In this document: one piece after another, positions 1 through 41,362 of the stretch
How positions within the stretch are numbered: position 1 is the stretch's first letter
Layout of the letters: each line of letters begins with the position of its first letter
Source: Candidatus Omnitrophota bacterium
Lineage (GTDB): Bacteria > Omnitrophota > Gorgyraeia > Zapsychrales > Fredricksoniimonadaceae
Length of the DNA stretch: 41,362 nt
Assembly (NCBI GenBank): GCA_002753745.1
Contig: PEAR01000005.1
Location: forward strand, 1 to 41,362
Direction: 5' to 3'
The notes under the pieces: generated by a model
Database searches by the model: none
What the model saw: the letters and a program-made list of their open reading frames with translations, nothing else
What the model was told of the DNA's origin: nothing
Translations under genes and position numbers: made by a program

Positions 1-121
1 CTCACTATTGCCTCCGTTTTTCACCCGTTGGGTGAACTTAGAATTTGTTCTCGCAAACACATTCTACGTCGGAGGCTTTCTTTTTTATTCTCTTTTTTAA
101 TCTTTTAATTCGGGGCTAGGG
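1..121. repeat. Terminal inverted repeat, left copy
   Basis: These 121 bases are the exact reverse complement of 41242-41362; the match stops where base 122 (t) faces 41241 (giving g). The repeat is structured: an outer 7-bp stem (10-16 with 70-76) encloses two hairpins (20-36 and 39-66) and is followed on the plus strand by a T-rich tract from 77. That resembles a terminator or a small three-way-junction element. Both copies lie at the contig ends, so the full repeat may extend beyond the window. No transposase is nearby. Confidence 0.95.
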
Positions 122-141
122 TTGAACTCGCCCGAATCATG

Positions 142-2499
142 CTATTTTTTAACAATTATAATACGCCAATAATCACCAACTCTCTCTTGAAACAGTACCT
201 CGTGACCTTCCCCCCTGACCGATCCAGGAACATTCTCAAAAGGAGTGCCGTCATCGAGCCAGATTTCTAGTCGTTCCCCGGAAGACAGTCTGGCGAGTTC
301 AACCTTGGTCTTAACAAAGTTCAACGGACATAGAACACCGCGCAAATCTATAAACGCCGCAGACTTCTGCTGCTCAACAGGTTCAGAAGCCGGTGCCAAG
401 CTTGGCAAAACAGTGACTTTCTTAAAATTAAAACCATTGTCCATATGCTCATATAGCATTTCGATAGCGGCTGCAAAGGAAAAGACCTTCGTCTCTTTTT
501 CTAACAGGACAGTCGTGTTCTTATGTTCGGAAGCAGTAACCAATTCACCGAATGCCGGCTCAACATAGCCCTCTTTAATAAAATGCAAACGGAAAGCTTC
601 AAATAGCTCAGTATCATTCTTCGGCTCGATTCCTCTCGTAATTAGAAGGGCACGGCTTGAGAAATATACCAGATCCGATAACAATATCCCCCTCTGACTG
701 CCTTCAGCGGCGTGAAGCTTCTCACGGATCTGACGAATATTATTAAGGTCAACTTCGATCAAATCAAAAAGACCCGCAGAGCACTCGCCCGTCCCCCGCT
801 CGGCAAGAGAAAACACTTTATCTGCTCCCCAGTCAAAATAATAATTTTTATCATCTTTAAACGACGGTATCTCTTTGAGTCTCGCGATGATCTGCCGAAG
901 GTCTTCTTTCCCTTCATCGGCGATATATTCACTGAAAGCCGTAAAACGAGATCTTTTTGAGATAAACACAGCCAAAAGGTCTTTGACCAGTAAGGGCAGC
1001 TTCCTCGCCGGCACATCACCGATCAGCTCAGCCAGTTTCGTTTTTCCATCGTGAATAACGGCCCCAGCATAAACACTGTACCCGGGATACATGATCCCAT
1101 CTTTGCGTAACGCTTTGCCGGAGAACCCCAGATCTGCCGCCGGATGATGTCCGCAGGCATTGGGGCAGCCGGAAATATTAAGCCTGATATCGCCTGCCTT
1201 ATCAAGATCCAATCCACTGGAGGCAAGCTCCCGGAGCAGAACTTTGGCTGCCTGCCGGGAAAGACAGATCCCCAGCTGGCATGTTGACGCACCTGCGCAG
1301 GACAAAACGCGCCCCAGAATACGCGCCCGACCTGCTGAAGGCAGTGCCTCTTTCAAAAAACTATAAACAGCTACGAGATGTCTGGAGGGAATATTCCTTA
1401 AAAGTATATTCTGGTCCCGGGTCATCCTTAGGATATCATCCCCAAAAGGTCCCAGGAACTGAGCCAGACGAAGCGCCGTCTGATATGAGATAAATCCCAG
1501 CTCAACGGGGACAAGGATCGCGTAAAGACCAGGCTGCTTCTGAAGCTTAACAAAACGCTCTTTCCATATTTTAAACCCTGAAGAATCCTGCAGATCTCGA
1601 GGCTCATTGCTGTCTTCAGCCGAGCTTTTCGTGATCAGCATCGGGGTATCAATAAGCAATGGCTGAACCTCCGGCCCAAGAGCAGAAAGCTCCTCATGAA
1701 ACCGCCGCTTAAATTCATGCTCACCCAGGCTCTGCCATAGAAAACGCAGGCGCGCCGCATGTTTATTTTTGCGATTCCCATATTTCCAAAAGAGATTTTT
1801 AACCGCCTTGGCGATCGCATAAACGTTCGTGTCGTCTACAAAATCATAGAGCAGATTCCCCACCGCAGACTTCGCCCCCAGCCCACCGGCAACATAAACC
1901 CGAAACCCTTTCTTGCCATCAACGATCCGGGCAATAAAACCCAAATCCGCAAGTGTGGCCTGACCTTTATCCTGTGCTGAGCCAGAAAATGCGATCTTGT
2001 ATTTTCGGGGAAGATTCCAGGAATCACTCTCGGTGATCAATCGGGAGGTCAGCGCCGACGCATAAGGCGTGACATCAAAGACTTCGTCGGGATCAATGCC
2101 GGCATCATCCTGGGCGGCAATATTGCGCACCGTATTCCCGCCGCCGCCGCGCGTGGAGAGGTCAATTTGTTTTAATTGACGAATAACAGTAGCCAGATCG
2201 TCGAGCTTTACAAAATGGATCTGCAATTCCTGACGGGACGTCACATGCAGATCCCCAACCCCGTAACGGGCGGCAATATCAGCAACACCTGCCAACTGTG
2301 CAGGCGTAACGATCCCGGCTACACAGCGAATGCGCACCATATATGTATCACGCTCGCGCTGCTCATAAACGCCAAACGGCACCCGATGCGCCTTGAGCTC
2401 GAGCGCCGTGATCTCTCCTTTACGAAACTTCACGATCAATGATTCCAGCAGAGCAATCTCCTCGTCAAGCTCCTGAGGGATCTTGTAACCATAAGTCAT
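142..2499 (-). CDS. Siroheme sulfite/nitrite reductase fused to a TusA-like sulfur carrier
   Basis: Predicted cytoplasmic enzyme that reduces sulfite to sulfide (or nitrite to ammonia) using [4Fe-4S]-siroheme. The two ferredoxin-like half domains and two heme domains of the CysI/NirA family fill about residues 35-545. The cluster ligands are visible: C401 and C407 in CAGASTC, C445 and C449 in SGCPNACGHH. Residues about 555-695 form a mostly helical domain I cannot name with certainty, perhaps HEPN-like. Residues about 714-785 are a TusA/SirA-type domain with DLRGVLCPLNFVKTK, where C724 is the expected persulfide-carrying cysteine. The start is backed by AAGGA six to seven bases before ATG. 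It follows the E1-like gene after 43 bases, so they probably form one operon. The TusA fusion suggests sulfite rather than nitrite as substrate; that is inference. Confidence 0.9.
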   Translation of the reverse strand: MTYGYKIPQELDEEIALLESLIVKFRKGEITALELKAHRVPFGVYEQRERDTYMVRIRCVAGIVTPAQLAGVADIAARYGVGDLHVTSRQELQIHFVKLDDLATVIRQLKQIDLSTRGGGGNTVRNIAAQDDAGIDPDEVFDVTPYASALTSRLITESDSWNLPRKYKIAFSGSAQDKGQATLADLGFIARIVDGKKGFRVYVAGGLGAKSAVGNLLYDFVDDTNVYAIAKAVKNLFWKYGNRKNKHAARLRFLWQSLGEHEFKRRFHEELSALGPEVQPLLIDTPMLITKSSAEDSNEPRDLQDSSGFKIWKERFVKLQKQPGLYAILVPVELGFISYQTALRLAQFLGPFGDDILRMTRDQNILLRNIPSRHLVAVYSFLKEALPSAGRARILGRVLSCAGASTCQLGICLSRQAAKVLLRELASSGLDLDKAGDIRLNISGCPNACGHHPAADLGFSGKALRKDGIMYPGYSVYAGAVIHDGKTKLAELIGDVPARKLPLLVKDLLAVFISKRSRFTAFSEYIADEGKEDLRQIIARLKEIPSFKDDKNYYFDWGADKVFSLAERGTGECSAGLFDLIEVDLNNIRQIREKLHAAEGSQRGILLSDLVYFSSRALLITRGIEPKNDTELFEAFRLHFIKEGYVEPAFGELVTASEHKNTTVLLEKETKVFSFAAAIEMLYEHMDNGFNFKKVTVLPSLAPASEPVEQQKSAAFIDLRGVLCPLNFVKTKVELARLSSGERLEIWLDDGTPFENVPGSVRGEGHEVLFQERVGDYWRIIIVKK

Positions 2500-2542
2500 A
2501 AATATTTCCTTGGATCTCTTCTCGTTAGATACGCCACTCTAC

Positions 2543-3340
2543 TTAAACGTCACATTCCTTAAGATTCTCATCAAATAGATCTGTAATAGATGGATGATCG
2601 CCGCACACCGGGCAATCAGAGCGACGACTGAATTTTGCAACCCTGAAATTCATATTCATTGCTTCAACGATTAGCAAACGATCAACCAAAAGGTCGCCTT
2701 TACCTAGCAAGAAGCGAAGAACCTCTGTGGCTTGGATTGTTCCCAACATCCCGGCCACAGCCCCCAAAATTCCAGACTGGGAGCAATTCGGGACAACGCC
2801 CTTAGACGGAGGTGCTGTAAAAACACACCGATAGCAGGCTGAACCGGGAACAAAGGTCATGGTCTGCCCCTCAAAACGAAGAATACCGCCATGGGAAAAA
2901 GGTTTCTTTCCCAAAACGCATGCATCATTGATCAGGAACTTGGCGGCAAAATTATCAGTACCATCGACAATAAAATCATAATCCTTAATAATACCGGCAA
3001 TATTAGCAGCATTGACCCGAATCTCATACGTGTTCACCTTAACATCAGGATTAATTGCCTTGATCTTGTCTCTGGCGGATAAAACCTTAGGCCGCCCGAC
3101 ATCCGGCGTAAAATGAATGACCTGACGCTGTAAATTTGAAAGGTCCACTTTATCACTATCTGCCAGCCCCAGCGTCCCCACCCCTGCGGCCGCTAAATAC
3201 AATGCAACTGGCGAACCAAGTCCACCGGCACCAATAATCAAGACTTTGCCCGCAGATATTCTTTCCTGACCATCCACACCAACGTCATTTAAAAGAATAT
3301 GCCGACTGTACCGTTCGATCTGTTCATCACTTAAACTCAC
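2543..3340 (-). CDS. MoeB/ThiF/HesA-type adenylyltransferase (E1-like)
   Basis: Adenylates the C-terminal glycine of a ubiquitin-like sulfur carrier (MoaD or ThiS type) so that it can become a thiocarboxylate for molybdopterin, thiamine or sulfur assimilation. Visible in the sequence: the nucleotide loop GAGGLG at about 37-42, DGTDN at 126-130, zinc cysteines 169/172 and 243/246, and the expected catalytic Cys186 in PNCSQSG. These match E. coli MoeB closely in spacing. I chose GTG at 3338-3340 because GGAGG lies seven bases upstream and the protein then begins with the family-typical SLSDEQIERYSRH; longer TTG and ATG starts at 3370 and 3364 lack this support. It lies directly upstream of the sulfite reductase-TusA fusion. 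No MoaD or ThiS partner is in the window, so the substrate is unknown. Confidence 0.9.
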   Translation of the reverse strand: MSLSDEQIERYSRHILLNDVGVDGQERISAGKVLIIGAGGLGSPVALYLAAAGVGTLGLADSDKVDLSNLQRQVIHFTPDVGRPKVLSARDKIKAINPDVKVNTYEIRVNAANIAGIIKDYDFIVDGTDNFAAKFLINDACVLGKKPFSHGGILRFEGQTMTFVPGSACYRCVFTAPPSKGVVPNCSQSGILGAVAGMLGTIQATEVLRFLLGKGDLLVDRLLIVEAMNMNFRVAKFSRRSDCPVCGDHPSITDLFDENLKECDV

Positions 3341-3552
3341 TTGACTGCCTCCGCATTCACGCATTCTCAATTCATCTGCAAAAACAATAATATTTTTACA
3401 TTACTCCAGCGGACCTGACCGTTGAGTTCTTCCTTTTGTCCGTTATCGAGAGCTAAATATCATTTGCTCCTGAATCAGAGCGAAGTATCCGGCTCAATCA
3501 ACTAAAGGATTTTAAGTTAAAAGCTAAATATTAACTCTATCTGGTTAATAGA

Positions 3553-3579
3553 AACATACCATAAAAAAAGGCATGTCAA
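3553..3579 (-). promoter_or_regulatory. Candidate sigma70 promoter of the E1/sulfite reductase operon
   Basis: On the minus strand a perfect TTGACA (3574-3579) is followed after 15 bases by TATGTT (3553-3558). Spacing is short and the -10 is imperfect. Use of this site would give a leader of about 205 nt before the GTG at 3340. The 288-base gap 3341-3628 holds no gene other than a possible six-codon reading frame near 3441-3461. Confidence 0.4.
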
Positions 3580-3628
3580 GAAAATAGTTCAGATAAACTG
3601 AAAAAGTTCTGGAAAAATATGAATACGT

Positions 3629-4990
3629 TTATAGGCGAGAAACTTCTTTAAGAAGATTGTTACGATTAAGCCCGATACGGCTCATCGCATCAGCCGGATC
3701 AAGCCGATACGCTTTGCAAAATGTAGTAACATCTTTAAGGGTATGGACACCCTTCGCATGAAGCTGTTTAAGGACCACAGCCCGGATTAATGTTTCATTA
3801 ATAATATCCCGCGGCGTGATACCGGCCTCACGCGCCAGGCGGTCACGATAAACCGTGCTCGGGGACATCATCATAACCCGATTCTGTTCATAATTGTATT
3901 TGTAAACCGGCGCGAGCAGGATCTTATTCTGCCCCATCCCGCCCGTTTCACTAACTTCATCCACCACACGGAACAACCGTCCTTCGACATGGTAGCGCTT
4001 CAGAACCACAAAGACATCGATCAAGTTTACCAGAGTCTCGGGAATATTCATCGGCTCATTCTGAAGGCGGATAATAGCCTCCCGAGACGTCAAGGCATGG
4101 ATTGTGCACATGCAATATTTGCCCACGTTCATCGAGGTGATCATGTCTCTGGCCTCAACCCCTCTGACTTCTCCGATAACAATACGCTCCGGACGCATCC
4201 GCAAACTATTCTTTACCAAGTCTGCAAGGCTTAACTCATCATCACTCTCTAGACGGGAAACGGTATCCATCAAAAAGGTGTTCAGCTCGAGGGTATCCTC
4301 GATAATGATCAGATGGTCTTTTTCCGGAATAAAACTGAACAAGGCATTAAGCAGGGTCGTTTTTCCTGTCCCTGGCCCGCCGGCAAACATAATATTCGCC
4401 GGACGGATCGACATGCCGTCCACATAGATCCATAACTGCGCGGCTACTTCAAAAGACATGCTGCCGCGCTCAACAAGATCAATAATGCTGATCGGATCAA
4501 CCTTGGCCTTGGTGATCGTGATCTGCGCCCCGAAAGGCGACGTGATAATATTCGCCCGTCCCCCCATATTAGACAGTTCCAGATCAAGCACACGCTTCAT
4601 GGTTTCCCGACCGCCAAACACCAGAAGCTTTTTTATAAAAAGATCAAGCTCGTGAATATGCTCAAATTTTTTTCCAGTGGAAACAAATCCTTTATCCGCA
4701 TGATGAATGAAAATCGGCTTAAGACCATGAATGACGATATCTTCGACGTCGGCATTACATAATAACTCCTCAATAATACCGTAAGAAAGAAAAGATCGGA
4801 TAAAATGGGATTTATCTGTGTCGGAAGAAAGCTCACTGGCAAACTTACGGGACTTATCATTAACCACGACAGATTCCAGGCAGGCAAACGCTATCTCTTC
4901 TTTCTCCTGCTGCGGCTGTAAAAGCTGCAACTTGCCTTTAAGGCGGTCGAGAAGCTGATCTTCCAATTCATGGCGGGTATTTTTATTCAT
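3629..4990 (-). CDS. CpaF/TadA-type secretion ATPase
   Basis: Hexameric ATPase of the type II/IV secretion superfamily (CpaF/TadA, VirB11) that powers pilus assembly or secretion at the inner membrane. The core is complete: Walker A GGPGTGKT at about 204-211, Asp box IIIEDT at about 228-233, Walker B ERIVIGEVRG at 268-277 and the His box CTIHA with H298. The N-terminal 180 residues look like the usual CpaF N-terminal domain, and an extra region of about 90 residues follows the core. I take ATG at 4988-4990; the in-frame TTG two codons earlier has no better ribosome site. No Tad/Flp pilin, TadB/C or secretin gene lies within 37 kb, so it is an orphan here. Confidence 0.88.
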   Translation of the reverse strand: MNKNTRHELEDQLLDRLKGKLQLLQPQQEKEEIAFACLESVVVNDKSRKFASELSSDTDKSHFIRSFLSYGIIEELLCNADVEDIVIHGLKPIFIHHADKGFVSTGKKFEHIHELDLFIKKLLVFGGRETMKRVLDLELSNMGGRANIITSPFGAQITITKAKVDPISIIDLVERGSMSFEVAAQLWIYVDGMSIRPANIMFAGGPGTGKTTLLNALFSFIPEKDHLIIIEDTLELNTFLMDTVSRLESDDELSLADLVKNSLRMRPERIVIGEVRGVEARDMITSMNVGKYCMCTIHALTSREAIIRLQNEPMNIPETLVNLIDVFVVLKRYHVEGRLFRVVDEVSETGGMGQNKILLAPVYKYNYEQNRVMMMSPSTVYRDRLAREAGITPRDIINETLIRAVVLKQLHAKGVHTLKDVTTFCKAYRLDPADAMSRIGLNRNNLLKEVSRL

Positions 4991-5073
4991 AACCAAAAAC
5001 TAATTTAGCACCGATCTGAAGGGGTTGTAAACAAACTTTCAAGTTAATACAAAGACCTTCCGTACACTGCCGG

Positions 5074-7659
5074 CTACTTAACCGGCCGTGTCACAACGAC
5101 AGCCGCTTTAGAAATATTCAAATAATCCGCGACCACCTTTCGTGCCGCGTCAGCCGTAACAGCATCAATTCGCTCATTATATTTCTCGAAAGCCATGTAC
5201 CCAAGACCATAAAACTCACTGTTAATATCCCGGCTGGCCTGCGCACCAATCGCCTGAGTTTCCCGGGCAAAATCACTTTTTACATAACTCTTGGCGTCAT
5301 TGATCTCCTTATCCGAAAACCCTTTCTCCGCCGCATTCTTTAATTCTTCCTCGATCAGGGAACGAACTTTTTCCACATTCTCCTTAGTCGTTAGCACATA
5401 AAACGCGCACATCCCCATATCCATTCCCGGCGAGTAAAATCCGCTGAGTGCATATGCTTTACCCAGTTCATCACGAATGCGTTTGAACATCCGGCCGCCC
5501 AGCGAAGAACTCAACGCATTGACGGCAATCTCAAGAGCGTATTTTTCCGGCGTTCCGATCTTTGGTGCATGAAATCCATATACGACAAAAGCCTGCTCCT
5601 TATTCATGGAAAGTTCTTTCAAACGCGAGGTCGAAAGAGGCTCTTCGTTAACAATGGTCGTTTTAACCTCAAAAGGCTTCATGCTCCCCAACGTCATTTC
5701 GAGTTTAGCCTTAACCTGTGTTTCGTCAATATCGCCGTACACAGCAATAATAATATTCTGTGGAGAAACAAATCTACCATAATAAGAAACAATATCCTGC
5801 CGCGTGATCCCCGCCAGCGAGGCTGGTGTCCCTAAAGGATCAAGCCGCATCGGATGCTCGGTAAAAAGAAGTTCATCCAGCGCGCGGAAAGAAGTCTGCG
5901 CGATACTATCCTTGCGCGCCTGCAGCGCCGTCAGCATATCCTCTTTCTCCTTGCGGATCTCAACTTCAGGAAAAGCCGGTGACCTTAACAAAAGAGAGAG
6001 ATCTTCAAAGGCTAACCCGGCATCTTCCGACAATACATCAAGTGAAACCACAAACTGATCCAACCCCGTCCCCACAGAGAGGCTTCCGGCACGGTCTTCC
6101 ATTTCGCGGAACAATAACTCAACATTCTTACCCTTGACCCCGCGGCTCCACACACGTCCGGTCAACTCGGCAAGTCCCGGCTTGTCTTTCGGCTCTTCAC
6201 GCAGCCCGCCCTTAATGACCGCTCTCACGCTGACTAACGGCAGCAACGGATCCCGCTTTAAGATCACCTTGATCCCATTCGAGAGCGTTATCAACTGCGC
6301 GTCCATAACCTTCGGCTCAGCAGGCCCGACTAAAACTACCCCCTCCGACGACTTAGGCCGCATCACAACAACCGTTCGGCTGGACTCGACCAAATAGCGT
6401 GACGCCACTCGCTTTATGTCTTCATTAGTTACGGCACGAACCCCTTCCAGGTACTTTTCTGAGAACTGCGCATCTCCGGCAAAAGCCTCTTCCATGGCAG
6501 CCCGATGGGCCACCCCCTCCGCCGTCTGCCGCTCATAGATATTTTGAGCCATCACCACACGCCGGGCTTTTGCGATCTCCTCCGGCTTTAAGCCATGAGC
6601 CTTAACGTCATCGATCATCCTCTGGGTCTCTGCCAGGACCTTGTCCACTCCTTCTTTTTTTAAAAGACAGGCGATTTCAAAATATCCGCGATCCAAAGGA
6701 GTATTATTCCCCACTTCCACCGATTCAACTAGTCGCTGTTTCTCGTAAAGTTCCTGATTAAAACGCGAACTTTGACCGCTGCCCAAAGCGATCGCCAGCA
6801 CATCGCCGGCAAAAAGATCTTTGTCTAACAAAGGCATCCCCTGGTATGCGATCACCATCCGGATCAGGTCAGTAGGATATTCAACGGCAACGGATCGCGA
6901 TGTGACCTGGAATGCCTCTTGCGGGAGTACCCTCAAAGGCGTTGGTTGCGCCATAAAACCGTCAAAAGCTTTCTTGATCACCGGCAGGATCTCTGCCGCC
7001 TTCACCCCGCCGGCAATGGAAAGAATAATATTGTTCGGCGCATAATATAATTTATAGTAATCAAACAGCTGCTCTCTCGTAATGGCTTTAAACATCTGCT
7101 CATACCCGATGATCGGATACCGGTAAGGATGCGACAAATACAAAGCCTGGTAGACGGCGTCGTCCAATTTTCGTTCAGGCCGGTCATTGATCATTCTCAT
7201 TTCTTTAAGAATAACGTCACGCTCCCGCTCAACTTCCTCGGGTTTAAACGAAGCATTACGAAGCATGTCCGCAATAATGTCCAGTCCGCCGGAGAACTTT
7301 TCCCTTGGAAGACTTAACGTGAACACCGTGTAATCATGACTGGTAGCCGCATTAATGCTCCCCCCAAGAGCTCGGACCTCATCTGAAATAACACCGGCGG
7401 CCCGGCTGGCAGTGCCCTTAAACAGCATGTGTTCCACAAAATGAGTAACGCCGCTGCCCAGCAGCTTCCCTTCATTAGTCGACCCGGTCTTGACCCATCC
7501 GTAGACAGCAACCATAGGAGAAGAAGGCATTTCATTAATAAGTACCGTCAACCCATTATCAAGGACATATTTTGAAAACCCGTGTTCCTCAGCCCCAGCT
7601 GGCACACAAACCATCACGGCTAAACACAATAAAGCAAATCTCTTAATAATGTTGATCAT
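5074..7659 (-). CDS. M16 family zinc peptidase, two-domain (PqqL/pitrilysin type)
   Basis: Predicted periplasmic insulinase-family protease. Residues 1-23 form a signal peptide ending around PAGA. The first M16 module carries the inverted zinc motif HFVEH at 73-77, and the second helix with the third ligand lies in the ERDVILKEM region about 70 residues later. The second module, from about 445, has lost the zinc motif but keeps the family pair R/Y in RMFKRIRDELGKAY, the normal pattern for an inactive partner domain. At 861 residues it is a fused version of the usual 400-450 residue subunits. It overlaps the upstream gene by ATGA, so the two are translationally coupled. Substrate unknown; small peptides are likely from the family. 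Confidence 0.92.
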   Translation of the reverse strand: MINIIKRFALLCLAVMVCVPAGAEEHGFSKYVLDNGLTVLINEMPSSPMVAVYGWVKTGSTNEGKLLGSGVTHFVEHMLFKGTASRAAGVISDEVRALGGSINAATSHDYTVFTLSLPREKFSGGLDIIADMLRNASFKPEEVERERDVILKEMRMINDRPERKLDDAVYQALYLSHPYRYPIIGYEQMFKAITREQLFDYYKLYYAPNNIILSIAGGVKAAEILPVIKKAFDGFMAQPTPLRVLPQEAFQVTSRSVAVEYPTDLIRMVIAYQGMPLLDKDLFAGDVLAIALGSGQSSRFNQELYEKQRLVESVEVGNNTPLDRGYFEIACLLKKEGVDKVLAETQRMIDDVKAHGLKPEEIAKARRVVMAQNIYERQTAEGVAHRAAMEEAFAGDAQFSEKYLEGVRAVTNEDIKRVASRYLVESSRTVVVMRPKSSEGVVLVGPAEPKVMDAQLITLSNGIKVILKRDPLLPLVSVRAVIKGGLREEPKDKPGLAELTGRVWSRGVKGKNVELLFREMEDRAGSLSVGTGLDQFVVSLDVLSEDAGLAFEDLSLLLRSPAFPEVEIRKEKEDMLTALQARKDSIAQTSFRALDELLFTEHPMRLDPLGTPASLAGITRQDIVSYYGRFVSPQNIIIAVYGDIDETQVKAKLEMTLGSMKPFEVKTTIVNEEPLSTSRLKELSMNKEQAFVVYGFHAPKIGTPEKYALEIAVNALSSSLGGRMFKRIRDELGKAYALSGFYSPGMDMGMCAFYVLTTKENVEKVRSLIEEELKNAAEKGFSDKEINDAKSYVKSDFARETQAIGAQASRDINSEFYGLGYMAFEKYNERIDAVTADAARKVVADYLNISKAAVVVTRPVK

Positions 7660-8192
7660 GCTCCCTCTCTCCGGCGAAAATCATCCATCAACCTTTTAAG
7701 ATCGACCTCAGTATTGCGAGCGATCTGCGAACAAATAAAGATCAAAACCGAAAACTGCCAAACATCTTCATGGCCCAATAATAACCCTGTCGCCACATCC
7801 TCTTCCCGCTCCATCTGATTGGCGAAATAGGCGGCTGCTTTACGAACATCCCCTTCAAATATATCCAAAGAATGCGTCTGATTATTGTACTTCAATGATG
7901 GGACCGTTATGCCCCGTACCAGAAGAAAGCTGAACACCGAATGATCGGTCTCACCCTCATTCTTCTGAAGATCAAAGCCTTCAAGCTGGGGAATGTTGGG
8001 CGGAAGCATTAACGCCGGACGCTGAACCATGATCTTCCCGCGCCGAACAACCGTATCCCCATAATTTAACGTCGAAGGCGAAAGAAAAAGATAAGGCACA
8101 TGCGCATCGTCATACGTAGGTAATGACAAAACTCTAGAACGAATAATTTCAGTTTCTTTTAGTGCCCGTTCCCAGGCTTCGTGGAATTCCAT
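7656..8192 (-). CDS. Conserved-looking protein of unknown function
   Basis: A 178-residue soluble protein I do not recognise. It is predicted cytoplasmic, with no signal peptide if the ATG at 8190-8192 is used. It has an acidic, helix-rich start (MEFHEAWERALKETE), a beta-rich middle and a basic arginine-rich end (DDFRRREG). A 17-residue longer form starting at 8243 is possible. The shorter start is favoured because a TTGCGT/TATAAC promoter (8200-8228) ends seven bases before it. Its stop overlaps the M16 peptidase start by four bases, so the two are made together and may act together. No function should be assumed. Confidence 0.7.
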   Translation of the reverse strand: MEFHEAWERALKETEIIRSRVLSLPTYDDAHVPYLFLSPSTLNYGDTVVRRGKIMVQRPALMLPPNIPQLEGFDLQKNEGETDHSVFSFLLVRGITVPSLKYNNQTHSLDIFEGDVRKAAAYFANQMEREEDVATGLLLGHEDVWQFSVLIFICSQIARNTEVDLKRLMDDFRRREGA

Positions 8193-8199
8193 GGCAATC

Positions 8200-8228
8200 G
8201 TTATACCAAAAAGCCATAACCTACGCAA
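8200..8228 (-). promoter_or_regulatory. Candidate promoter for the unknown gene and M16 peptidase, nearly leaderless
   Basis: Minus-strand TTGCGT (8223-8228) and TATAAC (8200-8205) are 17 bases apart. Only seven bases separate the -10 from the ATG at 8192, so the message would start at or next to the start codon. No Shine-Dalgarno is present, which agrees with that. Confidence 0.4.
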
Positions 8229-8345
8229 AGCAAATATAGGCAAATCCGGAAAAGTTAATTTTGTTTTACTTTATCGAATTTATGATAATATGTTTTAAAT
8301 CATTCATCATACTTTTTCATAATCCCAACAAACTCAAGGAGAAAT

Positions 8346-9350
8346 ATGAACCGCCTGAAAAGATTCACTCACATTATAAACATATCAGCGCTCTCACTAG
8401 GCATGCTGACTCTAGCTTGCCCAGCCCAGGCTCAGTTCATTGACCGAGAAACACGCGATGCCCGCCGCGAAGAATCCCTTAAGAAGAATTCGGAAACTTT
8501 TTCCTGGTGGCCTACTGATGCGAAACCCGCTCCGGTCAAAGATATTGAACGCGGCGGATACTGGTGGTGGCCGGCAAGTACGGGGTCAGTGAAAGATCTC
8601 TGGGGTAATCGTGGGTACGTTTATGTTTACAAATTAATCTACGATTATAAAGAAAAGGATAACACCAAAAAAGAAGAGCCTACCCCTGCACCTAAGGTTG
8701 AAACAAAAGCCTCTCTTCTCATCAAGAAGATCATCCGTAATGTTAAGATTTATTTTGATTACAACAAAGCGAATCTTCGCGATGACCACATGGCAATTTT
8801 GGAACGTGCTGTTGGATCACTCCAACGAAACCCCAAAGCATCTATCCTGATCACAGGCAACTGCGATGCGCGCGGCACAGAAGAATACAACATGAAGCTT
8901 GGCACTAAGCGCAGTGATGTCGTTAAAGAATATATGCTCAAGAACGGCATTGCAGAAGACCGCATTAAAATCGTTTCCCGCGGTAAACTTGATGCTGTTG
9001 CTCCCGTTAAAGACCTCATGGGCATGCAAAAAGACCGTAATGCCCAGTTCATGGTCGCTGAAGTCGACGAAGTCAATATTCCGGCAGACCAGGTTCCCTC
9101 GAAAGATGCTAACCTGCAAATCCTGGGCGATGGAAAATACGCTGTTGAAGAAAAAGAAAACGTGGAATCCGGCGTTAAAGTATCTACCCGCGAATACACG
9201 ATCCAGGCCAATGATTCACTCTGGAAGATCGCCCAAAAAGAAATGGGCAACGGAAACCGCTGGCAATATCTTTATGAACTCAATAAGGATCGTATCAAGA
9301 ACCCGAACAAGCTGAAAAAAGGAACCGTCATCACGATCCCGATCGAATGA
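8346..9350 (+). CDS. OmpA-family protein with C-terminal LysM domain
   Basis: Predicted outer-envelope protein that binds peptidoglycan in two ways. A signal peptide (1-29, ending PAQA) leads to a linker with two tryptophan-rich motifs, SWWP near 53-56 and YWWWP near 72-76. An OmpA/Pal-like domain follows at about 133-240, with FDYNKANL and the diaminopimelate-binding stretch around CDARGTEEYN and KRSDVVKEY. A LysM domain closes the protein (about 282-333, YTIQANDSLWKIAQ to ITIPIE). AAGGAG five bases before ATG supports the start. It is the only confident plus-strand gene and is divergent from the M16 unit. A strong terminator follows at 9376. OmpA domains usually end such proteins, so the added LysM is an uncommon arrangement. 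Confidence 0.92.
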   Translation: MNRLKRFTHIINISALSLGMLTLACPAQAQFIDRETRDARREESLKKNSETFSWWPTDAKPAPVKDIERGGYWWWPASTGSVKDLWGNRGYVYVYKLIYDYKEKDNTKKEEPTPAPKVETKASLLIKKIIRNVKIYFDYNKANLRDDHMAILERAVGSLQRNPKASILITGNCDARGTEEYNMKLGTKRSDVVKEYMLKNGIAEDRIKIVSRGKLDAVAPVKDLMGMQKDRNAQFMVAEVDEVNIPADQVPSKDANLQILGDGKYAVEEKENVESGVKVSTREYTIQANDSLWKIAQKEMGNGNRWQYLYELNKDRIKNPNKLKKGTVITIPIE

Positions 9351-9375
9351 TCGTCATGAAAAAAATAAAATAGCA

Positions 9376-9403
9376 AAAGGGCGCTTGTCATCAAGCGCCC
9401 TTT
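9376..9403. terminator. Bidirectional intrinsic terminator
   Basis: A 12-bp perfect stem (9376-9387 with 9392-9403) with a TCAT loop: AAAGGGCGCTTG pairs with CAAGCGCCCTTT. A and T runs lie on both sides. It lies between the convergent OmpA-LysM gene (+) and TPR gene (-) and can end both. Confidence 0.9.
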
Positions 9404-9438
9404 CTATTTCCAAGAACTTATTAAATTGTTTCAAGCAA

Positions 9439-10122
9439 TTAAAAAACACGGATGAAAAGCTTATCCCTCGCCGATAATAAAGAGCCGCTTCTAGTCGCGA
9501 TCAGGGCTTTTAACAAGATCATTTTCCCGCTCTCCATATTCCGAACAAAATCCTGAGACGAAACGTGGTTCTCGATCAATAATGGCTGATAGACCTTACT
9601 CTTCGTTATGTACGTCACTGATCTTTCGATCGATGACTCATAGGCCTGCTGAGCATATTTCTCGAACGACGTAAGATCTTTCTGCAGATAATATAACAAA
9701 GCAAGATTATAATTCGCCCAAAAGAATCCCGGCTCCTTTTCCTTTAATTTAAGAAAATAGCCCAAAGCTGCTGTGCGATCTCCAAGATAATAATACGTCA
9801 TCCCCAAAAAAGCATCGGTATCAGAACGCGGGCCATAAATACCAACAATAGCATTAAAATACCTTCTACCGTCGATGAAGTTCGCCTTAACAACCTCCCC
9901 GCCATCAGCCGCTTTCATTAAATAAGAATAATCAACCCTCAAACGGCTCAATGTCTTGGGCAGCGCATGACTGATCACCATTTTCTGGTCAACGGAGAAA
10001 AAGATCAGTACAGCGAAGACCAGATAAAAGAAAATCGCTCTGGAAAAAATATTTATTATGCTTCTAATATAACCTCCGCCGGAACAAAAAGATCGTCCAT
10101 AGGAACATCCCGTAAAAAACAC
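9439..10122 (-). CDS. Membrane-anchored TPR-like protein
   Basis: One N-terminal membrane helix (around RAIFFYLVFAVLIFF) is followed by an outward-facing helical domain with tetratricopeptide-like pairs, for example DAFLGMTYYYLGDRTAALGY and ANYNLALLYYLQKD. The start is uncertain. The reading frame overlaps the end of the upstream YfhO-like gene; GTG at 10120-10122 is one option, TTG at 10162-10164 is longer, and no ATG occurs before the membrane helix. A GGAGG lies at the end of the upstream gene (about 10072-10076) but no standard start follows at proper spacing. The overlap suggests translational coupling with YfhO, so a role in the same envelope process is likely. No specific function can be named. 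Confidence 0.65.
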   Translation of the reverse strand: MFFTGCSYGRSFCSGGGYIRSIINIFSRAIFFYLVFAVLIFFSVDQKMVISHALPKTLSRLRVDYSYLMKAADGGEVVKANFIDGRRYFNAIVGIYGPRSDTDAFLGMTYYYLGDRTAALGYFLKLKEKEPGFFWANYNLALLYYLQKDLTSFEKYAQQAYESSIERSVTYITKSKVYQPLLIENHVSSQDFVRNMESGKMILLKALIATRSGSLLSARDKLFIRVF

Positions 10123-12100
10123 CCAGGACGGACCAGTTAAACAAGAACCTCTTCCATGAACCAAACTTGATCACCGCGACACTCTTGCCTGACGGCAGCC
10201 AAAACCCTTTAAAAGCACCGTTCGATGTCAACAAAGGCTTGATCTTCCCGTTGATAGTCAACGTCCATCCAGGGTAAATAACGTCATTGAACACGACAAA
10301 CCTGGGAGAATCAATATCAGCTTTGATCGTCACGGAATTAACACTAAACTGAACAACCCGAAAATGATCACTATCGGACTTGACCGGCACCCCGGCGAAA
10401 GCACCACTTAGATCATTCGCGGGCGGCTGATGATCATATAAGTAAAACTTATAATGTTCGTACCGTTCAAGCGTCCCCGCATCTACCGATAGCCGCAGCT
10501 TATTATAAATATCCGTACAAAAATATGAAACAGGTGGCAACCCCGATACATCCGTCAATATGAGATCAGTATTTGAAGGAAGCCTTATTTCACCACTTGT
10601 TGATGTCACATATTCGAATTTTTCACTAATGCTATCATAAGAAAACACAGGCTTTCCCTTTGTAGAATTCTGAGATAGATAGTGAAATACTTCAAGGGGT
10701 TGTAGAATAACAACAGCAAGGAGCAATACTAAAGACCAACGCTTCGGCCAATCCAAAGAAGATAAAAGCAATCCCCAAACAATGGCGCTCAGTCCCAACG
10801 AAATATACGTCGATAATAGAGCATCCCCCTGCCACATGATCAAAAGAAATGCCAGGTAATGAAGGGTAAGAACAACGATCACCAGCCCCAAAAGACCTTT
10901 TTCCTGACGTAATTCCAAGATCCTTTTCCATACCTCACCAACGAACAACGCAAAAATAGGCAGCAGCGCGAACCACAATAAAAAATGAAGATTGCGAAAA
11001 TACTTCACAAAAAAAACATGCTTGAAAAGAAAATCATATAGTGGAAAACCGATCGGCATTGAAAACAACAACAATAAGGCCGCCCAGATAAAAAGCATAA
11101 CGAAAAGACGAGATAATCGAATAAAAATCCCTGCTCCGAGTACTAGAAACGAGAACAATGGCACGTAAACGATAGCAAAAGCGATCCTTTTGAGATCAGT
11201 AAAATAGGATGCGAAAAAGAATTCTTCAGCAATCGACCATGGATTCAACTGCTGTGGCTCAACAGTGAGAACATGCCTGGCTTCAGTATTGTAATGCCGC
11301 CCAGGCAGCGCGATACCGCCCTTCCCTGCATCGTTGTAGAACGTCAATGCCGGCAGTGAAGCCAACAACAAGGCTGCCAGGCACAACAGGGTAAAAAACC
11401 GGTTCTTGTTAACAAAATCAACCACAGCCAATGTCCGGGATGGCAGATCTCGCCAGAAGACCATAATGTACACCAAGACAAAGAACATGAACGTGATCAA
11501 GAAATATAAGGGAATATACGTAGTAAGCAGGAACATGACAGCCAGCGACAATCCCGCGGCATAGCTCTTTTTTGGCTCAACAAAAAAAGAAACCAGAAAA
11601 TAAAAAAACCATATCGTGGGGATCGTCACCAAAAGCATATAAGAATCAAACATTCTTGTTCCCAGAGCAGAGAACAACAATATCAGGAACGAAAGGAAAG
11701 AAGCTGACTCATCCTGCAGCAACTTGCGGCATAAAAAATAAAAACCAGTCATCCCAAAGAAAAAATACCCTGCTTGAAATACCATGTAGGCATAAAAAAA
11801 ATGAAGCCCACACTTATTTAAAACAAGGATTATCAACAGAAAAGGATTATAAGGTCCAATGCGCCGTAGGAAGAAATCGTTAGGTACCCCTCCGCTCCAA
11901 TTGGGATCCCATAAAGGGAACTGACCACGGCCGAGCTGATCCAGAAAAAACTTCGTATGATCATAGTAAGAGATCGCATCAGAGGTCAACGAGATCTGCC
12001 CGCTTAAAAAGCCCCAGAATAACACCAGCCAGATCACAAAAGAAAAAGGGATCAGAAAAGAAGGACGACGGAGAAATTCAACACAGGACATAAAGCTCAT
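10064..12100 (-). CDS. YfhO-like polytopic membrane protein
   Basis: A 678-residue integral membrane protein with about a dozen hydrophobic helices in the first 480 residues, then an extracytoplasmic beta-rich domain and a last helix near the C-terminus. The tail motif YPGWTLTINGKIKP with a following GFWLPSGKS is typical of the YfhO family (bacterial membrane protein YfhO), which resembles GT-C glycosyltransferases and helps glycosylate envelope polymers in Firmicutes. It lies 30 bases downstream of the HD-GYP gene and overlaps the TPR gene. The start ATG at 12098-12100 has only a weak ribosome site; a second ATG lies three codons in. The sugar substrate is unknown. Confidence 0.82.
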   Translation of the reverse strand: MSFMSCVEFLRRPSFLIPFSFVIWLVLFWGFLSGQISLTSDAISYYDHTKFFLDQLGRGQFPLWDPNWSGGVPNDFFLRRIGPYNPFLLIILVLNKCGLHFFYAYMVFQAGYFFFGMTGFYFLCRKLLQDESASFLSFLILLFSALGTRMFDSYMLLVTIPTIWFFYFLVSFFVEPKKSYAAGLSLAVMFLLTTYIPLYFLITFMFFVLVYIMVFWRDLPSRTLAVVDFVNKNRFFTLLCLAALLLASLPALTFYNDAGKGGIALPGRHYNTEARHVLTVEPQQLNPWSIAEEFFFASYFTDLKRIAFAIVYVPLFSFLVLGAGIFIRLSRLFVMLFIWAALLLLFSMPIGFPLYDFLFKHVFFVKYFRNLHFLLWFALLPIFALFVGEVWKRILELRQEKGLLGLVIVVLTLHYLAFLLIMWQGDALLSTYISLGLSAIVWGLLLSSLDWPKRWSLVLLLAVVILQPLEVFHYLSQNSTKGKPVFSYDSISEKFEYVTSTSGEIRLPSNTDLILTDVSGLPPVSYFCTDIYNKLRLSVDAGTLERYEHYKFYLYDHQPPANDLSGAFAGVPVKSDSDHFRVVQFSVNSVTIKADIDSPRFVVFNDVIYPGWTLTINGKIKPLLTSNGAFKGFWLPSGKSVAVIKFGSWKRFLFNWSVLGVFYGMFLWTIFLFRRRLY

Positions 12101-12130
12101 TTTTTTATTATAAATCCATGACGATAGGAT

Positions 12131-13528
12131 TCAAGAAGTAAGGGAAGAATTAACAGAACGAACTTCATCGGTAACAAGAGACAAAAAAGCATCCACGATT
12201 TTTGGATCAAATTGTGTGCCCCGGTTCTTGCGGATCTCGATCAAAGCCTCTTCACGGCTGCGGGCCTTTCGATAGGCCCGGGTCGAAGTCATGGCATCAT
12301 ACGTATCCGCCACACAGATAATTTGAGACAGGATATTGATACGAGCACCCTGTAAATGATCCGGGTACCCCTTCCCGTCAAACCGCTCATGGTGACTGCG
12401 AATAACAGCCGCCATTTCGGGAGACAAAGCGACCGGCTTGATGATCTCCTCGCCAATAACGGGATGCTGGTTGATCAAATCTCTTTCTTCAGGCGTCAGA
12501 GCGCCATTCTTATTCAATAACCCGTCATGGATACCGATCTTGCCAATATCATGAAGTAATGCCGCCTGCCGGAGAAAAGCAACATCGGCTTGTGAAAATC
12601 CCATCTTTACCGCTATCCCGGCCGCATATTCTGCTACGCGTTCAGAATGCCCACGCGTATATGTGTCCTTAGCTTCAACAATACGAACCAGTGTCTGAAT
12701 AACGCCATAAAAATAATTTTGGTTTTGTTCCTGGGCCTTATCAAGATCTTTGGCCATTCGGTTAAAAGACACCGCCAACCGGCTAAACTCATCATTCCCC
12801 CGGACCGGGACCTGATAAGAAAGATCGCCCTTGCTGATACGATCCGTTCCCTCGATTAATGCCCCGATCGGCGCCGATATCTGTACTGACAAAACAACCC
12901 CGATCACCAGTGACAAAAGAACACCGACGATCAGCAACAATAGACAGCGATCATTGGCTGTACGGCTGGTCAAAGCAAAGTCATCCGCGGAAAGATCTAC
13001 GCCGATAACCGCCACGGTACTTCCATTGGCATCCCGGATTGGAGCATACCCTGATAACGTCGCCCCCCACTCATCAGTTTCAAGCTTTTTATCAGCAGAA
13101 GGGCTGTCCCATGCCTTTAACATCTCCGGAAAACGCGTTGCGTTATACTTGTCCCCCGGATTGGCCGAAGGTCTTCCCTTACGATTGGATGGATCGATAT
13201 CAACAATAAATTGCCATAAAGGGTTGCTGCTGGTTTTTGTTAAGACATAAATATAGTGTACAGAGGGATTGCAATCTCTAACCCGAACAAGAAAATCCGA
13301 GACCCTCTTATAAGCAGGCGATTCTTTTCCTTCTTTTGTCAGAGGAATCTCTTTTAAGGAGGGAACATCGACGCTAATAGCAGCGGTCTGCGCCACCGCT
13401 TTCAACTCATCGCGCAACTCTTCCAGGTGAGCATCCAGCAAAAAACGCTGGATCACCATGTTACCAGATACCACGACGAATAACATCGCAAGAACAATCG
13501 CAAAAGTTAGCCGGAATCTAAATGACAT
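12131..13528 (-). CDS. Membrane HD-GYP domain c-di-GMP phosphodiesterase with HAMP
   Basis: Predicted sensor enzyme that degrades cyclic-di-GMP. Two membrane helices (about 7-27 and 194-217) flank a periplasmic Cache-like sensor domain. HAMP follows at about 215-268, then HD-GYP at about 275-455. The metal and signature residues are present: HDIGK with H326/D327, HPVIGEE, the HH pair in RSHHERFDGKGYP with GYP at 387-389, and VADTYDAMTSTRAYR. The enzyme therefore looks active. It lies downstream of the tRNA-Ser terminator and 30 bases upstream of the YfhO-like gene. The c-di-GMP riboswitch at 15770 is only 2.2 kb away, which suggests a local circuit; that is inference. Confidence 0.93.
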   Translation of the reverse strand: MSFRFRLTFAIVLAMLFVVVSGNMVIQRFLLDAHLEELRDELKAVAQTAAISVDVPSLKEIPLTKEGKESPAYKRVSDFLVRVRDCNPSVHYIYVLTKTSSNPLWQFIVDIDPSNRKGRPSANPGDKYNATRFPEMLKAWDSPSADKKLETDEWGATLSGYAPIRDANGSTVAVIGVDLSADDFALTSRTANDRCLLLLIVGVLLSLVIGVVLSVQISAPIGALIEGTDRISKGDLSYQVPVRGNDEFSRLAVSFNRMAKDLDKAQEQNQNYFYGVIQTLVRIVEAKDTYTRGHSERVAEYAAGIAVKMGFSQADVAFLRQAALLHDIGKIGIHDGLLNKNGALTPEERDLINQHPVIGEEIIKPVALSPEMAAVIRSHHERFDGKGYPDHLQGARINILSQIICVADTYDAMTSTRAYRKARSREEALIEIRKNRGTQFDPKIVDAFLSLVTDEVRSVNSSLTS

Positions 13529-13563
13529 ATGAACACTTTACCACAAACCTGACCTTAAATAAA

Positions 13564-13607
13564 AAAAACGCTAAATGTCTCTCTTTAAGAAAGAATTTAG
13601 CGTTTTA
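13564..13607 (-). terminator. Intrinsic terminator after tRNA-Ser
   Basis: AACGCTAAAT (13567-13576) pairs with ATTTAGCGTT (13595-13604) around a pyrimidine/purine inner stem. On the minus strand the stem is followed by a run of eight or more T. It ends transcription from tRNA-Ser before the HD-GYP gene. Confidence 0.85.
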
Positions 13608-13608
13608 A

Positions 13609-13740
13609 AAAACGGAGCAGCAGGAATTCGAGCGCCCTCTGGTCACTTTCGTTCCCTTCGGGTCGGCCATTCGCCCCGCCTATAGGATGCTCCTATTCGT
13701 CGCATCCAGCGGGGCTCGTGTTCGAATCCCTTTTCTAATA
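13609..13740 (-). repeat. Degenerate tRNA-Ser 3'-end copy with a palindromic insert
   Basis: Bases 13611-13638 resemble the 3' acceptor and T-arm of the intact tRNA-Ser at 13746 (shared aaaacggag, agcag, attcga), but the T-loop and stem are damaged. From 13673 to 13715 lies a long hairpin: GCCCCGC pairs with GCGGGGC, enclosing GGATGC with GCATCC. The right edge (about 13716-13732) carries a second T-arm-like piece, gttcgaatccct, in inverted orientation. This looks like a tRNA remnant converted into a foldback repeat. It does not fold as a working tRNA by eye. Confidence 0.6.
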
Positions 13741-13745
13741 TAAAA

Positions 13746-13834
13746 CGGAGAAGCAGGGATTCGAACCCTGGGACCACATTTCTGCAGTCACACACTTTCC
13801 AGGCGTGCGCCTTCAACCACTCGGCCACCTCTCC
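13746..13834 (-). tRNA. tRNA-Ser (anticodon GGA)
   Basis: An 89-nt class II tRNA. The acceptor stem GGAGAGG pairs with CTTCTCC (one G-T), the anticodon loop CTGGAAA reads UCC/UCU serine codons, a long variable arm of serine type is present, and the T-arm contains GGTTCGAATCC. The discriminator base is G, as normal for serine. CCA is not encoded. It lies downstream of the glycosidase-like gene and is followed by a remnant of its own 3' end and a terminator. Confidence 0.95.
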
Positions 13835-13925
13835 AAAATTTTATCTAATATCAAAAAACACATATAAATAACGGGTAGATATTATCACCCGTCAGTGCTA
13901 ATGTCAACCTGAAGGAAATATAACA

Positions 13926-15605
13926 TCACGGTTTAACAGCAATTGTCGAAAAGGCTCCATCACCCATATTGCCGTCGATGTAAAACGGATTATATCCTCG
14001 ATCCACAAAGATCATCCAGCCCGTTGACGCCAGGCTCATCACCCGCGGATCATGTGAGTTCCACCCAAAAGGGATCCAGTCCCTTTTAGATGAGTATGCA
14101 TACGCCGATACCCCTCCCGGCATTTCTCGACGAAATTCATTCATGCCCATTCGCATTTCATCAGCGTCCTGCAATAACTCTTTTGTTCTATCTGAATGAT
14201 CTTGATTATAAAACTGAGCCAACTGACGTGCGGCCAAAATAGCCCCCGCCGACCATTCAACCGATATTCTGCCTGTTTCCCTTGTATAGCCTACACCCAT
14301 TAGCCGGCCAGCAGCATCACGTGTTGCCGATGCCTGCTTTGCCTGCTGCCAGCATGAATACGCAGACCCATCACCAAACCATCGATCAATGGTTTCAACG
14401 CCCAAAGACAGAATCCCCCAGGTTTGAACATCAACCGCGAATTGATCCGTATTAACGTGCCATTCGTTATTTCTAAACGTCATTCCCTGATAAAAAAAAC
14501 GTCGATCATGATCGAATACTTGTTTGAAATATCCTTCCATCTTCTGCATCGCCGAAAAATATACTTCCTTTTTTGTAACCTGATAAAGCATTCTAAATGC
14601 GCTATACCAGGATAAATTGTTTTCAGTTGAAATCTGGTTATACCACCAGCTTCCCTGACCCGACGAAAGATCCGGTTCATTTTCGCGAAAAGTTCCCAAA
14701 GGGGCCATCCGGATCCCTCCGTTACTGGCCTGAAGCATCAACGCCGCTCGAGCGATCTCCTCGGATAATCTCCATTCGATTGATTCAGGATGCTCGTCAT
14801 AATCCATTTTCTGTCGATCAAAATATTTTTTGTGATAAAGATGCATCGCGGCGATAACCACCCAGGCATTCTCACCGGCGACAGGCTTCCAATCTTCCCA
14901 ATGGATGTCCGGCCAGGTGGGAAATCCATTAAAATGAGTCTTCCCATCAACAGGATCAGCAGCCAAATAATCACCATCAGCATTAATGATACGAAAAATA
15001 AATCCTCGAATGCCCTTTGCATCGGTATTAGATGAAACAGCTTCTGGATTTCCTGGATCGTATATAAAATTATTACCTGAATAACCAGCTCTTATATTTG
15101 ATAAATTGCCGAATCCGCCCTCCCAAAAGATCTTGAGAGGCTTCTCCGCTACGCCAATATCATCATTACTGCCAGATAATGTCAAGGCGATTTGACCAAC
15201 AGCGCTATCATAGATCACGAGTCCCTTATCAACGACAATACGTTCAATAATACCGGTAACGGAATCAATCTTCCCCATTTTTGAAAAAACATCTATTCTG
15301 TCATCGGCAAGAACCTGAAAACTATAGAAAAGACCTGTTTTTGAACTTACATTATTTTTAATCCAATGAAACAAATTTTCATCAATGTATCTCTCGGTAG
15401 TAATTTTATTATTCCTAATATTCTCGGTACTGAGTAAAGGGTAATGAGAATATTGGATATCCCCTAACATAGGTAGGCCGTAAGGAATTAACGGCAAAGA
15501 TTGTTCGCGAATTGATATGCCATCAGAAGAGAATGCATTATTTAAGCCAGTAAACAATAAAAAAACCACTATTAAAGTTAATTTAGCAATTGAACCTAAA
15601 CACAT
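13926..15605 (-). CDS. Secreted six-hairpin glycosidase-like protein under a c-di-GMP riboswitch
   Basis: A 559-residue exported protein. The signal peptide covers about 1-26 (hydrophobic core LTLIVVFLLFTGL). The rest is rich in Trp/Tyr and contains repeated helical motifs such as ENAWVVIAAMHLYHKKY, DVQTWGILSLG and SVEWSAGAILAARQLAQFY. These are reminiscent of (alpha/alpha)6 barrel glycoside hydrolases and phosphorylases. I cannot assign a GH family or catalytic residues. The start is strong: AAGGAG seven bases before ATG. Transcription starts at a TTGAAA/TATCTT promoter, passes through a c-di-GMP-I aptamer and a terminator, then reaches this gene. The product is therefore likely an extracellular carbohydrate-active or biofilm-matrix protein made according to c-di-GMP level. 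Confidence 0.78.
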   Translation of the reverse strand: MCLGSIAKLTLIVVFLLFTGLNNAFSSDGISIREQSLPLIPYGLPMLGDIQYSHYPLLSTENIRNNKITTERYIDENLFHWIKNNVSSKTGLFYSFQVLADDRIDVFSKMGKIDSVTGIIERIVVDKGLVIYDSAVGQIALTLSGSNDDIGVAEKPLKIFWEGGFGNLSNIRAGYSGNNFIYDPGNPEAVSSNTDAKGIRGFIFRIINADGDYLAADPVDGKTHFNGFPTWPDIHWEDWKPVAGENAWVVIAAMHLYHKKYFDRQKMDYDEHPESIEWRLSEEIARAALMLQASNGGIRMAPLGTFRENEPDLSSGQGSWWYNQISTENNLSWYSAFRMLYQVTKKEVYFSAMQKMEGYFKQVFDHDRRFFYQGMTFRNNEWHVNTDQFAVDVQTWGILSLGVETIDRWFGDGSAYSCWQQAKQASATRDAAGRLMGVGYTRETGRISVEWSAGAILAARQLAQFYNQDHSDRTKELLQDADEMRMGMNEFRREMPGGVSAYAYSSKRDWIPFGWNSHDPRVMSLASTGWMIFVDRGYNPFYIDGNMGDGAFSTIAVKP

Positions 15606-15641
15606 AACCCTGCTCCTTCGTTAAGGCAGGGCATAAAAAAA

Positions 15642-15660
15642 CCTTCGATCGTATCGAAGG
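15642..15660 (-). terminator. Riboswitch expression-platform terminator
   Basis: CCTTCGAT pairs with ATCGAAGG around a three-base loop and is followed by seven T on the minus strand. It lies between the c-di-GMP aptamer and the ribosome site of the 559-residue protein, where a transcriptional riboswitch keeps its terminator. A second 11-bp hairpin, GTACTTTTAGC with GCTAAAGGTAC, lies just upstream (about 15670-15725). A third, CCCTGC with GCAGGG (about 15608-15631), brackets the Shine-Dalgarno. Confidence 0.8.
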
Positions 15661-15769
15661 GTCTGGTAGGTACCTTTAGCATAAAAATTGCACTCTCAAG
15701 CACAACTTAAGCTAAAAGTACTGGTCGAAGAAGGTTGGTTTGCCAAATCATGGCAAGCTTAACGTCCTC

Positions 15770-15862
15770 ACGACGGCAACCAGACAGCCTTTCCCCATAA
15801 GTGAGGATTCAGGCTCACGGCTTTGCGCCCTACCATTTCAAGTAGTTTGCCTTTACTTCCTA
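15770..15862 (-). ncRNA. Cyclic-di-GMP-I riboswitch aptamer (GEMM-I)
   Basis: Read on the minus strand, the hallmark parts occur in order: GGCAAAC, a stem CTACT/GGTAG capped by a GAAA tetraloop, the near-invariant GGCGCAAAGCC, a second arm closed by AGCCT/AGGCT with inner CCTC/GGGG, and GGTTGCC closing the base stem. This is the GEMM-I consensus that binds c-di-GMP. The mapped promoter would start transcription right at the aptamer's 5' edge. The leader to the start codon is about 255 nt. Confidence 0.93.
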
Positions 15863-15868
15863 AGATGA

Positions 15869-15897
15869 AAGATAACACATCAGGAAAGCGTTTTCAA
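15869..15897 (-). promoter_or_regulatory. Promoter of the c-di-GMP riboswitch unit
   Basis: Minus-strand TTGAAA (15892-15897) and TATCTT (15869-15874) are 17 bases apart. The expected start, near 15862, coincides with the 5' end of the aptamer, which supports the site. The remaining bases up to the rrn terminator (15898-15987) show nothing else. Confidence 0.65.
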
Positions 15898-15979
15898 TAC
15901 AACTTAAAAAATCATAAATCGTTTATAATAAACAACTTACACATACGATAGTAAATTGGTTAAAATTCATCGTCGAGGC

Positions 15980-16017
15980 AAAAAAAAGACCCGTCAAAAC
16001 TTTCGTAATGACGGGTC
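15980..16017 (-). terminator. rrn operon terminator
   Basis: GACCCGTCA (from 16017) pairs perfectly with TGACGGGTC, and eight T follow on the minus strand, directly after the 5S gene. This is a strong Rho-independent terminator. Confidence 0.93.
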
Positions 16018-16025
16018 AAGTAAAA

Positions 16026-16138
16026 CCGATAACTATCTACTCTCCCACACCCAAAGGGTACAGTACCATCGACCTTGAAGAGCTTAACTGCCGTATTCGG
16101 AATGGGAACGGGTGTTGCCTCTCCAGTAATGTTATCGG
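16026..16138 (-). rRNA. rrf: 5S ribosomal RNA
   Basis: About 113 nt. The ends pair (CCGATAAC with GTTATCGG). The conserved loop sequences GAACACCCG-like CAACACCCGTTCCCATTCCG and the 3' GGTGTGGGAGAGTAG region are present. It lies 64 bases after the 23S gene and before the operon terminator. Confidence 0.95.
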
Positions 16139-16202
16139 AAAAATATCAACAATTATGTAATGTAAGTGTAAAAAATTAAACCAGTAGTTTAAAATAAAAA
16201 AA

Positions 16203-19157
<2,955 letters not shown>

Positions 19158-19207
19158 AAAATAACGAAAAACTACAGATTTAATTATTACTACCCTTACA
19201 TTACATA

Positions 19208-19220
19208 ATTGTCAAAGAAC
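19208..19220 (-). promoter_or_regulatory. boxA-like antitermination site before 23S
   Basis: Minus strand GTTCTTTGACAAT in the spacer between tRNA-Ala and 23S resembles boxA (TGCTCTTTAACA) bound by NusB-S10. A similar site lies before 16S at 21240. Confidence 0.55.
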
Positions 19221-19276
19221 AAAGTCCGTTGTACTGGACTAAATGTCTTAAATTTATTACCCATCAAAAAATATTG

Positions 19277-19350
19277 TGGAGCTGAGGAGGATCGAACTCC
19301 TGACTTCCTGCTTGCAAAGCAGGCGCTCTCCCAAACTGAGCTACAGCCCC
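19277..19350 (-). tRNA. tRNA-Ala (anticodon TGC)
   Basis: A 74-nt tRNA in the 16S-23S spacer. The anticodon loop is TTTGCAA. The acceptor GGGGCTG pairs with CAGCTCC, which creates the G3:U70 wobble that identifies alanine tRNA. The discriminator is A; CCA is not encoded. Confidence 0.97.
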
Positions 19351-19366
19351 CAGTTAAATAAACTGG

Positions 19367-19440
19367 TGGGCCCGAGTGGAATCGAACCACTGACCCCCGC
19401 GTTATCAGCACGGTGCTCTAGCCAAGTGAGCTACGGGCCC
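19367..19440 (-). tRNA. tRNA-Ile (anticodon GAT)
   Basis: A 74-nt tRNA in the 16S-23S spacer, with acceptor GGGCCCG/CGGGCCC and anticodon loop CTGATAA. It lies 16 bases upstream of tRNA-Ala, the common Ile-Ala spacer arrangement. CCA is not encoded. Confidence 0.97.
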
Positions 19441-19657
19441 GATTGATACTAGACCAGAGGTCAATGCATAAATCAATGGTCAATGCCTGTGGGCATTCCT
19501 GACCACAGACACTGACCACTGATCAGAAATAAAAATAGCCAAGTCCTCCAGAGATTATCCGGATACTTATTGTTCTTTTTGGTATTTATTGTTCTTAAAA
19601 CTGCTGTTCGACTGAACAACATTTCCTATCGATCCTCTTATTAGAGAAAACAATAGA
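19441..19657 (-). other. 16S to tRNA-Ile spacer with short repeats and a processing-type hairpin
   Basis: This 217-base spacer holds no gene. From 19452 to 19526 short direct copies of GGTCAATG and TGACCAC-like words recur in both orientations. One copy forms a hairpin: GGTC plus AATGCC (19478-19487) with GGCATT (19492-19497) and GACC (19501-19504). The 19560-19620 part twice contains TATTGTTCTT-like words. These are plausible rRNA processing structures. Confidence 0.45.
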
Positions 19658-21198
<1,541 letters not shown>

Positions 21199-21239
21199 AG
21201 AACTTGGCTATAATAAACTTATGGCTGATGGGTAATAAA

Positions 21240-21252
21240 TTATCAAAGAGCT
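21240..21252 (-). promoter_or_regulatory. boxA-like antitermination site before 16S
   Basis: Minus strand AGCTCTTTGATAA, about 40 bases before 16S, matches boxA (TGCTCTTTAACAA) at most positions and resembles the spacer copy at 19208. Confidence 0.6.
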
Positions 21253-21285
21253 TTGCAACAAAAATGTCTTTCTCAGAAGGTCAAA

Positions 21286-21314
21286 AGAATAACAGACAAA
21301 TTAAAATCTGTCAA
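21286..21314 (-). promoter_or_regulatory. rrn promoter, proximal
   Basis: Minus-strand TTGACA (21309-21314), 17 bases, TATTCT (21286-21291). The start would be about 80 nt before 16S. Between this site and the distal promoter (21315-21509) I see no gene and only AT-rich spacer. Confidence 0.75.
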
Positions 21315-21509
21315 GAGCTTTTATTACTTTCTAAGATTTTTTTTATTTCGACGAATGATCGTCCCTCAGGGAACATTTCTTACAAACGTAAAAAATTATT
21401 CCCGTACCCCAACTCATCATTGTCCGGCCTATTTAATGCTGCCAGGAAAACTGAACACTGCGGTAATTTCGAGGTCTGTATAACTGCAAAGAACGATTTA
21501 AGTTCGGTA

Positions 21510-21538
21510 ATGATACAATACAAAAATGATCTTGTCAA
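21510..21538 (-). promoter_or_regulatory. rrn promoter, distal
   Basis: Minus-strand TTGACA (21533-21538), 17 bases, TATCAT (21510-21515). It directly abuts the stop codon of the PC4-like gene and makes a tandem pair with the promoter at 21286, as is common for rrn operons. Confidence 0.7.
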
Positions 21539-21539
21539 G

Positions 21540-21773
21540 CTAAAGCATTTTATTTTCTTTTAATATTTTCTCAGCCTCGTCCAAGGCCCGCCGAAGTTCG
21601 GGAAGCAAATGAATATTAATCGTAACTCCTTTTGCCGTCGGAACCATGTCTTCCGACCCTTGCGTCATTGTCCATGTGCGGATGTCAATTAAGTCATTCC
21701 CCTTAAACTCCCGGATGCCAATACGAACCTCCTGAAATTTATTTTTCTGGAATACGGAAATCGTTTTATCCAT
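21540..21773 (-). CDS. PC4/p15-like single-stranded-DNA-binding protein
   Basis: A 77-residue protein of the transcriptional coactivator p15 (PC4)/YdbC type. The conserved core reads VRIGIREFKGNDLIDIRTW, then VPTAKGVTINIHLLPELRRA, which in the family is a four-stranded sheet plus a helix that dimerises and binds single-stranded DNA or RNA. The start is ATG at 21771-21773 with GGGAG five bases before; a TTG four codons upstream is less likely. It lies just upstream of the tandem rrn promoters, in the same direction, with no terminator between, so some transcripts may run on into rrn. Confidence 0.85.
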   Translation of the reverse strand: MDKTISVFQKNKFQEVRIGIREFKGNDLIDIRTWTMTQGSEDMVPTAKGVTINIHLLPELRRALDEAEKILKENKML

Positions 21774-21834
21774 AAGAACTCCCAAAAAACGCGCCTTTTT
21801 AAATCAGATCGAATCAATCTTACCCCTAAGGCCA

Positions 21835-21864
21835 AATATAGAAATCAATATTCCTGCGTAGCAA
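21835..21864 (-). promoter_or_regulatory. Candidate promoter of the PC4-like gene
   Basis: Minus-strand TTGCTA (21859-21864), 18 bases, TATATT (21835-21840), about 60 bases before the start codon. Confidence 0.4.
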
Positions 21865-21914
21865 ATTGACTATAACTATCACCAGAAAGCGATTTAAGTA
21901 CTACGCAAAAAAAA

Positions 21915-22349
21915 TCATGGTGTTTCAATACCAAGGGCTGTTTTTTTGAATCTCTCCCCTAGCTTACTAAAAAGCAAAGCAGCAACAATTCTTTTCGCAG
22001 GCGTACTGCGAGAAGAAAGCTCTACCTTAACAGCCCGTCCCCGGGATAAAGGCGTAAGAAAAACACCCACTTCCGTCGTATTGACAACGCCGGTAATATT
22101 CATAACTGTAATTAGGCCACGAATCTCATCCTTTATAAAAACATAATACTTGGCTTTTTCGGACTCTTCAATCACGGCATTAAAAACATCCGAAAAACCA
22201 GCCTGATAGACCTGGTAGGTAGAATCCTTCCGAGCAGACTCCAAGTCTCTTGTAGAAATACCGATAATGTTCTTCGGCGCATCCCATAAAGAGGCGCAAC
22301 CGCCAGTTGATATCAGCAAAACTACTAGGGTAAATAATTTAATATACAT
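21915..22349 (-). CDS. Small lipoprotein of unknown function
   Basis: A 144-residue protein with a lipoprotein signal: hydrophobic LFTLVVLLIS followed by the lipobox TGGC, with the lipidated Cys at residue 18. The mature part alternates helix and strand and ends in ALGIETP. It resembles the many small envelope lipoproteins of unknown role; I do not recognise the family. A perfect TATAAT box ends six bases before the ATG and there is no Shine-Dalgarno, so the message is probably leaderless and this gene has its own promoter. It is separated from the coiled-coil gene by 53 bases. Confidence 0.75.
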   Translation of the reverse strand: MYIKLFTLVVLLISTGGCASLWDAPKNIIGISTRDLESARKDSTYQVYQAGFSDVFNAVIEESEKAKYYVFIKDEIRGLITVMNITGVVNTTEVGVFLTPLSRGRAVKVELSSRSTPAKRIVAALLFSKLGERFKKTALGIETP

Positions 22350-22355
22350 ATATTT

Positions 22356-22383
22356 ATTATACCAAACAGATCAATTCATTCAA
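22356..22383 (-). promoter_or_regulatory. Promoter of the lipoprotein gene, leaderless type
   Basis: Minus-strand TTGAAT (22378-22383), 16 bases, TATAAT (22356-22361). The ATG begins six bases after the -10, where the transcript should start. Confidence 0.55.
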
Positions 22384-22402
22384 CTTTTTAATAATATCGA
22401 AC

Positions 22403-23518
22403 TCACTTAACGGGAGAATCCAGGTTTACACCGGCGACATCAAGGCGAGCACGAAAAACCTGATAAATGTGTTCAAGATCCTTTAATTGTGTCCGATTAT
22501 TGTCCATTTCATATTGCGTAAGTCTTTCCCTCTTCAATAATTCCGTATTCAAGCGCTTAAAATCAACCAATCCCTGTTCAAGAGCATTTGCCTGTTTCTT
22601 TAGAAGAACATTATCCATTTCAGTATCACGAGCCTCACGCGCAAACCCTTCGAATTGACTGCGGGCATTACTACAAATTCGCTCCATCCCAGCACTTTGA
22701 GCCCGACTTTTTGTCAGCTCGTACTGAAGAAAACTATTTCTTTCCTTCTCCTCGAGAAGACCAGCTTGAAAATCTTCAATACTCGCCTCCAAGCGAGCCT
22801 TATCCTGACGTAGAACGTCAACATCCTCAGTTAGCGACTCAATTGCATCAACATTCAAACCTTGATCGCGAACAAGCCCTTCAGGGGGAATAACGTGGAT
22901 AGACCGCAAACGATCATTTTCGGTTTTTAACAATCCAATCTCAGCATTAAGACGATCAATCTGGTTCTGATGGTCGCCTTTGGCAACCTCCAACTCCCGA
23001 ACCAGCACCTCCGCATCAGTGCGTTGAGCATCCATTTGAGCTTTATATGCCGCATTTTCTGCCTTTAAGTGCGAAAGAAGCTCCTCTTCCTTAGAATGGG
23101 TGTTTTCCTGCCAAAAAGCATCTACTTGCGCACGTAATGCATTTCTTTCCTCTTTAAGACCATCTATAATTTCCCCGAATTGACGACCCTGAACCTCAAC
23201 CTTTTCCAAAGCAACGGAAAGTTGCTGTTTAAGCTCACCTATCTGATCATTTTCTTCAGCCGCCTTTGGCAATATAGGAAATTTCTTTTCATCTGTCGAT
23301 AAATAGCCCGAAGAATGGACAGCAATACCTTGAGACGGCAACGTCTCCGTAACAACCGACGATTTAACGGCGGAAGACATAATCTCGCTGATATTTGTTA
23401 TGGGCTCAACTTTGTTTTTAACGGACAAGATCCCTTCTTTTTTCAATGAATAAAAAAGCCATCCCACGACGCCAAGCCCCGCACAAGAGATGCCGACAAT
23501 AATTAAAATGATTTCCAT
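22403..23518 (-). CDS. Membrane-anchored coiled-coil protein
   Basis: A 371-residue protein of unknown function. One N-terminal membrane helix (MEIILIIVGISCAGLGVVGW) is followed by a low-complexity linker to about residue 90. A long charged heptad-like coiled coil then runs to about 350 (for example LKAENAAYKAQMDAQ and ELTKSRAQSAGMERI). The cytoplasmic or periplasmic side is not clear. I chose the ATG at 23516-23518 because AAGGAGG lies six bases upstream; a GTG two codons earlier would overlap that site. It lies 11 bases after hldD, so it belongs to the malQ-lipoprotein-hldD operon. Coiled-coil similarity searches would be misleading here; no function is proposed. Confidence 0.78.
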   Translation of the reverse strand: MEIILIIVGISCAGLGVVGWLFYSLKKEGILSVKNKVEPITNISEIMSSAVKSSVVTETLPSQGIAVHSSGYLSTDEKKFPILPKAAEENDQIGELKQQLSVALEKVEVQGRQFGEIIDGLKEERNALRAQVDAFWQENTHSKEEELLSHLKAENAAYKAQMDAQRTDAEVLVRELEVAKGDHQNQIDRLNAEIGLLKTENDRLRSIHVIPPEGLVRDQGLNVDAIESLTEDVDVLRQDKARLEASIEDFQAGLLEEKERNSFLQYELTKSRAQSAGMERICSNARSQFEGFAREARDTEMDNVLLKKQANALEQGLVDFKRLNTELLKRERLTQYEMDNNRTQLKDLEHIYQVFRARLDVAGVNLDSPVK

Positions 23519-23529
23519 ATGCACCCTCC

Positions 23530-24504
23530 TTACATCGTGCCTTGAACCTTCAAATACTGGACATAATCCTCAATGGCAGCTTCCAAGCCCGTAAAAGATC
23601 CGGGATACCCAACTTTAAAAAGTCGCGACATATCAGCTTGAGTAAAATACTGATACTTGGCGCGCAAAATTTCAGGCATTGCCGAATACTCAATCACCGT
23701 CGGGATACAAACTGCCGCGAAAAGAGCCTTCGCCAGATCGTTCCAGGAACGAGCCTGACCAGTCCCCACATTAAAAATCCCATTGACAGACGGATTCTGC
23801 ATGAAGAACGCCATCACATCTACAACGTCCTTAACATAAACAAAATCTCTCTTTTGCTCACCATCTGAAAAATCAGGACGATATGATTTAAAAAGCATCA
23901 TTTTGCCATCACTTACAACACGGCCATAAGCCTTGGCAATGACACTTTTCATGTCTCCCTTATGATATTCATTTGGACCGAAAACGTTAAAAAACTTCAA
24001 CCCGACAACCCGATCATACAGGCCATTACCTACAACCCATTCATCAAAAAGCTGCTTCGATTCTCCATAATAATTTAACGGCCGGCAATGACGAATAGAG
24101 TCAAGACCATCCGCATACCCATTCTCTCCATCGCCGTAAGTTGCAGCTGAACTCGCATAAATAAAACGAGCCCCAAGTCCCATCGCCCAGCGCGCCACAT
24201 GGCACGAGTATTCAAAATTATTCTTGATGTAATAGCCCCGGTCCTGGCCAGTAGTCGAGGAGCAGGCGCCCATATGGAAAACACAATCCACATCTGCTGG
24301 AGCTTTTCCTGAAAGGATCAGACTCAAGAAATCGTTTTTATCAAAAAATGAACTATATTGCTTGCCGATGATGTTTTTTCTTTTGAGACCTTCATTGTCC
24401 CAATGATCCACGATGATAATATCCCGCACGCCTTGACTGTTCAGCCAAGAAACCATACAACTTCCAATAAAACCGGCACCGCCGGTAACAATAATTTTTT
24501 TCAT
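23530..24504 (-). CDS. hldD: ADP-L-glycero-D-manno-heptose 6-epimerase
   Basis: Converts ADP-D-glycero- to ADP-L-glycero-D-manno-heptose, the last step in making the LPS inner-core heptose donor. It is an extended short-chain dehydrogenase: NADP loop TGGAGFIG at 7-14, ASSAATYG with the catalytic Ser/Thr, the YxxxK pair in YYGESK, and KFFNVFGPNEYHKGDMKSV, which is typical of HldD. Length 324 fits the family (about 310-330). The ATG at 24502-24504 is four bases after the stop of the upstream lipoprotein gene; an in-frame extension to 24642 only reads through that gene. Its presence implies an outer membrane with heptose-containing LPS. Confidence 0.93.
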   Translation of the reverse strand: MKKIIVTGGAGFIGSCMVSWLNSQGVRDIIIVDHWDNEGLKRKNIIGKQYSSFFDKNDFLSLILSGKAPADVDCVFHMGACSSTTGQDRGYYIKNNFEYSCHVARWAMGLGARFIYASSAATYGDGENGYADGLDSIRHCRPLNYYGESKQLFDEWVVGNGLYDRVVGLKFFNVFGPNEYHKGDMKSVIAKAYGRVVSDGKMMLFKSYRPDFSDGEQKRDFVYVKDVVDVMAFFMQNPSVNGIFNVGTGQARSWNDLAKALFAAVCIPTVIEYSAMPEILRAKYQYFTQADMSRLFKVGYPGSFTGLEAAIEDYVQYLKVQGTM

Positions 24505-24508
24505 ACGC

Positions 24509-25051
24509 CTAGTGTTGAACCCTTTCTCCAATTGAAAACCCAAGAGCATAGGCGACTTTTTCAGCATCCCGAACCCTCCTGAACGCCTTAAATCCTGTGA
24601 TACGCGCCACAACATCACCCGTCTTGCGGTCTCGAACCTCACCTTTAATTTTAAACGTCATATTTTTCTTGCCAATACCTATAAATTTCCACCAACTTCC
24701 TGTATCAAACTCTTCAACCTGACCTTCAATAACGTAAAGAGCGTTATCTATATTGCCATCAGTAATTAACGAAAAAACCCCCTTCTTTTCGATAAAAGAA
24801 TCTGCCGTACCTTTTACGATCATCAAAGCAAGACGATCTACCAGCTGACCAGCTTCTGCATTAGGCCCCGGTGTAAAAGGGATAAAACCGATCTGCCCGC
24901 CCGCCCGCCACAAATCATCTCGAATAACGCTAACAGTAACACCTTCAACCTGAAGCGATTCCAAAGATTTTACGCCAGTCCCTTTAAACCATAGACAACC
25001 ACCAAAATCCAGCAGCAAGATCAATATAATAAGGCCTCTAATAATACTCAC
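24509..25051 (-). CDS. Predicted lipoprotein
   Basis: A 180-residue exported protein. The N-terminus has a hydrophobic stretch LIILILLLDF followed by the lipobox GGC at 17-19. The mature domain looks like a mixed alpha/beta fold with VTVSVIRDDLWR, ALYVIEGQVEEFDTG and FKIKGEVRDRKTGDVVARI, a pattern seen in outer-membrane lipoproteins of the DUF4410/DUF4136 kind. That likeness is tentative. The start is GTG at 25049-25051 with AAGGAGG close upstream. It lies eight bases after malQ and four bases before hldD, so an envelope role is likely from context. Confidence 0.72.
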   Translation of the reverse strand: MSIIRGLIILILLLDFGGCLWFKGTGVKSLESLQVEGVTVSVIRDDLWRAGGQIGFIPFTPGPNAEAGQLVDRLALMIVKGTADSFIEKKGVFSLITDGNIDNALYVIEGQVEEFDTGSWWKFIGIGKKNMTFKIKGEVRDRKTGDVVARITGFKAFRRVRDAEKVAYALGFSIGERVQH

Positions 25052-25059
25052 CTGCCTCC

Positions 25060-26583
25060 TTACTGAAGGATATTCGGCTTAACGATCCTGTTGGAAGAAA
25101 GCGTCAGACGATGAAGCCTGGCAAGAACCCTTCGATTAATAGCTCCCTCATCAAAACGCCAAACCCAATTACCCTTGACAATCGAAGGCCGATTCATCCT
25201 GCACTGAGAGCCAACTCCAAGCACATCCTGTAACGGAACAATAGACACATTAGCCACAGAATTCATTGCCAAACCAATCATCACCCAATTGATATCCGTC
25301 CCGTTAAATTCAGACCCGAAATAGTCGAGAAAATTCTCACTTTCGATAGGCGTCATGTCCTCTTCAAACCAACCCCGAACCGTATTATTATCATGAGTCC
25401 CGGTATATACCACACACTCAGGAGAAAAATTATCCGGGAAATCCCTGCTTTTACGATAATCATTATGAAAAGCGAACATCACAACACACATGCCGGGAAA
25501 TCCAAAGTATTCTTTAAGAGCATCTACGTCAGGCGTAATGATCCCCAGATCTTCCGCAATAATTGGCAAATGATCGAATTTCTTCCGCAAAACGCTAAAC
25601 AGCTCCATCCCTGGAACATCACACCACTTCCCACGGATAGCCGTTACCTCCGCTGCCGGGATTTCCCAGCATTGTGCAAAAGCACGAAAATGATCAACAC
25701 GCACAGCATCAAAAAGAGCCATGTTATGCTGAAGACGATCAACCCACCAGGAAAAACCGGTCGCGCGAAGAGCTTGCCAATCATAAACCGGATTGCCCCA
25801 TCGCTGCCCATCAGCGCTAAAATAATCAGGAGGAACCCCGGCAACAAAAGTTTGATTTCTTTCACGATCCAGCTTAAACAACTCTGGATGAACCCAAACG
25901 TCCACACTATCATAATTAACATAAATCGGGATGTCCCCAATAATACCAATCCCCTTATTAGAACAATAGTCTTGAAGGTGTCTCCACTGCCGGTAGAAAA
26001 CATACTGCGCGAATTTTTCCTGAAGAATCTCTACAGACTTACCAGCTCGCACGCTCTTCAGCGCAACATCATCACGATCTCGAAACTCAGCCGGCCATTG
26101 AGCCCAGACCTTACCGGCAAACATCCGCTTAATTACAACAAAAAGAGCAGCATCATCCAGCCACGAAGAATGGTGTCGACAAAAATCCTCAAAATCCTTT
26201 AACGCAAAACGCCGCTGCTGATAACGGCTGAAAGCCATCGCGATCAAAGCCGCTTTATTTTTTGAAACCAAATCAAAGTCGATAGCGGCTGCGAAAGGCT
26301 GTCGAAAAGACTCGATATCAGTTGCAGTGAGAAAACCATCCTTAACCAACCTCTCTGGACTTATGAAAAGGGTATTAAATGCAAATGCCGAGAAACTACT
26401 GTACGGAGAATTGCCAAGACCGATCTCTGTCGGATTTAAAGGAAGGACTTGCCACCAGACCTGCCCGGATCTACTCAGAAAATCAACAAAACGGTAAGCC
26501 TCTGGCCCAAGATCCCCGATGCCAAAAGTAGATGGCAATGAAGAAATATGACAGAGTATTCCGCTGGATCGTGTTTTCATCAT
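25060..26583 (-). CDS. malQ: 4-alpha-glucanotransferase (GH77)
   Basis: Disproportionating enzyme that moves alpha-1,4-glucan segments between malto-oligosaccharides in cytoplasmic glycogen or maltodextrin metabolism. The full GH77 signature is present: N-terminal RSSGILCHISSLPS and GDLGPEAYRFVDFL, nucleophile D297 in RVDHFR, acid/base E344 in AEDLG and D398 in THDNN. These positions line up well with the Thermus enzyme. Length 507 is normal for the short bacterial type. Two adjacent ATGs (26578-26583) could start it; neither has a clear ribosome site. It is the first gene of a unit that continues into the lipoprotein and hldD. Confidence 0.95.
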   Translation of the reverse strand: MMKTRSSGILCHISSLPSTFGIGDLGPEAYRFVDFLSRSGQVWWQVLPLNPTEIGLGNSPYSSFSAFAFNTLFISPERLVKDGFLTATDIESFRQPFAAAIDFDLVSKNKAALIAMAFSRYQQRRFALKDFEDFCRHHSSWLDDAALFVVIKRMFAGKVWAQWPAEFRDRDDVALKSVRAGKSVEILQEKFAQYVFYRQWRHLQDYCSNKGIGIIGDIPIYVNYDSVDVWVHPELFKLDRERNQTFVAGVPPDYFSADGQRWGNPVYDWQALRATGFSWWVDRLQHNMALFDAVRVDHFRAFAQCWEIPAAEVTAIRGKWCDVPGMELFSVLRKKFDHLPIIAEDLGIITPDVDALKEYFGFPGMCVVMFAFHNDYRKSRDFPDNFSPECVVYTGTHDNNTVRGWFEEDMTPIESENFLDYFGSEFNGTDINWVMIGLAMNSVANVSIVPLQDVLGVGSQCRMNRPSIVKGNWVWRFDEGAINRRVLARLHRLTLSSNRIVKPNILQ

Positions 26584-26657
26584 GTGTTTATTGTAATGGA
26601 AAAAGAAGGAAAGAAAATGGATAATTCAGGATTATTAGGCTTTTGAACTCTCTGGCA

Positions 26658-27833
26658 TTAAGAAAAACTGATGCAGACATCTTTCATCTGTCGAACATTA
26701 AGCTCTGGCGTAGGACGAAAAAGATAATACCCCTGAACGGCATTCACACCTAGCTCAATCACTGCCGCCATCTCCTCGGGAGTCTCTACTCCCTCAGCAA
26801 CAGAAATAATATCATTTTCAGTGCAAAATCCAACGATAAACTTAATGATGCTGCGCTTGACAGTGTCCTGATGTAAATTATGAACAATGTGTGCGTCGAT
26901 CTTCACGATCTCCGGTCTTGTTGCCACGATCGATTCCAGACTGGCATAACCACCGCCCACATCATCGACAGCAAAGCTGAAGCCCTGATCTCTGTACTTA
27001 CCCAAACGCTCATAGAACAAATCCTGTTCCGTAATCGATGAACGCTCGGTTATTTCAAGAACAACCTTGTCAAAGGGAATTCGACTCTCCTCAAATATAG
27101 TCTTTACTGTTAGAAATTTTGAATTCTCAATGATATATGGACTACAATTAAAAAAAACATACTCATTCTTCGTGCAACTTGAAACAATATTCGCCGCTTT
27201 TCGCCAGCAAAGCATTTCAAGGGGATAATACATATCATACTTGATCGCTGCCTTAAAAAGCTCCTCTGCATTGGTAAGAAAAACACCTACACCCGGACGG
27301 CTCAAAACTTCAAAACCAAACAGTCTAAAAGGTTTAAGAAAATAAATCGGCTGAAAATGCGGATCAATCAATCCTTCTTCAATAATACGGGACAATTCCT
27401 GGACAACCTTTCGCTGACGATCCTCCCTCCGCCCCTGAAACTGACCATTCCCCCGTCGCCAAATCGATTCCATTCTCGCCAATAATTCGTCCTTCTCAAA
27501 ATCTTTTGACAGACAATCGTCCGCGCCAAGATGATAGCTCCTGATCCGCTGCTGACTTTCACAATTAGCACTCAACATTATGACAGGAATGTGTTCCGTA
27601 TTCCTGTTACTTTTCAAACGCACACAAAGATCAAACCCATTTGTATCCGGCAAAACCTCCCCAAGAACGATCATATCTATATCTAAAGATGACGCTTTCT
27701 GAAGAGCAACCTGAGCTGAAGATACCGATAACGTATCAAAACCATGCTCTTCCAGAATATGAACTAAATTTTTAACGTGAATCAGATCAGAGTCTACAAT
27801 TAAAATTTGCTTCTTAGACGGCAATGAAGACAT
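26658..27833 (-). CDS. Degenerate receiver-EAL c-di-GMP phosphodiesterase
   Basis: A 391-residue cytoplasmic protein. Residues 8-128 form a response-regulator receiver: D14 and D16 of the acidic pocket and K110 are present, but G58 stands where the phosphorylated aspartate belongs (DMIVLGEVLPD). Residues 145-385 form an EAL domain with the expected catalytic set: E175 in FEVLSR, N229, E260 in LEITE, D290/D291 in VDDVGGG, K311, E347 in AEGVE and Q367. It should therefore hydrolyse c-di-GMP but cannot be switched by ordinary phosphorylation at that site. GGAAGG seven bases before the ATG supports the start, and a good promoter lies 110 bases upstream. No histidine kinase is adjacent. Confidence 0.9.
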   Translation of the reverse strand: MSSLPSKKQILIVDSDLIHVKNLVHILEEHGFDTLSVSSAQVALQKASSLDIDMIVLGEVLPDTNGFDLCVRLKSNRNTEHIPVIMLSANCESQQRIRSYHLGADDCLSKDFEKDELLARMESIWRRGNGQFQGRREDRQRKVVQELSRIIEEGLIDPHFQPIYFLKPFRLFGFEVLSRPGVGVFLTNAEELFKAAIKYDMYYPLEMLCWRKAANIVSSCTKNEYVFFNCSPYIIENSKFLTVKTIFEESRIPFDKVVLEITERSSITEQDLFYERLGKYRDQGFSFAVDDVGGGYASLESIVATRPEIVKIDAHIVHNLHQDTVKRSIIKFIVGFCTENDIISVAEGVETPEEMAAVIELGVNAVQGYYLFRPTPELNVRQMKDVCISFS

Positions 27834-27947
27834 AATGTGACCTTCCCGAAAAGGTTAGACAAACCTTTCAAATGAAAGAACCTTACCCGCCCTGATGCCA
27901 TTTGAAGGCGCTATGCAAACGATAACAAACTCTTCCTTAGCATTACA

Positions 27948-27976
27948 AGTATATCTCAAACAAATACCATTTCCAA
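27948..27976 (-). promoter_or_regulatory. Promoter of the receiver-EAL gene
   Basis: Minus-strand TTGGAA (27971-27976), 17 bases, TATACT (27948-27953). The leader is about 105 nt and ends in an imperfect stem, AAGGTT/AACCTT enclosing CTTTCA/TGAAAG, just before the ribosome site. The gap 27834-28108 otherwise holds nothing I can support. Confidence 0.55.
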
Positions 27977-28108
27977 TCAGGTAAGCCAGGATAAGAAACT
28001 ATTTGCATACATGAAATATAGCGTCTAAACCACTGCAGGAAAGTATGTTGCGGGAATATAGCAAAAATCTTAAGAAAACGTTTTCTTGAAATCTCGTTTT
28101 TATGTCTT

Positions 28109-28651
28109 TTACCTATCGCTAATAGGCCCTCTTTTTTTATAGTCACAAAAATAAAATCTTAGGCCTTGTTCTTCTAGTAAATCGGACTTATTAACGATCT
28201 TAAAATTTTCTGAAATCTGCGGAAAAAAAACATCACACAAGAAATCTCCGTCAATGTGCGTCACATAAAGGCCCTGGCACGCATCAAGTTTAATAGCTTC
28301 AGCAAAAAGCATCCCCCCGCCAATAACGAAAACATCTGCCACATCCTGTATTTTTTGAACTATCTCCAACGCCAGACGAAGCGAGCTGGCACACAAAACC
28401 CCGTCAGGCAGGATCATATTAGAACGAGAAGAAATAACAATATTCAATCGTCCAGGTAATGGTCGAAACTTAGCAGGAAGGGATTCCCAAGTTTTACGCC
28501 CCATCACAACCACATTTCTACTGCCCGGCTTGGTACAGGGCAAGGTAATGTCCTTAAATCGTTGCATATCGCGCGATAACCGCCAGGGCAAGCCACCAGA
28601 CTTGCCAATGCCACGTTTTTCATCTATCGCAACAACAATAGAAAAAGTCAT
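28109..28651 (-). CDS. folA: Dihydrofolate reductase
   Basis: Reduces dihydrofolate to tetrahydrofolate with NADPH, regenerating the cofactor consumed by thymidylate synthase. Family marks: FSIVVAIDEKRGIGKSGGLPW at the start, with the folate-binding region and LPW; VVVMGRKTWESLP; PLPGRLNIVISS; and FVIGGGMLFAEAI. Length 180 is slightly longer than E. coli (159). The ATG is four bases after the thyA stop, so the two are co-translated. This thyA-folA pairing is classic and supports both calls. The C-terminus KKRGPISDR is followed by a gap before the receiver-EAL promoter. Confidence 0.95.
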   Translation of the reverse strand: MTFSIVVAIDEKRGIGKSGGLPWRLSRDMQRFKDITLPCTKPGSRNVVVMGRKTWESLPAKFRPLPGRLNIVISSRSNMILPDGVLCASSLRLALEIVQKIQDVADVFVIGGGMLFAEAIKLDACQGLYVTHIDGDFLCDVFFPQISENFKIVNKSDLLEEQGLRFYFCDYKKRGPISDR

Positions 28652-28655
28652 CTTG

Positions 28656-29471
28656 TTATACCGCTATCGGAAATTTAATAAAGGCGTCGTGAGTATATCC
28701 TGAAAGACGAATATCATCGAATTTATAATCCAAAACTCTTTTATCCTCCAAATAAAGTCGTGGCAATTCTTTAGGCTTCCGTTCAAGCTGAATTTTCAAC
28801 CCTTCCACGTGATTGGCATAAACATGAGCATCACCCAGCGTATGCACAAAATACCTTGGCTTTAAACAGCATTCATTAGCCACCATCGCCAGCAATAACG
28901 CATAACTTGAAATATTAAACGGAACCCCGAGAGCAATATCTGCGGAACGCTGGTAAAGCTGACAATCGAGATGCCCATTAACGACGTAAAACTGAAAGAA
29001 CGCATGACATGGCGGGAGCGCCATCTTTTCAATGTCCGCAGGATTCCACGCTGTTACAATAATTCGGCGGGAGTCGGGATTCTTATTGATCATTGAGATA
29101 GCTTGAGAGATCTGATCGATATGCTCCCGGTGATAACCTTCCCCGTGATCATTTGGCACAAATTTTTCCCATTTTCGCCATTGATACCCATACACTGGAC
29201 CGAGTTCACCACCTTCACGAGCCCAGGCATTCCAGATCGGCGTATGCTGAACAAGGTCATCGTTTATATTCGTTGATCCGCGTAAAAACCATAATAATTC
29301 CCAAACAACAGCATCAAAAAGAATTTTCTTTGTCGTTACGATCGGAAAACCTTCCCTAAGATCAAACCGCATTTGGTGCCCAAAAACAGACACCGTTCCT
29401 GTTCCGGTACGGTCCTGCTTTTGATCGCCATTTGCCAAAACATGTTTGACAAGGTCCAAATACTGCTTCAT
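28656..29471 (-). CDS. thyA: Thymidylate synthase (ThyA)
   Basis: Makes dTMP from dUMP with methylene-tetrahydrofolate, producing dihydrofolate. The sequence shows [26 protein letters not shown], the catalytic Cys155 in [11 protein letters not shown] and [16 protein letters not shown], all typical. Length 271 matches the family (264 in E. coli). The start is the ATG at 29469-29471, preceded by GGGAGG at five bases; an upstream in-frame extension to 29519 would overlap the ACT gene and lacks support. It lies 44 bases after the ACT-domain gene and four before folA. Confidence 0.97.
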
Positions 29472-29515
29472 AAAAGCCTCCCAATATAGCTTGCAGAATA
29501 AAATATGATCAACAT

Positions 29516-29944
29516 TCAACAGTGACAGATATCATTGACCGCCAACAGTTCAAATCCGGCCTTTGTCAATGCCTTTTCAGCGACCTTGATATCATCAACT
29601 TCAAGGCAGCAAAGCCCGACATTAGACGGTGAAAGTACTGTTCCCCGAGCATCTGTAAGATTGATCTTTTTTTCCTGAAGGGCCATCGCCAGGCGGTGCA
29701 AATTCCCTGGTTTATCCTTGACGGATACCAAAACAACATCTTTAAGTGCAGACGCAAACCCTTTATTGCGAAGAATTTCGTCGGCATCTTCAGGCTTGTC
29801 GACAATAAGCTTAATCAGACCAAAATCTCCGCGGTCCTGAATGGTAAATATAAAAATATTGATCCCCTTCTGCGCCAACGCTTCCGTTACCGCATTCAAC
29901 CGTCCCGGCTTATTGTCAACAAAGATGTTTAACTGTTTGGCCAT
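29516..29944 (-). CDS. Tandem ACT-domain protein
   Basis: A 142-residue protein made of two ACT ligand-binding modules, about 1-66 ([20 protein letters not shown]) and 67-142 ([21 protein letters not shown]). Such stand-alone ACT proteins bind amino acids and are often encoded next to phenylacetate-CoA ligase-like genes, exactly as here, where it lies 24 bases downstream of one. The likely role is amino-acid-responsive control of the adjacent ligase. GGAG lies a few bases before the ATG. Its last residues, ICHC, hold two cysteines close to the end. Confidence 0.85.
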
Positions 29945-29968
29945 ACCTTTTCTCCTCGTAAACTCTTT

Positions 29969-31282
29969 TCAAATCTTTATCCGGTTATCGACAACCCGCT
30001 TGGCCTTACCCTCAAACACCGGAAGGCTGCCCGGCTCATGCAACTCAACCCGGGGATTGATAACAATCGATGCGCGCAGGGACTCCTTGATCCGCTCTTT
30101 TAACCGGTCGATAAGTCCCAAGTCTCCCTGAAACATCCTGGAACTTATTTCTATCTTAACGGTCAGACTATCCAGCGCTCCGTCCTTTTCCAGACATATC
30201 TGATAGTTATTCCCAACCTCAGGCATCTTCATCACCACCGACTCGATCTGCGAAGGATAAACATTAACGCCGTTAATAATGAGCATATCATCTGTGCGAC
30301 CTGTAATGCGCGACAAACGGCGATGCGTACGACCACAGGGGCAACTCCCCTTAAGGATAGCCGCCATGTCCCGCGTGCGATAGCGCAGCAGAGGAGTGGC
30401 CTCCCTTAACAAATTTGTAAAAACAAGTTCACCTTCGAGGCCGTCGTCAAGCAGCTCTCCCGTCTTTGGATCGACAATCTCCACATGATAAACATCTTCC
30501 CAAACATGCATACCTGTCTTATACACACATTCAAAAGCCACGCCCGGCCCATTCATTTCGCTCAGACCATAAGAATTATAGGCGTCTATCTGCCACATTT
30601 TCTCGATCTTGGACCGCGTGTCCTCCGAGTAAGGCTCGGCTCCGAGGTAAGCCTTTTTCAACTTAAAATCTTTTAGCGTCGCGCCGCATTCCGAAAGCAT
30701 CGAATAAAGATGCAGCATATAACTTGGCGTAATATGCAAAACCGTCGTGCCAAAATCCCTCATGATCTGGATCTGCCGCCTGGTATTTCCCCCGCCCATG
30801 GGGATCACGGTCATTCCGACCCGCTCAGCGCCATAATGCAGGCCTAGGCCGCCGGTAAACATGCCGTACGTCATCATGTTTTGAAAAATATCCTGTTTGC
30901 CCGCTCCTGTCGCAGAGATACTACGAGCCACCAGATCTGTCCAGGAATTTAGATCTTTTTGTGTATGATGGATAACGGTTGGTATTCCCGTAGTTCCGCT
31001 AGACGTATGGATCCGAACAACCCGGCTCATGGGAACGGACAAAAGTCCGTTAGGATAACATTCACGAAGATCATCCTTTGTCGTAAAAGGGATCCTGGCA
31101 AGGTCTTTAAGACTGCGAATATCCCGCGGAGATGAAATACCGACCGCCTTCAAGCGCGATTTATAGAACACTGTCCGCAAAGCGTATCCGACGAGCCGTT
31201 TCAATTGCTTGAGTTTCAGCGAATCAAGAATTTTACGATCTGCTGTCTCAATCTTTTTGTCCCAAAACGTCTCTTTCTTCAA
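29969..31282 (-). CDS. Phenylacetate-CoA ligase-like (PaaK family) enzyme
   Basis: An ANL-superfamily enzyme that activates an aryl acid as an acyl-adenylate and transfers it to CoA. Motifs: P-loop-like HTSSGTTGIPTV, adenine-binding YNSYGLSEMNGPG, YRTRDMA and the hinge GRTDDMLIINGVNVYP. Length 437 is typical of PaaK. The start is TTG at 31280-31282, with AGGAG six to seven bases upstream; no ATG fits. It has no phenylacetate-degradation neighbours (paaA-E). With the ACT partner the substrate may be an arylacetate from aromatic amino acid breakdown; that is inference. Confidence 0.9.
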   Translation of the reverse strand: MKKETFWDKKIETADRKILDSLKLKQLKRLVGYALRTVFYKSRLKAVGISSPRDIRSLKDLARIPFTTKDDLRECYPNGLLSVPMSRVVRIHTSSGTTGIPTVIHHTQKDLNSWTDLVARSISATGAGKQDIFQNMMTYGMFTGGLGLHYGAERVGMTVIPMGGGNTRRQIQIMRDFGTTVLHITPSYMLHLYSMLSECGATLKDFKLKKAYLGAEPYSEDTRSKIEKMWQIDAYNSYGLSEMNGPGVAFECVYKTGMHVWEDVYHVEIVDPKTGELLDDGLEGELVFTNLLREATPLLRYRTRDMAAILKGSCPCGRTHRRLSRITGRTDDMLIINGVNVYPSQIESVVMKMPEVGNNYQICLEKDGALDSLTVKIEISSRMFQGDLGLIDRLKERIKESLRASIVINPRVELHEPGSLPVFEGKAKRVVDNRIKI

Positions 31283-31322
31283 GCAAATCTCCTAAAGTAT
31301 CTAAACATATTTCCAGACAATC

Positions 31323-32054
31323 TTATTTCCTTAATAGAAAATCAAGCCGCCACTCTACCGTCGAGCTCTCACCGGCTCGGTAGAAAGGGTTGAATGAAGG
31401 CATTTTAGTGAAATGGATATCATTCTTCTCCAGAAAAGACACCAAGGCGGGAATATCAAAAAGCTTCTGCGGCATCCGGTTCACATCCCGCAGATCTGCC
31501 CCAAGACCATACGTCTGCGAACAAAATTCGCGATATTGGGCTTTGGCGGCATCATATTCTTTTGACTTGGCCTTATCGGGCAACTGGCCAATCAAAAGGC
31601 TCCCGCCAGGCTTTAGAATACGCATCATATCAATGATAGAACGTTCAACATCAGAATCTTCCATCATGTTGATCAAAACAAAATAGCACAAGGCCCTGTC
31701 GAATGAATTATCTTTAAAAGGTAGCCGGCCGATCTCTCCTTGTAAAAGAACATCACCGGCATCTATCTTAAGTGCATTGCCGATCATTTGCGCCGAAAAA
31801 TCAAGCCCTACGGCATAACCGCATTCAGGCGCAAGTCTCTTTAGCATCCAGCCGCCGCCGCAACCAAGATCTACCAATCGGTCATTAAGACCCGTATCAA
31901 GACGTTTCGTGATCAGATCGATCATCACATCAATCTTCTCTGCTGGCCAAACAACACCCTCACACACTTCCCACTTTGCCAAAAGCCATTGCTGATCAAC
32001 AAAACGGCCTTCCGTAAAGCGACCCCACTCATTAAATGCCGAACGCAATTCCAT
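31323..32054 (-). CDS. SAM-dependent methyltransferase
   Basis: A 243-residue class I methyltransferase (Methyltransf_11/25 type). Motif I is LVDLGCGGGWMLKRL, followed by the acidic residue in VGLDFSAQMIG. LPFKDNSFDRALCYFVLINM is motif III/IV, and ILKPGGSLLIGQLP is the post-core strand. The substrate cannot be read from the sequence. It lies five bases after the FemAB-like gene and in the same direction as the GT39 and GT2 genes, so modification of a lipid-linked glycan or of its carrier is plausible. The C-terminus is followed by only 40 bases before the PaaK-like gene. Confidence 0.85.
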   Translation of the reverse strand: MELRSAFNEWGRFTEGRFVDQQWLLAKWEVCEGVVWPAEKIDVMIDLITKRLDTGLNDRLVDLGCGGGWMLKRLAPECGYAVGLDFSAQMIGNALKIDAGDVLLQGEIGRLPFKDNSFDRALCYFVLINMMEDSDVERSIIDMMRILKPGGSLLIGQLPDKAKSKEYDAAKAQYREFCSQTYGLGADLRDVNRMPQKLFDIPALVSFLEKNDIHFTKMPSFNPFYRAGESSTVEWRLDFLLRK

Positions 32055-32059
32055 AAGCC

Positions 32060-33088
32060 CTACGCCAAGAATTTATAGATCAACGCGCTTCCCATATTCG
32101 TTATCCAGTCGGGCATCCACGCCGCGGCAAAAAAACGCGTGTACGCCTTCAGGACCCTTTTCTGGCTAAATACATACCCCTGAGGGTGATACCCGATATG
32201 AACAATTTCCATTCGCCGGGCACCGGTGGCATCCTTAAAAGAAACAAGACCCTCCTGATTAAACCCGCTTGACCCGAGGTCAATAAACTCCAGACCGCGC
32301 TCTTTCGCCAATCGAATGCCTTCCCACAAAAGACAATTGTTAGAGCGAAATTCAAGTGCATTTTGGGAAGAAGTGTTTATCTTGTAATAGAGTGTATTGC
32401 CGCAAACAAGAAAAAGCGTGCCTCCCACCATCTTCCCTTCGGGGTCAAAAGCACCTAACAAAAAGCCATTTCCTTTAGCGATAAATTCCTCCCAAATCAC
32501 CTCGAAGAAACGCCAAGGCTGAGAAAATATCCCGTATTTGTGCTTGCGTAATTTTACATGAATACAAAAAAAATCCCATAATTCCCGGCGCTCACACGGA
32601 CGAACAACCAGGCCGCGTTTAGTCCCCTGGCGTACCTGATTGCGGAATTTATCCTTCAATCCCTTCCAAACTGAATCAATATCCCCACGAATATCAAGTA
32701 AATGAAAATACTCACGGCTCAGCTCTTTAAAACAGCCGCAGGTACGGGCAATATCATCGCGCAGACTGCGTACCACAATACGGAATCCGGGATATTCCCT
32801 TTTTATGTCCTCAAAGACAGCAATCCAATCACTGGCAGAAACAATATGTGCGTCACAATAATCACAATAAGACAGGACACAAACCTTCCATTCAAGGAAA
32901 TTCTTAACAACCGAATAAAACACATAGCTCTCAATCCGCCCGTCCCGCTCGATATACTTAACAAAAACATCCGGGCGATATGCCCGGTTGATGACGTTCA
33001 GCCACATTGGCGAAGAGAAAAGGTTGTCTGAATGTCCAGGAAGTGACAATGTTTGCAGAGCCTGCTCTAACGGCAGCGTCTTAACCAC
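32060..33088 (-). CDS. FemAB/GNAT-like aminoacyl- or acyl-transferase
   Basis: A 342-residue protein with two GNAT-like halves as in FemAB and related transferases. The second half shows LKDKFRNQVRQGTKRGL, HVKLRKHKYGIFSQPWRFFE, VGGTLFLVCGNTLYYKINTS and LLWEGIRLAKERGLEFIDLG, a pattern common in exopolysaccharide-associated FemAB proteins. Such enzymes use aminoacyl-tRNA or acyl donors to modify peptidoglycan bridges or polysaccharides. The start is GTG at 33086-33088, overlapping the GT39 stop by one base, with AAGGG eight bases before it. Coupling with the glycosyltransferase suggests work on the same envelope glycan. Confidence 0.85.
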   Translation of the reverse strand: MVKTLPLEQALQTLSLPGHSDNLFSSPMWLNVINRAYRPDVFVKYIERDGRIESYVFYSVVKNFLEWKVCVLSYCDYCDAHIVSASDWIAVFEDIKREYPGFRIVVRSLRDDIARTCGCFKELSREYFHLLDIRGDIDSVWKGLKDKFRNQVRQGTKRGLVVRPCERRELWDFFCIHVKLRKHKYGIFSQPWRFFEVIWEEFIAKGNGFLLGAFDPEGKMVGGTLFLVCGNTLYYKINTSSQNALEFRSNNCLLWEGIRLAKERGLEFIDLGSSGFNQEGLVSFKDATGARRMEIVHIGYHPQGYVFSQKRVLKAYTRFFAAAWMPDWITNMGSALIYKFLA

Positions 33089-34683
33089 TATTTTCGCCCT
33101 TTCAAAAGAGTCGCGTAAAGCTCCGACATCCGCGGCACGACACCCGTCATATCATAAATCCTGATAGAAGACATCCGTTCAACGTCGCTGTCATATAGAA
33201 ATCGAATCGACTGAATAAGATTTTCGCTATGTTCACAAACAAAGCGTTCCAGCATGGCGTGATTCATATGGGGAAAAGTTTTTACGGGAGTCATGTTCTT
33301 ATCAACAAACTCCAGATAGTCACGTAGATCCGTCTTAAAACGCACTCCCGTCGTTAAACCTACGTAAACTTGAGGGTCAATAACCAGGTAATGATAACCT
33401 TTTTCATACAACGGCACTAACTTGTCAAAACGAGCCGGTGCCGGAACGACACGGCTATAGGGACGCACATAAAGCCCCTGAACCTGATCCTGCGTTGAAA
33501 TAATTTTTGCTCCCGGAACATGTTGCTCAATAAACGCAACCGACCGCTCATAATCAGAATGAGCCCTAACAATCTCTACAGATTTAAACAACATCAACGC
33601 CCCCATCATTACAACAAATGCAAGAAGCCACTGGCGATAGACACCCTTCAATAACGCACTAACGGATACCAGCAGATAAGCTACCGACATTATCGCAAAA
33701 GGCAGCATAACACATAGATAACGAGCCCCCTTCTCGCTGGGCAAAGAGAATATAACCATCTGCGCCATGACCAGCACAAATGGCAGGGCGAATGCCCGGC
33801 CTCTTTTAAAGAAGAACCAGAAGCCGGCGAAAAAGGTTCCGGCAAACAAAAACGTCTCCAATAAAAAAAGATAAGAGGGATACGACAGTAAATTAACCCA
33901 GGCAAAACTTCCTCCGGCCATATCTTCCTGGTGAAAAACCCAGGCAAAAATAACAGTCGTATTTGCCGCATCCATCAGATTACCAACGAGGACCACACCG
34001 GAAAAGAAAACAAGAGTAAACCAGACGAACTTGCGCCAATCAATACCCTTCTTTAAAACCTTCCCTTCCCACATTTCCAGACAAAAAACCAGTGCCGGCA
34101 GAACGATCAAACGGTAATTGGCAAAGAACGCTGCCGACAAAAGAATACCCGCCACAACCGTCTGCCAGCGAAGGCCACGGTGGAACAAATACACATAAAA
34201 TCCGCCGAGAACAAGGCAAACGCTCATCGCCTCCTGTAATCCGATCCGGGAGTAAAAGACCATACTCGGCAAAATAGCCATTAAAGCTGTCGAAAAAAGA
34301 GCTATATCTTTCGACCCATAATAACGACGGGAAAATAGATACGCCAACGGCAAGGAAAGAACCCCAAAGCAAGCTGCCAGTACCTTGGGAAACGCCCAAT
34401 CATACAATCCTCCCCAAAGATAGCGGGAATCCATCGCCATAAACCAGAGAGACTTCCCGCTAGCCAAAGCAGAGTGAAAATAGAACTGCAGGGCGATCAG
34501 GCGATCAGAAAAGGTAACTGGATGGTGATGATCAATAAATTCAAGAGTCGGAAGATTATGACGAAGGTAGAAGGCTTCGTCATAGAAAAAAAATCCGCTC
34601 TGCCGTAAGTGATAAAACCGGAGAAGAATCCCGATCAGGACAGCAACACTGCATATCGTATAAAAAATCTTTCTCAATGTCAT
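33088..34683 (-). CDS. GT39-like polyprenyl-phosphate-sugar glycosyltransferase
   Basis: A 531-residue integral membrane protein with 10-12 hydrophobic segments, of the ArnT/protein-mannosyltransferase (GT-C) kind. Near the start RQSGFFFYDEAFYLRHNLP carries the acidic residue of the first extracytoplasmic loop expected for metal or sugar-phosphate binding. A soluble domain follows the last membrane helix (about 400-531). The chosen ATG (34681-34683) overlaps the stop of the GT2 gene as ATGA. A GT2 that makes polyprenyl-phosphate sugar, coupled to a GT39 that uses it, is a common functional pair. The acceptor is unknown. Confidence 0.85.
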   Translation of the reverse strand: MTLRKIFYTICSVAVLIGILLRFYHLRQSGFFFYDEAFYLRHNLPTLEFIDHHHPVTFSDRLIALQFYFHSALASGKSLWFMAMDSRYLWGGLYDWAFPKVLAACFGVLSLPLAYLFSRRYYGSKDIALFSTALMAILPSMVFYSRIGLQEAMSVCLVLGGFYVYLFHRGLRWQTVVAGILLSAAFFANYRLIVLPALVFCLEMWEGKVLKKGIDWRKFVWFTLVFFSGVVLVGNLMDAANTTVIFAWVFHQEDMAGGSFAWVNLLSYPSYLFLLETFLFAGTFFAGFWFFFKRGRAFALPFVLVMAQMVIFSLPSEKGARYLCVMLPFAIMSVAYLLVSVSALLKGVYRQWLLAFVVMMGALMLFKSVEIVRAHSDYERSVAFIEQHVPGAKIISTQDQVQGLYVRPYSRVVPAPARFDKLVPLYEKGYHYLVIDPQVYVGLTTGVRFKTDLRDYLEFVDKNMTPVKTFPHMNHAMLERFVCEHSENLIQSIRFLYDSDVERMSSIRIYDMTGVVPRMSELYATLLKGRK

Positions 34684-35399
34684 TTCTTTATCCCCAAGCC
34701 CAAATAGACCAACGGCCGCAAAATACTCCACCAACCCGTTATGGGCTTCATCTTTGTGTATCCCATCGAATGTAACGGATAAATCTTGGTAACCGGAACC
34801 TCCTTAACCTTGTACCCCAGAGTGATCACCTTATAAAACAAATACGGCTCAAGTTCATAATGATCTAGCCAATCCTGATCAAGATCTATTCGTTTATCCT
34901 CAAGCAGAACAAGCTTCACTGCCCTGAAACCATTAGTACTATCAGTAATACGCCGGCCGGTGATCAGTGAAAATAGCAGCGGATGAACAACTCTGGTCGC
35001 AATCGTCCGATACAAAGGCATATTACCAAACCCCCCGCCCGGCAAATAGCGAGACCCCTGTACCAGGTAAAAACCTTCTTCCATCCCCCGAACAAGCTTC
35101 AGAATATCTTCCGGACGATCCTTGTCATTGCCAGCAACCAGGAATACGGCTTCATAGCCCCTTTCTTTGGCCCAGGTCAAACAATTACGAACACTATGGC
35201 CAGCCCCACGGTTCTGCGTATTTCTGACAATAAAAACATGATCATTAACAGGAATTCGGTCCAGAGACCCGTCGGTGGTTCCATCATCCATGATCAGAAC
35301 GTCATAGACATTATAGTCGCTGAATCGCTCAACGACTTTTAGAATCTTCTCGCCTTCATTCAGGACAGAAACACCAAGGATGTATTTATTTTTTTTCAT
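34680..35399 (-). CDS. GT2 glycosyltransferase, polyprenyl-phosphate sugar synthase-like
   Basis: A 239-residue GT-A fold enzyme of the DPM1/DpgS type. It starts with ILGVSVLNEGEKILKVVERF, has the nucleotide-binding VLIMDDGTTDGS and the RNTQNRGAGHSVRNCLTWA segment, and ends with a short hydrophobic stretch (WWSILRPLVYLGLG). The place of the usual DAD/DxD metal motif reads VAGNDKDRPED, a variant seen in part of this family. It probably makes polyprenyl-phosphate sugar for the coupled GT39-like enzyme. It is the first gene of the 35399-31323 envelope-glycan unit. The ATG lies 14 bases after a perfect TATAAT, without a Shine-Dalgarno. Confidence 0.88.
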   Translation of the reverse strand: MKKNKYILGVSVLNEGEKILKVVERFSDYNVYDVLIMDDGTTDGSLDRIPVNDHVFIVRNTQNRGAGHSVRNCLTWAKERGYEAVFLVAGNDKDRPEDILKLVRGMEEGFYLVQGSRYLPGGGFGNMPLYRTIATRVVHPLLFSLITGRRITDSTNGFRAVKLVLLEDKRIDLDQDWLDHYELEPYLFYKVITLGYKVKEVPVTKIYPLHSMGYTKMKPITGWWSILRPLVYLGLGIKK

Positions 35400-35413
35400 A
35401 TTTGATGACGGGT

Positions 35414-35441
35414 ATTATATCTTTATAAGGTTTATAATCAA
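35414..35441 (-). promoter_or_regulatory. Promoter of the envelope-glycan operon
   Basis: Minus-strand TTGATT (35436-35441), 16 bases, TATAAT (35414-35419). The expected start near 35407 leaves a leader of about eight nt, so the message is nearly leaderless. Confidence 0.65.
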
Positions 35442-35474
35442 AGAATAAAGAGTAATAGACGCATGAAAGGGCAA

Positions 35475-35840
35475 TTATTCCCGGGATACATCCACGGGAC
35501 GGCGTGCAATCTTTCGGGCAGACTGTTTTTTCTTATTCGTGAGGATCTTCTCTTTTATTGCTTTCGGTCGAGCACGCTCGATTCGCTGGCGACGTCGTTC
35601 TCGTTCCCGGCAGGCTGTTGCCATCGCCTTCGCATCAGCGGTCATTTGCTTAACGGCTTTAGAAAGCAACTCTCTGGCCAAAACCCGGTTCTGTCCCTGC
35701 GTACGACATTGCTGGCACTTTACCTGAATACCAGTGGGGATATGTACTAGACGGACAGCAGTTGAAACCTTATTGACATTCTGCCCACCGGGGCCGGAAG
35801 CACGAATAAAGACTTCCTGAATATTTCTATCACGTGTCAT
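35475..35840 (-). CDS. GGQ release-factor-like protein (ArfB/YaeJ or RF2-related)
   Basis: A 121-residue protein with the class I release factor catalytic motif in [20 protein letters not shown], where GGQ contacts the peptidyl-tRNA ester bond, and a basic C-terminal tail ([14 protein letters not shown]) like that used by ArfB to sense an empty mRNA channel. It lacks the codon-recognition domains of RF1/RF2. It probably rescues stalled ribosomes. [11 protein letters not shown], with two cysteines, resembles the RF2-type segment CQxxRSQxxN. The ATG at 35838-35840 overlaps the PrmA stop (ATGA). Its coupling to prmA fits a translation-related unit. Confidence 0.88.
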
Positions 35841-36658
35841 ACGTTGAAATGAATAGCTGCCCATTCTTGGCCGGAAACGACATTCACTGGCATATGCCCC
35901 GCCTGTTTAAAAGCCCTGACAACACGAGGAATATTCTTAAGGGATACCCCGGAAACAACCAGGGCCCCTCCCGGACGGACAAAAGAAAGGATCCGATCGC
36001 GAAACTCAATCAGATCCGGCGAAACAAGATTAGCAGCTACCAGATCAAACGGACGAACAGGCTTAAATTCCTTAACATCACAAACTTTAAGTACACAAGT
36101 TTGTCCATTTGCCTTTAAGTTTTGGCGAGCAACCTTGACAGCCAGGGGATCAATATCGAACCCGACACACTTTTTGGCGCCGGACAAGAAAGCCACAATA
36201 ACCAAAATTCCGGACCCTGTACCAACGTCGAGAAACGTGTCAAAGTTGCCAGAAAGCCGTTCAATGATCTGAGAGGAAAACCGGGTCGTCTCGTGTAAGC
36301 CCGTCCCAAAAGCATTGGTCGTGTCCAGATAAATCGGGATCTTGCTCTTGGGAATAATGCGGCTCTCCTGCCAAAGAGGAACGACATGTATCCGGGGCGT
36401 CAAGGCAAATGGCTTCCAGCCTTTTTTCCAGAGCTGTGACCAGTCTTTCTCATGATGTATCCGGCAAAACGGCTTCGTCCCGGCAATATTTGCCGCAAAA
36501 CAAAGAGCTCTAAGTTTAGCCGCTTGGTCTTTTTCCGTCAAATAGACCGACACCACCCTGAATTCCCGTCCCTCCTCCTCGACAAGAAAAGAAATGGGAT
36601 ATCCAGCCGCCGTAAAGAACGCCAAGACCCTCGTTCTGGAACGAAGGTCTAACGGCAA
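35837..36658 (-). CDS. prmA: Ribosomal protein L11 methyltransferase-like (PrmA)
   Basis: A 273-residue SAM methyltransferase of the PrmA family, which trimethylates ribosomal protein L11. The PrmA hallmark [12 protein letters not shown] precedes motif [12 protein letters not shown], then [14 protein letters not shown] and [14 protein letters not shown]. The last aligns with the family's N-(I/L) motif IV. The start is TTG at 36656-36658 without a clear ribosome site and no other start upstream in frame, so the true N-terminus is uncertain. It ends by ATGA overlap with the GGQ protein gene. It lies 45 bases after the cold-shock gene. Confidence 0.87.
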
Positions 36659-36703
36659 TTCGAAACCGACTTGATGTTGGATTGACGATTTAATGAGAAA
36701 ATC

Positions 36704-36928
36704 CTAGGAAAGTTTTACCACATTTAAGGCCATATCGCCTTTGGGACCTTGTGTAAACTCAAACTCTACTTCCTGATCCGGCGAAAGAGTTTTATATCCC
36801 TCACCCTGAATTACCGAGTAATGAACAAAAACATCATGCCCTTCATCACCATCCGGAAAAAGAAACCCATAACCTTTTTGATTATTGAACCACTTAACTT
36901 TCCCTTTGGTGAGCACTTTGTCCGGCAT
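36704..36928 (-). CDS. Cold-shock domain protein
   Basis: A 74-residue CspA-family OB-fold protein that binds single-stranded RNA/DNA and acts as an RNA chaperone and antiterminator. RNP1 is KGYGFLFP and RNP2 is VFVHYSVIQ; the N-terminus [10 protein letters not shown] and C-terminus [10 protein letters not shown] are typical. I chose the ATG at 36926-36928 ([10 protein letters not shown]), preceded by GAGGGG; a start four codons earlier would cover that site. Transcription seems to begin at a near-consensus promoter at 37047-37075. The roughly 110-nt leader contains a terminator-like hairpin at 36960-36997, unusual for a leader and perhaps a control point. Confidence 0.95.
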
Positions 36929-36959
36929 AAGACCCCTCACTGTTTTGAACTGTTAATGC

Positions 36960-36997
36960 AAAAAAAATCCCCGGGAAATCTCTTCCCAGGGATTTTA
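36960..36997 (-). terminator. Terminator-like hairpin in the cold-shock gene leader
   Basis: On the minus strand AAATCCCTGGGAA pairs with TTCCCGGGGATTT (13 bp with one U-G) and is followed by about eight T. It stands between gpmA and the cold-shock gene but downstream of the latter's promoter. It may end gpmA transcripts, attenuate the cold-shock message, or both. Confidence 0.8.
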
Positions 36998-37046
36998 ACG
37001 ATCATCAGATCTGAACGGCCAGTTGCGTTTGCTTCATGCAAATGTG

Positions 37047-37075
37047 ATTATAAAATTACCTGCCAGTAGCGTCAA
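37047..37075 (-). promoter_or_regulatory. Promoter of the cold-shock gene
   Basis: Minus-strand TTGACG (37070-37075), 17 bases, perfect TATAAT (37047-37052). The start near 37040 lies between the gpmA stop and the hairpin at 36960. The leader also carries a small TTTGC/GCAAA hairpin. Confidence 0.75.
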
Positions 37076-37092
37076 CGGAATATCCGAAATTC

Positions 37093-37845
37093 TTACGCTT
37101 TAGCTTTACCTTGATTTGCCACCCCTGCGATCTTGGCCTGGATCTTGGCCTGATCACCAAGGTAGTAATCTTTTACATACTGCATATCTTTGTCAAACTC
37201 AATAACCAGAGGGATCGCCGTCGGAATATTCAGTTCCGCGATCTCCGCATCGCTGATTCCCCTGATATGTTTAACCAGAGCGCGTAAAGAATTGCCGTGA
37301 GCTGCAATAATGATCTTGCGGCCGGCAAGGATCTGCGGAACAATCTCCACAAACCAAAACGGAAGTACTCTGGCAACACAATCCTTTAAACATTCCGTCA
37401 ACGGCAGTTCCGACGTAGAAACACCGGCATAACGCGGATCCTTGCCGGGATACATATCATCGTCTTTTGTTAACGGCGGCGGCGGAACATCATAGCTCCG
37501 GCGCCATTGCTTGAATTTCTCTTCGCCATATTTTTTGAGCGTGTCCGCCTTATCTAATCCCTGCAAAGCGCCATAATGACGCTCATTCAGACGCCAGCTT
37601 TTCTTAACTTTGATCCAGAGAAGATCTGTCTTATCTAAAACGACATTGAGCGTTTTATTTGCACGACGTAAAACCGATGTGTAGGCCAGATCAAAGACAT
37701 AACCTTCTTTTTTTAATGTTTCGCCGGCATCTTCCGCCTCCTGGATCCCGCTAGGCGCCAAATCAACATCTACCCAACCCGTGAAACGATTTTCTTTATT
37801 CCATGTGCTTTCACCGTGACGAATTAAAACTACTTTATACGACAT
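37093..37845 (-). CDS. gpmA: 2,3-bisphosphoglycerate-dependent phosphoglycerate mutase
   Basis: Interconverts 3- and 2-phosphoglycerate in glycolysis and gluconeogenesis. Histidine phosphatase fold: [19 protein letters not shown] with the phosphorylated His, [14 protein letters not shown] with the acid Glu, and [14 protein letters not shown] with the second His. Length 250 equals the usual dimeric GpmA. The C-terminal tail ([10 protein letters not shown]) is the expected mobile lid. GGGAT about eight bases before ATG is a weak ribosome site. It is likely co-transcribed with the small upstream gene from the promoter at 38155-38183. Confidence 0.96.
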
Positions 37846-37913
37846 ATTACATAATCCCTTTTTATTGAAAATGCTCTTTAACGAAAGGCAAAACCGCAGC
37901 CAAACAAGAGGAT

Positions 37914-38117
37914 TTACTTCTTTTTAGGCTTCGTTTCCTTGCCGAATTTAGGCAAATGATAGGCCACCCAGGCGGTTGCATATTGCGCAAACCAATCATC
38001 CGCCGCCTTGCTGAAGCCTACATCGTAGCCGACCATCTCGCTCTGCAGCCACTTATGACGATTAATCTCTTCCACAACTTCTTTGACTTGAAGGAGTTTC
38101 TCACGGTCGAGTTGCAC
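37914..38117 (-). CDS. Small basic-tailed protein of unknown function
   Basis: A 67-residue protein beginning with an amphipathic helix ([20 protein letters not shown]), followed by [19 protein letters not shown], rich in aromatic residues, and ending in a lysine-rich tail KETKPKKK. The start is GTG at 38115-38117 with AAGGAA seven bases before it. I do not recognise the family. It has its own good promoter 38 bases upstream and lies 68 bases before gpmA. The 63-residue protein at 41006 has a similar size, Trp-rich middle and basic tail, but true relationship is unproven. Confidence 0.7.
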
Positions 38118-38154
38118 GGTGTTGTTCCTTTCGTTAATGGGTTAAAGATTAATG

Positions 38155-38183
38155 ATTCTATCCACTGAGTTTTATTTCGTCAA
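38155..38183 (-). promoter_or_regulatory. Promoter of the small gene and gpmA
   Basis: Minus-strand TTGACG (38178-38183), 17 bases, TAGAAT (38155-38160), about 38 bases before the GTG start. Confidence 0.65.
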
Positions 38184-38207
38184 TGTAAATCTTTACCCGC
38201 TAACTGC

Positions 38208-38741
38208 TTACGAACCAAACTTTTCCCGCATGGTGAAGGCGGCCACCCCGAAAGCGACGGCGACATTGAGTGAATTCTTCACCCCCAGCATCTTAATCTC
38301 AATGGAAGTGTCACATAAATTAACCAGCTCATCAGCAATGCCCTCAACCTCATTTCCCAACAGCAGGCACGTCGGCCCTTTGGGTTTATATTGTTCAAAC
38401 GGGAATGCTCCCTGGGCCTGTTCCAGCGCCACAATCTCATAACCTATGATCTTTAAAGAATTAATGACACTGACGGCATCCCGGTGATATTCCCAGGGCA
38501 CATTTTCTTCGGCACCAAGCGCAGTCTTAGCAATACCGCCCTGAGGCGGGTAGCCCGTAATCCCGCAAAGAAATATTTTTTCAACGCCGACACCATCCGC
38601 CACACGAAAAATAGCGCCCACGTTTAACAAACTTCGGATATCATTAAGAATCACAACTAGAGGGATCCTGGGGGCGCAGCAAAAGGACACTTGACGGGAA
38701 ACAATCTCTTCATGGGAAAGTTTACGAATCACTTGACCCAA
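38208..38741 (-). CDS. TrmH/SpoU family RNA 2'-O-methyltransferase
   Basis: A 177-residue SPOUT enzyme that methylates ribose 2'-OH in tRNA or rRNA. The three SpoU motifs are present: motif 1 NDIRSLLNVGAIFRVAD, motif 2 LLLGNEVEGI, and motif 3 IKMLGVKNSLNVAVAFGVA, which forms the trefoil-knot SAM site. No extra N-terminal RNA-binding domain is present, so it resembles the short TrmH/TrmL types; the target base is not predictable. It overlaps the Nudix gene by 13 bases, which points to translational coupling. Confidence 0.92.
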   Translation of the reverse strand: MGQVIRKLSHEEIVSRQVSFCCAPRIPLVVILNDIRSLLNVGAIFRVADGVGVEKIFLCGITGYPPQGGIAKTALGAEENVPWEYHRDAVSVINSLKIIGYEIVALEQAQGAFPFEQYKPKGPTCLLLGNEVEGIADELVNLCDTSIEIKMLGVKNSLNVAVAFGVAAFTMREKFGS

Positions 38742-39274
38742 TGCTCCAGAAAATACAAACCGGCAAAAATATTAGGACCCACCAATCGCCCTTTCTTTAC
38801 TTGCGCTTTCAGCCAGGCATCGATACCCTTCAAGGGCACTTCATGAACCTTGATCTGCTCATGATCATCAATCCCGCCGCCGGACCCGACTTTTTTTAAT
38901 CCTTCCGCATGCACGATTGTTACCATATCACGGCACATGCCGGAAGAAACCGGCCCTTTGAACAACACCTTGATCCTCGCCGCTGAATAACCTGTTTCCT
39001 CAATCAGTTCACGTTTGGCAGCCGCTACCACACTTTCGCCGCGCTGGCCGCGATCATCGCCTACCAATCCCGCCGGAAATCCGATGGTAAATTTCTGCAC
39101 CGGCCGACGGAATTGTTCAACCAGAATCAACTTGTTATCATCTGTCCCGGCGACAATAATGACCGCGCCCGAACAATTGACCCGTTCTACATATTCCCAG
39201 CCATCCTTAATGACCAAACGCAAATATTTTCCTGAATTCAATATCTGGTCATTTTTCATTTTCTTGAATGTCAT
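38729..39274 (-). CDS. Nudix hydrolase, ADP-ribose pyrophosphatase-like
   Basis: Predicted to hydrolyse ADP-ribose or another nucleoside diphosphate sugar. The Nudix helix reads ESVVAAAKRELIEETGY, with the metal-binding REL.EE core. It is preceded by FPAGLVGDDRGQRG, where the loop before the first Glu is longer than in the standard box. SSGMCRDMVTIVHAEGL fits the ADPRase pattern after the box. The ATG at 39272-39274 overlaps the peptidase stop as ATGA and has AAGGA six bases before; the longer start at 39289 is unlikely. Length 181. Confidence 0.9.
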   Translation of the reverse strand: MTFKKMKNDQILNSGKYLRLVIKDGWEYVERVNCSGAVIIVAGTDDNKLILVEQFRRPVQKFTIGFPAGLVGDDRGQRGESVVAAAKRELIEETGYSAARIKVLFKGPVSSGMCRDMVTIVHAEGLKKVGSGGGIDDHEQIKVHEVPLKGIDAWLKAQVKKGRLVGPNIFAGLYFLEHWVK

Positions 39275-40998
39275 AACCGGTCCTTCCATTGCCGGTACAC
39301 CGTGTCAACCAGAGGAACGATCATTTCTTTTGAAAAATCAAATCTGATCCCCGCCGCCGCGAACAATTCAGGTAGTGGCCGGGACCCTCCGAGAGACAGG
39401 CCTTTTTTATAATACGACACTGCCTGCCGCGGATCATCCTTAAACCGCTGCCATATCTGCAAAGCACCAAGCTGGGCAATACCATACTCGATATAGTAAA
39501 AAGGCACTTCAAAAATATGCAGCTGCCGGTGCCAAAGGTAGGAGCGTTCCTCTTCCAGACCGCTCCAGTCCACAACTCCCCCGCCAAACTCGGCATTCAA
39601 CCGCCCCCATGCAGCGCGGCGGTCTTGCGGCGTATGTCCGGGATTCTCGTAGATCCAATGCTGAAAGGCGTCGATCGTGGCAACCCAAGCCAGCGTAGAA
39701 ACAAGTCCTTCCAGCAATTCAACCGTCGAACGCTTGGCATCCTGAACTGAATAGAACTCTCCCGTGAACTCATCAGCCATCAACTCCATAGACATAGACG
39801 CTACCTCGCAGAACTCCATCGGGGCGTGGCGATACTCGACCAAAGGATCATGTGCACTAAGATACGCATGAAACGCATGCCCCGACTCATGAAGCAGCGT
39901 CCGAACATCATCATCGATCCCGACTGCATTCATGAAAATAAATGGCTTGCGGGCCTCATTAAGCGTATTCTGATAACCACCCGGTGCCTTCCCTTTACGG
40001 CTTTCAAGGTCCAAAAGGCCAAGCCCCTTCATGTCCCGGTATAATCCGGCCAAATCCGAATCAAGCCGGCTTATCATGCGCTCAACCCCTTCGATCAACT
40101 GCCCGGCGGTCTTAAACGGCTCCAGAGGCGCGCGGCCCAACGGATCAACCGCTCCGTCCCATGGCCTTAAACGATCAAGGTTCATGTCCTGCTGACGCCG
40201 CAGATCTATCTCCCTCCGCAAAGGAACAACGATATCCTTGATCGCGCGCTGATAAGCTTTGCAATCGTCAGGTGTATAATCAAAACGGTGATAGGCCTTG
40301 AACATATAATCACGAAAATTGGTGCACCCCGCGTTAACAGCGATCTTCTGCCGCAAAACGAGCATCTTGTCGAAAATAGCCTCAAAACGGTCTTTATCCT
40401 GCATCCGACGCGCGGCCGTCGCCCGCCAGGCGCGTTCGCGCACACCGCGATCGGTCATCAACAGGAATTTGCTCATTTCAGGAAGAGTTCTGTCTTGGCC
40501 GTCAAAATGAACGCTCATGGCGCCGGAAACGGACTGATATTCCTGTGACAGCAACGCCACTTCTGTCTGCAGCGGGACGTTCTTGTCAACAAATAACGCC
40601 ACATCAGCTTTCGCCGCACGCAGAGAAACCTCATAACGTTTTTTATCCAAGGGGAATTTTTCCGCCAGGAGCAGAAACTTTTTATTGAGTTCATCCGATA
40701 AAGGCTTGACCGCCGGTTCAACATTCTCAACAAAGGCCTGATACTCCCCGGCCTTAGCGGGGTCATCCGTGGCACACGTCATTTCAATGTATAAAATACT
40801 CCCGGCCTGGCTTATGGCCGCGCCAAATTCGGAGTTATCCAGGATCCATTGTTCAAATCCATCGCCAGACGATACCTCTTGCGACAGAAGAGTATTTAAT
40901 AAACCAACAACAACATCTTTATTCGTTAAATCCGCACCTTCCGGGACAAAACAACGAGGAAACGCCGGCTTTAGAACGGCTGAATTAATCGCATTCAT
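39271..40998 (-). CDS. M3 family oligoendopeptidase (PepF-like)
   Basis: A 575-residue cytoplasmic zinc metallopeptidase that degrades oligopeptides. The HExxH site is LLHESGHAFHAYL (HESGH at 370-374), with the downstream helix FCEVASMSMELMADE providing the third ligand Glu. GGYQNTLNEARKPFIFMNAVG before the site and YIEYGIAQLGALQIW with YKKGLSLGGSRPLPELF near the end are typical of the M3B/PepF branch. No signal peptide. It lies seven bases after the 63-residue gene and is coupled to the Nudix gene. The physiological substrate is unknown. Confidence 0.93.
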   Translation of the reverse strand: MNAINSAVLKPAFPRCFVPEGADLTNKDVVVGLLNTLLSQEVSSGDGFEQWILDNSEFGAAISQAGSILYIEMTCATDDPAKAGEYQAFVENVEPAVKPLSDELNKKFLLLAEKFPLDKKRYEVSLRAAKADVALFVDKNVPLQTEVALLSQEYQSVSGAMSVHFDGQDRTLPEMSKFLLMTDRGVRERAWRATAARRMQDKDRFEAIFDKMLVLRQKIAVNAGCTNFRDYMFKAYHRFDYTPDDCKAYQRAIKDIVVPLRREIDLRRQQDMNLDRLRPWDGAVDPLGRAPLEPFKTAGQLIEGVERMISRLDSDLAGLYRDMKGLGLLDLESRKGKAPGGYQNTLNEARKPFIFMNAVGIDDDVRTLLHESGHAFHAYLSAHDPLVEYRHAPMEFCEVASMSMELMADEFTGEFYSVQDAKRSTVELLEGLVSTLAWVATIDAFQHWIYENPGHTPQDRRAAWGRLNAEFGGGVVDWSGLEEERSYLWHRQLHIFEVPFYYIEYGIAQLGALQIWQRFKDDPRQAVSYYKKGLSLGGSRPLPELFAAAGIRFDFSKEMIVPLVDTVYRQWKDRL

Positions 40999-41005
40999 AC
41001 TTTCA

Positions 41006-41197
41006 CTAACCCTTCGCTTTCTTACCTTGAGCCACCAGAATACGTCCCAGGCGTTTATGCCCGGCCTTGAGATACCACGCCGACCACCAGGTTACAAGGT
41101 CCTTTGCTGACCAGCCGGCATAGGCGTTAACAAGCTCAACTTCAGCTTGAGCCGCCGCTTCGTCCATCTGTTTCATTGTTTCTTCAGTAGTTGCCAT
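41006..41197 (-). CDS. Small Trp-rich, basic-tailed protein of unknown function
   Basis: A 63-residue protein: an acidic helical start (TTEETMKQMDEAAAQAEVE), a middle AYAGWSAKDLVTWWSAWYL with four tryptophans, then KAGHKRLGRIL and a lysine-rich end KKAKG. The start is ATG at 41195-41197 because AAGGAG lies seven bases upstream. I do not recognise it. It is the first gene of the unit with the M3 peptidase, Nudix hydrolase and TrmH-like methylase, and lies just downstream of the right-hand terminal repeat. The aromatic and basic pattern could suit nucleic-acid or membrane contact; no function is claimed. Confidence 0.7.
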   Translation of the reverse strand: MATTEETMKQMDEAAAQAEVELVNAYAGWSAKDLVTWWSAWYLKAGHKRLGRILVAQGKKAKG

Positions 41198-41241
41198 GAT
41201 CAATCTCCTTTTCGATTGCTTAACCTAACACCTGAATAAAC

Positions 41242-41362
41242 CCCTAGCCCCGAATTAAAAGATTAAAAAAGAGAATAAAAAAGAAAGCCTCCGACGTAGA
41301 ATGTGTTTGCGAGAACAAATTCTAAGTTCACCCAACGGGTGAAAAACGGAGGCAATAGTGAG
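41242..41362. repeat. Terminal inverted repeat, right copy
   Basis: Exact reverse complement of 1-121. On the minus strand it reads stem, two hairpins, stem, then a T-rich tract toward the 63-residue gene, so here it could terminate an operon that lies beyond the contig end. Its inner border is 45 bases before that gene's start codon. Confidence 0.95.

Follow-up and report, generated by a model that had tools for sequence, protein, structure and literature searches.

Riboswitches of the c-di-GMP-I (GEMM-I) class, collected in Rfam as RF01051, include the Vc2 aptamer of Vibrio. A guanine at position 20 distinguishes the aptamers for c-di-GMP from cGAMP types, and an A to G exchange there is known to turn a cGAMP-selective aptamer into one selective for c-di-GMP (PMC6456294). 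In Cd1, an OFF switch of Clostridioides difficile, the terminator lies downstream of the aptamer and is compatible with its folded form, and the antiterminator needs aptamer strands (PMC9262584). For the phylum Omnitrophota, the main survey makes no mention of c-di-GMP, riboswitches or biofilm, and we found no open-access paper mentioning both Omnitrophota and c-di-GMP.

The window analyzed here (41,362 nt) corresponds to contig C29 in a draft genome of 2.54 Mb with 86% completeness; the closest public relatives of this genome are MAGs of Candidatus Omnitrophota. It carries a c-di-GMP-I aptamer upstream of a single gene for a 559-residue protein, and the switch is real: the pairing of aptamer and gene repeats in some twenty related genomes. 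We consider it likely that the locus is a single-gene c-di-GMP-I OFF switch, with its own promoter and an intrinsic terminator, controlling an exported (alpha/alpha)6-barrel protein that probably acts on a surface or matrix glycan.

Aptamer, leader and genomic setting

The match to RF01051 covers the whole model (positions 1-87 of 87) and scores 61.5 bits, the cut-off being 35, with an E-value of 8.9e-10 over the whole window, and P2 is capped by a GAAA tetraloop, in agreement with the GNRA loop of the family. The bases aligned with G20, A47 and C92, pocket positions in Vc2 numbering, are G, A and C; because G is found at position 20 and the pocket bases are kept, c-di-GMP is the expected ligand. 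The initial annotation as a c-di-GMP-I riboswitch is thus borne out, and the aptamer is an ordinary member of its class. The sole c-di-GMP-II match in the window, below cut-off at 16925-16994 on the minus strand, lies inside the 23S rRNA gene and was dismissed as a false positive.

All elements of the leader that had been read from the sequence, i.e. promoter, aptamer, terminator, ribosome site and signal-peptide gene, are present in that order (Table 1), with the 5' end of the aptamer at about the transcription start predicted from the promoter, and chance arrangement is excluded because the order from promoter to gene repeats in many relatives. The two additional leader hairpins described earlier, one in the linker between aptamer and terminator and one around the Shine-Dalgarno sequence, are also present. 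The sequence of the linker hairpin (GTAC..GTAC) is not retained in relatives, and its candidacy as a conserved part was rejected. An rRNA operon lies upstream of the gene and a tRNA gene downstream of it. Since the rRNA operon stops at its own terminator, the gene has a separate transcript, and read-through from the operon was rejected.

Table 1 Features of the riboswitch locus and its surroundings (window coordinates)
Feature	Position	Strand	Basis and remarks
HAMP/HD-GYP protein, predicted c-di-GMP phosphodiesterase	12131..13528	-	Pfam HD_5 5.3e-37, HAMP 4.9e-14; neighbour gene
tRNA gene	13746..13834	-	RF00005 match; just downstream of the 559-codon gene
Predicted exported (alpha/alpha)6-barrel protein, 559 aa, unnamed family	13926..15605	-	ORF
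Start codon ATG	15605	-	
Hairpin GCCCTGC..GCAGGG enclosing Shine-Dalgarno AAGGAG (15618..15613)	15608..15632	-	read directly
Intrinsic terminator CCTTCGAT-ACG-ATCGAAGG-T7 (RNA CCUUCGAU-ACG-AUCGAAGG + 7 U)	15635..15660	-	read directly; -9.3 kcal/mol, tail included
ACCAGAC, complement of P3 3' strand	15661..15667	-	abuts terminator
Linker hairpin GTACTTTTAGC/GCTAAAGGTAC	15670..15721	-	read directly and predicted fold
Conserved structured stretch, 57 nt, CGUCGUGAGGACGUUAAGC ... CUUCGACCAGUA	15719..15775	-	conserved in 5-6 leaders
c-di-GMP-I (GEMM-I) aptamer	15772..15861	-	cmscan RF01051
P3 3' strand GUCUGGU, proposed antiterminator half	15779..15785	-	within P3 in the aptamer; with ACCAGAC in truncated transcript
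Sigma-70-type promoter	15870..15897	-	-35 TTGAAA 15897..15892, 16-nt spacer, -10 TTATCT 15875..15870; read directly
Terminator of upstream rRNA operon	15980..16017	-	GACCCGTCA..TGACGGGTC and T run; between 5S gene and riboswitch promoter
5S rRNA gene	16024..16139		upstream of riboswitch promoter

A stretch of 57 nt that follows the aptamer is conserved beyond the window. Its consensus fold in five leaders has 15 pairs, of which two show two-sided changes, and L011 shares the first part, GTGAGGACGT.AAGC. No Rfam family matches it, and elsewhere in the 55 genomes searched the motif occurs just once, at about the chance rate. The stretch may belong to the switch itself, form a further regulatory domain or be a separate element.

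The host plausibly makes, degrades and senses c-di-GMP, because the genome has GGDEF and PilZ matches (one and ten, respectively) and the window encodes a REC-EAL protein in addition to the HD-GYP protein, although a single GGDEF match, in a genome that is 86% complete, counts somewhat against an OFF switch responding to this signal. The genome has two c-di-GMP-I matches. The second of these, on contig C19 (L002, 1501-1667, plus strand), has an enlarged P3 and precedes a small cysteine-rich reading frame. A second recurring c-di-GMP-I target in the order is a group of exported proteins, 76-96 aa long, that have a motif resembling F.LSVTIP and are encoded downstream of GEMM-I matches at L038, L040, L041, L043, L044, L047, L050, L056, L061 and L062.

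Conservation of the aptamer-gene pairing

Homologues of the 559-aa protein are present in 38 of the 55 genomes searched, and a c-di-GMP-I match in 50 of the 55. Directly upstream of seventeen homologues, the window's included, and in the same orientation, lies an aptamer that passes an Rfam cut-off, either of RF01051 (L003, which is the window, L007-L015, L018, L019 and L082) or of RF03167 (L021, L022, L023 and L025). Weaker or insert-bearing aptamers precede about six further homologues (L024, L020, L026, L016, L078 and L017). Two of these fall just below cut-off (L024, 34.5 bits; L020, 32.8 bits) and L026 and L016 score weakly, in all four cases owing to hairpin insertions between P2 and P3; L078 shows the same layout by pattern only, and L017 is interrupted by a contig end, yet the P3 end and the terminator are kept. 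No aptamer was found before six paralogues (L004, L027-L031), nor, by pattern search, before L088, which is a second gene copy of one genome. In a maximum-likelihood tree built from 24 proteins, with L016, L020 and L024 scored as having a riboswitch, the label "riboswitch" needs a single change (support 100/99), and none of 500 shuffles needed as few. One gain or loss thus explains the presence and absence of the aptamer on the protein tree.

The surroundings of the gene are partly shared as well. The promoter CTTGAAAACG...TGTGTTATCTTT recurs in the corresponding position upstream of L007, L008 and L009, and slightly changed upstream of L010, L011 and L082. The homologue also lies behind an rRNA operon in L007, L008 and L082, and a tRNA gene follows it in L007, L008 and L009. 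In most homologue leaders the terminator stands directly before the Shine-Dalgarno sequence. The leaders of the sister genus (L021-L023 and L025) have no terminator, and their aptamer stops 1 nt before the ATG.

Two kinds of variation were seen among the aptamers. In those with extra hairpins (L016, 1061-1201, plus; L020, 3046-3134, minus; L024, 2838-2922, minus; L026, 1115-1226, plus; L078, 5699-5779, plus) one or two additional hairpins stand between P2 and P3, after GGGAC and before CAAAGCC. Such c-di-GMP-I aptamers may be undercounted, since the Rfam models place them below cut-off. At the place of G20, the base before the same gene is A in L018 (1221-1253) and L082 (1607-1639) and C in L015 (1265-1353). 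An A at this place is typical of cGAMP-sensing GEMM-Ib, and ligand preference may have shifted within the regulon.

Expression platform and predicted direction of control

Aptamer and terminator share no bases. In the full leader at equilibrium, the pair probability of the terminator stem in six leaders was 0.91-0.99 with the aptamer locked in its canonical Rfam structure and 0.93-0.95 unlocked. A thermodynamic two-state switch was rejected, since the full leader forms the terminator in every state, and because the terminator wins at equilibrium with or without the locked aptamer, switching must be kinetic. The initial annotation had named a lack of mutually exclusive pairing of aptamer and terminator as a finding that would refute it. 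Taken literally such pairing is absent, as the two coexist; a proposed kinetic antiterminator built from aptamer strands would answer the objection, any exclusion being indirect, by way of the antiterminator.

In the window transcript cut before the 3' arm of the terminator, GUCUGGU of P3 is predicted to join ACCAGAC, and the 5' tail, through its GGAAG, is predicted to pair with CUUC in the arm of the terminator. In truncated transcripts of the window, L008 and L009, the terminator region pairs with the aptamer more than most shuffled regions do, as high a value being reached by 4, 6 and 3 shuffles out of 100, respectively; in L007, L010, L012-L015 and L019 this pairing was no better than that of shuffled regions. 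Directly against the terminator, each of the six clade leaders (window, L007, L008, L009, L011 and L082) carries 6-9 nt complementary to the P3 3' strand, with a chance probability per leader of 0.0008 to 0.15. The complement of L012 (GCCAGACAA against UUGUCUGGC) has shifted to a position behind the terminator, where it adjoins the Shine-Dalgarno sequence. Locking the canonical aptamer frees part of the terminator arm in L008-L011; its effect on the window's own arm is slight (from 0.49 to 0.58 unpaired), and in L007 locking acts in the opposite direction.

The following model is proposed. At low c-di-GMP, the P3 3' strand and the 5' tail would pair with the emerging ACCAGAC and the 5' arm of the terminator, and this antiterminator would let the polymerase read through. 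At high c-di-GMP, the bound aptamer would retain both strands, the terminator would form and expression would fall. The evidence favours this OFF sign, which is a prediction, because the predicted antiterminator of the truncated transcript uses aptamer strands, because aptamer and terminator coexist without common bases as in Cd1, and because ligand binding should hinder initiation in the sister genus, given the position of the aptamer next to the ATG.

An ON switch, in which the ligand promotes read-through as cGAMP does in the GEMM-Ib pilM leader of Geobacter, appears unlikely. ON switches are known in the class (PMC9262584; GEMM-Ib in PMC6456294), and the linker segment CUUCGACCAG could pair with the 3' arm of the terminator or with the P3 strand, giving an antiterminator that the aptamer would favour indirectly. 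Nevertheless, the terminator does not overlap the aptamer and stays formed when the latter is locked, and the sister-genus leaders set the aptamer against the start codon, which fits an OFF switch.

Control was suggested earlier to be both transcriptional and translational. The part of this suggestion that concerns the Shine-Dalgarno hairpin stands, since the hairpin is real and GCCCTG..CAGGG with the Shine-Dalgarno inside is kept in five leaders (window, L007, L008, L009 and L082), and translational layouts do occur in the sister genus. An added action of the window riboswitch on translation through this hairpin is nonetheless improbable, more so than an ON switch, as the hairpin is local, lies 3' of the terminator and is predicted whether the aptamer is locked or not; fold predictions gave no effect of ligand state on it.

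The predicted barrel protein and comparison with described systems

The 559-aa protein begins with a signal peptide, as judged from its N terminus, in agreement with the exported target proposed initially. Sequence comparison with Pfam, NCBIfam and the PDB gave no match for it, either alone or as a 24-member family profile, and one family member alone shows an N-terminal match to NF047503, a model of unnamed function. The AlphaFold2 model (pLDDT 83.1, pTM 0.83) gave as best Foldseek matches in the PDB cellobiose and glucose 2-epimerases (CE/AGE), followed by GH76 mannanases and linalool dehydratase isomerase (E about 1e-7, probability 1.00, identity about 11%, TM-score 0.45 by query length). 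Model and search agree on an (alpha/alpha)6 barrel, a fold expected of a glycoside hydrolase that is also common to non-hydrolases in a large superfold. The alignment shows invariant residues including aromatics and the acids E121, D133, D217, D220, D238, E245, E328, D392, E443 and E450; these would suit a glycan-acting enzyme, and hydrolase, epimerase and lyase are alike compatible with them.

The label "glycosidase-like" accordingly holds for the fold and goes no further: neither a family model nor a catalytic residue links the protein to glycoside hydrolases, and among the 24 members no Pfam glycoside-hydrolase profile matched above cut-off, nor did any NCBIfam model that names an enzyme. 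The chances are close to even, if slightly below, that the same barrel instead serves as a sugar epimerase, a lyase or a glycan binder without catalytic activity. The rank of the 2-epimerases ahead of the other structural matches and the lack of any family model that names the protein point this way; epimerases of the CE/AGE group, however, are cytosolic as a rule and this protein has a signal peptide, and the many invariant acids are also in keeping with a site that cleaves or transfers glycans. The target is probably a surface-sugar enzyme that would be turned down at high c-di-GMP.

Outside Omnitrophota, the genome scan found only two relatives, both deltaproteobacterial proteins of about 25% identity. 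The same domain also occurs inside very long open frames of 5,424 to 20,296 aa (G007:C15, G014:C13, G049:C318, G009:C79 and G042:C1); these are the giant proteins that have been reported for Omnitrophota (PMC10066038). At L102, a 3,239-residue open stretch combines the domain with HEAT repeats and a transglutaminase core, and domains linked to it in the long relatives gave no functional hint beyond these.

What is new here is the host clade, the unnamed family of exported targets and the depth of conservation with differing expression platforms. A riboswitch kept before one unnamed exported protein across an order provides a concrete c-di-GMP target in uncultured bacteria, and the natural series of expression platforms before one gene makes the sign of control testable. 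Tentatively, the proteins may constitute a new family of Omnitrophota glycan enzymes, exported and built on an (alpha/alpha)6 barrel, with a c-di-GMP-I riboswitch as core regulation kept across several families of the order, a platform that moved between terminator and start-codon occlusion, and a post-aptamer stretch that may be a further regulatory domain.

Among described proteins, the CE/AGE and GH76 enzymes share the predicted barrel, whereas the 559-aa protein is about 150 residues longer, predicted to be exported, about 11% identical and without a family model match. Like Vc2 and RF01051 in general, the window aptamer has the full consensus, with P2 and its tetraloop, P3 and the pocket bases; it differs from known members such as Vc2 in host phylum, target family and the conserved structured stretch between aptamer and terminator. 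The c-di-GMP-I-GGC variant (RF03167) sits before orthologues of the same gene in the sister genus, whereas the window aptamer is of the standard type. Unlike the pilM ON switch (PMC9262584), the window has an aptamer and a terminator that coexist. Its layout resembles that of Cd1, with the direction of control predicted only, and differs from Cd1 in its linker, which spans about 110 nt and contains additional hairpins.
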